From: an uncultured Bacteroidales bacterium
GTDB taxonomy: Bacteria > Bacteroidota > Bacteroidia > Bacteroidales > UBA932
Reading direction: 5' to 3'
Length of the DNA: 64,000 bases
Assembly (NCBI GenBank): GCA_944323445.1
Contig: CALUSM010000011.1
Coordinates: forward strand, 1 to 64,000
Numbering within the stretch: the stretch's first letter is position 1; each line of letters starts with the position of its first letter. This document shows, piece by piece, positions 1 to 64,000 of this stretch. A program made the position numbers and the translations under genes. Below the pieces are notes generated by a model. The model did no database searches. It was given only the letters and a program-made list of their open reading frames with translations, and was not told the origin of the DNA.

Positions 1-94
1 ATATTCAATATGTGAGCGCTGGGGTATCTGTCCGTTGTCGGGGAGGCTGAGGAGACTCCCAGTGTCGTCAACGAAAATTTCATGGAAGAGTGCT

Positions 95-1984
95 CTACTT
101 GGCCTCCTGCTCCATCTTGCTCTTGAGGTTGGCAAGCTCGGAGATGTCGCCGAGAGTGGTCTTCTCCAGGTTGGTCTTGAGCTTCTTCATGGCACTCTGG
201 GTGCTGTCGCTCTCGCGGCGGCTTTCCTCTTTCTTAGGCTCTTCCCAAGTCTTGGTATGGGAAAGAACAATCTTCTTGTTGGACTTGTTGAACTCAACTA
301 CCTTGAAGGGGAGCTTCTCGCCTACGTTGGCCGTAGTGCCGTCCTGCTTCTGGAGGTTCTTGATGGAGCATGTGCCCTCAACACCCTCGCCAAGAGAGAT
401 TACGGCTCCCTTGTCAGCGAAGCTGGCCACTGTGCCCTCGTGGACAGAGCCGAGAGGATACTGGGTCTCGAAGACGTCCCAGGGATTCTCCTCGAGTTGC
501 TTGTGACCGAGGCTCAGACGGCGGTTCTCCTTGTCGACTTCGAGAACCACTACCTCAAGCTTGTCACCGATGGAGGTGAACTCAGAGGGATGCTTGATCT
601 TCTTGGTCCAGGACAGGTCGCTGATGTGGACCAGTCCGTCCACGCCTTCCTCAAGTTCCACGAATACACCGAAGTTGGTGAAGTTGCGGACTGTAGCGGT
701 ATGGCGGGAGTTGACGGGATATTTTTCGGTGATGGTAGCCCAAGGATCCTCCTTAAGCTGCTTGATGCCGAGGGACATCTTCCTCTCCTCGCGGTCGAGG
801 GTCAGGATGACTGCCTCTACCTCGTCGCCCACTTTCAGGAAGTCCTGAGCGCTGCGCAGGTGGAGGGACCATGACATCTCGGATACGTGGATCAGCCCCT
901 CTACACCGGGCTGGATCTCCACGAACGCACCGTAGTCAGCGATAACGACAACCTTGCCCTTAACGACATCGCCCACCTTGAGGTCGGGATCGAGAGCGTC
1001 CCAGGGATGAGGCTGGAGCTGCTTAAGACCCAGAGCGATACGTTTCTTGGTGTCATCGAAATCAAGGATGACCACGTTGATCTTCTGGTCAAGCTGCACG
1101 ACCTCCTCGGGATGGTTGATACGGCCCCATGAGAGGTCTGTGATGTGGATGAGTCCGTCCACACCGCCGAGGTCCACGAACACACCGTAGGAGGTGATGT
1201 TCTTGACTGTACCCTCGAGGATCTGACCCTTCTCGAGCTTGCTCATAATCTCGGCCTTCTGAGCCTCGATTTCGGCCTCGATGAGAGCCTTGTGGGAAAC
1301 TACCACGTTGCGGTACTCGTTGTTGATCTTGACGATCTTGAAATCCATTGTCTTGTTGACGAACACGTCGTAGTCGCGGATGGGCTTCACGTCGATCTGC
1401 GAGCCGGGCAGGAATGCCTCGATGCCGAATACGTCGACAATCATACCGCCCTTGGTGCGGCACTTCACATAGCCCTTCACAATCTCGTCCTTCTCGTAGG
1501 CCTCGTTCACGTGATCCCACGAACGGAGAGAGTGTGCCTTTCTGTGGGAGAGAATCAGCTGGCCCTTCTTGTCCTCGGCTGTCTCCACATACACCTCGAC
1601 TTTGTCACCGACCTTCAGGTCAGGGTTGTAACGGAACTCGGAAATGTTGATGACGCCCTCGCTCTTGTAGCCGATGTTCACGAGAACCTCGCGCTTGCCG
1701 ACGGCCATCACGGTTCCTTCTACGACCTCGTTCTCCACCACCTTGGAGAGGGTCTGATTGTACATCTCCTCATCGGCCTTGCGGTCTGCATAAGGAGTAT
1801 CTTCCTCAAAACTGTCCCAGTCAAATTTGTCGACGGGCACAGACGCATTGCTCCTGCGCTTGGGAGCGGCGGCGTCCACCACTGCGACAGGCTCCTCTGC
1901 TGCGGGAGCTGCTGTCTCCTGCTTTTCTACCGGAGTCTCCACTGCTTCAGCGGTCTCCGTCATTACTTCTTGTTCTTTTGTCAT
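95..1984 (-). CDS. rpsA: 30S ribosomal protein S1
   Basis: This protein of 629 residues consists of repeated S1 RNA-binding domains. It binds mRNA on the small ribosomal subunit and promotes initiation, which matters in Bacteroidota because most mRNAs lack a Shine-Dalgarno sequence. Residues 1 to about 80 are an acidic, Ala/Glu-rich extension. About six S1/OB-fold repeats follow between residues 85 and 580, each with the pattern G-x-V-x(6)-G-x-F/V-V (for example GTVKNITSYGVFVDLGG and GTVASFADKGAVISLGEG). The last 45 residues are charged. The length is slightly longer than the usual 557-600 residues because of the N-terminal extension. It appears to be transcribed alone from a TAnnTTTG promoter about 75 bp upstream. 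Confidence 0.97.
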   Translation of the reverse strand: MTKEQEVMTETAEAVETPVEKQETAAPAAEEPVAVVDAAAPKRRSNASVPVDKFDWDSFEEDTPYADRKADEEMYNQTLSKVVENEVVEGTVMAVGKREVLVNIGYKSEGVINISEFRYNPDLKVGDKVEVYVETAEDKKGQLILSHRKAHSLRSWDHVNEAYEKDEIVKGYVKCRTKGGMIVDVFGIEAFLPGSQIDVKPIRDYDVFVNKTMDFKIVKINNEYRNVVVSHKALIEAEIEAQKAEIMSKLEKGQILEGTVKNITSYGVFVDLGGVDGLIHITDLSWGRINHPEEVVQLDQKINVVILDFDDTKKRIALGLKQLQPHPWDALDPDLKVGDVVKGKVVVIADYGAFVEIQPGVEGLIHVSEMSWSLHLRSAQDFLKVGDEVEAVILTLDREERKMSLGIKQLKEDPWATITEKYPVNSRHTATVRNFTNFGVFVELEEGVDGLVHISDLSWTKKIKHPSEFTSIGDKLEVVVLEVDKENRRLSLGHKQLEENPWDVFETQYPLGSVHEGTVASFADKGAVISLGEGVEGTCSIKNLQKQDGTTANVGEKLPFKVVEFNKSNKKIVLSHTKTWEEPKKEESRRESDSTQSAMKKLKTNLEKTTLGDISELANLKSKMEQEAK

Positions 1985-2032
1985 AATTTTAATAAAATAC
2001 TTTCCATTAAGGAGTTAGACATTATGTATAAA

Positions 2033-2050
2033 CCCTCCTTCTGCGGAGGG
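2033..2050 (-). other. Hairpin at the 5' end of the rpsA transcript
   Basis: The 6-bp stem CCCTCC/GGAGGG encloses a 6-nt loop. It lies just downstream of the predicted rpsA start of transcription, so it would sit at the extreme 5' end of the rpsA mRNA. It could stabilise the mRNA or take part in S1 autoregulation; this is inference. Confidence 0.35.
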
Positions 2051-2054
2051 AGCG

Positions 2055-2062
2055 CAAAAGTA
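2055..2062 (-). promoter_or_regulatory. Bacteroidota -7 promoter element for rpsA
   Basis: On the minus strand the octamer reads TACTTTTG, matching TAnnTTTG. It lies about 70 nt upstream of the rpsA ATG, so the leader is long for this genome. Confidence 0.5.
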
Positions 2063-2174
2063 AGTACTATTTTGCTGAGTTCCAAATATTTTTGCAAAGA
2101 AATGAGGAGGAAATGACAGGCACAATCTTTGCATGGGCTGAGCACGGATTAAAAATTAAAACACAGACACCCAC

Positions 2175-2861
2175 ATGAATATGAAAAGTCTTATCATCAG
2201 GGCATGCCTGCCCCTCGCCGCAGCAGCAGCACTGGTCTCATGCAACACCGGCGAGCAGACACTGTACTACAACTCATACATGACCGCCGTGGAGACCGAG
2301 GGCCAGCCCTACCGCTGCATCTTCGTCACAGACGACTCCACCACCGTCATACCGCTCAACTTCTTCCCCAACATCGAGGACCTGAAGACCGACGACAGGA
2401 TCATCGCCACATTCTCCATACCCTCCGGCAGAATAACCGACCCCGTCGAAGTGGAGTTCACCTCCATGGCCCAGCTGCTTCCCCAGTCGGTGATCATGAC
2501 CTCATCGCCTGACACCATCGCCAACGACCCGGCCGACCCCATGACAATGTGGCACAGCGGCGGAGTCAAGGGAGCCTCCAGATACCTCACCGTCACCTTC
2601 AACGTCCAGGCCAGCAGCAGCGGCATCGCCCACGGCATCTGCCTCGTCGACGACCTCAGCGCTGAAAACCCTGACGCAGACGGCTACTACCATCTCAAGT
2701 TCAGGCACTCCGCCAACAACGATCCCATCATGTACACCTCCGCCAACGTCGCCACCTTCCCCCTCGCTGACAAATACTCCGCCCCGGGCATCAAAGGCAT
2801 CAAGGTCGACTTCAGACCTATCACGCCTGGGATAGACAGTACATTGACTGTGACCTACTGA
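2175..2861 (+). CDS. NigD-like surface lipoprotein
   Basis: This 228-residue predicted lipoprotein has a signal peptide ending in the lipobox ALVSC (Cys23), so it should be lipid-anchored in the envelope. The rest fits the Bacteroidales NigD-like family: an N-terminal OB-like region around residues 35-105 and a beta-sandwich from about residue 120, without catalytic motifs. NigD was named from a Prevotella bacteriocin (nigrescin) operon, but most homologues have no known function. It stands alone on the plus strand between rpsA and a degraded ORF. The start is the first ATG of the tandem MNMK; the second, two codons later, is also possible. Confidence 0.72.
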   Translation: MNMKSLIIRACLPLAAAAALVSCNTGEQTLYYNSYMTAVETEGQPYRCIFVTDDSTTVIPLNFFPNIEDLKTDDRIIATFSIPSGRITDPVEVEFTSMAQLLPQSVIMTSSPDTIANDPADPMTMWHSGGVKGASRYLTVTFNVQASSSGIAHGICLVDDLSAENPDADGYYHLKFRHSANNDPIMYTSANVATFPLADKYSAPGIKGIKVDFRPITPGIDSTLTVTY

Positions 2862-2912
2862 AAACATTAGGAATTTTTGACAAAAATAAGTATCTTGCGC
2901 AAAATTTAACCG

Positions 2913-3218
2913 ATGACTGACGCGCAGATACTTCAAGCCCTGATTAAACATGCCCCCCGCATAACCGGGCAGTTTTTCTTTCACGACTGCCGTCTCCGTC
3001 AGTTTGAAGGCAGAAGCACCGTCTACCAACGGCTGAAAGTCGCAGCCTTCCGATATTTCATTGCCAGAAGAGACCGGCTGATAGATATGGAGCCGAAAGA
3101 CACTCTTTCCCCATATACCGACAGTCCGGCATGTACACAGTCTGATACCGATATAGACATCAAGCGCCTGCTGGACCTGCTGCCCAACAGGCGCTTCGAC
3201 ATTGTAAAGCACAAATAA
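2913..3218 (+). pseudogene. Short sigma-70-like ORF, probably a decayed remnant
   Basis: This ORF of 101 residues looks like parts of a small Bacteroidales sigma-70-like protein. The stretch LRQFEGRSTVYQRLKVAAFR, followed by YFIARRD, resembles sigma region 2, which binds core polymerase and melts the promoter. The preceding FFFHDC appears joined to it with the intervening residues missing. The protein stops soon after LLDLLPNRRF, where family members continue into the region 4 helix-turn-helix. This family assignment rests on remembered sequence patterns rather than a search. If correct, the gene has lost internal and C-terminal parts and is unlikely to work as a sigma factor. Otherwise it is a short hypothetical protein. 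Confidence 0.4.
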
Positions 3219-3331
3219 CGAACGTTTTTTCTGCACTTTAACCCATTTTCAAAATTTAACACAATCTTCGCTCCTCTGTAAAATTTACCCTTTTTCGTCA
3301 CAAAAAAGTTTCGGTCCGCCCATTCAGTCCG

Positions 3332-6300
3332 CTACCTCACCGGCGCCTCCGGCACTCCCGGCAGCGCCTCCCGGCCCCGCAGCTCCTCGAGAAGCACCTC
3401 AACAGCTTTGTCGAGCTGGGCATCGCGACCGAGATAGTCCTCGAATGGATTGAGGTCACATTCGATGTCGGGGTCGACGCCGTGGTTCTCGATTATCCAG
3501 CTGCCGTCAGTGGAGTACGATGTAAAGAACGGAGTGCGTACGTCCTGGCCGTCGAGATAGGGTTTCGAGCCGGATATACCGACGATGCCGCCCCAGGTCC
3601 TGGTGCCTATCAGCTTACCGATACCGAGCCGGCGGAATCCGTAAGGGAAGAGGTCACCGTCAGAGGACGAATACTTGTCGATCAGACAGACTTTCGGGCC
3701 GTAATGGGCGGACTCGGGGATGGTGCCGGGACGCTCGCTGCCGTTGCGGGCCATAGTCATGCGGTAGACCTCGCGCTGCAGACGCTCGAGTATCATCGGG
3801 GAGACATTGCCGCCACCGTTCATACGGTCGTCGATGATGAGCGCCTCCTTGTCAAGCTGGGAGTAGAACAGACGGGTGAACTCGTCCAGTCCGGCGACAC
3901 TCATGTCCGGGATGTGGATGTAGCCTATCCGGCCGTCGGATGCCTCGTCGACCTTGCGGATGTTGTTCTGCACCCAGTCATAGTAGGCGAGCTGAGTCTC
4001 GTCGGCGATGGGGTCCACATAGACGGTGCGGGCTCCGTCAACGGAGGCGGAGCTGTTGACCAGCAGGGCCGTGGTGACACCGACGCGGCCTACCAGGGCC
4101 TCGTATACAGTACCGAGCTCTGATGCGGGCACACCGTTGACGGCGAGGATGTAGTCTCCCTCATGCACGTTCAGGCCGGGCTCTCCGAGCGGCGAGCGGC
4201 GGGCATCACCCCAGGTTACGCCCGCGAATATCCTGTTGATACGGAAATATCCGGTCTCATCCTTGGCGATGCGGGCTCCAAGCAGACCCACGGGCAGCTT
4301 CTCCGCTGCGGGAGTCTCGCCTGTGGTCACGTAGCAGTGTCCGGTATTGAGTTCCGATATCATCTCGCCGATGAGATAAGTTAGGTCCTGACGGTACCTG
4401 ACATAGGGCAGCATGACGGCATACTTGGCATGGATTCTGTCCCAGTCGCGTCCGACCATGTTGTCCACATAGAAGTAGTCACGGTAGACTCTCCAGGTCT
4501 CGTCGTATATCTGCTTCCACTCCTTGCGGTAGTCCACCGTCAGACGGATGTCGCCCATAGGCACAGGTCTGTCGGCCTTGTAGCCGGAAGTGGACACTAC
4601 ATAGTATGTTCCCTTGTCGGACACCAGGGCGCGGCTGTGGTCAGGCGTAAGGGCCAGCACGCCGTACTTGGTGACATCGGAGACCTTCAGGTCATCCAGC
4701 GAGATCTTCCTGACCCCATCGGACGAGCGGTAGTACAGGGCTCCGTCCCAGGCTGCCAGAGGACGCAGATACCGGCCCTCGACAGGCAGGGCCACCGCCC
4801 TCTCCACGATGCCGTCGAAGTCAATCCTCCGGGGCCCGTCGGCTGCAGAGGAAACGGCAGTCTCCTCCTCAGGCTCATACTCATCCCCCCTGATGACTGT
4901 GGGGTCAGCCGCCTCCCGCGTCAGAGGCAGGGCAAAAAGATAGCTGCCCAGCGAATAGGCCGCATTCCACTCCACGGCGGAATACACGGCCCGGAGGTCA
5001 CGCGCCGACGTGAAGAACAGGTAGCGTCCGTCCTCGGAGAAGAGGGGCGCAGACGAATTGTACCAGGAGGATGTGACCGGGGTGCTCTCTCCCGTGGCGA
5101 GGTCCATCAGGAAGATGACCGATGCTCCCGACTCCACGGGCGCGCAGTAGGCCAGCCAGCCGCCGTCAGCAGAGAAATCAAATCCGCGGACACCGCCCCA
5201 GCGTCCCTCAAAGACCGTCCTGAGCTTCTTGGTCCGGATGTCGACCGAGAGGAGCTGATTCTTCTCCGTGGTGAAATAGAGTTTCTGCGAACCGGGGTCC
5301 CAGGTCAGGGACGAGGGATAGCCATTCTCGAAGGATGTCAGGCATATCCGTTCCCGGGGGTCATCGTACGGCATGACATAGACCTGATACTCACCGCTCT
5401 CGTCCGACAGCCAGGCGATCCACTGTCCATCAGGGGACCACACTGCCTCACGGTCGTGGGCTCCTGGAGTGCGGGTAAAGTTGTACACGGCCCCCTCGGC
5501 GGCGGGCACGGAGAACACATCGCCTCTGAATGTAGTCAGCACCCTGCTGCCGTCCGGCGAGAGGGAGAATATAGAGCGGCGGCCCGGGGCGTTGTCCCAG
5601 GTCTTCATCACGTCACGGGCGAGGATGCCCTCGTCATTGAGATATACCGTCACCTTGGAGCAGCTGCCGTCCTTGACCGAATACCGGTAGATGTAGCCGC
5701 CGTTCTCGAAGACTATCCAGTCCTGGGAGAATGAGGGGAACTTGCAGTCGTACTCGGTAAAATCCGTAAGTTTCTCGGTCTTCCTGGTGGCCGTGTCGTA
5801 GCAGAAGAGGTTCATGATGCTGTCGCGGTCGGAGAGGAAGTAGATCCTGTCCCCTATCCACATCGGAAAGACATCCTGAGCATCGTTGTCGGTGATGTTC
5901 TCGAGGGAGGTGGTGCCGACGGTGTTGATCCAGATGTCATCGGCCTGGCCTCCGCGGTAGTACTTCCAGGTACGGAACTCGCGGTACATCCGGTTCAGGG
6001 CCAGCCTGGTGCCATCGGGAGAATAGGAGCAGAAACTGCCCTCCGTAGTGGGTATCTGCACGGGCTCGCCACCCTCGGCGGGCACGGTAAAGAGCAGTCC
6101 CCTCAGGGACGAGAAGGCATACCAGCGGGAACGGTAGATGATGCTCCGGCCATCGGGAGTCCAGCCCATGACTATGTTGTTGGGCCCGACACGGTCACCT
6201 ATGTCGTCGCGGGCGACGGAGGAGGTGTAGGTAATCCTGCGGGGCACGCCGCCCTCAGCGGGTATGGTATAGACCTCCGTATTGCCGTCGTACTGTGCTG

Positions 6301-6538
6301 TGAAGGCGATGGTCCTGCCGTCAGGGGAGAATCTGGAGAAAATCTCGAAACCCTCGTCGGAGGTAAGCCTGGTGGCCGTGCCTCCGTCTACGTGTACTGT
6401 GTAAAGGTCACCTGCATAGGTGAATGCTATCCGGTCTCCGCCCACTGAAGGGAAACGGAGCAGACGGGCCTCCTGTCCGTCGGCAGAGGCCAGGACGGGA
6501 AGGAGAGCAAGTATTGCAGTGATGGCAAAGCGTCTCAT
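3332..6538 (-). CDS. Tricorn-like S41 family peptidase
   Basis: This 1068-residue protein has a signal peptide (about residues 1-19), so it is exported to the periplasm or outer membrane. Residues 25-600 hold repeated SPDG/TPDG/SADG beta-propeller blades as in tricorn protease. A core region, a PDZ domain (around residues 770-860) and a C-terminal S41 serine peptidase domain follow. The S41 part contains MNGGGNVSPM and the catalytic serine in DKYSSSDGD, and ends with a typical ENHGVDPD motif. Such proteins degrade peptides or misfolded proteins. It is the last gene of a long minus-strand run, 33 bp after yicC. The length is typical of tricorn homologues. Confidence 0.9.
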   Translation of the reverse strand: MRRFAITAILALLPVLASADGQEARLLRFPSVGGDRIAFTYAGDLYTVHVDGGTATRLTSDEGFEIFSRFSPDGRTIAFTAQYDGNTEVYTIPAEGGVPRRITYTSSVARDDIGDRVGPNNIVMGWTPDGRSIIYRSRWYAFSSLRGLLFTVPAEGGEPVQIPTTEGSFCSYSPDGTRLALNRMYREFRTWKYYRGGQADDIWINTVGTTSLENITDNDAQDVFPMWIGDRIYFLSDRDSIMNLFCYDTATRKTEKLTDFTEYDCKFPSFSQDWIVFENGGYIYRYSVKDGSCSKVTVYLNDEGILARDVMKTWDNAPGRRSIFSLSPDGSRVLTTFRGDVFSVPAAEGAVYNFTRTPGAHDREAVWSPDGQWIAWLSDESGEYQVYVMPYDDPRERICLTSFENGYPSSLTWDPGSQKLYFTTEKNQLLSVDIRTKKLRTVFEGRWGGVRGFDFSADGGWLAYCAPVESGASVIFLMDLATGESTPVTSSWYNSSAPLFSEDGRYLFFTSARDLRAVYSAVEWNAAYSLGSYLFALPLTREAADPTVIRGDEYEPEEETAVSSAADGPRRIDFDGIVERAVALPVEGRYLRPLAAWDGALYYRSSDGVRKISLDDLKVSDVTKYGVLALTPDHSRALVSDKGTYYVVSTSGYKADRPVPMGDIRLTVDYRKEWKQIYDETWRVYRDYFYVDNMVGRDWDRIHAKYAVMLPYVRYRQDLTYLIGEMISELNTGHCYVTTGETPAAEKLPVGLLGARIAKDETGYFRINRIFAGVTWGDARRSPLGEPGLNVHEGDYILAVNGVPASELGTVYEALVGRVGVTTALLVNSSASVDGARTVYVDPIADETQLAYYDWVQNNIRKVDEASDGRIGYIHIPDMSVAGLDEFTRLFYSQLDKEALIIDDRMNGGGNVSPMILERLQREVYRMTMARNGSERPGTIPESAHYGPKVCLIDKYSSSDGDLFPYGFRRLGIGKLIGTRTWGGIVGISGSKPYLDGQDVRTPFFTSYSTDGSWIIENHGVDPDIECDLNPFEDYLGRDAQLDKAVEVLLEELRGREALPGVPEAPVR

Positions 6539-6571
6539 AATATAAAAGTATTAGAATTAACTGTCAGCGTA

Positions 6572-7447
6572 TCACAGGACATTGAGTACCTGCTCCTTGA
6601 TCTTCTCCAACTCGTCCTTCATGCGTACCACGCATTTCTGCATCCCGGCGTGATTGGACTTGGAACCGAGAGTGTTGATCTCCCGCCCCATCTCCTGGGC
6701 TATGAACCCGAGCTTCCTGCCCGGGCACTCCTCCGCGTCCATCGTGTCGCGGAAGTAGCGGCAGTGCTGGCGGAGGCGGACCTTCTCCTCGTTGACATCC
6801 AGCTTCTCAAGGTAGAATATCATCTCCTGCTCCAGCCTCTCGCGGTCCGGCGAGACGGACAGCTCCTCCATCCTGGAAACAAGCCTCTGACGGACAATGG
6901 GTATCCTCTCGGCCTCGAAGACCTCGGCCTCGGCTAGGATGGACTCGATGTTGTCCACCCTTGTGAGCAGGTCAGTCCTGAGCACGGCCCCCTCCCGGGT
7001 CCGGAAAGCGACAAGCGCGTCGACAGCCGCGTGCAGTGCTCCGGCTATGGCCTCCAGGTCCTCCTCCGACAGCTCTTCCCGGTCGGCCGATACCACATCG
7101 GGCATGCGCAGCACGCAGGAAAGGATGTCGGAACGCTGCGCGCCGTCGAGTCCGGCAGCGTCGGCCAGAGCGGAAATCTGCTCAAAATAGTCCCTGAACA
7201 GTCCGCTGTCTATCCTGCGGGCCTCCGAGCCGGAGACGGTCTCCGAGGTAAGGAAGACATCGATGTTGCCGCGCACCAGGCGGTGTGAAACATATTGCCT
7301 GAATTCCAGGTCCTTGTCCTTTGGCAGCAAGGAGGACTTGAATGATACGTCGCTGTTCTTGCCATTGAGCGAGCGCACCTCGACTGTATACTTATGGTTG
7401 CCGGAAGTCACCTCGGACTTTCCGTATCCGGTCATGGACAGAATCAT
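6572..7447 (-). CDS. yicC: YicC family endoribonuclease-like protein
   Basis: The start chosen is the ATG at 7447, giving 291 residues and the family-typical beginning MILSMTGYGKSE. A longer open frame to 7798 only shadows the neighbouring lipoprotein gene. YicC proteins are about 290 residues; E. coli YicC is a ribonuclease acting on small RNAs such as RyhB. The C-terminal DUF1732 region is present, with KLGFIAQEMGREINTLGSKS, a highly conserved family signature. The gene lies 40 bp downstream of a lipoprotein gene in the same minus-strand run. Confidence 0.93.
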   Translation of the reverse strand: MILSMTGYGKSEVTSGNHKYTVEVRSLNGKNSDVSFKSSLLPKDKDLEFRQYVSHRLVRGNIDVFLTSETVSGSEARRIDSGLFRDYFEQISALADAAGLDGAQRSDILSCVLRMPDVVSADREELSEEDLEAIAGALHAAVDALVAFRTREGAVLRTDLLTRVDNIESILAEAEVFEAERIPIVRQRLVSRMEELSVSPDRERLEQEMIFYLEKLDVNEEKVRLRQHCRYFRDTMDAEECPGRKLGFIAQEMGREINTLGSKSNHAGMQKCVVRMKDELEKIKEQVLNVL

Positions 7448-7487
7448 GTCGCTATCAAGTTTTGTATTGGTTGAACTTATCTGTGTC

Positions 7488-8375
7488 TTACTCTCTGCCC
7501 GCGAGCTTCTCCGCACGTGCCTTCCACTCCGCGGCCAGGTCATCCATCTCCAGTATCTCGCAGGCCACCGAGATGTTGTGAGCGGCGCATGCGGCCTTGC
7601 GGGTGTCGGGACTGTCGGCCTCCCCATACCATATCTCCAGGGCCTTGTCCCACTCGAAGAGCCAGGCCAGACGGCAGGCCTCGGTCCACTTGCTGTCGTT
7701 GTAGACATATATGGTCTTGTTGACCGTCTCCCACTGGGGGACAAGCTTCCCGGCCAGCGTACCGCCCAGCGCCCGGAACGATTCCTCCGCCTCGTCATCC
7801 ACCCTGTCCATGGCCCTGAGCCCGGTCAGGGGTGCGTCCGAGAGAAGGGTCCACTCCATGACATTGTCCTCGCGCCACGACTCCACCGGTGCCTCTTCCC
7901 TGCTGTCAAAGACCTGTATCCTCATCCTGTAGGGCAGGGACACCACAGTCTGACGCATGAAACGGCCCTCGGCATACACCTGCTCTTCCGGCATCTCCGC
8001 CGTATATTCCCCGACATCCAGGGAGTCGGCCACCACCAGGAAATCCACCCCCGCAGCGGCATGCAGGTACTCCACGGCAGCCCGGTCCCCGAGGTCCACC
8101 TCCTCGGCGTACATCGAATAGACCGGCACCGAGCCCCCGTTCAGTCCCAGGTCGGCTTCCAAGCGCTCGGCCATACCCACCGCCAGGGACGACAGCAGGG
8201 CCGAGTCACTGTCACCGTGACCGACCAGGGTGACTATACCGGGGACAGTCCCTTGAAAATTCACATTGCCGGAGGTCCCGGAAAGTTTCTCCACCGGCAG
8301 GGTGTAGGTCACGGGCCCGCAGGCGGCCAGCGCCAGCAACGGAAGCGCCAGCATCAGCAGCAAACGTCTGTTCAT
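7488..8375 (-). CDS. DUF6340-like lipoprotein
   Basis: This 295-residue lipoprotein has a signal peptide ending LALAAC (lipid-modified Cys19). The body matches my memory of Bacteroidales DUF6340 proteins: an N-terminal region carrying a nucleotide-hydrolase-like alternation (VDFLVVADSLDV) and a C-terminal all-helical stretch resembling TPR repeats (residues 215-290, containing ACRLAWLFEWDKALEIW). The molecular role is not known. It sits between rimO and yicC with short gaps, so it is probably co-transcribed with them. The family assignment is moderate and the lipoprotein call is firm. Confidence 0.65.
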   Translation of the reverse strand: MNRRLLLMLALPLLALAACGPVTYTLPVEKLSGTSGNVNFQGTVPGIVTLVGHGDSDSALLSSLAVGMAERLEADLGLNGGSVPVYSMYAEEVDLGDRAAVEYLHAAAGVDFLVVADSLDVGEYTAEMPEEQVYAEGRFMRQTVVSLPYRMRIQVFDSREEAPVESWREDNVMEWTLLSDAPLTGLRAMDRVDDEAEESFRALGGTLAGKLVPQWETVNKTIYVYNDSKWTEACRLAWLFEWDKALEIWYGEADSPDTRKAACAAHNISVACEILEMDDLAAEWKARAEKLAGRE

Positions 8376-8393
8376 CTTCTAATATTCTATTAC

Positions 8394-9719
8394 TTACAGT
8401 ACTTCTGCATTGAGGTCATATTCGTCCGCCCCAGTGATGCGCACGTCCACAAAACTTCCGGGCGCGGGCATAGACCGTCCCTCAGGCCACCTGACAATCA
8501 CCTCGCCGTCCACCTCGGGCGCCTCCCGCCGGCTGCGGCAGGTGCACACACGGCCTGCGGAATCGCAGGCATCCACCAGCACCCGTTCTACGGTGCCGAT
8601 ACGGCTCTCATTGTATCTCAACGAGATACCGGCCTGAAGTTCCATCAGCTCGTCAAGCCTCTCCTGCTTGAGGGACTCAGGTACGGCATCCTTCAAATTC
8701 TGTGCCCCCCAGGTGCCCTCCTCCTCTGAATATGCAAAGGCTCCGAGACGTTCGAAACGGCACTCCTGTACGAAGGACAGCAGGTCCTCGAACTCCGCCT
8801 CTCCCTCTCCTGGATGTCCCACCATCATAGTGGTTCTCAGGACAATTCCCGGGACAGTCTTCCTGAAATCCTCCACAAGCCTGCGGGTTGCCTCACCGTC
8901 GATGGAGCGGCGCATGGCCCTCAGCACCGGGTCGGCCGAATGTTGCAGGGGAATATCCAGATAGCGGCATATCTTCGGGGACGAGGCCATGATGTCCAGC
9001 ACGTCCCGGGGGAATGCCGCCGGATAGGAATACAGCAGGCGGATCCACTCTATTCCCCGGATGCCGGCCAGGCCGGAGAGCAGGTGCCCCAGCCGGCGCT
9101 CCCCGTACAGGTCCAGACCGTAGTATGTGGTGTCCTGCGCGATGACTATCAGTTCCTTCACCCCGCCGGCGGCCAGCGACTCCGCCTCGTCCAACAGCTT
9201 CTCCTCCGGGACGGAGACATGGGGCCCGCGGATTCCGGGAATGGCGCAGTAGGAGCACTTGCGGTCACATCCCTCGGAGACCTTGAGGTAGGCATAATGT
9301 CCGGGGGTGGTCAGATAGCGGCGGGTGCGCAGGGCCGGGTCCGGCTCGACGGACAGCTCCCTCAGGAGCGGGTCGGCGGAGAATGCTCCGAACCAGCCGT
9401 CCACCTCCGGAATCTCCCCCGGCAGCTCGTTCCTGTATCTCTGGGACAGGCATCCCATGACATAGAGCTTCCGGATGACGCCTCTCTTCTTGGCGTCGAC
9501 GGCCTCCAGGATGGCGTTGACGGACTCCTCCTTGGCATCCAGGATGAAACCGCAGGTGTTGATGACGAGTACGTCGGCTCCTGCCTGTTCCAGGGGCTCC
9601 TCCTCGGGAGAAACCTCCCAGCCGGCGGCGGAGAGCTGCATCAGCAGGTGCTCGGAGTCCACGCGGTTCTTCGAGCAGCCCATCGTCACCACCCTGACCC
9701 TTTTTCCTCCGGCGCCCAT
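8394..9719 (-). CDS. rimO: Ribosomal protein S12 methylthiotransferase RimO
   Basis: This radical-SAM enzyme adds a methylthio group to the conserved Asp of ribosomal protein S12. The ATG at 9719 gives 441 residues; the reading frame extends further upstream but would then overlap the preceding gene. The N-terminal UPF0004 domain begins with VVTMGCSKNRVDSE, and its cysteines bind the second iron-sulfur cluster. The radical SAM motif is CDRKCSYC (CX3CX2C). A TRAM domain forms the last 65 residues. The TTYYGLDLYG segment separates RimO from MiaB. Only one base lies between this ATG and the stop codon of the DUF5606 gene. Confidence 0.95.
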   Translation of the reverse strand: MGAGGKRVRVVTMGCSKNRVDSEHLLMQLSAAGWEVSPEEEPLEQAGADVLVINTCGFILDAKEESVNAILEAVDAKKRGVIRKLYVMGCLSQRYRNELPGEIPEVDGWFGAFSADPLLRELSVEPDPALRTRRYLTTPGHYAYLKVSEGCDRKCSYCAIPGIRGPHVSVPEEKLLDEAESLAAGGVKELIVIAQDTTYYGLDLYGERRLGHLLSGLAGIRGIEWIRLLYSYPAAFPRDVLDIMASSPKICRYLDIPLQHSADPVLRAMRRSIDGEATRRLVEDFRKTVPGIVLRTTMMVGHPGEGEAEFEDLLSFVQECRFERLGAFAYSEEEGTWGAQNLKDAVPESLKQERLDELMELQAGISLRYNESRIGTVERVLVDACDSAGRVCTCRSRREAPEVDGEVIVRWPEGRSMPAPGSFVDVRITGADEYDLNAEVL

Positions 9720-9720
9720 G

Positions 9721-10137
9721 CTATTTCTCCTCCGCGTCCTCCGCTGTCCCGAAGTCGAGGGAGGCGTACTGCCTGAGGACATTGTACCAGGATACCACCT
9801 TCTTCATGTGCGAGGGGTAGAAACGGTCGGCGTCATAACCGGGCAGGACCTTGTCGAAAAATGCCCTGAGAGTGCCCGCATCGGCCTTGGCGTCAGGCGC
9901 ACTGTCCTCACCGAGCTCATCCTTCATCTTCAGGAGCACATCCTTGAGGGGAGTCTCCCCCTCATCGGTGTAGATCGAGATATCCGAGAGAGAGGACACC
10001 TTGGCGTGAGGGCCGAAAACGGTGCGGCGTCCGGTAAGAAGTGACTCCGCAATCATTCCGTTGCGGGCCTGGGAGACATAGCGGAAAAGTCCGGGCTCCC
10101 CGGTAACTGAAAGTATCTGCTGTAAATCTGTTTTCAT
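9721..10137 (-). CDS. DUF5606 domain-containing protein
   Basis: This 138-residue cytosolic protein is found mainly in Bacteroidota. The family signature is visible: ILSVTGEPGLFRYVSQARNG, then a basic patch (TGRRTVFG) and SLSDISIYTDEGETPLKDVL. No enzyme function has been assigned. The linker ADAGTLRAFFDKVLPGYDAD precedes a terminal helix. In related genomes it neighbours coaE and ybbR-like genes, as here (12 bp after coaE). That suggests co-expression with cofactor and envelope housekeeping genes, but its role is unknown. Confidence 0.82.
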   Translation of the reverse strand: MKTDLQQILSVTGEPGLFRYVSQARNGMIAESLLTGRRTVFGPHAKVSSLSDISIYTDEGETPLKDVLLKMKDELGEDSAPDAKADAGTLRAFFDKVLPGYDADRFYPSHMKKVVSWYNVLRQYASLDFGTAEDAEEK

Positions 10138-10149
10138 CTGTTTGCGAAA

Positions 10150-10767
10150 TTAAATGGTTAAACTATTCATTCTGCTGTAGGCCTCCCACACCTGAGGCAG
10201 GAGGGGATGCTCAAAATCCGATATTATGGTGAAGTCCGAGAGGGCAGTCCGCACGGCATCGTCACACTGATTGGCCATGCGTTCCAGAACCTGTTTCCGC
10301 GTCATGGCCGAGCGGAGCATCACCCTGCGCACCCTCGTCTCCAGCGGGCAGATGACCGTGAGCACCCGGTCTGCGGTACCGGCCAGGGCCGGCTTCTCCA
10401 GGTATATGGCCGATTCCATGATTACGAAGCCGGAAGACACCCCGTCACCGCAGCGGGCAATCTCACAGGCCTCCTTCCATCTCCTGAAATCATGGAGCAC
10501 CCGCGGGAACACCGCCGCCTCCACACGGGAGAGCAGTTCCTTGTCGGCGAATATCCGGGAAGCCATGTACTGTCTGTCCAGCACCCCGTCACGCACCACG
10601 GCATCCCCAATCAGGGTCTTCAGTTCCGACAGAAGCCCGGGGTCGGAGGCATACAGCCCCTTTGTCCGCGCATCGGCATCGTAGACCGGCACACCCAGCG
10701 CAGCGAACATCCTCACGACATAGCTCTTGCCGCTGCCTATGCCGCCCGTTACCGCAAGAGTTCTCAT
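10150..10767 (-). CDS. coaE: Dephospho-CoA kinase
   Basis: CoaE phosphorylates the 3'-hydroxyl of dephospho-CoA in the last step of coenzyme A synthesis. The protein has 205 residues, the normal length. The P-loop is GGIGSGKS at residues 8-15, followed by the family segment GVPVYDADARTK containing the catalytic Asp. The lid and C-terminal helix region (RSAMTRKQVLERMANQ) is intact. Its ATG overlaps the stop codon of the upstream ybbR-like gene by 4 bp, which indicates translational coupling. Confidence 0.95.
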   Translation of the reverse strand: MRTLAVTGGIGSGKSYVVRMFAALGVPVYDADARTKGLYASDPGLLSELKTLIGDAVVRDGVLDRQYMASRIFADKELLSRVEAAVFPRVLHDFRRWKEACEIARCGDGVSSGFVIMESAIYLEKPALAGTADRVLTVICPLETRVRRVMLRSAMTRKQVLERMANQCDDAVRTALSDFTIISDFEHPLLPQVWEAYSRMNSLTI

Positions 10768-11756
10768 TGTCCGTCCTCTCTGCTGTCCAGCAGTATGCAG
10801 TCCACGTACCTGGGTTCTATGCTCCAGGATATCACTCCCTCCGGAGCCGAGATGAGCTCCGGGACCATCTCCGAATCTATCGTGTTGATAAAGCCGTCAT
10901 AGTCGACAGCCAGCACGAAATCGTCCGGACTGTACTGGATACTGCTGAATATCCTCCTGAAAGTCATGCGTACGGACGAGGGCAGGACGATGAGGTCCTT
11001 ACCGGCGGGCACCCCTACTGGTGTCACCGGCACTGTCATCGACTCCTCGATGTAGCGCACCACATTCATGGAATAGAAAATATTGTCCTCCGAGAACTCC
11101 ACCCTGCGGACAGGCACCAGCGGACATATTCCCTGTATAGGCCCGTCCACCCCCGTGGCCGATATGGTCTCGGTCATCACCGAGTCCACCGTCTCCAGCA
11201 GACGGGCGTCACCGTAGATGTCCACGCTGTCAGGCCGCAGCTCTATCCTGCCCAGAGGCATGTACTGGCCGTCGAAGACAATGGATGTCCTGGGCGCCAC
11301 CGGTACCCTCTTGCTCGCCGTCCGCGGGAACTGGAAGTCCAGGGAATCGGAGACGATGAACTCCAGTTCGACGCTGCCGCCCAGGGCCTCGACGATATTG
11401 CTCTTGATACTCTCGCAGCCTACGGAGAACACATCCCCGTGCCTGTAGGTCATGGACGATGCGGGAGCCGTCACACGCAGGGTCTTGCGGCGTCCTATCC
11501 GCTGACGCAGGATATAGTAGCCCTCCGAGCGGCCCCTGATGATGAGTACGTCTTCTGACGTAGCGCTGCGGGCACGGCCCTCAAGGGAGGAGGTCAGTTC
11601 CAGATTGTACTCAAAGAAAACGGAATACTGCAGCGACAGACTGTGCAGCAGCCAGATAATAAAGGCTACGAGGACGGACAGAAGAAGCAGCAGCCACTCC
11701 TTTCCTTCCTTGGCCCGGTCTCTTTCCTTACCTGTGATTCCGCTTTCTGATGCCAT
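10764..11756 (-). CDS. YbbR-like domain protein
   Basis: This 330-residue membrane-anchored protein has one N-terminal transmembrane helix (residues 20-40, WLLLLLSVLVAFIIWLLHSL). Extracytoplasmic repeats follow that resemble YbbR domains, with strands such as FPRTASKRVPVAPRTSIVFD and VPVTPVGVPAGKDLIVLPSS. In Firmicutes the YbbR homologue CdaR regulates the diadenylate cyclase CdaA. In Bacteroidales the YbbR-like gene usually sits, as here, between yajC and coaE, and no cyclase gene is adjacent in this window. Its role here is therefore unproven. Confidence 0.78.
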   Translation of the reverse strand: MASESGITGKERDRAKEGKEWLLLLLSVLVAFIIWLLHSLSLQYSVFFEYNLELTSSLEGRARSATSEDVLIIRGRSEGYYILRQRIGRRKTLRVTAPASSMTYRHGDVFSVGCESIKSNIVEALGGSVELEFIVSDSLDFQFPRTASKRVPVAPRTSIVFDGQYMPLGRIELRPDSVDIYGDARLLETVDSVMTETISATGVDGPIQGICPLVPVRRVEFSEDNIFYSMNVVRYIEESMTVPVTPVGVPAGKDLIVLPSSVRMTFRRIFSSIQYSPDDFVLAVDYDGFINTIDSEMVPELISAPEGVISWSIEPRYVDCILLDSREDGQ

Positions 11757-11770
11757 CCCGGAATGTCTCG

Positions 11771-12115
11771 TTATCTGTTCTGTACGTCAGTGATATCCTT
11801 CACGACAGAAGACTTGTCGACGCGGATCTTCACGTTGGCATCGATTTCCAGGACCAGGAATGTATCCTTGACCTCAGCCACTGTACCGTAGATGCCGCCC
11901 ACTGTCACGACCTTGTCGCCCCGCTTCAGGGACTCCCTCCATTTCACGACCTCCTTCTGTTTCTTCTGCTGGGGACGGATCATGAAGAAGTACATCACCA
12001 CGAAGATGAGGATCATCAGTATCAGGAAAGAGTACTGCTGAAAGAAAGTAGGTTCGCCCTGAGGCTGGGCCCCGGTCTGAGCCTGGAGAAGGAATAGGGT
12101 GTTGAGAAGATTCAT
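11771..12115 (-). CDS. yajC: Preprotein translocase subunit YajC
   Basis: YajC associates with SecDF and assists protein export at the inner membrane. The 114-residue protein has one transmembrane helix (residues 28-47, SFLILMILIFVVMYFFMIRP). It is followed by the highly conserved cytosolic block RPQQKKQKEVVKWRESLKRG, then GDKVVTVGGIYGTVAEV. The family length is 100-115 residues. It lies 54 bp downstream of nusB and 14 bp upstream of the ybbR-like gene. Confidence 0.95.
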   Translation of the reverse strand: MNLLNTLFLLQAQTGAQPQGEPTFFQQYSFLILMILIFVVMYFFMIRPQQKKQKEVVKWRESLKRGDKVVTVGGIYGTVAEVKDTFLVLEIDANVKIRVDKSSVVKDITDVQNR

Positions 12116-12169
12116 TTTTGTGTTCTTTTAGTTTTACAATCTTTTATTTAACAAATATAGGAATAATTT

Positions 12170-13120
12170 CTAATTCTCGATGAGTCCGCGGCCGGTCTTG
12201 ACCACCTCGCCTGTATCCACCATCTTGCGCAGTATCCTGTCGAGCAGGCCGTTGACGAAGACCTTGCTGTTGCCGGTGCTGTAGAACTTGGATATCTCCA
12301 CATACTCGTTGATGGTCACCTTGAGGGGGATGTTGGAGAAGCGCACCGCCTCGGCTATGCCCTGTATGATCAGCACGAGGTCAGTGGTGACCACCCGGTC
12401 AGGATCCCAGTTGCTGGTGTTGGCCACGACGATGTCCATGTACTTGCGGTAGCCCAGCATGGCGGCCTTGAGCAGCTCCCCGGCAAACTCGCGGTCGTCA
12501 TCCTTGAGGAACACGTCCGGGACAGGCATGGTGCCGCGTGAGCGGAGTATCTCCATATTGCGGACTATCGCCGAGAGCACGAAGCCCAGATCATCGCACC
12601 AGAAGAGAGAGAGGTCCTCCAGAGTGGAGTTCAGGTCCTCATTGTCCTCAAAGAGTTCCAGGTCCGAGAATATCCGGATGAACAGAGCGCAGTCCTCTGC
12701 CATGGAGGATGTCTCCGAGGCCATGTACTCCTTGTAATAGTCCCGGGTAACCAGGGTCTGGTACGTCTTCTTGATGAACGGAGTCAGGTCCCCGTCCCAC
12801 ACCAGGCCGTGGTCCTCGCAGAATTTGACAAAACGCTGGTCGGAGGAAAGGTACGACGACACCCGGTTGAGGGCGAACTTGCGGTTGGGGTTGCGCTCCT
12901 CCGGAGTGGGATTGAACTTTTTCAGGCCTGTCTCGATACGCGTGACGGCGGCGTTCCGCAGGGCCACGGCGGCGTTCAGCATGAAGTAATACAGATGGAG
13001 TGTCTTCTCACAGGAATAATTGAGGGCCTTCCCGGCTTCTATCAGAGAATCAGAGCCTGAGGCCACCACACTGTAAAGAACTTTGAAGACTTTTATCCTT
13101 ATCAGACGACGGTTGAGCAT
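12170..13120 (-). CDS. nusB: Transcription antitermination factor NusB
   Basis: NusB binds boxA RNA with ribosomal protein S10 and keeps polymerase processive on rRNA operons. The C-terminal NusB/RsmB helical domain is recognisable (residues 170-310, including AVRFSNIPLKVTINEYVEIS and KVFVNGLLDRILRKM). With 316 residues it is about twice the length of E. coli NusB. The extra N-terminal half begins with the typical MLNRRLIRIKVFKVLYSVV and is a known feature of Bacteroidota NusB. It is the first gene of the long minus-strand run and has its own promoter. Confidence 0.93.
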   Translation of the reverse strand: MLNRRLIRIKVFKVLYSVVASGSDSLIEAGKALNYSCEKTLHLYYFMLNAAVALRNAAVTRIETGLKKFNPTPEERNPNRKFALNRVSSYLSSDQRFVKFCEDHGLVWDGDLTPFIKKTYQTLVTRDYYKEYMASETSSMAEDCALFIRIFSDLELFEDNEDLNSTLEDLSLFWCDDLGFVLSAIVRNMEILRSRGTMPVPDVFLKDDDREFAGELLKAAMLGYRKYMDIVVANTSNWDPDRVVTTDLVLIIQGIAEAVRFSNIPLKVTINEYVEISKFYSTGNSKVFVNGLLDRILRKMVDTGEVVKTGRGLIEN

Positions 13121-13142
13121 ACAATATTTTTAAAACATTTTG

Positions 13143-13150
13143 CAAATATA
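13143..13150 (-). promoter_or_regulatory. -7 promoter element for the nusB cluster
   Basis: The minus-strand octamer is TATATTTG, 23 nt upstream of the nusB ATG. It is arranged divergently with the element for the PUR-family gene, so both genes share an 87-bp AT-rich intergenic region. Confidence 0.55.
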
Positions 13151-13172
13151 CTTTTTAGATGAGAAAAAACCC

Positions 13173-13180
13173 TATATTTG
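13173..13180 (+). promoter_or_regulatory. -7 promoter element for the PUR-family gene
   Basis: TATATTTG is a perfect match to TAnnTTTG, 27 nt upstream of the ATG at 13208. Confidence 0.55.
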
Positions 13181-13207
13181 TGTCAAATTTTATAAAATTT
13201 AATAAAG

Positions 13208-13597
13208 ATGTACTCAGAAGACATTGATAATGCAGCAGCTATGGAGCGCAACGGAGACGATGTATATTCGAGACCCGTGCGCGCGGGAAAAAGGACATAC
13301 TTTTTCGATGTGAAGGCAACCAAGGGCAATGACTACTATCTTACCATCACCGAGAGTAAGAGGAGAATAGAGAAAGACGGCCGTTTTGCCTATGACAAGC
13401 ATAAGATTTTTCTCTACAAGGAAGACTTCGAGAAGTTCTCGCAGGGACTCGAGGAAGTCATCGCTTTCATCAAGGAGAAGTGTCCCATACCTGTAGTCGA
13501 GAGAACAATGGACGAGGAGCACCGCAGCACCGCCCCCAGGGAAGAAGAGGAGGGCAGCGGCTCACAGTTCTCGAACATCAATTTCGAGGAGCTCTAG
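13208..13597 (+). CDS. PUR family DNA/RNA-binding protein (DUF3276)
   Basis: This 129-residue protein belongs to the bacterial PUR-alpha-like family, whose single PUR repeat folds into a Whirly-like dimer that binds single-stranded nucleic acid. The repeat spans residues 18-95: SRPVRAGKRTYFFDVKATKG, YYLTITESKR and the helix EDFEKFSQGLEEVIAFIKEK. The C-terminal tail is acidic and disordered. The biological role in bacteria is unclear. It is monocistronic and converges with the SDR gene, leaving only 3 bp between stop codons. Confidence 0.88.
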   Translation: MYSEDIDNAAAMERNGDDVYSRPVRAGKRTYFFDVKATKGNDYYLTITESKRRIEKDGRFAYDKHKIFLYKEDFEKFSQGLEEVIAFIKEKCPIPVVERTMDEEHRSTAPREEEEGSGSQFSNINFEEL

Positions 13598-13600
13598 AAC

Positions 13601-14350
13601 CTAGAACATGTCCTTGTAAGGCCTGAAATAACGGCCCGACCAGTTCCACAGCGGAGAGGGGATCAGACGCATCAGTACGCCGAGAGCGGCCCAGCGTCTG
13701 TCAATCACCGCTGTTTTTTTATGCTTCTTTATCGCGCGGACTATGAGCGCGGCGGCCTTCTCCCTCCGTATCGTCATCGGGAAATGCCGTCCGTGTATGA
13801 AGTCCGTGTCCACGAATCCGGGCTTGATGGCCGTGAACCTGATGTCCGCCCCTCGGATGACGGCCAGCTGGCGCAGGGTCTCCAGATAGAATGCCTCGAA
13901 TTTCTTGGTGGCCGAATACGCCGGGCACACGCCCAGGGGCAGTATCGAGGCTACGGACGATATGACGGCCAGATGTCCGCGGAGTCCGTTGCCGGCCCAG
14001 TAGTTGAACAGCCAGACGGCGCAGCGCACGAATCCCTTTGCGTTGACCTCTGTCTGACCCAATTCGAGCTCCGGGTCCAGGGCCGTATTGGTGTGGCCGT
14101 AGCCAGAGGAATACAGGCAGATATCCACTCCGCCCATACGCCGCACCAGTCCAGCCAGGGCATCGGCCGCCGCGCCGTCTGCCACGTCGAACGCCTGGGT
14201 GAAGACCTGTCCGTCAGGCGCCGCCGAAGCCACTTCCTCCAGCAGATGTTTCCGGCGTCCGGTGATTCCTACCCTGTGGCCCTGTCCTATGTAGATTTCC
14301 GCCACTGCCCGGCCGATACCGGAGGTGGCACCTATTATGATGATATTCAT
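13601..14350 (-). CDS. SDR family NAD(P)-dependent oxidoreductase
   Basis: This 249-residue classical short-chain dehydrogenase/reductase has the cofactor motif GATSGIGRA at residues 7-15. The catalytic triad is visible as Ser in VISSVAS and Tyr/Lys in AYSATKKF. The proximal C-terminal segment (AIKPGFVDTDF) matches the PGxVxT motif. The substrate cannot be predicted. The gene overlaps the start of the rsmF-like gene by 4 bp and is the last gene of the pyrE cluster. Expression is therefore probably coupled to RNA modification and pyrimidine genes. Confidence 0.88.
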   Translation of the reverse strand: MNIIIIGATSGIGRAVAEIYIGQGHRVGITGRRKHLLEEVASAAPDGQVFTQAFDVADGAAADALAGLVRRMGGVDICLYSSGYGHTNTALDPELELGQTEVNAKGFVRCAVWLFNYWAGNGLRGHLAVISSVASILPLGVCPAYSATKKFEAFYLETLRQLAVIRGADIRFTAIKPGFVDTDFIHGRHFPMTIRREKAAALIVRAIKKHKKTAVIDRRWAALGVLMRLIPSPLWNWSGRYFRPYKDMF

Positions 14351-15738
14351 TGTTCCGATATTTTTGTCTGTCGTGTAAGAGCCGCCGCCGTGCGGAGACG
14401 GAGGGACGGCGGAAGAAGATTGTTGCAGCGTGAGCCCAGGTTCTTCACGAGCCCGAAGGGGACTCCGCTGTATGTCAGCACCGCATACCCGGCCGGAGTA
14501 TCCGGGAGCACGATGTTCCCTCGGCGCAGATATTCCAGGGCCGTATCAGCAGAAACCCCGGTCTCCGGAAGACTGCCGCAGCGGTAGGCCGCGCTCTGTA
14601 TCAGGGAATACTGGGGCAGTACGACGGACTTCCCTCCACGGGCCTCCATGACCTCGGCCACGGCCACGCCCGACATCATGACCCTCAGCTGCGTCTCCAG
14701 TTCCAGCATTCTATGCGCCACAGCCTCCGGGAAAGCCCTGACCTGGGCGCCGCGTCGGTAGAGACGGAACCCGTCCCCGACCCACGGCACCGGTTCCCTG
14801 AACGGCTGACACTGTCCCGTCCCGGCCGGCCTGTGCCGTTTCCTGCCTGACATCCCGGCCGGTACATCTGTACCTCCAGGCAGACGCAGGGCCGAGAAGA
14901 AGAATCCCTCCCCTGCCCCGGGATCTCCGGGATAGAAATGCCTCTGCTCTATAAGCTCCAGTCCGTACTCCGAGACGAGCCATGACGTATTGTCTTCATC
15001 CTCAGCCGGATTGAAGGTACAGGTCGAATAGACCAGCAGACCGCCCGGACGCAGGCACGGCAGGATGTCCGACAGTATCCTCCGCTGACGGGCGGCGCAG
15101 AGACGGACATTGTCCTCCGACCACTGCGCCACGGCATCCGGATCCTTCCGGAACATTCCCTCCCCCGAGCACGGAACATCCGCGACGATGACATCGAAAG
15201 ACAGTCCCGCTGCCTGAAAGTCAGCCGCATCATCTGAGGTCACCAGCACATTGGCCTCCCCCCACTTGGAGATGTTCTCACAGAGCACAGCGGCCCTGGA
15301 GCGTATCACCTCGTTGGACACCAGGACAGAACCCGGTATCTCCCTGAGCATCGACAGCAGGTGGGTACTCTTCCCGCCCGGAGCCGCGCACAGGTCCAGC
15401 ACGGAGAACACCCCCTCGGGACGTTCTTCCCGCATACGCGCCATGACCGGCAGGATGCACTCCAGATACATGGACGAGGCGTCCTGGACATAGTAGGCTC
15501 CTGCATGGAACAGCGGGTCGAGGACAAAATCCGGACGCTCATACAGCAGACGGCCCCAACGGGAAAATGTCGAGGAACCTGGCATGGAACCGAACGGAAC
15601 GGAACTGGTCTTTAAAGGATTGGCCCGCACGGCCACGGAGGCCGGCGAGCCGGTGATATACGATATGACTTCCTCCGCCCTTTCCGGACCGAGGGAGCAT
15701 GCGAGTTGTCTTGTGAATGCCTCGGGCAGCACCATCAT
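14347..15738 (-). CDS. RsmF/NOP2-type rRNA (cytosine-C5) methyltransferase
   Basis: This SAM-dependent m5C methyltransferase of the NOL1/NOP2/Sun family has 463 residues. Motif I is LDLCAAPGGKSTHLLS. The catalytic cysteines are in VADVPCSGEGMF (motif IV) and VYSTCTFNPAEDE (motif VI). The last 170 residues resemble the RsmF C-terminal ferredoxin-like and PUA-like domains, which suggests 16S rRNA as target. The exact cytosine is not predictable. It follows the SRPBCC gene by 9 bp and overlaps the SDR gene by 4 bp. The start is MMV; the second Met is equally possible. Confidence 0.9.
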   Translation of the reverse strand: MMVLPEAFTRQLACSLGPERAEEVISYITGSPASVAVRANPLKTSSVPFGSMPGSSTFSRWGRLLYERPDFVLDPLFHAGAYYVQDASSMYLECILPVMARMREERPEGVFSVLDLCAAPGGKSTHLLSMLREIPGSVLVSNEVIRSRAAVLCENISKWGEANVLVTSDDAADFQAAGLSFDVIVADVPCSGEGMFRKDPDAVAQWSEDNVRLCAARQRRILSDILPCLRPGGLLVYSTCTFNPAEDEDNTSWLVSEYGLELIEQRHFYPGDPGAGEGFFFSALRLPGGTDVPAGMSGRKRHRPAGTGQCQPFREPVPWVGDGFRLYRRGAQVRAFPEAVAHRMLELETQLRVMMSGVAVAEVMEARGGKSVVLPQYSLIQSAAYRCGSLPETGVSADTALEYLRRGNIVLPDTPAGYAVLTYSGVPFGLVKNLGSRCNNLLPPSLRLRTAAALTRQTKISEQ

Positions 15739-15747
15739 GTAACGGGC

Positions 15748-16218
15748 TCAGCTGAAGCTGACGGGAGGCTTGATGTTGGTGAAGTCAGCAGGATTGCCCT
15801 CGGCGTAGCTGTTGACGGCCTTCTCCACCTGGTCGGTGATGCTGTCCACCATCTCCTGGAGCTTGCTGCCGATCATCATCTTCATCATGAAGTTCAGCTC
15901 AGTGGACAGCTCGATGTGAAAAAGTGTCGAGTCAAGACCCACCGGGTCCATATGGAAAGTCACCGAGAAAGTCAGGAAAGACTTTCCGTCGTCCTTGAGC
16001 TCCACCAGAGAGAAAGGCTCGCGGCGCGCGACCACAAACCCGAGGCTCACACCCTTGTATTCGATGTGAACGCTGTCGCGGTCGGCCGTAATCTTGCCGC
16101 CGTACTCCTCCGGTACGTTCTGGACCAGGAGACTGAGGTCTCCGAAGAGCCCGAAGAGCACCATCGGCGGCCGCTTGAGGAGGACTTCCCTGCCTGTTAC
16201 CCTGGTCACGTCACTCAT
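15748..16218 (-). CDS. SRPBCC-like (START/polyketide cyclase fold) protein
   Basis: This 156-residue cytosolic protein looks like the Bacteroidota SRPBCC-type family of about 140-160 residues. Alternating strands with a hydrophobic pocket (DRDSVHIEYKGVSLGFVVAR, FLTFSVTFHMDP) are followed by a long C-terminal helix (KLQEMVDSITDQVEKAVNSY). Such proteins bind small hydrophobic ligands, but the ligand is unknown here. Its start overlaps the pyrE stop by 8 bp, consistent with an operon. I see no catalytic motif. Confidence 0.6.
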   Translation of the reverse strand: MSDVTRVTGREVLLKRPPMVLFGLFGDLSLLVQNVPEEYGGKITADRDSVHIEYKGVSLGFVVARREPFSLVELKDDGKSFLTFSVTFHMDPVGLDSTLFHIELSTELNFMMKMMIGSKLQEMVDSITDQVEKAVNSYAEGNPADFTNIKPPVSFS

Positions 16219-16852
16219 GGTCCTTGCTCCATTTATCAGGGTCGTATCTCCACTCCTTCAGCATCTTCACGTCTCCTTCCCTGATATATCCGGTATCCAG
16301 GGCCACGTCCACCAGGGTGTCGTAGTTCGACAGAGTGTGCAGTTCCACATCGGCGTTCTCGAAGGCGCGGCGGGAGCGGTCGAAGTTGTAGGAGAAGATG
16401 GCCACCATGCCGGCGATATGCACTCCGCACTTGAGCAGGGCGTCCACTGCGGCCAGACTGCTCTGACCGGTGGAGATGAGGTCCTCTATGACCACCACCC
16501 TCTCGCCTCCGCGGAGCACGCCCTCGACCTGGTTGCCCATGCCGTGGTCCTTGGCCTTGGAGCGGATGTACACAAACGGCCTGTCCATCATCTCTGCGAC
16601 TATGGCACCATAGGCTATGGCCCCGGTGGCCACACCTGCTATCACGTCCACGTCCTTGAATGTGGCGTTGATGACCTCTATCATGGCCTCGCAGATGGTC
16701 CTGCGGAAGTCGGGATAGGACAGCGCCTTGCGGTTGTCGCAATAAATGGGTGAGTGAAGTCCGGATGCCCAGAGGAAGGGCTTCTCGGGACTGAGTCTGA
16801 CTGCCTCGATATCCAGCAGTCCCTTTGCAATCTTATATTCCAGATTTTCCAT
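16211..16852 (-). CDS. pyrE: Orotate phosphoribosyltransferase
   Basis: PyrE converts orotate and PRPP to orotidine monophosphate in pyrimidine synthesis. The ATG at 16852 gives 213 residues; the open frame continues upstream only through a TTG. The PRPP-binding motif is VVVIEDLISTGQSSLAAVDA, and the flexible catalytic loop RSKAKDHGMGNQVEG is present. The GLHSPIYCDNR segment near residue 40 binds orotate. It heads the minus-strand cluster pyrE-SRPBCC-rsmF-SDR and has a promoter 28 bp upstream. Confidence 0.96.
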   Translation of the reverse strand: MENLEYKIAKGLLDIEAVRLSPEKPFLWASGLHSPIYCDNRKALSYPDFRRTICEAMIEVINATFKDVDVIAGVATGAIAYGAIVAEMMDRPFVYIRSKAKDHGMGNQVEGVLRGGERVVVIEDLISTGQSSLAAVDALLKCGVHIAGMVAIFSYNFDRSRRAFENADVELHTLSNYDTLVDVALDTGYIREGDVKMLKEWRYDPDKWSKDHE

Positions 16853-16879
16853 ATTATAGTCCTTATTGTAAAAACCGCC

Positions 16880-16887
16880 CAAAGTTA
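16880..16887 (-). promoter_or_regulatory. -7 promoter element for pyrE
   Basis: The minus-strand octamer TAACTTTG matches TAnnTTTG. It lies 28 nt upstream of the pyrE ATG. Confidence 0.5.
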
Positions 16888-16906
16888 GTAAAAATTCGAT
16901 TAGAAA

Positions 16907-17881
16907 CTACTGCAGGGAGCAAAAGAATGTTACAAGAAACGGCACGCTGAAGTCCACCACAAAACCGTGGAACATAGAAAGCACCATGTATCTCTCCCCG
17001 CTGGCATGGACAATGGCGGGAAGGGTCACGTCCATGGTGGTCGCACCGCCGCAGGAAATGGGAGCCAGAGGGCCGAACCAGCGCACCAGCAGAGGGGCCA
17101 GGACGAGAGTCAGGAACTCACGGCAGATGTTCGATATGAGCGCCACCGTTCCCAGTCCCGCACCGATGTATTCAGTTATCAGCACACTCGAGAGGGAGTA
17201 ATAGGCAAATCCAGAACCCACGGCCATCGCCTCCGGCACAGTCCGGTGCGGGAAGAGCAGACCGAGCAGGGCCGAGGCGGCCAGCGTGCCCAGGATGGTC
17301 ATCAGCGGCAGGAGTGCCAGACGGGGATTGAGACGCTTGAAGCCTCCGAGGATGTCAGGGTTGTTTCCCACGCTGAAACCGACACTGAGTATCAAGGCGT
17401 AGAGGGCATACATCGCCACGTCTGTCTTTGACAGGTCGAAAGTCAGGATTCCGGAGACTCCCAGCAGTATGCCCGCCACGAAGAAAGCGATGATGATCAG
17501 GCTGTCCTTCAAGGCGCCCTTCTGGGCTTTCGCTCCGTCTTCCTCCGAAACTGCTGACGGTCTGTTCACTGCCTCGTGCCCGCCGGTTTCTGCCTTAGCA
17601 ACAGCCTCCCGCATCCTCTCACTCCTGCGGGCCCAGCGCCACAGCAGCATCGCCGCCAGACAGCTGCCCAGGGCGCACGCCACGGCAATCAGTGCCGCCT
17701 CCACTCCCAGAGTCGGCAGACTGCGGATCAACTCCCGGTTACATCCCACCTCCACCCCCAACAGGAAGAGCAGCAGCCATATAAGCGCCATCGTCACCTT
17801 CCCTATCCACATAACGCGCCACTGCCGGAGCAGATATCCGGTCAGCACCCCGCCGAACAAGAAACCGAACAGTATCAGCAT
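16907..17881 (-). CDS. LysO-type lysine exporter family protein
   Basis: The ATG at 17881 gives a 324-residue inner-membrane protein with about eight to ten hydrophobic segments. It resembles the LysO (YbjE, DUF340) family of lysine exporters. Typical parts are FGFLFGGVLTGYLLR at the N-terminus, LLLFLLGVEVG, the conserved polar segment GSGFAYYSLSSVLITEYIG, and ISCGGATTMDVTLP near the C-terminus. A hydrophilic loop rich in Glu, Ala and Ser splits the two halves around residues 95-130. Substrate identity is by family only. It is monocistronic with its own promoter. Confidence 0.85.
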   Translation of the reverse strand: MLILFGFLFGGVLTGYLLRQWRVMWIGKVTMALIWLLLFLLGVEVGCNRELIRSLPTLGVEAALIAVACALGSCLAAMLLWRWARRSERMREAVAKAETGGHEAVNRPSAVSEEDGAKAQKGALKDSLIIIAFFVAGILLGVSGILTFDLSKTDVAMYALYALILSVGFSVGNNPDILGGFKRLNPRLALLPLMTILGTLAASALLGLLFPHRTVPEAMAVGSGFAYYSLSSVLITEYIGAGLGTVALISNICREFLTLVLAPLLVRWFGPLAPISCGGATTMDVTLPAIVHASGERYMVLSMFHGFVVDFSVPFLVTFFCSLQ

Positions 17882-17908
17882 ATAATCATCATTTATTAAT
17901 TCAGCGCG

Positions 17909-17916
17909 CAAATATA
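17909..17916 (-). promoter_or_regulatory. -7 promoter element for the LysO gene
   Basis: The minus-strand octamer TATATTTG lies 28 nt upstream of the chosen ATG. A TTG start inside this element is therefore unlikely. Confidence 0.5.
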
Positions 17917-17963
17917 ATCAGGAAAATGTATAATCCCCTACACAGACGAACCAGGACAGTCGA

Positions 17964-18004
17964 TAAAAAATCCCGCGGCACCCGACTGACGGGCACTGCG
18001 GGAT
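17964..18004 (-). terminator. Rho-independent terminator of clpB
   Basis: On the minus strand a GC-rich hairpin with outer stem ATCCCGC/GCGGGAT and an inner CCCG/CGGG pair is followed directly by TTTTTTAT. It begins 22 bp after the clpB stop codon. Confidence 0.8.
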
Positions 18005-18025
18005 CTAAACACATTGCAGGTCAAA

Positions 18026-20194
18026 TTACTTCGAGGTGATGACTATCCGGTCGCCGGAAATGTCGACCACTACGGGGCGGTCCTTGGTGACGGAGCCTTC
18101 GATGAGGTCCTTGGCCAGCATATTGACCAGCTCGCGCTGGAGGATACGCTTGATGGGACGGGCTCCGTAGGCCGGGTCATAGCCTTTCTCGGACATGTAA
18201 TCGATGAACTTCTGACTGAACTCTATCGATATGCCGTGCTCTTCCATCTTCTTCCTCAGGGCATTCAACTGGAGGTTCAGGATGCCGAGTATGTCCTTGC
18301 GGGTCAGAGGCTCGAACATGATGATCTCGTCGATACGGTTGATGAACTCCGGACGCATGGTCTTCTTGAGGATGTCGATGACGGCCCGGCGGCATTCCTC
18401 CAGGACATCAGTCCTCGAAGCCTTGTCGTCGATGTGCTCGATTCGCTGCATGTACTCCTGTATCACTTCGGCTCCGACGTTGGAGGTCATGATCAGGATG
18501 GTATTCTTGAAGTCCACCGTCCGGCCCTTGTTGTCGGTCAGACGGCCGTCGTCCAGCACCTGCAGCAGGATGTTGAACACATCCGGATGAGCCTTTTCTA
18601 TCTCGTCCAGCAGGATGACCGAGTAGGGCTTGCGCCTTACCGCCTCGGTGAGCTGACCGCCCTCGTCGTATCCGACGTATCCCGGAGGCGCACCGACCAG
18701 ACGGGAGACGCTGTGCCTTTCCTGGTACTCGCTCATGTCGATACGGGTCATCATGTTCTCGTCGTTGAACAGGGCCTCGGCCAGGGCCTTGGCCAGCTCG
18801 GTCTTGCCCACACCGGTGGTACCGAGGAACATGAACGAGCCGATGGGCCTCTTCTCGTTCTGCAGTCCGGCACGGCTTCTGCGCACGGCATCGGCCACAG
18901 CGCGGACGGCCTCGTCCTGACCCACCACCCTCCTGTGCAGCATGTCCTCCATGTGCAGCAGCTTGGTCTTCTCGCTCTCGAGCATACGGGTCACGGGTAT
19001 GCCCGTCCACTTGGACACTATCTCGGCGATGTCCTCCGGCTCCACCGACTCATTGATCAGCGGGTCCGGATTGGCGGCCTTCTGAGCCATAAACTCGTCT
19101 ATCTCCTTCTGGGCCGAGGCTATCTTGCCGTAGCGCAGCTCGGCCACCCGACCGTAATCACCGCTGCGCTCGGCCTCGTCGGCCTGGAACTTATACTGCT
19201 CGATGTCAGCACGCTTCTGGGAAATACGCGACAGCAGGTCCTTCTCCACCTTCCATTTACGGTTAAGGTCATCGAGCTGGTCCTTTGCCTCCTTGATTGA
19301 GGCCTGTATCTCGTCCAGCTTGGGCGAACGGCCCTCACGCTTGATGGCCTCCCTCTCGATCTCCAGCTGCCGTATCTTACGGTTCAGCTCGTCGATAGGG
19401 TCAGGCACCGAATTCATCTCCAGACGCAGCTTTGAGGCGGCCTCGTCTATCAGGTCGATGGCCTTGTCCGGGAGAAAACGGTTGGTGATGTACCTGTGCG
19501 AGAGCTCCACGGCGGCGATGATAGCATCATCATCGATATGCACCTTGTGGTGGTTCTCGTATTTCTCCTTCAGTCCCCTGAGAATCGAGATGGACTCGGC
19601 CGGGGTAGGCTCGTCCACCATGACCATCTGGAAACGGCGCTCCAGGGCCTTGTCCTCCTCGAAGTACTTGCGGTACTCCTCGATGGTGGTGGAACCGATG
19701 GCCCTCAGTTCTCCACGGGCCAGGGCAGGCTTCAGGATATTGGCCGCATCCATCGCGCCTGACGAACGTCCGGCACCTACCAGAGTGTGTATCTCATCGA
19801 TAAACAGGATAATCTCGCCCTGACTCTCGATAACGGCGTTGACCACTCCCTTCAGCCTTTCCTCAAACTCGCCCTGATACTTAGCACCGGCCACGAGGGC
19901 GCCCATGTCCAGTGAATAGATCTCCTTGGTCTTCAAGTTCTCCGGCACGTCCTGACTGACTATCCTCTCGGCTATTCCCTCCGAGATAGCCGTCTTACCG
20001 ACACCGGGTTCTCCGACCAGGATAGGATTGTTCTTCGTCCTACGGCTCAGAATCTGGAGCACCCTCCGGATCTCCTCGTCCCTGCCGATGACGGGGTCGA
20101 GCTTCCCCTCGCGGGCCCGCTGGTTCAGATTGACCGCGTACCGCTCGAGGAACTCCTTGTTGTTATTGTTCTCTTTGTAATTCATGTTATTCAT
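18026..20194 (-). CDS. clpB: ClpB-type AAA+ disaggregase lacking the N-terminal domain
   Basis: This Hsp100 disaggregase works with DnaK to pull proteins out of aggregates. The ATG at 20194 has a strong AAAGGAGA ribosome-binding site, which is rare in this genome, and gives 722 residues. NBD1 carries Walker A GEPGVGKT (residues 61-68) and Walker [14 protein letters not shown]. The long coiled-coil M domain (about residues 265-390) marks ClpB rather than ClpA/ClpC. NBD2 has GTTGVGKT and [14 protein letters not shown]. The roughly 140-residue Clp-N domain is entirely missing. The protein begins just before [14 protein letters not shown], much like the short E. coli ClpB-beta form that starts near residue 149. 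The DNA upstream encodes queE on the other strand, so no N domain is hidden there. Confidence 0.95.
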
Positions 20195-20317
20195 AACTTT
20201 TCTCCTTTCAGTCCCATAATTACACAAAAATTCTGCCGTTCTAATTTTTCTGACAGAGTGGCATATTTTTGTCCGAATTTTCTTATATTTGTTCCCGTTT
20301 AACCCGCCCGCACGACA
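20195..20317. promoter_or_regulatory. Divergent clpB/queE intergenic region
   Basis: This 123-bp AT-rich region contains the clpB ribosome-binding site (minus strand, AAAGGAGA) and the queE -7 element. Two TGNCA half-sites, TGACA and TGGCA, are separated by 3 bp near 20251-20263. They could bind a stress regulator of clpB; this is speculation from symmetry only. Confidence 0.3.
20284..20291 (+). promoter_or_regulatory. -7 promoter element for queE
   Basis: TATATTTG matches TAnnTTTG and lies 26 nt upstream of the queE ATG. Confidence 0.5.
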
Positions 20318-20956
20318 ATGAACAGCACCAGCATCACCTATGCCTCCCCCGCCGACGGCACTCTCCTGCCGGTTGCCGAATCTTTCTATTCCATTCAGGG
20401 CGAGGGGGCCAATACCGGCAAGGCCGCCTGGTTCGTCCGTCTCGGAGGATGCAATGTCCGCTGTCCGTGGTGCGACTCCCCCTCCACCTGGGACGCAGGA
20501 CGCCATCCGCTGCGGAGCATCAGTTCCATTGTCAGCGAAATAGCAGCCTCTCCCGCTGTCAACGTCGTCATCACCGGAGGAGAGCCCCTCATTCATCCGC
20601 TCGGACCGCTCTGCGCGGAGCTCAGGAGGAAGGGATACAATATTTTTCTGGAGACATCCGGCACAAGCCCCCTCAGCGGGGAGTTCGACTGGATATGTGT
20701 CTCTCCCAAAAAACACCGTCCGCCGCTGCACGGTGTATTGGCCGCAGCCGATGAGCTGAAAGTGGTAATCGGCGACATTGAGGACCTCCCGTGGGCCGAA
20801 AGCGTCAGAAAATCAGTCGGGGAGCAGTGCGTACTGCTACTGCAGCCGGAGTGGGGGAAAAGGCAGAGCGCATCAGAAGTCATCATCGGATACGTCAAGG
20901 AGCATCCCGAATGGAGAGTATCCCTGCAGACCCACAAATACCTGGACATACCTTAA
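20318..20956 (+). CDS. queE: 7-carboxy-7-deazaguanine synthase QueE
   Basis: QueE is a radical-SAM enzyme that contracts 6-carboxytetrahydropterin to 7-carboxy-7-deazaguanine in queuosine synthesis. The protein has 212 residues. The N-terminal substrate segment is ESFYSIQGEGANTGKAAWFV, and the cluster motif CNVRCPWC (Cys45, Cys49, Cys52) binds the iron-sulfur cluster. The SAM-binding segment VVITGGEPLIHP follows. Other queuosine genes are not in this window. A downstream stretch of 32 bp separates it from the first C1 peptidase gene. Confidence 0.95.
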   Translation: MNSTSITYASPADGTLLPVAESFYSIQGEGANTGKAAWFVRLGGCNVRCPWCDSPSTWDAGRHPLRSISSIVSEIAASPAVNVVITGGEPLIHPLGPLCAELRRKGYNIFLETSGTSPLSGEFDWICVSPKKHRPPLHGVLAAADELKVVIGDIEDLPWAESVRKSVGEQCVLLLQPEWGKRQSASEVIIGYVKEHPEWRVSLQTHKYLDIP

Positions 20957-20988
20957 TACTCAACTAACAATCAATAAACTTTAATACC

Positions 20989-22206
20989 ATGTCTATCAAA
21001 CACATCATCACCGCATTATGCATCTGCTGCATGGTCTCTCCCGTGCTGTCGGCACAGAAGAAGAACAAGAAAGAAGCAGCACAGCCTGAAGGATATCAGT
21101 TCGAAACCGTCATCGAGGTGCCTGTCACTTCCATCAAGAACCAGAGCAGTTCCAGCACATGCTGGTGCTTCTCGGCTCTCTCGTTCTTCGAGTCCGAGAT
21201 TCTCCGCAACGGATACACCGACTCTCTGGACCTCTCCGAGATGTTCCTCGTCCACAAATCCTATCAGGAAAAAGCCGAGAAATACGTCAGGCTGCACGGC
21301 GCCCTCAACTTCGGCCCCGGAAGCTCGTTCGGCAACGTACTCTACGGCCTCAAGAAATACGGAGCCGTACCCGAGTGGGAAATGGACGGCCTGAACTACG
21401 GTTCTGATATCCACCGCCACAACGAGCTCGACCTACTGCTCAGGGCATATGTGGACGTAATCATCAGAAATCCCAACCGCCAGCTCTCCACCGCATGGCA
21501 GGCCGGCCTGAAAGGTATCCTCGACGCATATCTCGGCGAATGCCCCGAAACATTCACCGTCAACGGCAAGGAATACAATCCCCACACCTACATGGAGTCC
21601 CTGGGCATCAATCTGGACGACTACATCGACCTCACATCCTGGAGCAACAAGCCCTTCTACCAGAAGATGATCATCGAGGTACCCGACAACTGGCTCTGGG
21701 AGTCCTCCATGAACGTGCCCATCGATGACCTTGTAGCCATCATCGACAACGCACTGGAGAACGGATACACCGTAGCCTGGGCCTCAGATGTGAGCGAGAA
21801 GGGATTCAACCGTGACGGACTGGGCATTGTTCCCGACTATGAGAAGCTCGAGGCCGAAATCAAGGAGACCGGCTCCGATCAGGCCCACTGGATCGGTACA
21901 GACAACTCCAACCCTCAGGCTATCGCTTTCGAAGCCCCCTGCCCCGAACTGACCATCACTCAAGAAATGCGTCAGGAAGGCTACGACACCTATCAGACCA
22001 CTGACGACCACGGCATGCACATCTTCGGTATCGCCAAGGACCAGACCGGAAAGAAATACTACATGGTGAAGAACTCCTGGGGCGACGCCGGCAAATACCA
22101 CGGAATATGGTACGTGTCCGAGGCTTTCGTAAGATACAAGACTATGGACATCATGGTCAACAAGAACGCCATTCCCGAGGAAATCAGGGCCAAAATCAAT
22201 CTCTAA
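20989..22206 (+). CDS. Secreted C1 family cysteine peptidase (PepC/bleomycin hydrolase-like), copy 1
   Basis: This 405-residue papain-fold peptidase resembles the bleomycin hydrolase/aminopeptidase C family. A signal peptide (about residues 1-22, no lipobox) sends it across the inner membrane. The catalytic Cys58 lies in SSSTCWCFS, the His in TTDDHGMHIFGIA and the Asn in VKNSWGDAG. The family usually acts as an aminopeptidase on short peptides, but the substrate here is unknown. It lies 18 bp upstream of a clear paralogue with the same catalytic layout, so the pair arose by tandem duplication. Confidence 0.88.
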   Translation: MSIKHIITALCICCMVSPVLSAQKKNKKEAAQPEGYQFETVIEVPVTSIKNQSSSSTCWCFSALSFFESEILRNGYTDSLDLSEMFLVHKSYQEKAEKYVRLHGALNFGPGSSFGNVLYGLKKYGAVPEWEMDGLNYGSDIHRHNELDLLLRAYVDVIIRNPNRQLSTAWQAGLKGILDAYLGECPETFTVNGKEYNPHTYMESLGINLDDYIDLTSWSNKPFYQKMIIEVPDNWLWESSMNVPIDDLVAIIDNALENGYTVAWASDVSEKGFNRDGLGIVPDYEKLEAEIKETGSDQAHWIGTDNSNPQAIAFEAPCPELTITQEMRQEGYDTYQTTDDHGMHIFGIAKDQTGKKYYMVKNSWGDAGKYHGIWYVSEAFVRYKTMDIMVNKNAIPEEIRAKINL

Positions 22207-22224
22207 CCCCATATCAGCATCATC

Positions 22225-23385
22225 ATGAGACTGAACCTTATCACTGCAGGCGTCCTCGTGCTTGCGACGGTAATGCCGTCGCAGGCCGGGAACCGGAAAA
22301 AACAGCAGGAGCCCGAATGGGTCAACCCCTATCAGTTCGAGGAAGTGGTGAGAGTGCCTGTGACATCCGTGAAGAATCAGAATGCCAGCGGCACGTGCTG
22401 GTGCTTCGCCGCCACCTCCTTCCTGGAGGCGGAGCTGCTGCGCCAGGGCAAGGGGGAGTACGACCTTTCAGAGATGTTTACCGTCCGCCACAACTACTAC
22501 GAGAGAATGAACGACAACTACCTCCGCCGCGGCAAGGGCAATATCGGTGAGGGCAGCATAGCCCACATGGCCCTGAAGGTAATCGACAAGTACGGCATCG
22601 TGCCCCAGTCGGCCTACCTGGGCATCAACTATGACTCTCCCCTGCCGGACCACCGCGAGCTGGGAACATACATCGCTGCCATCGCCGGAGCATCCGTAGA
22701 GCTCAGACAGCGCTCTCCCGAGTACTACGAGCTACAGGACGCCCTGTTCGACATCTACATGGGCAAGCTTCCTGAAACCTTCGAGTATGAGGGGAAAGAA
22801 TACACTCCAAAGTCCTTCAGGGACATGCTCGGCATCAATACTGAGGACTACGTGGAGATTACCTCATTCTCCCACCATCCTTTCTATCAGGAAGTACCGC
22901 TTGAGATTCCCGACAACTGGGATCATGAGCTCCTGTACAACCTGCCCCTGGACGACATGATGGCAGTCATCGACAACGCCCTCAACAACGGCTACACTGT
23001 ATGCTGGGACGGTGACGTGTCCGAACAGGGTTATATTTTCATTCCCTTCGGTGTCTCCGTCATCCCCGCCGACGGAACTCTGGACCGCCGGACACTGGCC
23101 GCAGCCGATACACTGATAGCCGAGGTGGAGTACGTGGACCAGGCCATGAGACAGGCCGGATTCGAGTCCTTCACCACCACTGACGACCATCTGGAGCACA
23201 TCACCGGCATCGCCACCGACCCCGCCGGAACCAGATACTACATCACCAAGAACTCCTGGGGCGAGCGCGGTCCGTTCGACGGCTACCACTACATGTCCGA
23301 GAAGTACGTGAGGGCCAAGACCGTCAGCATCCTGGTGCATAAGGACGCCATCCCCTCCGGCATCAGAGCTAAAATGGGACTGTAA
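22225..23385 (+). CDS. Secreted C1 family cysteine peptidase, copy 2
   Basis: This 386-residue paralogue of the preceding gene also has a signal peptide (residues 1-21). Catalytic Cys58 is in ASGTCWCFA, the His in TTDDHLEHITGIA and the Asn in TKNSWGERG. Both proteins share YQFEEVVRVPVTSVKNQ-like starts and C-terminal AIPSGIRAKMGL-like ends. Copy 2 differs in the loop before the catalytic His (residues about 270-310), where a substrate-specificity difference could lie. It is followed by pssA after 14 bp and is probably in the same operon. Confidence 0.88.
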   Translation: MRLNLITAGVLVLATVMPSQAGNRKKQQEPEWVNPYQFEEVVRVPVTSVKNQNASGTCWCFAATSFLEAELLRQGKGEYDLSEMFTVRHNYYERMNDNYLRRGKGNIGEGSIAHMALKVIDKYGIVPQSAYLGINYDSPLPDHRELGTYIAAIAGASVELRQRSPEYYELQDALFDIYMGKLPETFEYEGKEYTPKSFRDMLGINTEDYVEITSFSHHPFYQEVPLEIPDNWDHELLYNLPLDDMMAVIDNALNNGYTVCWDGDVSEQGYIFIPFGVSVIPADGTLDRRTLAAADTLIAEVEYVDQAMRQAGFESFTTTDDHLEHITGIATDPAGTRYYITKNSWGERGPFDGYHYMSEKYVRAKTVSILVHKDAIPSGIRAKMGL

Positions 23386-23399
23386 CACACTGTAAAGAC

Positions 23400-24128
23400 A
23401 TGAGACTGACCAAATACCTCCCCGACACCATCACCTGCCTGAACCTGATTTCCGGCAGCGTGGCAATAATATTCGCATTCCGCGATGACTTCGACATGGC
23501 GCTGGCGATGATAGTGCTGGCTGCGGTATTTGATTTTCTGGACGGCCTGGCCGCCCGGCTGTTTCATGCCTACTCCGACATGGGGAAGGAGCTGGACTCA
23601 CTCGCCGACACGGTGAGCTTCGGACTGGCTCCCTCCCTTATTTTATATAACTGGCTGGCAGGTTTTACCTCCGGCATTCACCCGTATGTCTGCTATATTC
23701 CGCTGCTTATAGCGGCTTTCTCCGCTCTCAGGCTGGCCAAGTTCAATCTGGACACCCGTCAGAGCGAGAGTTTCCTCGGCCTGCCAGTACCGGCATCAGC
23801 CCTCTTCGCCGCTTCCCTGGCCGCCTTCGCTGGTCACTATGAGCACATCGCCAACACCTTACTGGCCAACAACTGGGTCATCCCGGCCGTGAGCCTCATC
23901 CTCTGCGCCCTGCTGGTGAGCGAGCTTCCGATGTTCTCCATGAAGCTCAAGACCCTCAAGTGGAAGGACAACGCACAGCGCTTCACCTTCCTGTGCATAA
24001 TAATACCCGCCGCAGTCATTCTCCTTGTCCTGAAGATACACTGGACGGGTATCGTATTCACTGTCTTTGCGTTCTACATTCTATGGAATGCGGCTGCGGC
24101 ACTACTCCGAAAACTGCTTCACAAGTGA
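23400..24128 (+). CDS. pssA: CDP-diacylglycerol-serine O-phosphatidyltransferase
   Basis: PssA makes phosphatidylserine from CDP-diacylglycerol and serine, the precursor of phosphatidylethanolamine. This 242-residue integral membrane protein has about seven hydrophobic helices. The CDP-alcohol phosphotransferase signature D-G-x2-A-R-x8-G-x3-D-x3-D spans residues 48-70 (DGLAARLFHAYSDMGKELD and the following SLAD). The type matches the short, membrane-embedded PssA. Its end overlaps the convergent phosphohexomutase gene by 27 bp. Confidence 0.93.
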   Translation: MRLTKYLPDTITCLNLISGSVAIIFAFRDDFDMALAMIVLAAVFDFLDGLAARLFHAYSDMGKELDSLADTVSFGLAPSLILYNWLAGFTSGIHPYVCYIPLLIAAFSALRLAKFNLDTRQSESFLGLPVPASALFAASLAAFAGHYEHIANTLLANNWVIPAVSLILCALLVSELPMFSMKLKTLKWKDNAQRFTFLCIIIPAAVILLVLKIHWTGIVFTVFAFYILWNAAAALLRKLLHK

Positions 24129-25760
24129 GTCGACTGTCGCGGCAGCCTTCTCTCCCTTTGCTCCGAAATAGAACTTGATCTTGGGCTCGGTACCAGAGGG
24201 ACGCACTGTCACTACAGAGCCATCCTCTGAGAAGAACCTGAGTACATTGGACTTGGGCAGACCAGTCTTCTCGGGTTCGGTGTAGTCGATTACCTTTACC
24301 ACGGGAGAATCACCCAGTTTGGCGGGAGGATTCTCGCGATAGCGCTTCATCATGGCGGCTATCTGCTGATTGCCGTCTATGCCCTTCTTGGTCAGGGAGA
24401 CGAGCTTCTCACGGTAGGTGCCGAACTCGGCGTAGATCTTCTGCAGCAGGCCGTAGAGGGTCAGGCCCTGGTCGGCGGCCCATGCAGCGCACTCGGCTAC
24501 GAAGGAGCAGGTGACCACGGCGTCCTTGTCGCGGACAAACTCGCCCACATTGAAGCCGTAGCTCTCCTCACCTCCGCAGATGAAGGTCCTGCGGCCCTCG
24601 TTCTCGCGGACAATCTGGGCGATGTACTTGAAGCCGGTGAGCACATCGTACATCTGGACTCCGAACTTGTCGGCTATGGCTGTCAGCAACTCGGTCGTCA
24701 CGATGGTCTTGACGCAGTAGGTGTCCTTGTTGAGCTTTCCGAGCTCATGCCAGCGGGTCAGGATATAATAGGTCAACAGGGAAGCTGTCTGGTTGCCGGT
24801 CAGCAGGAGCATCTGTCCCTTGTCGTCGCGGACTGCCACGCCTACACGGTCGGCGTCAGGGTCGGTGGCCAGCACGATGTCGGCGCCCTTGGCCTCGGCC
24901 AGATCCACGGCCATCTTCAGGGCAGAGGGCTCCTCGGGATTGGGCGACACCACTGTCGGGAAGTTGCCGTCGCTGACCATCTGCTCGGCCACGGGATACA
25001 CATCGGTAAAGCCTATCTGAGCCAGAGCTCTGGGGACCAGGCGCACGCCTGTTCCGTGCAGGGGGGTGTAGACGAACCTGATGTCCTTGTGGCGGGCAAT
25101 CGACTCGGGCGAGAGCATCAGCGAGAGGACGGAATCGAGGTACACCTTGTCGGTCTCCTCTCCCATCATCTTGATTTTAGCGATATTCTCCTCGCCGAAC
25201 TTGACCATCGAGGGATTCTCGATCTTGTTGACCTCGGCGATGACGGCCGTGTCGTGGGGTGCGGTCAGCTGAGCACCGTCCTGCCAGTAGGCCTTGTAGC
25301 CGTTGTACTCCTTGGGATTGTGCGAGGCTGTGACCATCACTCCGGCGTGGCAGTGATAGTGACGGATGGCGAAACTCAGCTCAGGTGTAGGCCGGATGTT
25401 GTCGAAGAGATAGACCTCGAATCCGTTGTTGGCGAAGACCTCGGCCGTAATCTTGGCGAACTCGCGGCTGTTGTTCCTGGAATCAAAGGATACGGCCACG
25501 CGGATATTCTCCTCGCCCTCGTATGCCTTGCGGATGTAGTTGGCGAATCCCTGGGTGGCCATGCCCACCGTGTACCTGTTCATACGGTTGGTGCCCACGC
25601 CCATGATTCCGCGGAGTCCGCCGGTACCGAACTCCAATGTACGGTAAAATGCGTCCTCGAGTTCTTTCTCGTCTCCATGAAGGAGAGCGTTTACCTTGGT
25701 CCTGGTCTCCACATCGTACTCAGGACCTGTCCACTGCATTGCGACTTCTCTGTAATTCAT
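24102..25760 (-). CDS. Phospho-sugar mutase (phosphoglucomutase/phosphomannomutase)
   Basis: This 552-residue alpha-D-phosphohexomutase interconverts sugar 1- and 6-phosphates, linking glycolysis to envelope sugar synthesis. The catalytic serine loop is TASHNPKEYNGYK, the Mg2+ loop is ATDPDADRVG, the sugar-binding loop is CGGEESYGF and the phosphate-binding loop is RPSGTEPKIKFY. The length fits the Bacteroidota phospho-sugar mutase group related to PgcA. Glucose specificity is likely but not certain. A lipoprotein gene lies 11 bp upstream. Confidence 0.92.
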   Translation of the reverse strand: MNYREVAMQWTGPEYDVETRTKVNALLHGDEKELEDAFYRTLEFGTGGLRGIMGVGTNRMNRYTVGMATQGFANYIRKAYEGEENIRVAVSFDSRNNSREFAKITAEVFANNGFEVYLFDNIRPTPELSFAIRHYHCHAGVMVTASHNPKEYNGYKAYWQDGAQLTAPHDTAVIAEVNKIENPSMVKFGEENIAKIKMMGEETDKVYLDSVLSLMLSPESIARHKDIRFVYTPLHGTGVRLVPRALAQIGFTDVYPVAEQMVSDGNFPTVVSPNPEEPSALKMAVDLAEAKGADIVLATDPDADRVGVAVRDDKGQMLLLTGNQTASLLTYYILTRWHELGKLNKDTYCVKTIVTTELLTAIADKFGVQMYDVLTGFKYIAQIVRENEGRRTFICGGEESYGFNVGEFVRDKDAVVTCSFVAECAAWAADQGLTLYGLLQKIYAEFGTYREKLVSLTKKGIDGNQQIAAMMKRYRENPPAKLGDSPVVKVIDYTEPEKTGLPKSNVLRFFSEDGSVVTVRPSGTEPKIKFYFGAKGEKAAATVDSLVKQFSE

Positions 25761-25771
25761 ATCATTAAATA

Positions 25772-26140
25772 TTAGATGTACTTTCTTAAATCATAGTAAA
25801 ATATCTGAAGATTCCCCTTGGACTTATCGTACGGAACTTCCTTACCGCCCGTATAGAAAAGCAGCGGCCCGCCGTTGTGAATACCCATCTCATCATTCTC
25901 GAAACAGTTGAGTTCCTGCTCTCCGGCCACCTCCGCATCCGGCAGTCCGTCACACGGTATTATGAACATCTTTTGCTTCTGCACGTCCAGCACCTGCAGG
26001 ATATCGTAAACATTATCAGGTGCTATTATCTGAGTTTCCGTCATAACCTCTGGAGAAAGCTCAATTACGGAAGAGCTGTCTTCTCCGCATCCGGACAACA
26101 TGGTTGCAGCCAGAACTGCCGCATAGATAATTTCCCTCAT
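25772..26140 (-). CDS. Small hypothetical lipoprotein
   Basis: This 122-residue predicted lipoprotein has a signal peptide with lipobox MLSGC (Cys18). The mature part is acidic, with one short recognisable pattern (DILQVLDVQKQKMFIIPCDG). I do not recognise the family. It lies 11 bp upstream of the phosphohexomutase gene and could be co-transcribed with it. No clear TAnnTTTG element was found directly upstream. Confidence 0.6.
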   Translation of the reverse strand: MREIIYAAVLAATMLSGCGEDSSSVIELSPEVMTETQIIAPDNVYDILQVLDVQKQKMFIIPCDGLPDAEVAGEQELNCFENDEMGIHNGGPLLFYTGGKEVPYDKSKGNLQIFYYDLRKYI

Positions 26141-26230
26141 AGTTTCTTCACGATTATAATTAATCGGTGCAATTTACAAAAAATTAGTGACATTCCACAC
26201 AAGCAAACTATAAACAGTCTCATTCAGCAG

Positions 26231-26297
26231 AATCCGGACGGATAAATCCATGTAATCCGGGCGGATAAATCCATGTAATCCGGGCGGATAAATTTGT
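26231..26297 (+). repeat. Three tandem 23-bp repeats with palindromic cores
   Basis: Two complete copies and a partial third, with period 23 bp, begin at 26231, 26254 and 26277. Each contains ATCCG-N2-CGGAT, a 12-nt inverted repeat. The third copy runs into the -7 element TAAATTTG at 26289-26296. The corresponding position in the first two copies reads TAAATCCATG. An array of palindromes about two helical turns apart, overlapping a promoter, looks like a set of operators. Confidence 0.75.
26289..26296 (+). promoter_or_regulatory. -7 promoter element for the DUF4143 ATPase gene
   Basis: TAAATTTG matches TAnnTTTG and forms the end of the third 23-bp repeat, 34 nt upstream of the ATG. Confidence 0.5.
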
Positions 26298-26330
26298 AAT
26301 ATCAAATATAATTAATAACTTAGCCGCCTC

Positions 26331-27605
26331 ATGAACATAAGTGAATATATACCTAGACTTATCGACCCGAGAATTGATAAAATGCTCGGCATCTTCGGAG
26401 CGGTATGCATAGAAGGACCTAAATGGTGCGGCAAGACGTGGACAGGTCTGCACCACTGCAAAAGCCGGATAATGCTGGGAGACCCGGCCGGGAATTTCCA
26501 GAACAGACAGATGGCGGCTCTCAGTCCGTCACTGGTTCTGGGAGGTGAGAATCCACGTCTGATCGATGAGTGGCAGGAGGTTCCTCCGCTATGGGACGCT
26601 GTCCGCTTCCATGTAGACCAATACCCTGAAAAAGGTCTGTTTATAATGACCGGCTCATCCACTCCCCATCGTAAAGGCATACTGCACAGCGGTACAGGAA
26701 GGATTGCGAATATCAGGATGCGTCCGATGTCACTCTACGAATCAGGCGATTCAAACGGGGCAGTATCCCTGGCTGATATATTCAATCAACAGTTCCGCGA
26801 CACTATCACGGGTGAAGTACATCTGGAAAGACTTATCGCACTGACTGTAAGAGGTGGCTGGCCTGCTTCTCTGAATATAGCCGGTAACGATGCTACGGAA
26901 ATCCCGAAAGCATATATCAGGGCAGTTATCGACAACGATGTGGACAGAGCGTCGGAAAGACACCACGACAAGCATAAAATAGAGCTGCTTCTCAAATCCC
27001 TGGCCAGGAACGAATGCACCACCGCTACAAACAACAAAATCATAGAAGACATCAGCAACAACGGCTCCGGGACCGTCAACAAAGAGACACTGTCGGAATA
27101 TCTGGATGTCCTCAACCGCATATTCCTGATCGAGGACATAAAACCGTTCGCCCCGGAACTTCGCTCCGGCATGAGAATAAAACAGGCACACAAACGCCAT
27201 TTCACTGATCCGTCACTTACGTGTGCTCTGCTGGGAGCAGGACAGGACAGTCTGATGAACGACCTCTACACATTCGGTTTTCTTTTTGAGTCTATGTGTC
27301 TCAGAGACCTGCTGACCTATGCCGATGCTATGTCTGCCAAACTGTTTCACTTTCAGAACTACAATGGTGACGAGGCGGATGCGGTTATTCAGCTGGATGA
27401 CGGACGCTGGGGCTGCATTGAGATCAAACTAGGGATGAACCAGGTAGACAAGGCGGCTTCCAATCTTCTAAAAATACAAAGCATGTTTAAACGGAACGGT
27501 TCTTCGGTTCCGGCATTTCTTGCCGTAATCTGCGGACTCTCATACGCAGCATACAGGAGACCGGACGGAGTGTACGTTCTTCCCATAACAGCCCTGAAAC
27601 CCTAG
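26331..27605 (+). CDS. AAA_14/DUF4143 ATPase with C-terminal nuclease-like domain, copy 1
   Basis: This 424-residue protein has an N-terminal P-loop ATPase (AAA_14) with Walker A GPKWCGKT (residues 29-36) and Walker B RLIDEWQEV. The DUF4143 part follows. Its end, EADAVIQLDDGRWGCIEIKLG, resembles a PD-(D/E)XK nuclease active site (D/E-x-D...E-I-K). The family is common in Bacteroidota and its function is not established; some members have been proposed to act in DNA transactions or defence. A palindromic repeat array covers its promoter. It lies 3 bp upstream of the THUMP-like methyltransferase gene. Confidence 0.88.
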   Translation: MNISEYIPRLIDPRIDKMLGIFGAVCIEGPKWCGKTWTGLHHCKSRIMLGDPAGNFQNRQMAALSPSLVLGGENPRLIDEWQEVPPLWDAVRFHVDQYPEKGLFIMTGSSTPHRKGILHSGTGRIANIRMRPMSLYESGDSNGAVSLADIFNQQFRDTITGEVHLERLIALTVRGGWPASLNIAGNDATEIPKAYIRAVIDNDVDRASERHHDKHKIELLLKSLARNECTTATNNKIIEDISNNGSGTVNKETLSEYLDVLNRIFLIEDIKPFAPELRSGMRIKQAHKRHFTDPSLTCALLGAGQDSLMNDLYTFGFLFESMCLRDLLTYADAMSAKLFHFQNYNGDEADAVIQLDDGRWGCIEIKLGMNQVDKAASNLLKIQSMFKRNGSSVPAFLAVICGLSYAAYRRPDGVYVLPITALKP

Positions 27606-27608
27606 AAA

Positions 27609-28802
27609 ATGTTCAAAGATTTCATCATAGAGCACGAAAATGACTCTCCGGCGGAGCTGATGCTGCACCGGGACCGCTGGCCGTCCATCGACATGGCGGT
27701 GGCGGTCAGGTGTATCCAGGGACGGGCGAAGGCACGGATCAAGCTGCCGCTGTGGTATGTCGAGCCGGGACTGCTCTACCCGCAGTCCCTTTCCCTGGAG
27801 CAGTGCAGTTCGCAGGCCACCGCCCTCTACAAGCAGCGCTTCGTCCGCAGCGGGGACAGAGTGGCCGACCTCACCGGAGGCCTCGGCGTGGACTCCTGGA
27901 GCATCTCCCAGACAGCTGCCTCAGTGGACTATTTCGAACGCTCGGAAGAACTCTGCGCCTGTGCCCGGCACAACTTCCCAACACTCGGCAGGGGCAATAT
28001 CACGGTCCGTCAGGCAGAAACGACGCCCGCAATGCTCAGTAGCATCCCCTCTGACTCCTACAGCCTCATCTACCTCGACCCGGCCCGCAGGGGCAGGGAC
28101 GGCGGCAGGGTCAACTCCCTCAGGGACTGCGAGCCGGACATCACAGCCCTCCGCCCCGAGCTGCTGCGCATCGCCCCCCGCATCCTGCTGAAGGCCTCCC
28201 CCATGGCCGACATCCGCGTCCTGCTCTCGGAGCTGCCGGAGGCCTCCGAAGTCCATATCCTCTCCTGCGACAATGAATGCAAGGAGGTCCTGGTTCTGAT
28301 GCTCCGGGACAATGCCGTACCGGCCGGGGACATTCCCATTACAGCCGTAGAGCTTTCCTCCGGGGACAATGCGGCCGAATTCCATTTTACCCTCCGCGAG
28401 GAAAATAATGCCGTCGCAGACCTGGCCGCTCCTTCGGAAATCGCCGGCTACCTCTTCGAACCCTCCCCCGCCCTTCTGAAAAGCGGAGCCTTCAAGCTTC
28501 CGGCCGTCCGCTTCGATCTCCGGAAGATCTCCGCCTCCACCCATTTCTACACAGCCCCGGCACCCATCGGGCATTTTCCCGGGAAGATCCGCCGCATCAT
28601 AGAGGTCCTGCCCTTCCACAAGGGCGCCATCCGCGATTTCCGGAAGAAATACCCCGCCTGTTCCGTCACCGCCCGCAATTTCCCGATGACCTCCGAGGAG
28701 CTCCGCCGCCGCCTCGGCTCCGCCGAAAGCGACACCCTCCGCGTCCTGGCCACTACTGCCTCCGACGGCTCCCGGCTCCTCATCGTCACTTCCAATCGAT
28801 AA
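27609..28802 (+). CDS. Class I SAM-dependent methyltransferase, THUMP-like domain
   Basis: This 397-residue protein has a Rossmann methyltransferase domain with motif I VADLTGGLGVDSW (residues 85-97) and motif IV LIYLDPARRGRDGG. The C-terminal half resembles the ferredoxin-like and THUMP-like regions named after Porphyromonas PG_1098. It is probably an RNA-modifying enzyme, but the substrate is not established. It starts 3 bp after the first DUF4143 ATPase gene, which suggests co-transcription. Its GC content is much higher than that of its two ATPase neighbours, consistent with being core-genome DNA. Confidence 0.82.
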   Translation: MFKDFIIEHENDSPAELMLHRDRWPSIDMAVAVRCIQGRAKARIKLPLWYVEPGLLYPQSLSLEQCSSQATALYKQRFVRSGDRVADLTGGLGVDSWSISQTAASVDYFERSEELCACARHNFPTLGRGNITVRQAETTPAMLSSIPSDSYSLIYLDPARRGRDGGRVNSLRDCEPDITALRPELLRIAPRILLKASPMADIRVLLSELPEASEVHILSCDNECKEVLVLMLRDNAVPAGDIPITAVELSSGDNAAEFHFTLREENNAVADLAAPSEIAGYLFEPSPALLKSGAFKLPAVRFDLRKISASTHFYTAPAPIGHFPGKIRRIIEVLPFHKGAIRDFRKKYPACSVTARNFPMTSEELRRRLGSAESDTLRVLATTASDGSRLLIVTSNR

Positions 28803-28803
28803 T

Positions 28804-28823
28804 TTTTCAATTCCATTTGAAAA
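28804..28823. repeat. Inverted repeat TTTTCAA/TTGAAAA
   Basis: The 7-bp arms are separated by 6 bp, just after the methyltransferase stop codon. They share the half-site of the palindrome at 28837-28850. It could be part of an operator or a weak AT-rich terminator. Confidence 0.5.
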
Positions 28824-28828
28824 TTTAT

Positions 28829-28836
28829 TATTTTTG
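28829..28836 (+). promoter_or_regulatory. -7 promoter element for the second DUF4143 ATPase
   Basis: TATTTTTG matches TAnnTTTG, 16 nt upstream of the ATG, and directly abuts a perfect palindrome. Confidence 0.5.
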
Positions 28837-28850
28837 TTGAAAATTTTCAA
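28837..28850. promoter_or_regulatory. Perfect 14-bp palindrome, probable operator
   Basis: TTGAAAATTTTCAA is fully self-complementary and lies exactly between the -7 element and the ATG at 28853, over the expected start of transcription. Another TTGAAAAT half-site lies inside the first codons of the gene. Position and symmetry suggest a repressor site. Confidence 0.5.
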
Positions 28851-28852
28851 AC

Positions 28853-30103
28853 ATGATTGAAAATATTAAGAAATACAATTTCTGGAACGGAAACAACATC
28901 GAAACAGGGTTTCTACGCAAGGCATACATTGAGAATCTTAACCGATATGTAGGCAACCGCCTGGTAAAAGTACTGGTAGGTCAGAGACGTTCTGGAAAAA
29001 GCTACATCATGCGGCAGCTGGCCAGGCAACTTATCCTCAATGGTATTCCGGAAGAGAACATCCTGTACATTAACAAAGAATTTATCGAATACAGCGACGT
29101 AAGGACATGCCATGATCTGGAACATCTGCTGAATGAGTATTTCAGGGAACTGTCCCCGAAAGGCAAAACGTTCCTTTTCATAGATGAGGTGCAGTATATC
29201 CAGGACTGGGAGATATTCGTGAATTCGCATTCCCAGGATTTTTCCACTGAATGCGAAATATTTCTCAGCGGCTCCAACTCACGGCTGCTGTCCGGTGAGC
29301 TGGCAACTCTCCTGTCCGGACGGTACATACAGTTTGAAATACTGCCGTACTCATTCGAAGAATATTGCAGAATTTCACAAATACCTGAAGACAAGGATTC
29401 TTACATGAAATACCTGCATACAGGTGCCCTTCCAGAACTGTTTAATCTGGCAGACGATGAAATGAAAGGCAACTACGTCTCCTCCCTCAAAGACACAGTC
29501 ATGCTGAGGGACATTGTCCAGCGGTATAAAGTCAAGGACGCCGGTCTGCTGGAAGATGTGTTCACCTATCTGATCAACAATGCATCTTCCCTGGTTTCTA
29601 TAACCAATATCATAAACTGGTTCGCCTCAAAAAAACGCAAAACCAACTACGAGACACTTTCCGCATACATAGGATATCTTGAGAATTCCTTTCTTATACA
29701 TCGCTCTGAACGGTACAACATACGTGGAAAAGAGACTATATCCGGCAATGCCAAATATTACGCCAATGACCTGGCGTACAATAATTACGTCTACAAAGGC
29801 TTCGGTTATGGCGACGGCTGGCTGCTGGAAAATGCAGTCTACCTTGAGCTGAGACGCAGGGGATACAGGATATGGACCGGAAACATCAGTCATTTCGAAG
29901 TCGATTTCGTCGCAAGCCGGAACGGAGAAACCATCTATTGCCAGACTGCGCTCAGTATCTCTGATCCGGACACTGCCGCACGTGAATACAAACCCTTGAA
30001 AAATATACCTGACAACTTCCGGAAATACATTATATCCCTGGACAGCTACCCCATTGCCTCCAACGAAGGCATAGAACATATTCTACCCTGGCAGCTGCCC
30101 TAA
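28853..30103 (+). CDS. AAA_14/DUF4143 ATPase, copy 2
   Basis: This 416-residue P-loop ATPase is of the same architecture class as the gene at 26331 but is clearly diverged. Walker A is VGQRRSGKS (residues 42-50), Walker B is FLFIDEVQYIQDWE, and the sensor-like motif FLSGSNSRLLSG follows. The DUF4143 domain occupies the C-terminal half and ends with a nuclease-like strand (EVDFVASRNGETIYCQ). The function is unknown. Base composition is AT-richer than that of the flanking core genes, which hints at mobility. The end overlaps the convergent helicase gene by 4 bp. Confidence 0.9.
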   Translation: MIENIKKYNFWNGNNIETGFLRKAYIENLNRYVGNRLVKVLVGQRRSGKSYIMRQLARQLILNGIPEENILYINKEFIEYSDVRTCHDLEHLLNEYFRELSPKGKTFLFIDEVQYIQDWEIFVNSHSQDFSTECEIFLSGSNSRLLSGELATLLSGRYIQFEILPYSFEEYCRISQIPEDKDSYMKYLHTGALPELFNLADDEMKGNYVSSLKDTVMLRDIVQRYKVKDAGLLEDVFTYLINNASSLVSITNIINWFASKKRKTNYETLSAYIGYLENSFLIHRSERYNIRGKETISGNAKYYANDLAYNNYVYKGFGYGDGWLLENAVYLELRRRGYRIWTGNISHFEVDFVASRNGETIYCQTALSISDPDTAAREYKPLKNIPDNFRKYIISLDSYPIASNEGIEHILPWQLP

Positions 30104-31509
30104 TCCTGAAAGAATTTCTTGTTGAAATTGACCAGGTAGAGCTTTTTGGTGGCGCGGGTGAGGGCGGTGTAGAGCCACTTGAGCTCCTCGACGGTGAGGG
30201 TGTCCTGCCAGAAGGCGTTGTCGATGAAGACGCACTTCCACTGGCCGCCCTGGGACTTGTGGCAGGTGATGGCGGTGGAGTACTTGATCTGCAGGGCGTT
30301 GTAGTACGGGTCCTCCCGGACGGCGGCGTTGCGCTTGCGCTTGGTGGAGATGTCACTGTAGTCGGTGAAGACGCCTTCGTACAGGGCACTCAGCTGTTCG
30401 GCGGGCAGGGACGCGGACTCGGACGTGAGGGTGTCGAGAATCACCTTGGCCGTAATCTCCACGTCGCCGTAATCGGGGAAAGCCAGGACAGCCTCGGCGA
30501 AATGCAGGCCGTAGCGCTCCTCGTAATTCGAAATCCTAATCAGCTCGGCGATATCCCCGTTGGCGATAAAATCCAGCTCTTCGATCTTCTCCAGGAACTG
30601 ATAACAGTTCTTCACCACCATCAGCCGGTCTCCGTGGGAAAGGGCCTCCTCCCGGAAGAGGACGGTGCCCCGGATACCCTGGTTGTAGCGGTTTGCCCGC
30701 TTGTTGGAACGGCAGAGCACCACCGTCTCGTCTATCCCGTAGCGGCCTATCGCATCGTCCAGTGCCTCGATGAGATCCCCGCCTCCGATACGCTCCACGT
30801 CCGCAAAACCGCGGGTCTCCAGCCGGGGATACTCCTCACAGGCTCCGGTCACTACCGCATGCCGCACCACCGTGGCATTGAACAGGATGCCGGAGGTATC
30901 GGCCTGACGCACGACCTTGTCCAGCAGGACATAGTCCACATGGCCGTACATCCCCACGTACGAGGGGTCGAGGGCGGGACTGCGGTCGAGGCCGATGGGC
31001 GGGAGCTGGGCATTGTCCCCTACCAGGATCAGGGTATTGCCCTCCCCCTGCCGGATGTAGTCCAGAAGGTCCTCGAGAAGATTGCCGCTGCCGAAGAGCG
31101 AGCCGGCCGAATCTATGGTAATCAGCGAGGCCTCGTCCACGATGTAGCAGGTCCGGCGGTCCTTGTTCAGGTCCAGGACAAATTTTCCTCCGCCGGCATC
31201 CATCGACTTCTGACGGTAGATCTGCTTGTGAATCGTAGTGGCCTTCTCGCCGGTATAGCCCGCCAGCACCTTTGCAGCACGGCCAGTCGGAGCCATCAGG
31301 CGGAACCGCAGGTTCAGAGCCTTCATCGCCCGTACGGCCGCGCCCATCGCCTCAGTCTTACCGGTACCGGCATAGCCGTTGACTATCATGATCTCGCCCT
31401 CCCCGGTCAGAAAGGCCGGCAGCCGCGAGAAAAGTTCGTCCTGGCAGGGCGTAGGCTCATACGGAAAGGCCTCCCGTATCTTCAGCTCCAGAAATTCCCT
31501 GACTGCCAT
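30100..31509 (-). CDS. RecD-like ATP-dependent DNA helicase
   Basis: This 469-residue superfamily 1B helicase resembles the RecD/exodeoxyribonuclease V alpha family. Walker A is NGYAGTGKTE (residues 44-53) and Walker B is TCYIVDEASLI. The final UvrD-like C-terminal domain has TCHKSQGGQWKCVFID (motif V) and WLYTALTRATKKLYLVN (motif VI). No recB or recC is nearby. It is therefore the free-standing type found in Bacteroidota, probably in DNA repair. It lies 3 bp downstream of the trkH gene on the same strand. Confidence 0.9.
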   Translation of the reverse strand: MAVREFLELKIREAFPYEPTPCQDELFSRLPAFLTGEGEIMIVNGYAGTGKTEAMGAAVRAMKALNLRFRLMAPTGRAAKVLAGYTGEKATTIHKQIYRQKSMDAGGGKFVLDLNKDRRTCYIVDEASLITIDSAGSLFGSGNLLEDLLDYIRQGEGNTLILVGDNAQLPPIGLDRSPALDPSYVGMYGHVDYVLLDKVVRQADTSGILFNATVVRHAVVTGACEEYPRLETRGFADVERIGGGDLIEALDDAIGRYGIDETVVLCRSNKRANRYNQGIRGTVLFREEALSHGDRLMVVKNCYQFLEKIEELDFIANGDIAELIRISNYEERYGLHFAEAVLAFPDYGDVEITAKVILDTLTSESASLPAEQLSALYEGVFTDYSDISTKRKRNAAVREDPYYNALQIKYSTAITCHKSQGGQWKCVFIDNAFWQDTLTVEELKWLYTALTRATKKLYLVNFNKKFFQD

Positions 31510-31512
31510 CGC

Positions 31513-32958
31513 TTAGACTTTCTTGAAGATGAAGAACAGCATCAGCAGGGAATAGATCTCCAGACGGCCGAGAAGCATCTCTATGGTCATCACCACTTTG
31601 GCGAAGGGAGTAAAATGCGAGAAATTGCCCATCGAGCCGCTGGCTCCCAAGCCTGGGCCGACGTTGCCCATCGATGTCAGGGAAGCTGCGAAGGACTCCT
31701 CAAAATCAGGGCCGGTCAAAGATATAAGCAGAACTCCTACGATGAATATCAGGGTAAATGCCACGATATACAGTATTGCGGAGCGGATGACCGAGGGGTC
31801 AATGGTATGGTCTCCCACCTTGACCGGGATGACGGCGTTGGGATGAAGCTGCTTGAAAATATTGTTCTTCAACACCTTGTAGAATATCCACATGCGGTCT
31901 GCCTTCACACCGCCGCAAGTCGAGCCGCTGCAGCCGCCGTGGAACATGGCGAAGAGCAGCAGGAATATAGAGAACAGGGGCCATACGGAAGTATCAGCCG
32001 TCGCAAATCCTGTAGAGCTCATGATAGAGGCATACTGGAAAAATCCCTGCCTCATGGCCTCCCCATAGGTCGCTATCTGCCCGCTGGCCTTGAGGTCCAG
32101 CCCGATAAGCAGGGACATCACCAGGCAGAATCCCATGAAATAGCGGAACACCGGAGACTTCAGCAGGGCCGTGGAACGCTTTACCACCAGCGCGTAGACC
32201 ATGCCGAAATGCAGGGTGGACACATACATGAACACTATGCAGACTATCTCTATCGGCAGAGAATCGTAGTACATGATCGATAGGTTGCGGGTGCTGAAAC
32301 CACCGGTGGAGACAATGCTCATGGCGTGGTTGACCGCATCGAAGAACGACATTCCGGCCACCATCAGGGCAATCGTGCCGGCTACGGTGATGCCGATGTA
32401 GGTAGAGGCTATGACCCGGACGGTTTCCTTGGAGCGGTAGCGGTAGTTGTCCTTGGAAATGGAGGAAATCTCTATCTTCGATATCCTCATGCGGAAGGTA
32501 CTCATGGACGGCAGCACCAGAAGCATGAAGACCATCACTCCCATTCCGCCGATAAAATGGGTGGACGAGCGCCAGAACAACAGTCCCTTGGGCAGTGCCT
32601 CCACATTCTGGAGGACGGTACCGCCGGTAGTAGTGTAGCCGGATACGGATTCGTACCAGGCATTCGGCAGGGTGAACTCCCCTCCCCACATGACGTATGG
32701 CAGCATTCCGAAGATACAGCTGAGAATCCAGGAGAATATAGTAATCGCAAATCCCTCGCGGAGATTCACATCGTCCTGGCCTCTTACGAAGATAAGGGGA
32801 AAGCAGCCCACCATCGCCGTAATCAGGCCGCTCAGCAGCAGTGGCGAGAAAGAGGAGTCGAAACCGCTGAGTGCCGACACGCCCAGTGAGATGAACATGA
32901 ACAGGGCGTTGAAGAGCAACGCTATACCGATATACCTGGCTATCAGTTTAATGTTCAT
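31513..32958 (-). CDS. trkH: TrkH family potassium uptake channel subunit
   Basis: This 481-residue membrane subunit of a Trk-type K+ transporter contains all four pore motifs with the selectivity glycine: SGYTTTGGTV, IVSTGGFST, MSSTGFATAD and TSMGNVGPGLG. About ten hydrophobic helices fit the SKT superfamily fold. The cytosolic gating ring TrkA is not encoded nearby. The gene before it (overlap 4 bp) encodes a HAMP-type sensor fragment instead. The length is close to E. coli TrkH (483). Confidence 0.93.
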   Translation of the reverse strand: MNIKLIARYIGIALLFNALFMFISLGVSALSGFDSSFSPLLLSGLITAMVGCFPLIFVRGQDDVNLREGFAITIFSWILSCIFGMLPYVMWGGEFTLPNAWYESVSGYTTTGGTVLQNVEALPKGLLFWRSSTHFIGGMGVMVFMLLVLPSMSTFRMRISKIEISSISKDNYRYRSKETVRVIASTYIGITVAGTIALMVAGMSFFDAVNHAMSIVSTGGFSTRNLSIMYYDSLPIEIVCIVFMYVSTLHFGMVYALVVKRSTALLKSPVFRYFMGFCLVMSLLIGLDLKASGQIATYGEAMRQGFFQYASIMSSTGFATADTSVWPLFSIFLLLFAMFHGGCSGSTCGGVKADRMWIFYKVLKNNIFKQLHPNAVIPVKVGDHTIDPSVIRSAILYIVAFTLIFIVGVLLISLTGPDFEESFAASLTSMGNVGPGLGASGSMGNFSHFTPFAKVVMTIEMLLGRLEIYSLLMLFFIFKKV

Positions 32959-33752
32959 ATTCCTCTCTTCTTGAAAGCTTTGTTCTCGTCTATAATTTCC
33001 TTGATATCCTCATTCATGGCCTGTATCTGGTCCCCGCCGTAATCAAAGGACACGTCATAGCCCTTGCCGGTACGGCGGTAGTCGCTCAGGCCCCGGGACA
33101 TGCGGAGCATGGGATGCACTACGTAGTGATTGAGAAAATAGACGAAGAGAATAATCAGAATGATACTTGCAGCACTGGCTATCACTCCGGGCATGATGGA
33201 GCGGTAATAACTGTCCTGCAGACTGTTGTAACTGTCAGTAATCGCACTCTGCGAGGTGTCGGACAGACGCTGGAGATAGCCGCGCAGCTTGGTGTAGACA
33301 GTCTGGAGCCGGTTGAAATACCAGTCGGTACGCTCCTCCTGCGGCCTGAGCCAGACCGACTCAATCTCCCGGGCCACCTGCATGTAGGCCGAGTAGGCAT
33401 AGCGGACAGAGTCGGCCATCTGCCTCTCGCTGTCCGAGGCCAGCACTTTATAAAGCCGCTCCATACCCGCCTCGAACTCCTCGGCCGGGATGGTCTCCGG
33501 CTGGGCCAGCAGACCGTCCCCTCCTATCTGGCGGAAGAGGTCGGAATGATAGCGCTCGGAGGTGTTGAGCAGGTTGCGTGTGAGGTCTACGCTGAGAATA
33601 CTGTTCGAGATGAAATCGGAGATATACCGGCTCATGCGGCCCAGCTCGAAGAAAGCCAGCGCTCCTGAAAGCAGCAGCATCAGAGCGATGACCAGCGAGG
33701 CGGTGAATATCTTGCTCCGTACACCTAACTTTATCTTATTGAATACAGGCAT
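32955..33752 (-). CDS. Orphan membrane sensor (4HB-like domain plus HAMP), no output domain
   Basis: This 265-residue protein has one transmembrane helix near residues 15-38 and a second near 195-215 (GVIASAASIILIILFVYFLN). They frame an extracytoplasmic helical domain that looks like a four-helix-bundle chemoreceptor or CHASE3-type sensor. A HAMP-like segment follows (VVHPMLRMSRGLSDYRRTGK), then a short coil ending at the stop. No histidine kinase, cyclase or chemotaxis output domain is attached. The ORF overlaps trkH by 4 bp, so the two are co-translated. It may sense membrane state and act on TrkH; that is inference. Confidence 0.65.
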   Translation of the reverse strand: MPVFNKIKLGVRSKIFTASLVIALMLLLSGALAFFELGRMSRYISDFISNSILSVDLTRNLLNTSERYHSDLFRQIGGDGLLAQPETIPAEEFEAGMERLYKVLASDSERQMADSVRYAYSAYMQVAREIESVWLRPQEERTDWYFNRLQTVYTKLRGYLQRLSDTSQSAITDSYNSLQDSYYRSIMPGVIASAASIILIILFVYFLNHYVVHPMLRMSRGLSDYRRTGKGYDVSFDYGGDQIQAMNEDIKEIIDENKAFKKRGI

Positions 33753-33852
33753 TGTCTTTTCACATAAGCATATCAGGACAAAGATAGCAAAAAATTCCGG
33801 CTGACCCTCATGGAGCAGCCGGAATCTGTCAAAGTTCTATGTAAGGTGTGAG

Positions 33853-34872
<1,020 letters not shown>

Positions 34873-34885
34873 TTAAAGTCATTTG

Positions 34886-34893
34886 CAAAGATA
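34886..34893 (-). promoter_or_regulatory. -7 promoter element for gapA
   Basis: The minus-strand octamer TATCTTTG lies 25 nt upstream of the gapA ATG. Confidence 0.5.
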
Positions 34894-34914
34894 GGCATTT
34901 TACAAGAAATAATC

Positions 34915-34922
34915 TATATTTG
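34915..34922 (+). promoter_or_regulatory. -7 promoter element for surE-lpxB-dapF
   Basis: TATATTTG matches TAnnTTTG, 22 nt upstream of the surE ATG. Confidence 0.5.
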
Positions 34923-34944
34923 CGTGCAATTTTTAAGATAAAAT

Positions 34945-35727
34945 ATGACATCCGAACGAAGAGAAATCCTCATAACCAACGATGACGGCATAGAAGCCGA
35001 CGGACTCCACGTCCTGGCCTCCGTCATGCGCCGTTACGGCAACGTTACCGTCGTTGCTCCCCTCCATGCCCAGTCTGGCAAGTCCGCCGCCCTCTCCCTC
35101 GGTACGAAACTCTACCTCAACCCGGTCAGAGAAGAACCCGGCTACAGGGAGTACACCTTCAACGGCACTCCCGTGGACTGCGTCAAGATAGGCATCAACG
35201 AATGCTGGGAGGAGGGACACCGGCCCGACCTGGTGGTCTCGGGCATCAACCACGGTGCCAATTGCTCCGTCGCCGCCCTCTACTCCGGAACTCTGGGCGC
35301 CTGCATCGAGGGCACCGTCTACGGCATCCCCTCCATCGGATTCTCCATCTGCACCCATGCCGAACATCCCGACTTCAGTCCGATAACCGGATACGCGGAC
35401 ACCATCATGGAACGCTTCTTCGCCTGTCCTCCAGAAAAAGGAGTGTACCTGAACATCAATTTTCCGCCCATACCCGCATCACAGATTCGCGGCATCCGCA
35501 TGGCACGCAGGGGCAAAGGGATGTGGGTCAAGGAGTTCGACACCTGCACGGATGAGGACGGCAGCACCTATTACCTCATGGCCGGCCACTTCGAGAACCA
35601 CGAGAAGGACAGTTCCCTGGGTGACCACATGAAGGTCAAGGAGGGCTACATCTCCGTCGTTCCGCACCGCATAGACACCACCGACTACGGCGAGATGGAG
35701 CGCATGCGCAAAGTCTGGGAACAATGA
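34945..35727 (+). CDS. surE: 5'/3'-nucleotidase SurE
   Basis: SurE is a metal-dependent phosphatase acting on nucleoside monophosphates. The 260-residue protein opens with the metal-binding ITNDDGIEADG and has APLHAQSGKSAALS and the substrate-site SGINHGANCSVAALYSGT. Length and motifs are normal. Its stop overlaps the lpxB start by 4 bp, an arrangement common in Bacteroidota. Confidence 0.95.
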   Translation: MTSERREILITNDDGIEADGLHVLASVMRRYGNVTVVAPLHAQSGKSAALSLGTKLYLNPVREEPGYREYTFNGTPVDCVKIGINECWEEGHRPDLVVSGINHGANCSVAALYSGTLGACIEGTVYGIPSIGFSICTHAEHPDFSPITGYADTIMERFFACPPEKGVYLNINFPPIPASQIRGIRMARRGKGMWVKEFDTCTDEDGSTYYLMAGHFENHEKDSSLGDHMKVKEGYISVVPHRIDTTDYGEMERMRKVWEQ

Positions 35728-36875
35728 AATATTACATCATAGCCGGCGAGGCATCCGGCGACCTGCACGGCTCCAATCTGATGAAAGGCCTGCTCGCCCA
35801 CGACCCCTCCTGCGACATCCGTTTCTGGGGCGGGGACAAAATGGCAGCCGTCGGAGGCACACTCGTCCGCGACTACCGGGACAATGCCGTGATGGGCCTG
35901 GTCGAGGTCATCGGCCGCCTGGGCAGCATCCTCCGCAACCTACGTTTCTGCAGGCAGGACATCCTCGGGTGGAAGCCCGACGCCGTAATCCTGATCGACT
36001 ACCCCGGATTCAATCTCAGGATAGCCCGCTTCGCCCACGAGCACGGCTTCAAGGTCTTCTACTACATTCCTCCGAAAGTCTGGGCCCGCGGCGAGGGCCG
36101 GATCCGCCTGCTCAAGAAATACGTGGACCGCACCTTCATCATCTTTCCCTTCGAGGTACCTTATTTCAAGGCAAAGGGCGTGAGCGCCATCTACAACGGC
36201 AACCCCTTGGTGGACAACATAACCTCCACTCCCTCCGTTCACATGACCCGGGAAGAGTTCCTCCGCTCCCACTCCCTGACCGATGACGGCCGGGAAATCA
36301 TCGCCCTGCTCGCCGGCAGCCGGAAGATGGAGGTGGACTACCTCCTGCCGCGCCTGATAAAGACAGCTGGGATACTGAAAAAGAAGACAGGCGGCCGCTT
36401 CCGCTTCCTGCTTGCCGCCGCTCCCTCCATCGCCCCCTCCTACTATGCAAAATACATCGGCGGCAACCCCGACATAGAGGTCATCCACGGCGACACCTAC
36501 GGAGTCCTGAGCCACGCAAAAGCCGCAGCCATCTCCTCCGGCACCGCAAGCCTCGAGGCCGCCGTCACAGGCACCCCGCAGGTAGTCTGCTACGGCATGA
36601 ACCCGATAACCTTCGCCCTCGCCCGCATGGTCGTCAGGCTCGACACCGTCTCCCTGGCCAACATGATCCTCGGCCGGCACATCTTCCGCGAGCTGCTGCA
36701 GGGCGACTGCACCCCGGAGCACATCGCCGATGAGCTGCTGCGGATGACTGACGACGCAACCTACCGCAACCGCATGCTCGCAGACTACCGCGACATGATG
36801 GCCCTTCTGGGCGAAAAGGACTCTGCACAGCGCACCGCCGCTGACATCGAACGTCTCATCAAGGAAAATAACTGA
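35724..36875 (+). CDS. lpxB: Lipid-A-disaccharide synthase
   Basis: LpxB joins UDP-2,3-diacylglucosamine and lipid X to form the lipid A disaccharide at the inner membrane. This 383-residue GT19 glycosyltransferase starts with YYIIAGEASGDLHG. It contains IDYPGFNLRIA, PPKVWARGEGR and the C-terminal nucleotide-binding SSGTASLEAAVTGTPQVVCY. It is translationally coupled to surE and lies 5 bp upstream of dapF. Its presence shows the organism makes lipid A. Confidence 0.95.
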   Translation: MKYYIIAGEASGDLHGSNLMKGLLAHDPSCDIRFWGGDKMAAVGGTLVRDYRDNAVMGLVEVIGRLGSILRNLRFCRQDILGWKPDAVILIDYPGFNLRIARFAHEHGFKVFYYIPPKVWARGEGRIRLLKKYVDRTFIIFPFEVPYFKAKGVSAIYNGNPLVDNITSTPSVHMTREEFLRSHSLTDDGREIIALLAGSRKMEVDYLLPRLIKTAGILKKKTGGRFRFLLAAAPSIAPSYYAKYIGGNPDIEVIHGDTYGVLSHAKAAAISSGTASLEAAVTGTPQVVCYGMNPITFALARMVVRLDTVSLANMILGRHIFRELLQGDCTPEHIADELLRMTDDATYRNRMLADYRDMMALLGEKDSAQRTAADIERLIKENN

Positions 36876-36880
36876 GCATA

Positions 36881-37699
36881 ATGGAACTTTTCAAATACCA
36901 GGCAGCCGGCAACGACTTCATCCTCCTCCGCTCCTTAGACAGCAGGGCAGAGCTTCCGGAGCCGGAGATCATCCGCCTCTGCGACCGCCGCTACGGCATC
37001 GGAGCCGACGGCCTCATCATCCTCGAAAGCAGCCCAGTCCACGACTTCTCCATGCGGTTCTACAACAACGACGGCTCCTCCGGCATGATGTGCGGCAACG
37101 GCGGCCGCTGCATCGTAGACCTGGCCTGCCGCTCCGGCATCCCCGCCTCCGGGGAAGACGGCAGCTGGATCTTCGAAGCCCCGGACGGCGTGCACCGCGG
37201 CAAGGTCCTCGCCTCAGAGGGACAATGCAGCCGGATACTCCTGGGAATGAACGATATCACCGCAGTGGAGGAAATCCGTCTCCCGGAGCAGGAAGGTCAG
37301 GAACCGGTGGCATGGAAGATGAACACCGGCACGGACCATCTGGTGATTTTCAAGGACAATATCGAAGGTCTGAACGTCTACGGCGAGGGCCGCAGATGGA
37401 GATACGCCCCGCAGTTCGCCCCCAAGGGGACTAATGTCAATTTCGTGCAGGCCTCCGGGCCGGAAGAGCCGCTGCGCGTCCGCACCTACGAACGGGGCGT
37501 GGAGTACGAGACCCTCTCCTGCGGCACGGGCGTCATCGCCGCCGCAGCCGCCGCATGGCTCCGCGGCGACCACAGCGGAAAATACACGCTCCTGTCAACT
37601 TCGGACACCTTCACGGTATCGTTCAGCTGCCAGAGCGGAATATTCTCAAACGTCGAATTAACCGGTCCAACGGAACTGGTCTTTCAGACAACCTTATAA
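36881..37699 (+). CDS. dapF: Diaminopimelate epimerase
   Basis: DapF converts LL- to meso-diaminopimelate for lysine and peptidoglycan synthesis. The protein has 272 residues. The two catalytic cysteines are in MMCGNGGRC (Cys71) and LSCGTGVIAAA (near residue 213). KYQAAGNDF near the N-terminus is the expected start. It ends the surE-lpxB-dapF operon, which joins nucleotide, lipid A and cell wall genes. Confidence 0.95.
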   Translation: MELFKYQAAGNDFILLRSLDSRAELPEPEIIRLCDRRYGIGADGLIILESSPVHDFSMRFYNNDGSSGMMCGNGGRCIVDLACRSGIPASGEDGSWIFEAPDGVHRGKVLASEGQCSRILLGMNDITAVEEIRLPEQEGQEPVAWKMNTGTDHLVIFKDNIEGLNVYGEGRRWRYAPQFAPKGTNVNFVQASGPEEPLRVRTYERGVEYETLSCGTGVIAAAAAAWLRGDHSGKYTLLSTSDTFTVSFSCQSGIFSNVELTGPTELVFQTTL

Positions 37700-37701
37700 C
37701 C

Positions 37702-37772
37702 GTCCGTTTATCAGAGTTGGTGAAATGCAAGCCGATGACAACGCAGCAGTTCGCCTGCTATGATAAGCGGAC
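37702..37772. repeat. Imperfect 12-bp inverted repeat between dapF and yggS
   Basis: GTCCGTTTATCA (37702-37713) and TGATAAGCGGAC (37761-37772) are complementary except for one G-T pair. The intervening 47 nt carries a smaller GCAG/CTGC hairpin. It lies between convergent genes and overlaps the yggS stop codon, so it may act as a weak bidirectional terminator, although there is no T-tract. Confidence 0.35.
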
Positions 37773-38462
37773 ACCTCGGGGGCCGAAGATTTTGGTGCCG
37801 ACTCTAACCATATTGCTGCCCATCCCGACAGCGATATGATAGTCATGAGTCATCCCGAACGACTTCAGACCGCACTGCCCGAGGAAAGGATATCCCAGAG
37901 CCTTGATGCGGTCGAACACTGAATTCAGATGAGCGAACTCCCTGCGGATGAGCGCCTCGTCCTCCGTGAGAGAGGCCATGCCCATGACCCCGCGGATGCG
38001 GACCTGGGAGGGATATCCCTCATTGTCCCCTGACTGACGGGCCTTCTCTATCCCTGCAAGGAAGTCCATGACCTCCTCATCGGAGAAGCCCTGCTTGCTC
38101 TCCTCGGAGGCGATGTGCATCTCGAGGAGGACGTCCACGCTGAAGCCGTTCTGCCGGCACCAGCGCTCTATCTCGAAGAAGAGCTTAGGGGTGTCCACCG
38201 AATGGATCAGCTTGACGTAGGGTACGGTCATCTTGATCTTGTTGCTCTGCAGATGGCCGATGAAATGCCACTCTATGTCCTTGGGCAGGGAGAGAGCCTT
38301 TTCCTTGAGTTCCTGGGGACGGCTCTCGCCGAAGACCCTCTGACCTGCTTCGTAGGCCTCGAGGATCTCCTCTCCCGACTTGAATTTGGACACTGCCACG
38401 AGCTCGACCCCGGAGGGCAGTTCCTGCCGCAGCGACAGGATATTCTCAGTAATGTGTCCCAT
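37758..38462 (-). CDS. YggS family PLP homeostasis protein
   Basis: This 234-residue PLP-binding protein (YggS/PROSC/PLPBP) buffers pyridoxal phosphate in the cell and has no known catalysis. It has the alanine-racemase-like N-terminal barrel. The PLP lysine is in LVAVSKFKS (Lys26), followed by FGESRPQELKEKA and WHFIGHLQSNKIK, both family signatures. The C-terminal SFGMTHDYHIAVGMGSNMVR binds the phosphate. It follows yidC by 17 bp on the same strand. Confidence 0.94.
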   Translation of the reverse strand: MGHITENILSLRQELPSGVELVAVSKFKSGEEILEAYEAGQRVFGESRPQELKEKALSLPKDIEWHFIGHLQSNKIKMTVPYVKLIHSVDTPKLFFEIERWCRQNGFSVDVLLEMHIASEESKQGFSDEEVMDFLAGIEKARQSGDNEGYPSQVRIRGVMGMASLTEDEALIRREFAHLNSVFDRIKALGYPFLGQCGLKSFGMTHDYHIAVGMGSNMVRVGTKIFGPRGVRLS

Positions 38463-38479
38463 AGTGCGATATCTTTTAA

Positions 38480-40381
38480 CTAACGTCTTCTCTGCTGCTG
38501 TTTCTGCTGCTCGCGTATAGCCTCCTGCTGGGCCTTCTGGATAGCCTCGAGACGCTGCTGGAACTTGGACTTGGGCTTGGCGGCTCCCTTTACGGAAGCG
38601 GCGCGCACCCTGGCCATGATCTTCTCCTCGTCCACGAAGAAACGGCGGATAATCCAGGTCTGGAGCATCATGATGAGGTTGGAGAGCAGGTAGTAGTATG
38701 TCAGACCGCTGGAGAGGTTGTTGCAGATGAACAGCATGAAGATGGGCATGAAGTAAAGGGTCATGTTGCGCATGCTCTTCATCTGAGGGTTGTTGTCCAC
38801 ATTGCTGCCCTGGGTCATCCTGGCCGAGAAGTACATACTCAGGGCGCAGAGGATGGCGAAGAGGCTGACGTGGTCACCGTACAGCGGTATATTGAATCCT
38901 AAGTCGAGAATCGAGTCGTAGGTACTCAGGTCGTCCGCCCACAGGAAGCCCTTCTGACGGAGCTCGAACGAGGCCGGGAAGAAGCGGAACATCGCAAAGA
39001 GCACAGGGAACTGGAGGAGCATCGGGAGACAGCCTCCGAACATGCTCACGCCTGCCTTGCGGTACAGGTCCATGGTCTCCTGCTGCTTCTTCAGGGCATC
39101 CTCCTGACGGGGATACTTGGCATTGATCTTGTCCAGCTCGGGTCTGAGAACGTTCATCTTGGCCGAGGACATGTAGGACTTGAGGGTCAGAGGAGAGATG
39201 ACCAGCTTGATCAGAACTGTCAGCAGCAGGATGATGATGCCGTAATTGCTGATGAAGCGGCCGAAGAGGTCGAAGACGGGGATGATGATACCCCTGTTGA
39301 TCCATCTTACGAGCCAGCCTCCTAAGGGTACGATCTTCTCAAAGTCGCAGTCATAGCTCTTGAGGGTACGGAAATGGTTGGGACCGTAGTAGAACTCGAA
39401 GGGCACGGTCACGTCGGCACCAGGGTCATACTGCACGAGAGTCGACGCGGAACATGCCATCAGACGGCGCTCGGTGTCGGTCTCGGGATAGAACTTCATC
39501 GAGAGGTTGCCCGACTCGAAGTTGTCCTCAGCCCTGAGTATGGCCGAGAAATACTGCTGCTGGAAGGCGAACCACTCGATGCGGGTGGTCACCTCGCGGT
39601 GGTTGCCTCCGGAGCGTCCGCCGCCGCGCATGATGCCGAGATTCTCTATTTTCTTGACCTGACCGGGATACTTGTAGTCCACCGTAGAATAATTCTGCTC
39701 GTTCTTGTAGCCGCGCTCCAGACGGGGCACGTCCATGTTCCAGGCTATCTCGAACTGCGAGGCGTTGCGGGGAATGTGACGGTCCATGTTGACCATGTGC
39801 ACGTCGAAGTCCACCATGTAGCTGTCGGCAGGCAGGAAATAGCGGTGCTCGATGAAAGCGGTATCCGAGAAATACAGGCGCATCACGAGGGTGGAGTCGT
39901 TGCTGACCACGGTCTCGTAGGTGAAGCCGCCTGTGTTGATGTACTGGTCGGTATAGAGCTGCAGGCCGAAGTCGCTGTAGTCCTCCTTCATCAGGTAGAG
40001 GGCTGTGCTGTCGCTGGTGTAGAAGTCCTTGACGAGGACCGAAGCAGCCTGGCCGCCCTTGGTGGAATACATGATCCTGAGCCTGTTGTTCTCAAGATAG
40101 TAGAAGTCCTCTCCGGCGTTGTAGGCCTCCTCCAGGAAAGGATTGGCATAAGTGCTGACGTAAGCCGGCTCTCCGCCGTCCTGTCCCGACTGTCCGGCCG
40201 CACTGTCAGCCGCCATCTGCCGGGCCATCTCCTCCGCATACTCAAAGGCCTGGGCCGCAGCCACCGAATCTCTCACCCTCTGTATCTCCTGCTGCTGCCT
40301 CGCCACTCTGGAATTGTAAACGCTGAATCCTATCAACAGGAGTCCTATGAGCGTTATACCTATTATCGTATTCTTGTTCAT
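38480..40381 (-). CDS. yidC: Membrane protein insertase YidC
   Basis: YidC inserts and folds inner-membrane proteins, alone or with SecYEG. The 633-residue protein starts with a transmembrane helix (residues 7-24). A large periplasmic beta-supersandwich domain follows (about residues 60-345), then the conserved five-helix membrane core (SNYGIIILLLTVLIKLVISP and GCLPMLLQFPVLFAMFRFFP). The basic C-terminal tail fits ribosome contact. It lies 3 bp downstream of the DUF349 gene. Confidence 0.96.
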   Translation of the reverse strand: MNKNTIIGITLIGLLLIGFSVYNSRVARQQQEIQRVRDSVAAAQAFEYAEEMARQMAADSAAGQSGQDGGEPAYVSTYANPFLEEAYNAGEDFYYLENNRLRIMYSTKGGQAASVLVKDFYTSDSTALYLMKEDYSDFGLQLYTDQYINTGGFTYETVVSNDSTLVMRLYFSDTAFIEHRYFLPADSYMVDFDVHMVNMDRHIPRNASQFEIAWNMDVPRLERGYKNEQNYSTVDYKYPGQVKKIENLGIMRGGGRSGGNHREVTTRIEWFAFQQQYFSAILRAEDNFESGNLSMKFYPETDTERRLMACSASTLVQYDPGADVTVPFEFYYGPNHFRTLKSYDCDFEKIVPLGGWLVRWINRGIIIPVFDLFGRFISNYGIIILLLTVLIKLVISPLTLKSYMSSAKMNVLRPELDKINAKYPRQEDALKKQQETMDLYRKAGVSMFGGCLPMLLQFPVLFAMFRFFPASFELRQKGFLWADDLSTYDSILDLGFNIPLYGDHVSLFAILCALSMYFSARMTQGSNVDNNPQMKSMRNMTLYFMPIFMLFICNNLSSGLTYYYLLSNLIMMLQTWIIRRFFVDEEKIMARVRAASVKGAAKPKSKFQQRLEAIQKAQQEAIREQQKQQQRRR

Positions 40382-40384
40382 GCC

Positions 40385-42424
40385 TTATTCCTGGGTGTCG
40401 AGTTGATGAATCTTCTCCTCGAGAGCGGCAAGTTCCTCCTTGGCGGTGTCGATCTTCTTCTGGAACTCCTTGACGAGCGAGTCTGCCTTCTTGGAGCTGG
40501 CGAAGAAGCCGATATTGTTCTCGTAGGTGGCTATCTCGCTTTCCAGCTTGCGGAACTTCTGGAGCAGACGCTCCCTTTCCTGACGCACAGGGCTTACCTC
40601 CACCCTGCCGCCGCGCCCGCGGGATACCCTGCCGCCGCGGGCATTTCCTCCGGAAATGCGGAAATCGGGGAATTTCTCACCCATCGCGGCGCGGTAGCTC
40701 TCCTGAATTTTCTCCTTTTCCCTGATGGGTACGAATCCTATGGCGTTCCACCTGTCGGCAAAGGCGCGGGCAGCCCTGTCGTCCTCGCGGAGATCACCGG
40801 AGGAGACATATGCGCAGATGTCGTCGATGACAGCCTGCTTGGCACGGAGGTTGTCGACATACCTGGGGTCGATACCTCCGAAATTCTTCTCCTTGTTGTC
40901 GAAGAAATGGTCGCAGGCGGCACGGAAACGCGCCCACACCTGGTCGGACTTCTTGCGGGAGACGGGGCCGACCTCCTTCCACTGCTTCTGCAGGGAGATC
41001 AGGTAATCCGATGTCTCTTTCCAGTCGGTGCTGTCCATCACGGCCTCGGCCTGCTCGCAAAGGGCTATCTTCTTCTCCATGTTGGAGTTCATCTGCTCCT
41101 TGAAGTCCGCGTAGAACTCCCTCTTACGGTTGTAGAAGCTGTCGCAGGCGGCACGGAAACGGTCATAGATCTTCTGGTTGTCCTTCTTGGAGGCAAATCC
41201 TATCTTCCTCCACTCCTTCTGTATGTCCTCGAACTCCTTTGACACGGCATTCCATCCGTTGGAGTCCTTGATATCCTTCTGAGCCAGCTCCTCGGCCTTC
41301 TCGCAGAGAGCTGTCTTGGCAACGAGGTTCTCTTTCTGCTGGACCTTCAGATTCTCGAAATATGCCTGATGCATCTTGTTGATGCGCGATGTGGCGGCAC
41401 GGAAACGGTCCCATATCTCCTCACGGAACTCCTTTGCCACGGGGCCGAATTCCTTCCACTCCTCATGGAGCTTCTGCAGCTGGGCGAAGGCCTCCACTAC
41501 ATTGGGGCTCTTCTCCAGGGCCTCGGCTCTCTCGCAAAGGGCCGTCTTGGCCTCCAGGTTCTTCTTGAAGTCGAGGTCGCGGAGCTCATTGTTGATCTTG
41601 ACATAGTCATAAAACTTCTCCACGTAGTGCTGGTATGTCTCGTAGACATCCTTGACCCTGGCCTGCGGCACGGGACCGGTCTCACGCCAGCGGGCCTGCA
41701 GGGCACGGAACTCGGGATAGGAGCGACTGAGGTCCTCGGTGTTCTCCACCAGGTTCTTGAGTTCCTCTATGATTTCGAGCTTGCGGTCCAGACTGGCCTG
41801 CTTCTCCTTCTCAAGATTCTGGAAATACACGGCACGGCGGCCCTTGTAACGGGCATACAGCTCCTTGAAGGCGCGCTCTATCTCTACAAACGGATTTACG
41901 GACACTTCCTGCTCAGCCACGGCCTCCTCTGAAGGAAGCTCCGTCTCCTCGGAAGTCCCGGCCGGAAGCTCCTCGGGCGTCTCCGCGCATACAGCATCGG
42001 GCTGAACGTGATATCCGGAGGCGATCTTCTCCTCCTTAAGTACTTTATAGAATGTGGCCTTGATATACTCGGACTGTCTGTTGAGTTCCATGATGTCACC
42101 GTTGTCCACCAGGTTGCGGAAAGCTTCCACAATCTCTTTCAAGCTCCTGGACGAAAGGTTCTTCAGTTCCTCGTCACTGATGACAGCTCCGCGCATCTCC
42201 TCCTGAGATGGAGTCTCCGGGACACCGGAATCCGAGCCGGGTTCAGAACCCGCGGCATCTTCCACCATCGGTCCGGCCGCCACGACCGCAGCGGCTATGG
42301 CAGCTGCCTCCTCGACGGCAGGTGCCGCATCGGGAGCATTAACATTCAGTTTTTCAGAATTCTCTACAGAATTTTCAGCAGTACTCTTCCCGAGGGAAGG
42401 ATTCAAGGTCTCTTCAATCATCAT
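40385..42424 (-). CDS. DUF349 repeat protein
   Basis: This 679-residue protein is mostly helical and carries about five DUF349 repeats between residues 210 and 590. They are recognisable by W-K-E/R-x-G-x-V motifs such as ARWRETGPV, EWKEFGPV, EWRKIGF and QWKEVGPV. The N-terminal 80 residues are acidic and low-complexity. The C-terminal 50 residues form a coiled coil. DUF349 proteins are conserved in Bacteroidota and their function is unknown. It heads a yidC-containing cluster and has its own promoter. Confidence 0.85.
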   Translation of the reverse strand: MMIEETLNPSLGKSTAENSVENSEKLNVNAPDAAPAVEEAAAIAAAVVAAGPMVEDAAGSEPGSDSGVPETPSQEEMRGAVISDEELKNLSSRSLKEIVEAFRNLVDNGDIMELNRQSEYIKATFYKVLKEEKIASGYHVQPDAVCAETPEELPAGTSEETELPSEEAVAEQEVSVNPFVEIERAFKELYARYKGRRAVYFQNLEKEKQASLDRKLEIIEELKNLVENTEDLSRSYPEFRALQARWRETGPVPQARVKDVYETYQHYVEKFYDYVKINNELRDLDFKKNLEAKTALCERAEALEKSPNVVEAFAQLQKLHEEWKEFGPVAKEFREEIWDRFRAATSRINKMHQAYFENLKVQQKENLVAKTALCEKAEELAQKDIKDSNGWNAVSKEFEDIQKEWRKIGFASKKDNQKIYDRFRAACDSFYNRKREFYADFKEQMNSNMEKKIALCEQAEAVMDSTDWKETSDYLISLQKQWKEVGPVSRKKSDQVWARFRAACDHFFDNKEKNFGGIDPRYVDNLRAKQAVIDDICAYVSSGDLREDDRAARAFADRWNAIGFVPIREKEKIQESYRAAMGEKFPDFRISGGNARGGRVSRGRGGRVEVSPVRQERERLLQKFRKLESEIATYENNIGFFASSKKADSLVKEFQKKIDTAKEELAALEEKIHQLDTQE

Positions 42425-42447
42425 TATCAGTTGTTAAATTGAACTTG

Positions 42448-42455
42448 CAAATATA
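42448..42455 (-). promoter_or_regulatory. -7 promoter element for the DUF349-yidC cluster
   Basis: The minus-strand octamer TATATTTG lies 24 nt upstream of the DUF349 ATG. Confidence 0.5.
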
Positions 42456-42486
42456 CATTATTTTTTTAAAGAAACGCGGTTTTAAG

Positions 42487-42494
42487 TAAATTTG
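42487..42494 (+). promoter_or_regulatory. -7 promoter element for trmD
   Basis: TAAATTTG matches TAnnTTTG and ends only 8 nt before the trmD ATG, so the transcript would be nearly leaderless. Confidence 0.5.
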
Positions 42495-42502
42495 CCCCCG
42501 TT

Positions 42503-43192
42503 ATGAGGATAGATATTATAAGCGCAGTACCGGAACTGCTGGAAAGTCCGCTGAACCACTCGATTATCAAACGGGCGAGGAACAAGGGCCTCGTGGAGAT
42601 CCACATAGTCAACCTGCACGACTACGGCAAGGGAAACTACAAGCAGATAGATGACTACGGATTCGGAGGCGACGCAGGCATGGTCATCAAGCCCGAGCCG
42701 CTGTACAGGGCCATCACCGGCCTCACGTCGCAGAGGGACTACGACCAGGTGATCTACACCACCCCCGACGGAGAGCTGCTGGACCAGGAGATGAGCAACA
42801 GCCTGTCCACATGCAACAACCTGATAATCCTCTGCGGACACTACAAAGGCATCGACCACCGCATCAGGGAGCACCTGATCACCAAGGAGATATCCATCGG
42901 AAGCTATGTCCTGAGCGGAGGCGAGCTGGCCGCCTGCGTGATATGCGACTCCATCATCCGCCTCATCCCGGGCGCAATAACCGACGAGACATCCGCCCTG
43001 TCCGACTCTTTCCAGGACGGTCTCCTCGCCCCTCCCATTTACACCCGCCCGGCCGACTTCATGGGCTGGAAAGTTCCGGAGGTACTGCTTTCCGGCAATC
43101 CCAGGCTCATACAGCAATGGCAGGAGGAGCAGGCCCTGGAGCGCACCCGCCGCCTCAGGCCTGACCTTCTGAACGACAATATACGACTATGA
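42503..43192 (+). CDS. trmD: tRNA (guanosine(37)-N1)-methyltransferase
   Basis: TrmD methylates G37 of tRNAs to prevent frameshifting, using SAM in a trefoil knot. The protein has 229 residues. [13 protein letters not shown] starts the SPOUT domain. The knot segments [17 protein letters not shown] and [14 protein letters not shown] are complete, and the conserved [15 protein letters not shown] follows. The usual neighbours rimM and rplS are absent. Its last 4 bp overlap the tetR-type gene, so the two are coupled. Confidence 0.96.
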
Positions 43193-43836
43193 AAGAAAAT
43201 ACACCGTCCGGCACAGAGCTTCAGATTCTCGCTTCGGCCGAGAAATTATTTCTGGAAAAGGGATTCAAATCCACTTCCACTACAGACATCGCCAGGGACG
43301 CAGGCTGCAACCAGGCCCTGGTGCACTACTATTTCCGAACCAAGGAGAACCTCTTCAAGCAGATTTTCGACAAGAAATTCGAAACGATGATCGAGTTCAT
43401 CGACAGCAATCTGAAAGAAGAGTACGGCATCTTCGACAACCTCAGGGGCCTGCTCAACGCCTACCTGGACTTCATCAGCGCCAGTCCCAACACGCCGTAC
43501 TTTCTCCTGAACGAGTTTGTCAGCAACCCCGGAAGAAGGACCCATATCCGCAATGCCTTCCTCACCAACCAGAGGGGACAGGCAGTCTTCCTCCGTTTCT
43601 GCGGCCTGGTGCAGCGTGCCGTACGCGATGGGGTCATACGGGAAATCGACCCGCTGGACCTGATATTCGACATCCTGTCCCTTGCCGTGTTCTCATTCAT
43701 CACCGCCCCCATATTCATAGACATGCTGGGACGCGACCAGGCCAGCCGCCAGGAATTTTCCGAACACCGCAAGGAGGAAATCATGACCCTGCTCACCCAG
43801 GGCCTGCAGCCCCTCTCCAGGCCAAAAGACATCTGA
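43189..43836 (+). CDS. TetR/AcrR family transcriptional regulator
   Basis: This 215-residue repressor-type protein has a TetR N-terminal helix-turn-helix (residues 8-58, with [20 protein letters not shown] and [17 protein letters not shown]). The C-terminal ligand-binding part is helical and not assignable. It overlaps trmD by 4 bp and lies 5 bp upstream of a LysE-type transporter gene. A common pattern is a TetR protein regulating an adjacent exporter; here all are in one operon. Confidence 0.92.
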
Positions 43837-43840
43837 CACC

Positions 43841-44488
43841 ATGCTGCCTGAACTGCTGAAAGGACTGGCCGTAGGAGTCATTGTCTCAATACCGGTGGGC
43901 CCGCTCGGCCTTCTGTGCGTCCCGCGTACCCTGGCCCGCGGGCGGTGGTCCGGTCTGGCTGTCGGTCTGGGAGGCACGGCCAGCGACACGCTCTACTCGG
44001 CCCTCGCCCTCTTCGCCCTGTCCTTCATCAGCGGATTCATCGATGCAAACAAGGGGTGGGTCCTGCTGGCAGGAGGACTCATAATAGGCGTCACGGGCAT
44101 CCGGCTGCTGGCCGGCCGCCGCCAGGTGCGGCATCCCGACAAACTGAGCGCAAAAGCCTCCAGCCCGGTACGCCACGCCGAAGGAGCCCTCAACGGCTTC
44201 CTCATATCTGTCACCAATCCAGGAACACTGGTCTGCCTGCTCTGGCTGTTCACCTTCTTCGGCATGGATACGTCCCGCACCCCGGCTATGCTCGCCGAGT
44301 GGGCCGGAGTCATCCTCGGTTCCGCCTCTTCCTGGTTCCTCATAACATGGGGCATCAGCTCTTTCCGAGACCGCATAACCCTGGGGCAGCTCCTGATGCT
44401 CACGCGCATCTGCGGAGCGGCTATCCTCCTCATCGGCCTTGCCTCCGCAGTCAAGAGCCTGCCCCTGCTCCTTACCGCCTCAGCCTGA
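43841..44488 (+). CDS. LysE family amino-acid exporter
   Basis: This 215-residue inner-membrane protein has about six transmembrane helices and fits the LysE/RhtB family. The typical opening GVIVSIPVGPLGLLCVPRTL, a second conserved GLGGTASDTLYSALA and NGFLISVTNPGTLVCLLWLF are all present. Exported substrates in the family are amino acids and homoserine lactones. It probably belongs to the trmD-tetR-lysE operon, and the regulator could control it. Confidence 0.88.
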   Translation: MLPELLKGLAVGVIVSIPVGPLGLLCVPRTLARGRWSGLAVGLGGTASDTLYSALALFALSFISGFIDANKGWVLLAGGLIIGVTGIRLLAGRRQVRHPDKLSAKASSPVRHAEGALNGFLISVTNPGTLVCLLWLFTFFGMDTSRTPAMLAEWAGVILGSASSWFLITWGISSFRDRITLGQLLMLTRICGAAILLIGLASAVKSLPLLLTASA

Positions 44489-44512
44489 CCGCTCAAAAAT
44501 GAATAATTATCC

Positions 44513-44520
44513 TACTTTTG
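44513..44520 (+). promoter_or_regulatory. -7 promoter element for the MGDG-synthase-like gene
   Basis: TACTTTTG matches TAnnTTTG, 18 nt before the ATG at 44539. This supports the ATG over a TTG located within the element. Confidence 0.5.
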
Positions 44521-44538
44521 TTTAAAAATACCACGGAT

Positions 44539-45666
44539 ATGAAAACCCTGATACTCTCATGCGACATGGGCGGCGGACACAATTCCGCAGCCAAGGCCCT
44601 CGCCCAGTGGGGAAAACACAACGGCATACAATGCGAGATAGCCGACACCCTATCGTTCATCAGCACCGACTTCTCCAGGACGATGTCGGACCTGTACATC
44701 TTCACCACCAAGAGCAATCTGATAAAGGTCATCTACAGGACAGGCGAGATCGTACCCCGCTCACGCAGGGTCAAGTCCCCCGTCTACGTGGCCAATAAGA
44801 TCTACTGCAAGCGCCTCTGCGACCACATCATCGAGGGCGGTTTCTCCTCCGTCATCTGCACCCACGTCTTCCCTGCAGAGGCCATGACAGCCCTGCGACG
44901 TGCCGGCCTGCTGCCCTCCGGCCTCAGGACCGTTTTCGTCCAGACCGACTACGATGCACTGACGCTGATGAAAGACCTCGAGGTGGACGGCATCGTCATC
45001 CCCCACCCTCACCTTGTAGAAGAATGTGTAGCCATCGGTGCCCGCCGGGAACTGCTGCATCCGTTCGGAATCCCCGTCAGCGGAGAATGCTGGAAACATG
45101 GGGACAAGACCGCAGCAAGAGAGGAATGTACCGCCCTGTTCTCCAGCAGCGGCCACATTGACAGCAGTGCCCGCTGGTATCTGATAATGTCCGGCAGCAT
45201 GGGTTTCGGCAAGACCGGGGAGCTCGTCAGGACAATCCTGAAGGCCGAGGGCCGCGGAGTGGAAATCCTGGCCGTCTGCGGCAGCAACACCAAACTCCGC
45301 AACCGCCTCTGCAAGGATTTCGGAGAGGAGACCAATGTCCATCCGCTCGGCTTCACCGACCGTGTTCCTCTGCTCATGGACGCCTGCGACGTGCTCTTCA
45401 CCAAGCCCGGCGGCCTGTCCAGCACCGAAGCCGCTGCCAAGCGCATTCCCTTGATCCACACGGCACCCATACCTGGCTGCGAGACCGACAACGCCCGCTT
45501 CTTCCACTACCACGGCATGTCATACAGCACTACAGACACCGCTCAGCAGGCAGCCGTCGCCCGCCGCCTCTGCACCGATAAAAAATTCAGGGAAGACATG
45601 ACCGCCGCTCAGGCAGCCAATACCTTCCCTGATACTTCAGAGCAGATCTTCAATCTACTCAGATAA
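44539..45666 (+). CDS. MGDG-synthase-like glycosyltransferase
   Basis: This 375-residue GT28-type enzyme resembles monogalactosyldiacylglycerol synthase/UgtP. The N-terminal domain begins LILSCDMGGGHNSAAKALAQ, the glycolipid-binding signature. The C-terminal UDP-sugar domain has SGSMGFGKTGELVRTILKA and the glycine-rich FTKPGGLSSTEAAAKRIPLI. It probably transfers a hexose to a diacylglycerol lipid at the membrane face. The acceptor and sugar are not known. It is monocistronic, convergent with the P-type ATPase gene (2 bp apart). Confidence 0.85.
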   Translation: MKTLILSCDMGGGHNSAAKALAQWGKHNGIQCEIADTLSFISTDFSRTMSDLYIFTTKSNLIKVIYRTGEIVPRSRRVKSPVYVANKIYCKRLCDHIIEGGFSSVICTHVFPAEAMTALRRAGLLPSGLRTVFVQTDYDALTLMKDLEVDGIVIPHPHLVEECVAIGARRELLHPFGIPVSGECWKHGDKTAAREECTALFSSSGHIDSSARWYLIMSGSMGFGKTGELVRTILKAEGRGVEILAVCGSNTKLRNRLCKDFGEETNVHPLGFTDRVPLLMDACDVLFTKPGGLSSTEAAAKRIPLIHTAPIPGCETDNARFFHYHGMSYSTTDTAQQAAVARRLCTDKKFREDMTAAQAANTFPDTSEQIFNLLR

Positions 45667-45668
45667 CA

Positions 45669-48278
45669 CTACCGGCCGTTCCACTTGAAAGCCTTGAAGA
45701 GCTCTACCACCACGAGGGGAACGAGAGCCAGAAGGACGATGATACCCCACTGGTTAAGGCTCATGGAGACGAATTCGAAGGCGCTCATCAGAGGCGCGAT
45801 CAGCAGCACTGCGAGGGTCAGTACGAGGGACATCAGCAGGGCGAAAATCAGCGGCTTGTTGTTCAGGATGTTGAACTTGAAGCGGGACTCCGTGTTGGAG
45901 TGCAGGTTGCCGGCGTGCACGAGCTTGGCCATGATCAGCGAGGTGAAGGCCATGGTCTGACCGAGGGCCTCGCCGCCCTGATTCTTACCGATGATGAAGG
46001 CAGTGAGGGTAATGGCCGTCACCATAAGACCCTGGTAGCTGATCCGCCAGATCATGCCGCGGTCCATGAACTGCTTGCCCTTGCCGCGGGGACTCTTGCT
46101 CATCACGTCCTTGGCGGCGGGGTCGAGACTCAGGGCCAGGGCCGGGAAGGTCTCGCTGACGAGGTTGATCCACAGGATATGGATAGGCAGCAGGGGTATG
46201 CCCATGTTGAATATCGATGTGATGAAGAGCAGAATCACCTCTCCGAGGTTGGTAGACAGCAGGAAGAGAATGGTCTTGAGGATGTTGTCGTAGATACGGC
46301 GGCCTTCGGAAACAGCGGAGACGATGGTCACGAAATTGTCGTCCTGCAGGATCATGTCCGAAGCGTCCTTGGCCACCTCGGTGCCGGTGATGCCCATCGA
46401 CACTCCGATGTCGGCCTTCTTGAGGGCCGGGGCGTCGTTGACACCGTCACCTGTCATAGCCACTATCTCGCCCCTCTTCTGCCATGCCGTCACGATACGC
46501 TCCTTCTGCTCGGGAGCGATTCGGGCATAGACTGAATATTTGTCCACATTGGCGTCGAAATATGCATCGTCGAGCTTCTCGAGGTCAGTACCGGTGATAG
46601 CCAGGTCGCCTTTCTGGAAGATGCCGATCTTCTTTGCTATCGCCAGGGCGGTAACCTTGTGGTCTCCGGTAATCATCACAGGACGGATCCCCGCGCTGCG
46701 GCACTCGGCGATAGCTCCGATAACCTCCTCGCGCTCGGGGTCAATCATTCCGACCATTCCGGTGAATATCAGATTGCGCTCGACCTCCTCCATTTCCGAG
46801 GAGACTTTGTCCATGGGCCTGTAGGCCATTGCCAGCACCCTGAGGGCCGACTCGGCCATTGTCTCATTACGCTTCTGCAGGTCTGCGATGTCGGCTGCGG
46901 TGATGGCACGCACCCCGTCAGCTGTCTCTATCCGGTCGCAGACTGAGAGTATCTCGTCCAGACCGCCCTTGACATTGGCCCTGAGGGAGCCGTCCTCCAT
47001 GCGGTTGATGGTCGTCATCCTCTTGCGGGAGGAATCGAAGGCCACCTCTCCTACCCTCGGGCACTGCACCTCGAGAGTCTCTTTCACTACACCCTGCTTA
47101 GCTCCCAGGTCGATCAGGGCTATCTCGGTCGGGTCTCCCACCTTAGTCATGGTACCGTCGCTGTTCTTCACCACCTTGGCGTCGCAGCAGAGCACCGCCA
47201 CCGACACCAGACGGTCTATATTGCCGCTGACCGCATAATCCTCCACCACCGTCATCTGATTCTTGGTCAGAGTACCGGTCTTGTCGGAGCAGATAACGGT
47301 AGTACAGCCGAGGGTCTCCACCGAAGGAAGCTTGCGGATGATCGCATTGTGTCTGGCCATACGGCGCACACCCATCGAAAGAATGATGGTAGAGATGGCG
47401 GGCAGGCCTTCTGGGATGGCTGCTACAGCCAGGGAGATGGCCACCATGAACATGCTGATAATCGGGCGGCCGTAGAGCACTCCGATAAGGAATATCACGG
47501 CGCATATCACGATGGACGCGATACCTATCACCTTGCCGAGCTTCTCCAGACGCACCTGCATCGGGGTCTGGGTATCAGAGTCACGGTTCAGCATCTTGGC
47601 TATCTTACCTATCTCGGTATTCATTCCGGTGCCCACGACTATACCGCGGCCACGGCCGAAGGTCACAACTCCGCTCGAGAACGCCATGTTCCTGCGGTCT
47701 CCCAGCGGCACCTCCTCCTCGGCGATAACCTCAGGAGACTTCTCCACCGGCACGGACTCACCGGTCATGGACGACTCCTGTATGCTCATGTTCACCGACT
47801 CGGTAATCCTGATATCGGCCGGCACGATGTCGCCCACTTCCAGGACTACGATGTCGCCGGGCACCACGTCCTCCACATTGACGATGTAGGACTCTCCGCC
47901 CCGGATGACCTTGGCCATGGGGGCCGCCATCTTCTTGAGGGCATCCATGGACTTCTGGGCCTGGAATTCCTGGTAGGCGCCGATAAAGGCATTAAGCAGC
48001 AGGATACCCATTATTATATAGGTATCCAGCAGGCCCTCACCCGTCCTGACACCCATGACACCGGAAATCACGGCGGCTATAATCAGCAGAATGATGAGAA
48101 AACTCTTGAACTGCTCGAGGAACATCACGATGAACGGACGTCCCTTCTTCTGCACCAGAGCGTTCTTGCCGTACTTCTCAATCCGTGCGGCTATCCCGTC
48201 GGGACTCAGTCCCCGCTCCGCATCGGTCTGAAACTCCTTCGAGACCTCCTCGATGGAATGATTGTAGTATTGCTTCAT
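45669..48278 (-). CDS. PMCA-type calcium-translocating P-type ATPase
   Basis: This 869-residue P2-type ATPase has the phosphorylated Asp332 in CSDKTGTLTKN. The actuator motif is MTGESVPVEK, and the hinge is TGDGVNDAPALKKADIGVSM. Transmembrane helix 4 has AVAAIPEGLPA, the Ca2+-site signature. The N-terminal cation-ATPase domain starts HSIEEVSKEFQTDAERGLS. The length matches bacterial PMCA-like Ca2+ pumps. The substrate is by family inference. It is monocistronic and divergent from the AraC gene. Confidence 0.93.
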   Translation of the reverse strand: MKQYYNHSIEEVSKEFQTDAERGLSPDGIAARIEKYGKNALVQKKGRPFIVMFLEQFKSFLIILLIIAAVISGVMGVRTGEGLLDTYIIMGILLLNAFIGAYQEFQAQKSMDALKKMAAPMAKVIRGGESYIVNVEDVVPGDIVVLEVGDIVPADIRITESVNMSIQESSMTGESVPVEKSPEVIAEEEVPLGDRRNMAFSSGVVTFGRGRGIVVGTGMNTEIGKIAKMLNRDSDTQTPMQVRLEKLGKVIGIASIVICAVIFLIGVLYGRPIISMFMVAISLAVAAIPEGLPAISTIILSMGVRRMARHNAIIRKLPSVETLGCTTVICSDKTGTLTKNQMTVVEDYAVSGNIDRLVSVAVLCCDAKVVKNSDGTMTKVGDPTEIALIDLGAKQGVVKETLEVQCPRVGEVAFDSSRKRMTTINRMEDGSLRANVKGGLDEILSVCDRIETADGVRAITAADIADLQKRNETMAESALRVLAMAYRPMDKVSSEMEEVERNLIFTGMVGMIDPEREEVIGAIAECRSAGIRPVMITGDHKVTALAIAKKIGIFQKGDLAITGTDLEKLDDAYFDANVDKYSVYARIAPEQKERIVTAWQKRGEIVAMTGDGVNDAPALKKADIGVSMGITGTEVAKDASDMILQDDNFVTIVSAVSEGRRIYDNILKTILFLLSTNLGEVILLFITSIFNMGIPLLPIHILWINLVSETFPALALSLDPAAKDVMSKSPRGKGKQFMDRGMIWRISYQGLMVTAITLTAFIIGKNQGGEALGQTMAFTSLIMAKLVHAGNLHSNTESRFKFNILNNKPLIFALLMSLVLTLAVLLIAPLMSAFEFVSMSLNQWGIIVLLALVPLVVVELFKAFKWNGR

Positions 48279-48331
48279 ATCTTAGGAATTAAATCGGCTG
48301 CAAAATTGGCACTTCATTCCGTATAAATTGT

Positions 48332-48339
48332 TATGTTTG
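48332..48339 (+). promoter_or_regulatory. -7 promoter element for the AraC-type gene
   Basis: TATGTTTG matches TAnnTTTG, 35 nt upstream of the ATG at 48375. Confidence 0.45.
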
Positions 48340-48374
48340 CAGCAGAAAAAATGTAGAAAAAGTCGGATTTCAGC

Positions 48375-49133
48375 ATGAATTCGGAGCAAAAGGGCTTTAC
48401 CATAGGACTGTGCACCGCCGGAAAGCGGGAACTGCGCATCAGCGGACGGAGCTGGGAGATAGTTCCCGGCTGCCTCTTCATCCTGATTCCACAGCAGTTC
48501 ACGGAGAGCATATCCTGCTCCGAGGATTTCAGTGCCAGGACCCTCAGCGCCTCCCTCGAAGCCATCCTGGAACATCCCAGCCCGGTGGACATCAACATTC
48601 TAAACGTCACCTTCCTCCACCCGGTCATCCGCCTCAGTGAAGAAAGAGCCGCCGGCCTCCTGGAATACTACGACTTCATCAGCAGACACACCGGAAGAAG
48701 CGACAATGTCTACGACAAGGAGCTCCACAAGACCCTGCTCTACGCCCTCATGCTCGAGATCAGCGACATCTACCGGGGTATCTCCGGAGACCGGAGCGAG
48801 GTGACCAAGCCCCGTCAGGAACAGCTCACCGACGACTTCTTCAGGCTGCTGACCTCCCACTACCGCAGCGAGCACAACGTGGCCTTCTATGCCGGCCGGC
48901 TCAACCGCACCCCGAAATATTTTTCCGAGGCCATCCGCCGCATCAGCGGACGCTCCGTATCCGACTGGATAGCCACCATGCTGCTGAGCGACAGCAAACT
49001 GCTGCTCCAGACCACAGACATGACCATACTGGAGATATCGGAGGAACTGGGATTTTCCAGTCCGTCGGTCTTCGTGCAGTTCTTCCGCCACCATACCGGC
49101 ACCACCCCGCTGCAGTACCGCAAACAGCTATAG
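48375..49133 (+). CDS. AraC family transcriptional regulator
   Basis: This 252-residue protein has a C-terminal AraC/XylS DNA-binding domain with two helix-turn-helices. The second is recognisable as MTILEISEELGFSSPSVFVQ followed by FFRHHTGTTPLQYRKQL. The N-terminal 150 residues resemble a cupin-type sensor (TIGLCTAGKRELRIS, VPGCLFILIPQQFTES). The ligand is unknown. It converges with cls (6-bp overlap) and diverges from the Ca2+ ATPase gene, either of which it might regulate. Confidence 0.92.
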   Translation: MNSEQKGFTIGLCTAGKRELRISGRSWEIVPGCLFILIPQQFTESISCSEDFSARTLSASLEAILEHPSPVDINILNVTFLHPVIRLSEERAAGLLEYYDFISRHTGRSDNVYDKELHKTLLYALMLEISDIYRGISGDRSEVTKPRQEQLTDDFFRLLTSHYRSEHNVAFYAGRLNRTPKYFSEAIRRISGRSVSDWIATMLLSDSKLLLQTTDMTILEISEELGFSSPSVFVQFFRHHTGTTPLQYRKQL

Positions 49134-50621
49134 CAGAGGGCTTACCAGACGGGCCACGGACTCGTAGAATTTATTGCGCCTGGGACGCCTGTGCCACTTG
49201 GCCTTGGTTACCAAGGTACAGCGGGAAAGATCCTTGCGGAACTGGTCCTCTACCGTCCGGGCGCACTCCGGGTCGTAGATGACCGAAGTGACCTCGAAAT
49301 GGTGCTCCAGGCTGCGGTTGTCCATATTGGCCGAACCGATGATGCAGTACTCCCCGTCGATGCTGAGCACCTTTGAGTGGTTGAACCCGCGCTTGAAGAG
49401 ATACACCTTGACCCCGGCGTCTATCAGTTCCGAGATATAGGACATCGTACCCCAGTTGGTCAGCCAGGTATCGGAGCGCTCCGGTATCATCAGCGAGACC
49501 TTCACGTCAGACAAGGCCGTTATCTTTATCGCATTGAGAATCGTCTCGGACGGGATGAAATACGGGGTGATGATGCAGATATGGTCCCGGGCCTTGGTGA
49601 TGGCCGTGAAGTAACACTGCATGATGGCGGCCCAGTCGCTGTCCGGTCCCGAGGCGATGATCTGCGCATAGTAGCGGCTGCCTCCCGCCGTGCCGGCCGC
49701 CAGCAGTTCCTTGTCCTTCGCATCGACGTAAGGGTAATATTTGCGGCGCCGCCCCAGATTCTTGTTCAGGATAAAATACCGGTCGAGCAGGAAGGTAGCC
49801 TGCAGCGACATCACCGACATCCCCTCTATGCGGACATGGGTGTCCCTCCACTCGGGGAATTCCCCTCCGTCAAAGTAGCGGTCCGCGATATTGCACCCTC
49901 CCAGGAAGCCGATGTGACCGTCAACGACCAGGATCTTGCGGTGGTTGCGGTAATTGACGATGGGCGGAAGGAAGAAGAGCCGGAACGGGGAGAAATTGAG
50001 AATCTCCACCCCCGCCTCCTGCAGCTCTCCCAGGAACTTCTTGCCCAGATGCCGTCCTCCGAACCCATCGTACATCATCCGGACCTCCACCCCTTCCCGG
50101 GCCTTGGCAATCAGCACCTCCTTGAAGGCATTGCCCACCCTGTCATCCTCGATGATGAACGACTGCAGGTGGATATGGGTCCTTGCCCCGCGCATCGCCT
50201 CGAGCATGGCGGAAAGAGCCTCCTTTCCGGAAAAATAGATATGCACGCTGTCATTGGCCGAGAGCAGGCTGTAGGCACTGCGGATATTCTGCACCACGAG
50301 CTTGTGGTGGCGCCTCACCTCCTGCGGGATATTCTCCCTGTCCTCGAACTTCTCAAGCATTTCCTTGCAAAGTTCCTTCCTCAGCCCGAGGTCCCTCGCA
50401 CCCTTGCGGGAGAACATCTTGTCCTTGCGGAAATTGCGGCCGAAGAAAAAATACAGGATGATGCCGATATACGGCAGCAGCATCATCACCATCACCCACG
50501 AGAGGGTCTTGACCGGATCCCTCTTGCTGGAAATCAGCATAATGGAGGAGTACACCGCTATCGCAATGTTCAGCAGGTACAGCAGCGAGGTAAATACAGG
50601 CCAGAGTCTGGTGAATGTCAT
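49128..50621 (-). CDS. cls: Cardiolipin synthase
   Basis: This 497-residue phospholipase-D superfamily enzyme makes cardiolipin from phosphatidylglycerol. Two N-terminal transmembrane helices (about residues 10-30 and 42-62, ending FFFGRNFRKDK) anchor it. The two HKD motifs are HRKILVVDGHIGFLGGCN and HSKVLSIDGEYCIIGSAN. It lies 3 bp downstream of the ubiE-like gene, so lipid and quinone genes are grouped here. Confidence 0.94.
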   Translation of the reverse strand: MTFTRLWPVFTSLLYLLNIAIAVYSSIMLISSKRDPVKTLSWVMVMMLLPYIGIILYFFFGRNFRKDKMFSRKGARDLGLRKELCKEMLEKFEDRENIPQEVRRHHKLVVQNIRSAYSLLSANDSVHIYFSGKEALSAMLEAMRGARTHIHLQSFIIEDDRVGNAFKEVLIAKAREGVEVRMMYDGFGGRHLGKKFLGELQEAGVEILNFSPFRLFFLPPIVNYRNHRKILVVDGHIGFLGGCNIADRYFDGGEFPEWRDTHVRIEGMSVMSLQATFLLDRYFILNKNLGRRRKYYPYVDAKDKELLAAGTAGGSRYYAQIIASGPDSDWAAIMQCYFTAITKARDHICIITPYFIPSETILNAIKITALSDVKVSLMIPERSDTWLTNWGTMSYISELIDAGVKVYLFKRGFNHSKVLSIDGEYCIIGSANMDNRSLEHHFEVTSVIYDPECARTVEDQFRKDLSRCTLVTKAKWHRRPRRNKFYESVARLVSPLL

Positions 50622-50624
50622 GAG

Positions 50625-51329
50625 CTACTTCCTCCCGATATAAAGGTAGGCCACTCCTCCGGTCATAGACCTGGCGGTCACCTCCCTGAATCCCCCTTCG
50701 GAAAGCTCCGCGCGGAACTTCTCAGGCGCGGGAAAATCGAAGGAGGACTCCGGCAGATAGGAATAGGCATACGCCTGTTTGGAGACAAGCCTGCCTACGG
50801 CCGGAAGAATATTCTTGAAGTACAATGTGTAAATGCCCCGCCACAGTCTGTTGCGGGGTATGGAGAACTCTGCGATGGCAAGCATGCCCCCGTCCTTGAG
50901 GACACGGTGCAGCTCGCGGATGCACTGCGCGCGCTTGTCGAAATTACGGATGCCGAAAGCTATCGTCACAGCATCGAAGCTTCTGTCGGCAAAGGGCAGT
51001 TCCGAAGCATCCCCGTAACGGAAATCTATTCCGGGTGCCTTCTTCCTGGCCAGGGCCAGCATGTTCTCCGATATATCGGCACCTACGACATCGAGTCCCC
51101 TTCGCTTCAGGGCTATAGAGACGTCACCTGTCCCGCAGGCCATGTCCAGGACCTTGACTTCTCCGCCTCTGAGAGCACAGAACGAGGATACCGCACGCAC
51201 CAGACGTCTCCTCCAGGAACGGTCTATCCCGAAAGAGAGAAGATGATTCAGTCTGTCGTACACCGGGGCGATGGAATCGAACATCGAGGAGATCGTCTCC
51301 CGGCTCTTGTTAAGCTGTCTTTCCGGCAT
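50625..51329 (-). CDS. ubiE: Demethylmenaquinone methyltransferase (UbiE/MenG)
   Basis: This 234-residue SAM-dependent enzyme makes the last C-methylation of menaquinone (the expected quinone in Bacteroidota). Motif I is KVLDMACGTGDVSIAL, and the UbiE signature SMFDSIAPVYDRLNHLLSFG is near the N-terminus. DAVTIAFGIRNFDKR is also conserved. Its start overlaps the gene of the PurL-C-like protein by 20 bp. Confidence 0.95.
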   Translation of the reverse strand: MPERQLNKSRETISSMFDSIAPVYDRLNHLLSFGIDRSWRRRLVRAVSSFCALRGGEVKVLDMACGTGDVSIALKRRGLDVVGADISENMLALARKKAPGIDFRYGDASELPFADRSFDAVTIAFGIRNFDKRAQCIRELHRVLKDGGMLAIAEFSIPRNRLWRGIYTLYFKNILPAVGRLVSKQAYAYSYLPESSFDFPAPEKFRAELSEGGFREVTARSMTGGVAYLYIGRK

Positions 51330-51720
51330 ATTCCGAGATAAAACCGTAGGAATGGTCGTCCATTCTCAGCTCACCCTTGGTGACATGGCCGAGGAGCGTG
51401 GTCTCAATCCCGTGGTTGAACATAAAGTTGACGAAATCTCCTTCCTGGTCGTTGTTTACGGAGACGATAGCCACGTACTTCGTATTGCCGTAGAGGAACT
51501 CCTCGTCAGTGAGGTCGGAGTCACCCGTAATATCGAAGCCAAGGGACTTGTCCCTGCAGCACTCGACCAGCGAATGAAAGATACCCTTTCCGGATATGCG
51601 GTGGAGGGAGTTGATAAAGCCCGAATCGATGCTCGAATTCAGGTAATCCACTGCTTCCGAGGACGTTACAAGATACAGCGTATCGCCCTTCTGTACAAAA
51701 CTGCTGTTTGTCTCTTTCAT
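51310..51720 (-). CDS. Small protein resembling the C-terminal AIRS domain of PurL
   Basis: This 136-residue protein shows the pattern of the AIR-synthase-related C-terminal (AIRS_C) domain of PurL/PurM. It begins KGDTLYLVTSSE. The segment LHRISGKGIFHSLVECC occupies the place of the PurL HDVSEGGL motif, and FLYGNTKYVAIVSV that of LLFGESQSRFVLSV. The end is TTLLGHVTKGELRM. The N-terminal ATP-grasp-like AIRS half is absent and the HDVSEGG motif is altered, so it cannot work as a FGAM synthase alone. It could be a ligand-binding or regulatory fragment. It overlaps ubiE. The similarity is by eye and remains to be tested. Confidence 0.5.
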   Translation of the reverse strand: MKETNSSFVQKGDTLYLVTSSEAVDYLNSSIDSGFINSLHRISGKGIFHSLVECCRDKSLGFDITGDSDLTDEEFLYGNTKYVAIVSVNNDQEGDFVNFMFNHGIETTLLGHVTKGELRMDDHSYGFISEYAGKTA

Positions 51721-51799
51721 GGCCTGAGTGGTTTTGGTTCAAAATTGACGTAAATTTAAGAAAATTTTCAAAAAAAGTTTCTTTTTAAAAAAAACAATG

Positions 51800-51807
51800 T
51801 ATATTTG
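51800..51807 (+). promoter_or_regulatory. -7 promoter element for tRNA-Leu
   Basis: TATATTTG matches TAnnTTTG, 22 nt before the first base of the mature tRNA. Confidence 0.55.
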
Positions 51808-51828
51808 CAGCCCGAAACCCAAAGAAGA

Positions 51829-51913
51829 GCCCAGATGGTGAAATTGGTAGACACGCTACTTTGAGGGGGTAGTGCCTGTTTAAGGCGTGCAAGTTCGAGT
51901 CTTGTTCTGGGCA
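51829..51913 (+). tRNA. tRNA-Leu(GAG)
   Basis: This class II tRNA folds with acceptor GCCCAGA/TCTGGGC and discriminator A. The anticodon stem CTACT/GGTAG encloses the loop TTGAGGG, so the anticodon is GAG (Leu, CUC/CUU). A long variable arm (TGCC...GGCG) is typical of Leu. The T arm is GCAAG/CTTGT around TTCGAGT. The CCA end is not encoded. Confidence 0.95.
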
Positions 51914-51957
51914 CAAAAAAGTCTGAATCAGTTGATTCAGACTTTTTTTGTGCCCAG
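51907..51957. repeat. Near-perfect inverted repeat extending from the tRNA-Leu 3' end
   Basis: The left arm starts inside the tRNA 3' acceptor (CTGGGCAC at 51907-51914) and runs to 51930. The right arm, 51933-51957, ends GTGCCCAG, the exact complement. Only a one-base difference in the A/T runs (six A, seven T) breaks the 24-bp pairing. Confidence 0.8.
51915..51949 (+). terminator. Rho-independent terminator of tRNA-Leu
   Basis: The 10-bp stem GTCTGAATCA/TGATTCAGAC is flanked by six A before and seven T after, two bases after the mature tRNA end. Confidence 0.85.
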
Positions 51958-51975
51958 GCGGGGCGCCTGTCGCGG

Positions 51976-53385
51976 TTATTTAAGAATGTCGTATTTGCGG
52001 CGGTTGGATATGAACATGTAGAGCGGCAGGAACGACATGACGGAGACCACCAGCTGAGCAGCCATGAGGAATACGCTTATTACTATGAAGAAGAGTAAGC
52101 TTCCTGCTATAAAAATTCCTATCAGAGGTGTAAGGAACGAGACTGGATCCGTAGTTTTCTCGCGTTCCACGAGAATACCGTTGCGGTATGTCTCCTTGAT
52201 TTGAGTCGAGTTGGCCATAGCCTCTCCGACTCTTTCAAAACCTTTGCCGGCGAGTTTGCCTGCGCTGTTCAGGCACATGGAGATGAACTTCATGAGTTCT
52301 TCTTTAAGACCCGGTTCCTTGACTCCCGCCGCGCGCATTCTCGCCTCCTCTGCCTCGCGCATCTTCTGCTCTGCTTCAAGCTCTTCCTGCGATATGGGAC
52401 GGTATGAGATAAGGATATAGGCTGCGAGACTGACAATTATCTGTAAGATACCTGCAAGCATTGAAATGAATACACCTCCACGTATCATGAGGTAGAGGTA
52501 TCCGATTACGGCGACAGAGGTGATGAAAATCAATATCACATTGCCGTTGAAGCGGAACTGTAAGCCCTCGGCCATCTTCTCCCGGCGTTTCTTTAATGCG
52601 GTGGAAGCAAGATAGGAGTTCATGGCGATGAATATGACGGGCCAGAGCAGGTCCAGGATGTTGAAGCCTTCCTTCTCGCCTATCTCCAGGTCATGTCTGA
52701 CTTTCTTGCCGGTGAATGCCTGGATATCCTCTTCAGACAGAACCTTGTTGTAGAATACTACGTCGGTTACTGCACCGTTTTTGGACGGGCAGAGCATCAG
52801 GATGCCCGGGTCCGAATCCGCGAACTCTTCGTCGATGGAGAAAGAGCATTTTTTGTCGCCTACATAAAGATTGCAGTTACGGCCGTGGTATGTCAGCACG
52901 AATGTAAGGTAGCCGGATTTTTCGGTTTTAGGCAGTTCCATCTTATACCTGTGCCGTTCATCGGTATCAGAGTTTATACCCTCGATGATGATGTCTTTTC
53001 CGTCAGCCTCGAAGAGATACATTCCATCTTTGCGGACGTTGTCTTCCGAACCGAACCTCATGATGGGACCCTCGTCGTCAACCGGCTTGCCTATGCGCAG
53101 ACGTACAACCAGAGTCTGGTTGCTGCGCTGTCTTAAGGACAGACCGTCAATAGTGTAGTAGCGGTCGAGAACGAGACCTCAGTCCTTTGCGAACTTCGGG
53201 TCTTCGACAGGAGAGAAAGAATTGGTTTTGGGATCGTAGGTCTTAAGTGTGAGCCAGTCTGTCAGGTCTTCGATGGTATTGTCGAAATGGTAGTTGACAA
53301 GAGCCCCGGATGGTTGAGGGACCTCTTCGGCTGAGGCTGTCACAGCACATAGCATGACAGCGAGAGTCAGTATAAGTGTTTTCAT
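51976..53385 (-). pseudogene. LamG-domain membrane protein interrupted by an in-frame TGA
   Basis: The two open segments, 53385-53179 and 53178-51976, are in the same frame and separated only by the TGA at 53181-53179. Read through, they give one protein of about 469 codons. It has a signal peptide (residues 1-20), a concanavalin A/LamG-like beta-sandwich (about residues 28-205), then four or five hydrophobic helices with a charged helical segment between them (QEELEAEQKMREAEEARMRA). The TGA replaces residue 69 inside the LamG domain (KFAKD-stop-GLVLDRYY). As sequenced, only a 68-residue fragment and a fragment restarting at the internal ATG 53061 can be made. A point mutation or sequencing error is likeliest. 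Confidence 0.75.
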
Positions 53386-53412
53386 GTTTGATAGTTTAGA
53401 ATGATATCTTTA

Positions 53413-53420
53413 CAAAGATA
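53413..53420 (-). promoter_or_regulatory. -7 promoter element for the LamG gene
   Basis: The minus-strand octamer TATCTTTG lies 27 nt upstream of the signal-peptide ATG. The promoter of the interrupted gene is therefore intact. Confidence 0.5.
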
Positions 53421-53452
53421 CGCAGAATATTGGAAGAAATCGTCAAAGATTC

Positions 53453-53460
53453 TAAATTTG
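53453..53460 (+). promoter_or_regulatory. -7 promoter element for the D-2-hydroxyacid dehydrogenase
   Basis: TAAATTTG matches TAnnTTTG, 26 nt upstream of the ATG. Confidence 0.5.
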
Positions 53461-53486
53461 CTACAGAATTTTAAACTGACAACTGT

Positions 53487-54431
53487 ATGAAGATAGTTTT
53501 CCTGGATGCCGCTACTGTCGGCAAGGATGTCTCTTTGGACGGACTCAGGCAGTTCGGAGAGACGGTGTTTTATGATGCTACCAAGCCGGGTGAGGCCGCT
53601 TTGAGGGTGGCTGACTGCGATATCGTGATAACCAACAAGGTGAAGGTCTACCGGGACGAGATAGACGCGGCCCGCAACCTGAAACTTATCTGCGTGGCGG
53701 CCACCGGAGTCAACTGCGTAGACGTGGACTACGCTGCCTCTAAGGGCATACCGGTCAAGAACGTGCCGGCGTACTCGACCGAGAGCGTGGCACAGGTGTG
53801 CTTCATGCACATTCTCAACATGGTGGGACACGGGATGTATTTCAATGAGATCTGCCACGACGGACGCTACTCCCGAAGCGGGATGTTCTCCGATGTGCTC
53901 AATCCCTTCTGGGAGCTCAAGGGCAAGAAGATGGGTATCATCGGCATGGGCAATATCGGCTCGCGGGTGGCTGAGCTGGCTACGGCCTTCGGAATGGAGG
54001 TGTCCTACTACTCGACTTCCGGTACCGGGCACTGCAGGGCCTATCCCTGCGTGAGTCTTGAGGAACTGCTGGGCGGAAGTGACATCGTGTCGGTCAACTG
54101 TCCTCTGAATCCTAAGACAAAAGACCTTATCACATACACGGAACTGGGCCGGATGAAGCCCGGAAGCTACATCGTCAACTGCTCCCGCGGAGGCATCATA
54201 AACGAGAACGACCTGGTACGCGCCCTCAACGACGGCCTGATAGCCGGAGCAGCGGTCGATACATTCGAGACCGAGCCCCTGCCCATAGACCATCCTTACA
54301 TAGCCGGAGTCAAGGACCCTTCGAGGCTGATTCTCTCACCGCACATCGGCTGGACCAGCATCGAGGCCCGTATCCGCTTAGTGGAAGTCCTCGAGGAGAA
54401 TATCCGCACCTTCTTGGAGAGCGGCAAGTAG
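53487..54431 (+). CDS. D-2-hydroxyacid dehydrogenase, glycerate dehydrogenase-like
   Basis: This 314-residue NAD(P)-dependent enzyme reduces 2-oxoacids such as hydroxypyruvate. The Rossmann motif is GIIGMGNIGSRVAEL. The catalytic Arg lies in NCSRGGIINE, Glu in DTFETEPLP and His in LSPHIGW. The N-terminal part (VVTN-like ITNKVKVYRDEI, then CVAATGVNCVDV) fits glycerate dehydrogenase-like members. The exact substrate is uncertain. It converges with guaA, 4 bp apart. Confidence 0.9.
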   Translation: MKIVFLDAATVGKDVSLDGLRQFGETVFYDATKPGEAALRVADCDIVITNKVKVYRDEIDAARNLKLICVAATGVNCVDVDYAASKGIPVKNVPAYSTESVAQVCFMHILNMVGHGMYFNEICHDGRYSRSGMFSDVLNPFWELKGKKMGIIGMGNIGSRVAELATAFGMEVSYYSTSGTGHCRAYPCVSLEELLGGSDIVSVNCPLNPKTKDLITYTELGRMKPGSYIVNCSRGGIINENDLVRALNDGLIAGAAVDTFETEPLPIDHPYIAGVKDPSRLILSPHIGWTSIEARIRLVEVLEENIRTFLESGK

Positions 54432-54435
54432 GAGT

Positions 54436-56037
54436 TTACTCCCACTCGATAGTTGCGGGGGGTTTGGACGAGATGTCGTAGACGACGCGGTTCACTCCCC
54501 GCACTTTGTTTATGATGTCGTTGGAGACTTTCGCCAGGAAGTCGTAGGGGAGGTGTACCCAGTCGGCGGTCATTCCGTCGGTGGAGACCACTGCCCTGAG
54601 GGCGATGGTGTACTCGTAGGTGCGCTCGTCGCCCATGACTCCCACGCTGCGTACGGGAGGGAGGATCGTTCCGGCCTGCCAGATGCAGTCGTAGAGGGTC
54701 AGGAAGCCCTCACCTGTCTCGGTGCCGCCTGTGGCCGCTGCTCCGGATGCGGGCTGCCAGCCTTCGGGGGCGGGGGTGGAGCGGAGGGCGTCGATGTAGA
54801 TGGCGTCGGCGTTGCGCAGTATCTCCAGTTTCTCGCGGGTCACCTCGCCGAGCACCCTGATGCCGAGGCCGGGGCCGGGGAAGGGATGGCGGGAGATGAG
54901 GGAGTTCTTGATGCCGAGGGCGCGGCCTACGCGGCGGACCTCGTCCTTGAAGAGGGAGCGCAGGGGCTCGACGATCTTAAGGTTCATTTCCTCCGGAAGA
55001 CCGCCTACGTTGTGGTGGGACTTGATGGTCTGTGAAGGACCGTTGACGGAGGCGGATTCTATCACGTCCGGATATATGGTGCCCTGGGCAAGCCAGGATG
55101 CGTTTTCTATCTTGTGTGCCTCCGCATCGAAGACCTCGATGAAGGTGCGGCCGATGGCCTTGCGCTTGGCTTCGGGGTCGGATATGCCCTCGAGGGCCTT
55201 GAGGAAGAGCTCGGTGGCGTCCACTCCGCGGACGTTGAGCCCCATGTCCTGGTAGGAGGCCAGCACGGACTCGTACTCGTCCTTGCGCAGCAGCCCGTTG
55301 TTGACGAAGATGCAGTGCAGCTGCCGTCCGATGGCCCTGTGCAGCAGGACTGCCGCCACAGAGGAGTCGACTCCGCCGGAGAGGCCGAGGATGACATTGT
55401 CCTGACCTATTTTCTCCCTGAGGGACTCGATGGAGCTTTCAATGAAGGAGGCGGGGGTCCAGTCGCCCTTGCAGCCGCAGATGCGCATGGCGAAGTTCTC
55501 CAGAATCTGAGGCCCGTAGGCCGAATGATAGACCTCCGGGTGGAACTGGACGCACCAGGTCTGCTCACCTTTTATATGATAGGCGGCGTTGACCACATCG
55601 TCGGTGGAGGCTATGACCTCCGCGCCTTCGGGGAGACGGGCGATGGTGTCGCCGTGGGACATCCAGACCTGCGAGTCGGAGGGAATGCCCTCGAACAGGG
55701 GGCATTGTTCCTTGATATGCATGATGGCGCGGCCGTACTCACGGGCGATGGAGGGATTGACCTCCCCGCCGTAGCGGTGAGCGATGTACTGGGCGCCGTA
55801 GCAGATGCAGAGCATGGGGAAGCGTCCCTTGATGCCGGAGAGATCGGGGGAGGGGGCCTTCGGGTCGCGGACGGACCAGGGGCTGCCCGAGAGAACCACG
55901 CCGCGGACGCTGTCGTCGAGGGCGGGTATCCTGTTGAATGGATGGATTTCGCAATAAACGTTCAGCTCCCTGAGTCTGCGGCCGATTAGCTGGGTGACCT
56001 GTGAGCCGAAATCGAGGATTATGATCTTCTCCGTCAT
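54436..56037 (-). CDS. guaA: GMP synthase (glutamine-hydrolysing)
   Basis: GuaA aminates XMP to GMP. The ATG at 56037 gives 533 residues and the expected start [20 protein letters not shown]. The glutaminase has the nucleophile Cys79 in LCICYGAQY. The synthetase half has the PP-loop [16 protein letters not shown], and the C-terminal dimer domain ends with [10 protein letters not shown] Gly/Ala/Thr-rich insertion of roughly 20 residues ([14 protein letters not shown]) in the C-terminal part makes it longer than the usual 505-525 residues. It has its own promoter, divergent from typA. Confidence 0.96.
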
Positions 56038-56077
56038 GGTGTGTGGTGGGTTACTGTTAAAATTTAATGTCAGGGTG

Positions 56078-56085
56078 CAAATGTA
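56078..56085 (-). promoter_or_regulatory. -7 promoter element for guaA
   Basis: The minus-strand octamer TACATTTG lies 40 nt upstream of the guaA ATG. Confidence 0.45.
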
Positions 56086-56098
56086 AATAAATTTCAAT

Positions 56099-56106
56099 TA
56101 ATTTTG
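56099..56106 (+). promoter_or_regulatory. -7 promoter element for typA
   Basis: TAATTTTG matches TAnnTTTG and ends 10 nt before the ATG, implying a leader of only a few bases. Confidence 0.45.
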
Positions 56107-56116
56107 CGCCCCGAAT

Positions 56117-57919
56117 ATGCAAAACGTAAGAAATATAGCCATCATCGCCCATGTCGACCACGGTAAGACCACTCTGGTGGACAGAATGATATATCAGGCG
56201 AAGCTCGTCCGGGAGGACGGAAAGCACGGGGGCGACCTGATCTTGGACAACAACGATCTGGAGCGTGAGAGAGGTATCACTATCCTCGCCAAGAACGTAT
56301 CTGTGCCGTACAAGGGCATTAAGATCAATATCATAGACACTCCGGGCCACGCCGATTTCGGAGGCGAGGTCGAGAGGGTGCTCAACATGACGGACGGAGT
56401 GCTGCTGTTGGTGGATGCCTTTGAGGGCACCATGCCGCAGACCCGCTTCGTGCTGCAGAAGGCCATAGAGATGGGCAAGAAGCCTATTGTGGTGATCAAC
56501 AAGGTGGACAAGCCCAACTGCCGTCCCGACGAGGTCAACGAGCAGGTATTCGACCTGATGTTCTCGCTCAACGCCACTGAGGAGCAGCTGGACTTCAAGA
56601 CCGTCTACGGCAGTGCCAAGCAGGGCTGGATGTCCCTGGACTGGCGCAAGCCCACGGGCGACATCATCCCGCTGCTGGACACCATCGTGGCTGAGATACC
56701 GGCGCCCAAGTATGTGGAGGGCACTCCCCAGATGCTGATTTCCTCCCTCGAATATTCGCCCTACGTGGGACGTATCGCGGTGGGCAGGGTCAGCCGAGGA
56801 GCCCTGACGGCCGGCATGCAGATCTCCCTCTGCAAGAAAGACGGCACAGTGGAGAAACAGAAGATCAAGGACCTGATGGTATTCCAGGGACTCGAGAAGA
56901 AGAGTGCCGGGAAGGTGGAGTGCGGGGATATCTGCGCTGTAGTCGGCCTGGAGGACTTCGAGATAGGCGATACGGTGGCAGATTTCGAGAATCCTGAGGC
57001 TCTGCCGCCCATCACCGTGGATGAGCCTACGATGAGCATGCTGTTTACCATCAACGACTCGCCCTTCTTCGGCCGCGACGGCAAGTACGTGACCTCCAGG
57101 CATCTGAAGGAACGACTGGAGAAAGAGTTGGAGAAGAATCTGGCGCTGAGGGTAAAGCCCGGCTTAGGCGCTGATTCCTTTATAGTATACGGCCGCGGTG
57201 TTCTGCATCTGTCGATCCTTATCGAAACGATGCGCCGCGAGGGCTTCGAGCTGCAGGTAGGCCAGCCCAAGGTCATCGACAAGAATATCAACGGGGTACG
57301 TTGCGAACCAGTCGAGCTGCTGACCATAGACCTGCCCGAGGAGATGGTCGGCAAGGCCATCGAGATATCCACCCGCCGCAAGGCCTCCCTGACCCACATG
57401 GAAACCCGCGGGGACAGGGCCCATCTGGAGTTCGACATCCCTTCGAGGGGTCTGATAGGTCTGAGAAGCAACCTGATGACCGCCACCCAGGGCGAGGCCG
57501 TAGTGGCCCACCGCTTCAAGGGCTACGAGCCGTACAAGGGCGAGATAGAGAAGCGCAACAATGGCTCCCTCGTCTCCCTCGAGACCGGTCTCTCAGTGGC
57601 TTACGCCATGGATAAGCTCCAGGACCGCGGCCGCTTCTTCATCGATCCGGGCGAGGAGATATACGCCGGTCAGGTGGTCGGCGAGCACACCAGGGCGAGC
57701 GACCTGGCCATCAACATCTGCAAGACCAAGAAACTGACCAATATGAGGGCGTCCGGCTCCGACGAGAAGGTGATGCTGCCGCCTCCCATCAAGTTCTCCC
57801 TTGAGGAGGCTCTGGAGTATATCCAGGAGGACGAGCTGGTGGAGGTGACTCCTCACTTCATGCGTCTGAGGAAGATTATTTTGGACGAGAACGAGAGAAA
57901 GCGCAGGAGAATGCAATAA
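56117..57919 (+). CDS. typA: Ribosome-associated GTPase TypA/BipA
   Basis: This 600-residue translational GTPase binds the ribosome and supports 50S assembly and stress growth. G1 is AHVDHGKT (residues 11-18), G3 is DTPGHADFGGEVERV and G4 is NKVDKPNCRP. Domain II, the EF-G-like domains III and V, and the TypA-specific C-terminal domain (VMLPPPIKFSLEEALEYIQE) are all present at full length. It is transcribed from its own promoter. Confidence 0.97.
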   Translation: MQNVRNIAIIAHVDHGKTTLVDRMIYQAKLVREDGKHGGDLILDNNDLERERGITILAKNVSVPYKGIKINIIDTPGHADFGGEVERVLNMTDGVLLLVDAFEGTMPQTRFVLQKAIEMGKKPIVVINKVDKPNCRPDEVNEQVFDLMFSLNATEEQLDFKTVYGSAKQGWMSLDWRKPTGDIIPLLDTIVAEIPAPKYVEGTPQMLISSLEYSPYVGRIAVGRVSRGALTAGMQISLCKKDGTVEKQKIKDLMVFQGLEKKSAGKVECGDICAVVGLEDFEIGDTVADFENPEALPPITVDEPTMSMLFTINDSPFFGRDGKYVTSRHLKERLEKELEKNLALRVKPGLGADSFIVYGRGVLHLSILIETMRREGFELQVGQPKVIDKNINGVRCEPVELLTIDLPEEMVGKAIEISTRRKASLTHMETRGDRAHLEFDIPSRGLIGLRSNLMTATQGEAVVAHRFKGYEPYKGEIEKRNNGSLVSLETGLSVAYAMDKLQDRGRFFIDPGEEIYAGQVVGEHTRASDLAINICKTKKLTNMRASGSDEKVMLPPPIKFSLEEALEYIQEDELVEVTPHFMRLRKIILDENERKRRRMQ

Positions 57920-57957
57920 AAAAGTCCAAAACAATTTCGGAATATTGAAAAATTTTA

Positions 57958-57965
57958 TATCTTTG
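57958..57965 (+). promoter_or_regulatory. -7 promoter element for DUF177-rpmF
   Basis: TATCTTTG matches TAnnTTTG, 20 nt upstream of the DUF177 ATG. Confidence 0.5.
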
Positions 57966-57985
57966 CCGCCCTTAATTGTCGGGAA

Positions 57986-58438
57986 ATGAATTGCAAGATA
58001 GGGATACGCGGGCTTTCAAACGGAGAACATCCGTTCCACGTCAAGGTGGACGGGAGTTTCTTCGAGGCATACGAGAGCGATACTGTCTCGGATGCTGAGT
58101 TGGATGTCAATGCCCTGATAACCAAGGAACCGGGCCGTATGAGCCTGGATCTCGGTATTACAGGGGACGTGACGGTGAAGTGCGACAGATGCCTCGCTGA
58201 CCTGAAGATTCCGGTGGATATTCAGGTGCCTTTCTCGGTGATGTTCTCCTCATACGCCGAGGATGCGGAGGAGGGAGTCTCGGACGAGGTGATACTTCTT
58301 GACGGCAGTTCTTCGGAGATAGACCTGGGTCAGATTATTTACGACTATGTCAATCTCAGCCTCCCGATAAAGAAGGTTCATCCCGAGGGCGGATGCGACC
58401 CGGTGATGATGGAAAAGCTGAAAGATATTTTAAAATAG
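57986..58438 (+). CDS. DUF177 (YceD-like) protein
   Basis: This 150-residue protein of the DUF177/YceD family has the conserved CDRC-type centre (TVKCDRCLADLKIPVDIQV) and the acidic stretch before YDYVNLSLPIKKVHPEGGCD, which keeps the C-terminal conserved Cys. DUF177 genes are linked to rpmF across bacteria, as here (23 bp before it). In plants and E. coli the family is connected to 23S rRNA accumulation. Confidence 0.92.
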   Translation: MNCKIGIRGLSNGEHPFHVKVDGSFFEAYESDTVSDAELDVNALITKEPGRMSLDLGITGDVTVKCDRCLADLKIPVDIQVPFSVMFSSYAEDAEEGVSDEVILLDGSSSEIDLGQIIYDYVNLSLPIKKVHPEGGCDPVMMEKLKDILK

Positions 58439-58461
58439 AAATAATTAAAATTTAGAATAAG

Positions 58462-58644
58462 ATGGCACATCCCAAACACAAACTCTCAAAGCAGCGCAGG
58501 GACAAACGCAGAACTCATGACAAACTGACTCTCCCCGCACTTTCCACATGCTCCAACTGCGGAGCCACAGTACTGTATCACCGCGTATGCCCTGAGTGCG
58601 GCTACTACCGCGGACGCCTGATGGTAGAGAAGAACGTTGAGTAA
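58462..58644 (+). CDS. rpmF: 50S ribosomal protein L32
   Basis: This 60-residue protein starts MAHPKHKLSKQRRDKRRTHD. It carries a zinc ribbon with Cys30, Cys33, Cys43 and Cys46, so it is the zinc-binding form. It is the second gene of the DUF177-rpmF operon. In many bacteria fatty-acid genes plsX and fabH follow, but here a structured intergenic region and tRNA-Arg follow instead. Confidence 0.96.
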   Translation: MAHPKHKLSKQRRDKRRTHDKLTLPALSTCSNCGATVLYHRVCPECGYYRGRLMVEKNVE

Positions 58645-58671
58645 TTCTGTTCTTCCGTAACGGGAAATATG

Positions 58672-58711
58672 TTACCGGAGCCTGTGACCGTACAGGTTGC
58701 AGCCCCGGTAA
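58672..58711 (+). other. Structured intergenic RNA element downstream of rpmF
   Basis: An outer stem TTACCGG/CCGGTAA (7 bp) encloses an inner CCTGT/ACAGG hairpin with loop GACCGT. No T-tract follows, so it is not a standard terminator. It might protect the 3' end of the rpmF mRNA. Confidence 0.4.
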
Positions 58712-58759
58712 TTCTGTATGCGGAAAATACATTAAATTGTAGATTAATTGAAAATTTAA

Positions 58760-58767
58760 TATATTTG
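58760..58767 (+). promoter_or_regulatory. -7 promoter element for tRNA-Arg
   Basis: TATATTTG matches TAnnTTTG, 19 nt upstream of the mature tRNA. Confidence 0.55.
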
Positions 58768-58786
58768 CACGCCAAAATTCGGAAAC

Positions 58787-58858
58787 GGCCCCATAGTTCA
58801 AGGGATAGAATGGAAGTTTCCTAAACTTTAGATACAGGTTCGAGTCCTGTTGGGGCTA
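58787..58858 (+). tRNA. tRNA-Arg(CCT)
   Basis: The cloverleaf closes with acceptor GGCCCCA/TGGGGCT (one terminal G-T pair), T8 and A9, and D stem GTTC/GAAT. The anticodon stem GAAGT/ACTTT has loop TTCCTAA, so the anticodon is CCT (Arg, AGG). The T arm is ACAGG/CCTGT around TTCGAGT, and the discriminator is A. CCA is not encoded. Confidence 0.93.
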
Positions 58859-58863
58859 CTTGA

Positions 58864-58892
58864 GAACAACTCAAAGAGTTGTTCTTTTTTTT
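58864..58892 (+). terminator. Rho-independent terminator of tRNA-Arg
   Basis: The 9-bp stem GAACAACTC/GAGTTGTTC with loop AAA is followed by eight T, starting five bases after the tRNA. Confidence 0.88.
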
Positions 58893-58933
58893 GCTCCCGG
58901 TGGTCACACATCCCTGGCCTCTCCCGGTGATTT

Positions 58934-58995
58934 GCAGAAGAAGCAGAAAAGCGGAACGCGAGCGAACTCGTGTTCCGCTTTTCTGCTTCTTCTGC
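58934..58995. repeat. 29-bp inverted repeat with a CGAA loop
   Basis: Arms 58934-58962 and 58967-58995 pair over all 29 positions with one G-T pair, leaving a 4-nt CGAA loop. It abuts the tRNA-Ser-like 3' end, so it probably was the transcript end of a minus-strand tRNA-Ser gene. Confidence 0.9.
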
Positions 58996-59014
58996 GGAGA
59001 GAGGGGCTCTCGAA
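58995..59014 (-). mobile_element. Putative attachment site: tRNA-Ser 3'-end fragment
   Basis: Read on the minus strand these 20 nt are TTCGAGA (T-loop), GCCCC (T-stem 3' strand), TCTCTCC (acceptor 3' strand) and G (the discriminator of tRNA-Ser). The 5' strand of the T-stem should be GGGGC but reads ATAAG, so the tRNA identity stops at the T-loop. This is the pattern left when an integrase has inserted an element into the 3' part of a tRNA gene. The repeated copy should lie at the far end of the element, outside the window. Confidence 0.65.
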
Positions 59015-59121
59015 CTTATACTTTCACAGAATATCATAAAACTGCAAACGACTGATAATCAAGTGTAAATTACAATATAGAGTAAAAGTAAATGTTTCTA
59101 AATGTCTTTTGCTATCTCAAT

Positions 59122-59165
59122 AATTGGGTGTATATTTGGGTGTAGAATTTCAAACGCACCCAATT
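59122..59165. promoter_or_regulatory. Operator-like repeats around the integrase promoter
   Basis: AATTGGGTG (59122-59130) and CACCCAATT (59157-59165) are perfect inverted repeats. A second direct copy of TTGGGTGTA lies at 59136-59144. The -7 element sits between them and the ATG follows at once. It may serve as an operator or as integrase arm-type binding sites. Confidence 0.6.
59131..59138 (+). promoter_or_regulatory. -7 promoter element for the integrase
   Basis: TATATTTG matches TAnnTTTG and lies 27 nt before the ATG at 59166, inside the repeat region. Confidence 0.5.
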
Positions 59166-60449
59166 ATGAATATCAAGCGCAACATCATTTTTGCATTGGA
59201 GAGCCGGAAAAAGAACGGTGTGCCAATCGTAGAGAACGTACCCATCCGTATGCGTGTCATCTTTGCCAGCCAACGCATCGAGTTTACAACGGGCTACCGG
59301 ATTGACGTAGCCAAATGGGATGCAGATAAGCAGCGGGTAAAGAACGGATGTACCAACAAGCTAAAGCAAAGTGCAGCCGAAATCAATACGGACTTGCTGA
59401 AATACTATGCCGAAATCCAGAATATTTTCAAGGAATTTGAGGTGCAGGAGGTCATGCCAACGACCCAACAGTTGAAGGAAGCTTTCAACATGAGAATGAA
59501 AGACACCAGCGAAGAACAGCCGGAAGAAGCCCCTGTCAGCTTTTGGGAGGTGTTCGATGAGTTTGTAAAAGAGTGCGGTAACCAGAATAACTGGACGGCA
59601 TCCACCTATGAAAAATTTGCAGCAGTGAGGAACCACCTCAAAGAGTTCAAGGAGGATGCAACGTTCAACTATTTCAACGAGTTTGGATTGAACGAATACG
59701 TCAACTTCCTGCGTGACACCAAGGATATGAGAAACAGCACCATCGGCAAGCAAATGGGATTCCTCAAATGGTTCCTGCGCTGGAGCTTCAAGAAAGGACA
59801 TCATCAGAACATTGCATACGATACGTTCAAACCGAAACTGAAAACCACCTCGAAAAAAGTAATCTTCCTGACTTGGGATGAACTGAACAAGCTGAAAGAC
59901 TACCAGATACCCAAGGATAAGCAATACCTGGAACGTGTGCGTGATGTTTTCCTGTTCTGCTGCTTTACGAGTTTGCGGTATTCGGATGTTCGCAATCTGA
60001 AAAGAAGCGATGTGAAGTCCGACCACATCGAAATAACCACAGTCAAGACTGCCGACAGCCTGACGATTGAACTGAACAAATACAGCAAAGCCATACTGGA
60101 CAAATACAAGGACATCCATTTCGAGAATTACATGGCTCTGCCCGTCATCAGCAACCAGAAGATGAACGATTACCTGAAAGAGCTGGGCGAACTGGCAGAA
60201 ATCAACGAGCCTGTACGGGAAACCTACTACAAGGGAAATGAACGTATTGATGAAGTCACACCCAAATACGCTTTGCTCAGTACCCATGCAGGAAGAAGGA
60301 CATTCATCTGCAATGCGCTGGCTCTCGGAATCCCGGCACAGGTGGTCATGAAATGGACGGGACACAGCGACTACAAAGCTATGAAACCCTACATTGACAT
60401 AGCGGATGATATTAAGGCAAATGCCATGAACAAGTTTAATCAACTATAA
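59166..60449 (+). CDS. Tyrosine site-specific integrase
   Basis: The ATG at 59166 gives 427 residues. This recombinase has the Bacteroidota integrase layout: an N-terminal arm-binding domain (MNIKRNIIFALESRKKNG...), a SAM-like core-binding domain (FWEVFDEFVKECGNQNNWTA) and a C-terminal catalytic domain. The catalytic residues are Arg in TSLRYSDVRNL, His and Arg in THAGRRTF, His in WTGHSDYKAM and the Tyr nucleophile in KPYIDIADD. It should catalyse insertion at, and excision from, the adjacent tRNA-Ser-like site. A frame extension to 59124 begins at TTG and is unlikely. Confidence 0.94.
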   Translation: MNIKRNIIFALESRKKNGVPIVENVPIRMRVIFASQRIEFTTGYRIDVAKWDADKQRVKNGCTNKLKQSAAEINTDLLKYYAEIQNIFKEFEVQEVMPTTQQLKEAFNMRMKDTSEEQPEEAPVSFWEVFDEFVKECGNQNNWTASTYEKFAAVRNHLKEFKEDATFNYFNEFGLNEYVNFLRDTKDMRNSTIGKQMGFLKWFLRWSFKKGHHQNIAYDTFKPKLKTTSKKVIFLTWDELNKLKDYQIPKDKQYLERVRDVFLFCCFTSLRYSDVRNLKRSDVKSDHIEITTVKTADSLTIELNKYSKAILDKYKDIHFENYMALPVISNQKMNDYLKELGELAEINEPVRETYYKGNERIDEVTPKYALLSTHAGRRTFICNALALGIPAQVVMKWTGHSDYKAMKPYIDIADDIKANAMNKFNQL

Positions 60450-60512
60450 AAGTATCAAACAGTTTCATAGATAGTTACCAATGACTATATTTGTAGAAAT
60501 TATCATCACAAT

Positions 60513-61808
60513 ATGAGCAACAAGGAATCCAACATAGAGAAAACGAATTTTGATGCATTCATACAAGCGGTCGGTTCGGAAATAGAACAGGCACAAGTAA
60601 GGCTGATTGTTGCAGCCAATGCACAAATGCTGTTCCATTACTGGAAGATAGGCAATTACATCCTTTATCACCAGCAGCTGCACGGATGGGGAAGCAAAAT
60701 CATCAAGCAGTTGGCAAAGGCTATCCGACTGCATTACCCTGAAAAGAAAGGCTATTCGGAACGTAACCTTACCTATATGTGCCAGTTTGCAAAAGCATAT
60801 CCTTTAAGAGCGTTGCAAAGTTTCATAGAAACAGATGCAAGCCTGTCTGTCCCAACCATACAGAGTGTGACCAATGAAGTATTAAAACTGAATGACAAGC
60901 AATTTACGCAGGAACTTACTGCGCAAATACAATCGATTGATTGTCAATCATTAGCAATTACGCAGGAAGTTCCTGCGCAATTTGAAGATGTGGGAAAAAC
61001 CGTGTCTGCCATTTACAGGATGGGAATCAGGGAAATAGAAGAAGTTTTCTTGACCTCTCCTATAGCCAAAATAAACTGGACAAGCCAAATGACTATACTT
61101 GACAGTTCGCTACCTTTAGGTCTAAGCTACTGGTACATGAAGCAGTCTGTGGAAATGGGATGGAGCAGCAATGTATTGAAAATGCAAATTGACAGTGATT
61201 TGTATAGCCGACAAATCAGCAACAACAAGGTAAACAATTTCACGACCACACTTCCGGCTCCACAAAGCGACCTTGCCAATTACCTACTCAAAGACCCGTA
61301 CATCTTTGATTTGGCAGGAGCCAAAGAAAAAGCAGACGAAAGGGATATTGAAGAACAGCTGGTGAAACACGTTACCCGCTACCTGTTGGAAATGGGCAAC
61401 GGTTTTGCCTTCGTTGCCCGGCAGAAGCACTTCCAAGTCGGAAACAGCGATTTCTTTGCCGACCTGATTCTATATTCCATTCCGTTGCACGCATATATCG
61501 TGGTAGAATTAAAGGCTACCCCATTCAAACCGGAGTATGCAGGACAACTGAACTTCTACATCAATGTGGTGGATGATAAACTGAGGGGAGAGAATGACAA
61601 CAAGACTATCGGGTTGTTGCTATGCAAGGGAAAAGACGAAGTTGTGGCACAATACGCATTGACAGGCTATGACCAGCCCATCGGCATCAGCGATTACCAA
61701 TTGAGCAAAGCGATTCCCGAGAAACTGAAATCAGCGTTGCCCAGCGTGGAAGAAGTGGAAGAAGAACTGGCCTCTTTCCTTGACAAAGACAATAACACTC
61801 AAAAATAG
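60513..61808 (+). CDS. DUF1016 (YhcG-like) PDDEXK nuclease-domain protein
   Basis: This 431-residue protein has the N-terminal DUF1016 helical domain (QMLFHYWKIGNYILYHQQLH, WGSKIIKQLAKAIR, YSERNLTYMCQFAKAYP). The C-terminal PD-(D/E)XK-type nuclease fold carries NSDFFADLILYSIPLHAYIV followed by VELKATPFKPEYAGQL, which supplies D...E-x-K. The family is spread on mobile elements and sits near restriction genes; its true activity is unknown. Residues about 132-156 come from a cluster of palindromic DNA repeats. It lies 63 bp after the integrase gene. Confidence 0.9.
   Translation: MSNKESNIEKTNFDAFIQAVGSEIEQAQVRLIVAANAQMLFHYWKIGNYILYHQQLHGWGSKIIKQLAKAIRLHYPEKKGYSERNLTYMCQFAKAYPLRALQSFIETDASLSVPTIQSVTNEVLKLNDKQFTQELTAQIQSIDCQSLAITQEVPAQFEDVGKTVSAIYRMGIREIEEVFLTSPIAKINWTSQMTILDSSLPLGLSYWYMKQSVEMGWSSNVLKMQIDSDLYSRQISNNKVNNFTTTLPAPQSDLANYLLKDPYIFDLAGAKEKADERDIEEQLVKHVTRYLLEMGNGFAFVARQKHFQVGNSDFFADLILYSIPLHAYIVVELKATPFKPEYAGQLNFYINVVDDKLRGENDNKTIGLLLCKGKDEVVAQYALTGYDQPIGISDYQLSKAIPEKLKSALPSVEEVEEELASFLDKDNNTQK
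60904..60980. repeat. Cluster of three palindromes inside the DUF1016 gene
   Basis: CGCAGGAACTTACTGCG (60907-60923) and the perfect palindrome CGCAGGAAGTTCCTGCG (60961-60977) differ at two positions. Between them is TGATTGTCAATCA (60938-60950), also palindromic. The array keeps the reading frame and encodes the repeated peptides TQELTAQI and TQEVPAQF. Confidence 0.7.
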
Positions 61809-61816
61809 TTGCGTCC

Positions 61817-62860
61817 ATGAAAGATGTAATTACAACGCTGATTCCCCGATACGGAGAATTGAACAGAATATATAAAGACTGGTTTGATAATAAAGGTTTC
61901 TCTTTTGAAAAGCAGAAATTCATTACCAAGTTCTATCTGGACTACAATGATGTAACGGTTCTTGAAACAGCCATTCTTGAACTGGTGTTTCATCTTCCAC
62001 AGGAGCAATACACACTGATTCTGAATAGCCTGAAAAAGGAAGTATGCGAAAACATAAGTTATTACAAGAAAGGATGTATGCCGGATGAACAGACCGTTTA
62101 CAATATCTGCTTCCGAGTTTCAGAAATCTATAAAGAAGCCATAGAAGAACAGCAATACAAGACGACCAAGCTCCATGCTCCGCTAAACGAAGCATACCAC
62201 CGATACGATTCCATAGGTTATCGGGAACACACTGCAGAGGATGAAAAGCGTGCGGAAATGGAATATGAACGGTGCAAAGATGAATACGAGGAGAAAAAAA
62301 ACAAGCTGACCGAACTCTACGATCTGCAAAAACAGACCAGAGAGAAAGCCCTGCAATATGCAAAAAGCCGTTTCAATGAAATCTATCGGCTGGGCTGCCA
62401 CCTCAAAGAGACATTGGCGAAATATGTATTTGATGAAACAAACGAGCCGGAAGAGCCAGCCGAACAAGAACCAAATGCCCCCAACATACAGGAAGAAGTG
62501 CTGGGAACGAAACAGACTGAGTATTTCAATATGGAACTGCTTTCGCTCATTCATGTAACCTGCGTGGGAGAACAGTTCGAGAATATTTCCGAACATGATT
62601 TCTATACCTGCATGAACCTGCTACCAAGCGACACCAAACCCCAAATCAGACCGAGAGAAAAAATACGTACCTGCTATCTGATATTCCTGATGAGCGAAAA
62701 ACTGCCCAAACAGGACAGGGAGAATTGGAAGAGGAATATCCTGAAAATATTGGATATTGAGGAAAGCTACTACAAGTCAAAGTACAAAGAGCCTGTTTCC
62801 GATTTCCCCAGTGACAGCAACCGGAAATTTGCCAAAGAAATGGATGGTATATTCCGATAA
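61817..62860 (+). CDS. Hypothetical coiled-coil protein of the mobile element
   Basis: I do not recognise this 347-residue protein. It is mostly helical and charged. A long coiled coil is likely at about residues 130-180 (EDEKRAEMEYERCKDEYEEK onward), followed by an acidic Pro/Glu linker (NEPEEPAEQEPNAPN). The C-terminal third has EKIRTCYLIFLMSEKLPKQD. It has no transmembrane segment or catalytic motif. The gene lies 8 bp downstream of the DUF1016 gene, so they are likely co-expressed. A terminator follows. Confidence 0.75.
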   Translation: MKDVITTLIPRYGELNRIYKDWFDNKGFSFEKQKFITKFYLDYNDVTVLETAILELVFHLPQEQYTLILNSLKKEVCENISYYKKGCMPDEQTVYNICFRVSEIYKEAIEEQQYKTTKLHAPLNEAYHRYDSIGYREHTAEDEKRAEMEYERCKDEYEEKKNKLTELYDLQKQTREKALQYAKSRFNEIYRLGCHLKETLAKYVFDETNEPEEPAEQEPNAPNIQEEVLGTKQTEYFNMELLSLIHVTCVGEQFENISEHDFYTCMNLLPSDTKPQIRPREKIRTCYLIFLMSEKLPKQDRENWKRNILKILDIEESYYKSKYKEPVSDFPSDSNRKFAKEMDGIFR

Positions 62861-62899
62861 TCTGTGATATGCCCTGACATTTTACGAAACAACCACTTT

Positions 62900-62934
62900 T
62901 ACCACTCAAATTAAATTTTTGAGTGGTATTTTTA
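62900..62934 (+). terminator. Rho-independent terminator after the coiled-coil gene
   Basis: An 11-bp perfect stem TACCACTCAAA/TTTGAGTGGTA with a 7-nt loop is followed by five T. It separates the integrase-DUF1016 group from the DUF3853 group. Confidence 0.85.
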
Positions 62935-63007
62935 TTATCTGATATTCAGATAAATAACAAGATATTCCATTTATATCAACCACATCCTTACCACTTACAA
63001 CCCTACC

Positions 63008-63015
63008 TAATTTTG
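63008..63015 (+). promoter_or_regulatory. -7 promoter element for the DUF3853-ATPase pair
   Basis: TAATTTTG matches TAnnTTTG, 69 nt upstream of the ATG at 63085. The leader is long compared with other genes here. Confidence 0.4.
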
Positions 63016-63084
63016 CATCGTTCGAGAACAGAGATAACAGCCAGTGCGCAGGGCTGATTGTTAAACGACTAAATAGATTGAACG

Positions 63085-63393
63085 ATGAAAAATCTTCAAG
63101 AATTATTATCAAAACCCGTCTGGCAGATGACAGGTGAAGAGTTCATATTCCTAAGTAAGCACGCTTCCCGTCAAACGGAAACGCAGCCACAGCCCATTAC
63201 AGACACAGAAAGAAAATATGTGTACGGAATACTGGGCATAGCCAAACTGTTCGGGTGCAGCCTACCCACCGCCAACCGTATCAAGAAAAGCGGAAAGATT
63301 GACAAGGCAATCACTCAGATAGGACGTAAGATTATCGTGGATGTTGAGCTTGCCCTTGAACTGGCTGGAAAGAAAACAGGAGGACGGAAATAA
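63085..63393 (+). CDS. DUF3853 family DNA-binding protein
   Basis: This 102-residue protein matches the DUF3853 family of Bacteroidota mobile elements. The pattern PVWQMTGEEFIFL near the N-terminus and a helix-turn-helix-like YGILGIAKLFGCSLPTANRI with KSGKIDKAI are characteristic. The protein probably binds DNA as an excisionase-like or regulatory factor, which I infer from its fold. It precedes the RepA-like ATPase by 8 bp. Confidence 0.85.
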   Translation: MKNLQELLSKPVWQMTGEEFIFLSKHASRQTETQPQPITDTERKYVYGILGIAKLFGCSLPTANRIKKSGKIDKAITQIGRKIIVDVELALELAGKKTGGRK

Positions 63394-63401
63394 CGGGAGG
63401 C

Positions 63402-64000
63402 ATGGCTATGGACTATATGAAAGAGACTAAGGAAATATCGGCTGAAGAAGCCATAATCCTTTGGCAAGCCTCACGTTTGAGCCTGTCGAAAAGTTATGAG
63501 AAAGCACCTGAAATCCTTAAAGTACATGATTCTGTCATTGGGACATTGGGTAATTTCAGCGCATCCATCGGCAAAGCCAAAAGTAAAAAAACGTTCAATG
63601 TATCGGCTATCGTAGCCGCTGCATTGAAGAACGGCACAGTGCTGCGGTATGTGGCTGAACTGCCTGAAGATAAGCGGAAAGTGCTTTATGTTGATACAGA
63701 GCAAAGCCCTTACCATTGTCTGAAAGTCATGACGCGCATTTTGCGAATGGCTGGTTTGCCAGATGATAGGGACAATGAGAATCTTGAATTTCTTGCCTTA
63801 AGAAAATACACGCCTGAGCAGCGTATCAGGATTGTGGAACAGGCTATTTACAATACACCCGAAATCGGTCTTGTAATTATAGACGGCATACGGGATATGG
63901 TGTATGACATCAACAGCCCCAGTGAATCAACACGCATCATATCCAAGCTGATGCAGTGGACGGACGACAGGCAGATACATATCCATACGATACTGCATCA
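63402..64000 (+). CDS. RepA-like AAA ATPase, cut at the window end
   Basis: This open frame runs out of the window; 199 residues are visible. The start ATG follows a GGGAGG-type ribosome-binding site. The RecA-like AAA_25 fold has an atypical P-loop IGKAKSKKTFN (residues 57-67), which as I recall is normal for this mobile-element family. The Walker-B-like GLVIIDGIRDMVYD follows. RepA-like ATPases act as hexameric helicases in element replication. Its location after DUF3853 fits a mobilizable element. Confidence 0.8.
   Translation, partial: MAMDYMKETKEISAEEAIILWQASRLSLSKSYEKAPEILKVHDSVIGTLGNFSASIGKAKSKKTFNVSAIVAAALKNGTVLRYVAELPEDKRKVLYVDTEQSPYHCLKVMTRILRMAGLPDDRDNENLEFLALRKYTPEQRIRIVEQAIYNTPEIGLVIIDGIRDMVYDINSPSESTRIISKLMQWTDDRQIHIHTILH

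Follow-up and report, generated by a model that had tools for sequence, protein, structure and literature searches.

A probable NBU2-family integrative mobilizable element in the 3' end of a tRNA-Ser(CGA) gene of an uncultured Bacteroidales bacterium

The window, a 64,000-nucleotide stretch of DNA from an uncultured Bacteroidales bacterium, corresponds to positions 1-64000 of contig C11 in a genome assembly of 2.29 Mb and 59 contigs; this contig runs out at position 66750, within the element described here. To the left of the junction lies a host gene on the plus strand, for tRNA-Arg(CCU) (58787-58859; ARAGORN, and Rfam RF00005 at 63.9 bits). It is followed by the plus-strand motif TGCTCCCGGTGGTCACACATCC (58892-58913), a component of a cassette that in this genus accompanies tRNA-Ser genes on their 3' side. 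The motif has an exact copy here and a 2-mismatch copy on contig C10 of the same genome, and it also occurs by tRNA-Ser genes of relatives. Then come a long minus-strand hairpin (58934-58995), a stretch of tRNA-Ser-like sequence and, on the plus strand, a gene for a tyrosine integrase of 427 aa (59166-60449) with the Pfam domains Arm-DNA-bind_5, Phage_int_SAM_5 and Phage_integrase.

The integrase gene is the first of a series on the plus strand. It is succeeded by genes for a YhcG/DUF1016 nuclease-like protein (60513-61808; Pfam, and PADLOC PDC-S02), an uncharacterised protein of 347 aa (61817-62860) that has no Pfam match at 1e-3 and is also present in the related elements L133, L134 and L136 as ORFs of 339 aa, a DUF3853 protein of 102 aa (63085-63393; Pfam) and an AAA_25 ATPase (63402-64000; Pfam), whose gene runs past the window to C11:64484. 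Between this gene and the end of the contig at 66750 we observed a Toprim/primase-like gene and a mobilization-type ORF, which is homologous to a 467-aa ORF of L133 and is without Pfam or NCBIfam match. In the variant element L134, the YhcG/DUF1016 position is taken by a short, different ORF. No conjugation machinery was seen among the element ORFs read. Proteins 92.7-93.0% identical to the integrase are encoded in three records of a plasmid collection, and the integrase stretch has a 99.6% identical counterpart in G211, a genome of another family; from these two observations, elements of this kind move widely.

A first-pass annotation of this DNA had drawn attention to the minus-strand 20-mer CGGAGAGAGGGGCTCTCGAA at 58995-59014 as the severed 3' end of a tRNA-Ser gene. 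Its sequence and position, the adjacent hairpin and the integrase ORF were all as reported, as were the acceptor strand TCTCTCC, the discriminator G and the absence of a 5' partner. The T-loop had been called complete, and this did not hold: the base after the 7-nt loop is G at the left junction (TTCGAGA-GCCCC), where an intact tRNA-Ser gene on contig C57 of the same genome, described below, has C (TTCGAAT-CCCTC). Also, the missing T-stem partner had been expected to read GGGGC, and the intact gene has GGGGG. A second copy of the 20-mer had been forecast downstream, with its absence named as grounds for rejecting the insertion. We found the 20-mer at 58995-59014 as its sole match in the genome with up to 3 mismatches allowed (a backwards-pattern control gave 0), and to the letter this forecast failed. 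The test was badly posed, because the element contributes nearly half of the 20-mer, and recurrence is to be expected of the 12 target-derived nucleotides alone, here with one base changed.

By sequence comparison, the apparent 20-nt tRNA piece is a chimera, in which CGGAGAGAGGGG (58995-59006, minus strand) is derived from the target and the sequence from CTC onward is the element-borne core CTCTCGAAC (59007-59015). The 12-mer comprises the discriminator, the acceptor 3' strand and four T-stem bases of tRNA-Ser(CGA), and it matches 10 of 13 other tRNA-Ser(CGA) genes of the genus. Compared with these genes, the 21-mer of the window differs only at three bases in 10/13 cases and shows 1 further difference in the other 3; the three deviating bases (59007-59009, plus strand) are CTC in place of GAT. 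We compared 14 related left junctions, a set found by integrase similarity with the window's own copy left out. Core positions 13-15 read CTC in 11 of these, whatever the target part, GAC in 2 (L089, L092) and GAT in 1 (L087, the same copy as L134), while the 12 bases preceding the triplet are of 8 kinds. Because those 12 bases vary while CTC is present in 11/14, and because the 12 bases of L136 continue the reading frame of an ABC-transporter gene, positions 1-12 can be assigned to the target and CTC onward to the element. Core bases 16-21 (TCGAAC) are identical in both partners here and were assigned through relatives in which the partners differ (L084, L091, L103, L108); the sequence common to both ends here is CGGAGAGAG[G/A]GG. 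We take the core triplet to be tRNA positions 59-61, so that the base after the loop would presumably be C61 of the tRNA; the element's version would then place G61 opposite G53, breaking the G53-C61 pair.

The exact 20-mer occurs in 5 stretches of the GTDB contig collection, and among these none was seen to carry it apart from an element. In four (L002, L003, L004, L006) it is followed by a left end of the window's kind, on contigs that stop 64-213 bases on; in L005, from Millionella massiliensis, it is followed by a different left end with its own integrase. The Millionella locus (G062:C1:401510-461366) has the 20-mer 60 kb from a tRNA-Ser-type 3' end that is preceded by right-end-like sequence; there, the same core appears to serve a larger element.

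The first-pass annotation had also predicted that the target was restored at the far end, and this prediction, made from sequence alone, was borne out once the far end was in hand. A search with a relaxed tRNA-Ser 3'-end pattern gave a match at C57:69-88 on the minus strand, and ARAGORN placed a tRNA-Ser(CGA) at C57:68-156, the discriminator being base 69 by the pattern match. Bases 1-68 of C57 lie outside the tRNA and resemble the right end of the element, flush with the intact gene. When the right 3.5 kb of the related element L136 was compared with the genome, only two matches were obtained, at C11:66707-66750 (100%) and at C57:1-69 (97%); in L136, the two matching parts are separated by ~3.4 kb that is absent from this assembly. 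The genome has one left junction and one matching right end. From these observations, which link the contigs by homology, we infer that C11 and C57 carry the two ends of one element across an unassembled gap, with 7,756 bp assembled on C11 and 68 bp on C57.

There was one difference between the two copies of the target sequence. Among 14 tRNA-Ser(CGA) genes of the genus (at least 95% identical, C57 included), 13 have G at core position 10, like the left junction, and that of C57 alone has A. Most likely, the element replaced the end of the tRNA gene and changed C64 to U, which would give a G50-U64 wobble pair; a species-specific change at this position is a lesser possibility, as one genome of the species was at hand. 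The six tRNA-Ser(UGA) genes that adjoin relatives have A at position 10 (L136 deviates at position 9), and on this basis the present copy may derive from a UGA gene as its earlier target. In the genome itself, which is 88.9% complete, we found tRNA-Ser genes for CGA, GCU and GGA only; that for UGA may sit in the unassembled part.

We searched 393 genomes of the order with the segment 58995-60450 and obtained matches in 44, this genome included, many of them weak. In 10 matching genomes we looked for tRNA-Ser partners, with a pattern that asked for an intact tRNA end, and found both ends of an element on one contig in 5, a right end at a contig start in 1 (G211) and no pair in 4 (G052, G107, G228, G370). 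The core-to-core distances are 11,740 bp in L132, 11,212 in L133, 14,232 in L134, 11,219 in L135 and 11,216 in L136. The right ends of these five relatives and of G211 (L137) adjoin intact tRNA-Ser(UGA) genes. The 7,756 bp from C11 align over their full length at 82% with L132, L133 and L136 and at 78% with L135, and in two blocks with L134. L133 has genes whose products pass the NCBIfam cut-offs for Lnu(AN2) and Mef(En2); L136 has ORFs with the lengths and the first 60 residues of those of L133 for this cargo, and L134 has other cargo. The cargo part of a relative gave no match in the present assembly.

Because of two of these loci, not every copy appears to lie in a simple site. The left junction of G211, CGGAGAGACAGG, mismatches its restored tRNA at a T-stem position and would not pair there, so that this left flank may come from elsewhere. 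The left flank of L136 (L136:1-445) is an ABC-transporter gene, though its right end adjoins a tRNA-Ser gene, which suggests either recombination between copies or a secondary site. Judged by eye, what lies to the left of L133 and of L134 looks like the right end of a further element, which would fit tandem insertions at one tRNA-Ser gene. The present genome has a further integrase gene on C10 (L157, near C10:45300), whose left junction, CGGTGAGGGGGG-AACTAAAG, follows a long hairpin, ~29 kb from the tRNA-Ser(GCU) at C10:16495-16581; this is probably a second element in another tRNA-Ser gene. Our comparison of integrase arm sites at the two ends gave a best 22-mer match of 17/22 in inverted orientation, with a shuffle control that covered direct matches only.

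We consider it very likely that the locus holds an NBU2-family integrative mobilizable element, whose tyrosine integrase directed it into the host tRNA-Ser(CGA) gene, at the 3' end; the insertion is an ordinary one, of a further member of a known family. Both ends and the intact tRNA gene are present in the assembly, and homologous elements have both ends on one contig. Against this reading it can be said that C11 and C57 are separate, unjoined contigs and that the cargo is absent from the assembly; the 4 genomes that gave no pair and the irregular left ends of G211 and L136 weigh on the same side. The lack of a join would favour a reading in which the 20-mer belongs wholly to the element and has no more than a likeness to tRNA-Ser, the insertion went to a different site, and the right end on C57 is that of another copy; the element-borne nature of the core CTCTCGAAC and the protein gene to the left of L136 are in its favour as well. 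We judge this improbable, however, since the 12 bases before CTC are of several kinds in the related junctions and thus track the target, and here they are those of the genus tRNA-Ser(CGA) 3' end. The single left junction and single matching right end of this genome also argue against it, as does a left flank with the hairpin-cassette architecture known from tRNA-Ser genes.

Tyrosine integrases at tRNA 3' ends are common to phages and genomic islands, and the locus might on that general ground be a prophage or another island at tRNA-Ser. This is the remotest of the readings. The gene order of integrase, nuclease-like protein, DUF3853, AAA ATPase, primase-like protein and mobilization-type ORF fits an NBU-type element, relatives of 11.2 kb carry resistance cargo after that gene series, and the seven proteins searched gave no match to phage structural families.

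For the NBU2-family insertion in tRNA-Ser(CGA), we propose the following course. Strand exchange would have fallen towards the 3' end of the gene, probably around T-stem positions 61-64. The left junction would thereby retain the former 3' end of the host gene (12 nt of tRNA) together with the hairpin, severed from the gene, and the right end of the element would bring a tRNA-Ser 3' end of its own with a terminator-like hairpin. Fused to the host 5' part, this right end would complete the tRNA-Ser(CGA) gene, most likely with a single base altered. The new trailer is exemplified by L137:1-106, which contains a terminator-like hairpin of -25.6 kcal/mol (z -4.43). CTnDOT-type recombination involves partners that differ in sequence between their cleavage sites, and CTC at the left with GAT at the right would be compatible with this. 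The integrase is presumed to be active, and transfer would depend on a helper element.

In G009 (L143), a block 96% identical to window positions 53447-58644 (guaA, bipA, DUF177, rpmF), with the same tRNA-Arg gene, is separated by 1.2 kb from a tRNA-Ser(CGA) without interruption and the genes of C57, which supports the placement of C11 and C57 near each other. Relative to tRNA-Ser(CGA), the guaA-bipA-rpmF genes of G009 occupy the opposite flank, which implies a local rearrangement by the integration site, such as an inversion, in one of the lineages. The hairpin sequence of the window was found beside an intact tRNA-Ser gene in 0/58 relatives, and no exact empty site was seen. This result and the rearrangement that has to be supposed count against the insertion reading.

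The hairpin had been described by the first-pass annotation as a 29-bp structure that fits the former end of the tRNA-Ser transcript, and both statements agree with our observations. Its arms (58934-58962 and 58967-58995) are 29 nt long and 97% complementary. Among 5 inverted repeats of at least 20 nt listed for the window, the hairpin ranks second in length and first in complementarity, and the segment 58925-59020 folds at -62.6 kcal/mol (z -9.07). Flush long hairpins occur, by eye, at no fewer than 9 of 13 other tRNA-Ser(CGA) genes of the genus (L036, L037 and L038 are without). We rejected the idea that such a hairpin is exclusive to tRNA-Ser. Hairpins of at least 12 bp that start within 4 nt of the tRNA end follow 11/37 tRNAs in this genome (G000; 12-23 bp) and 17/41 in G017, where stems of 12-20 bp follow 14/41 when tRNA-Ser is set aside and the three longest (26 bp) belong to tRNA-Ser; tRNA-Ser(GGA) has no such hairpin in either genome. 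Because similar stems follow so many other tRNAs, the hairpin is of the ordinary terminator type, only longer. Two other candidates were dismissed: a genome-wide family, as the loop motif CGAGYNAACTCG occurs once in the genome (with 1 mismatch, 2 occurrences in the window against 2.61 expected by chance), and an Rfam microRNA family, for which the matches lay far under the gathering scores.

The sequence beyond the hairpin also follows a pattern in this genus. A 108-nt query from G017 gave 28 matches in 7 of 8 genomes; 14 of these (5 genomes) span the hairpin, and the other 14 cover the outer part only. Twelve of the 14 that span the hairpin are at tRNA-Ser genes called by ARAGORN (CGA, GCU and UGA), 1 is at a tRNA-Ser cut by a contig end and 1 is at an element left junction. 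Full cassettes repeat the 3' end of their own tRNA-Ser gene as its reverse complement, ~110 nt past that end. From 19 extracted flanks we tested 10 that are full-length and at intact tRNAs, several of them from close relatives and hence not independent; the 9 set aside are 3 flanks at element junctions, 4 without the outer part, 1 with a different hairpin and 1 truncated where its contig stops. In 9/10 the longest match (7-11 nt) was to the cognate end, with a 5-nt tie in the tenth (G015 CGA), and second tandem copies had a cognate match of at least 7 nt in 3 of 4 that were readable. The outer part is missing from the GCU flanks of G018 and G016 and from two CGA flanks of G016, which speaks against a universal rule. 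The cassette loci are L151, L152, L154, L156, L158, L160, L161, L164 and L165, and window positions 58892-58995.

Across all tRNAs whose flanks were long enough, a match of at least 8 nt to the gene's own antisense within 150 nt downstream was found for 3/35 in G000 and 4/40 in G017 (two of them tRNA-Ser), an enrichment over the other-isotype ends used as controls (10/1,136 and 22/1,490, respectively); the sense end gave 0/75 and upstream regions 0/73. Antisense copies of a gene's own last bases were also seen downstream of tRNA-Pro CGG (L223, 14 nt), tRNA-Gly CCC (L179, 14 nt) and, in the window at 51829-51960, tRNA-Leu GAG (8 nt). Possibly, though we regard this as rather doubtful, many tRNA-Ser genes of the genus are followed by a ~110-nt cassette, made up of a flush hairpin of at least 26 bp, two smaller hairpins and an isoacceptor-matched anti-acceptor, as if pairing with the tRNA 3' end were maintained, and an NBU2-type insertion severs the tRNA from this cassette and supplies the element's trailer instead. 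Maintained pairing is suggested because the anti-acceptor tracks the isoacceptor (CGA, GCU, UGA) while the cassette is otherwise shared; the anti-acceptor could have arisen either by template switching at hairpins or by maintained RNA pairing. If the idea is correct, such pairing could, for example, disable a read-through tRNA or shape the integrase target. No title among the literature matches listed deals with this trailer, which is not a claim that it is absent from print. The isoacceptor-matched trailer and the core triplet that decides tRNA integrity are, in our opinion, the points of lasting interest at this locus.

The state of the tRNA gene bears on the use of NBU2 in genetics. Insertion of NBU2 vectors is stated to disrupt or inactivate tRNA-Ser in the portions available of PMC6692515 and PMC8816746, and is supposed to do so in those of PMC9259675 and PMC10948884. 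In contrast, native NBU2-type elements keep tRNA-Ser whole, with the triplet GAT, at all 7 right junctions read (six relatives and C57), a count biased by a search for intact tRNA ends whose pattern asked for GAT and would miss CTC right ends. It should be noted that this comparison with vectors is also affected by survivors being biased towards working tRNAs and by vector att fragments that may differ. Because the element's three bases would break the G53-C61 pair, the triplet on the tRNA side, CTC or GAT, would decide whether the tRNA is broken or whole, which matters for a widely used vector.

In the parts of PMC8138268 and PMC5704250 available, the NBU1/IntCTnDOT subgroup resembles the present element in having arm-binding tyrosine recombinases of Bacteroidetes elements, and NBU1 differs in its site, the 3' end of tRNA-Leu. 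NBU2 is described in the available text of PMC5704250 as an 11.1-kb element in the 3' end of tRNA-Ser that carries linAN2 and mefEN2, with a family mobilization protein of the MobP type. The likeness of our element to NBU2 (IntN2, attN2, and attBT2 in tRNA-Ser), as far as NBU2 is described, is one of target and integrase and, through its relatives, of size and cargo: both target tRNA-Ser at the 3' end by means of a tyrosine integrase, which here has arm-binding, SAM-like and catalytic domains; relatives measure 11.2-11.7 kb, with one of 14.2 kb, and the one relative tested, L133, has the Lnu(AN2) and Mef(En2) cargo. The tRNA gene, held to be inactivated in the vector papers, is whole here, and the target is tRNA-Ser(CGA), where the relatives read have UGA; target choice appears to follow the core sequence and not the isoacceptor.
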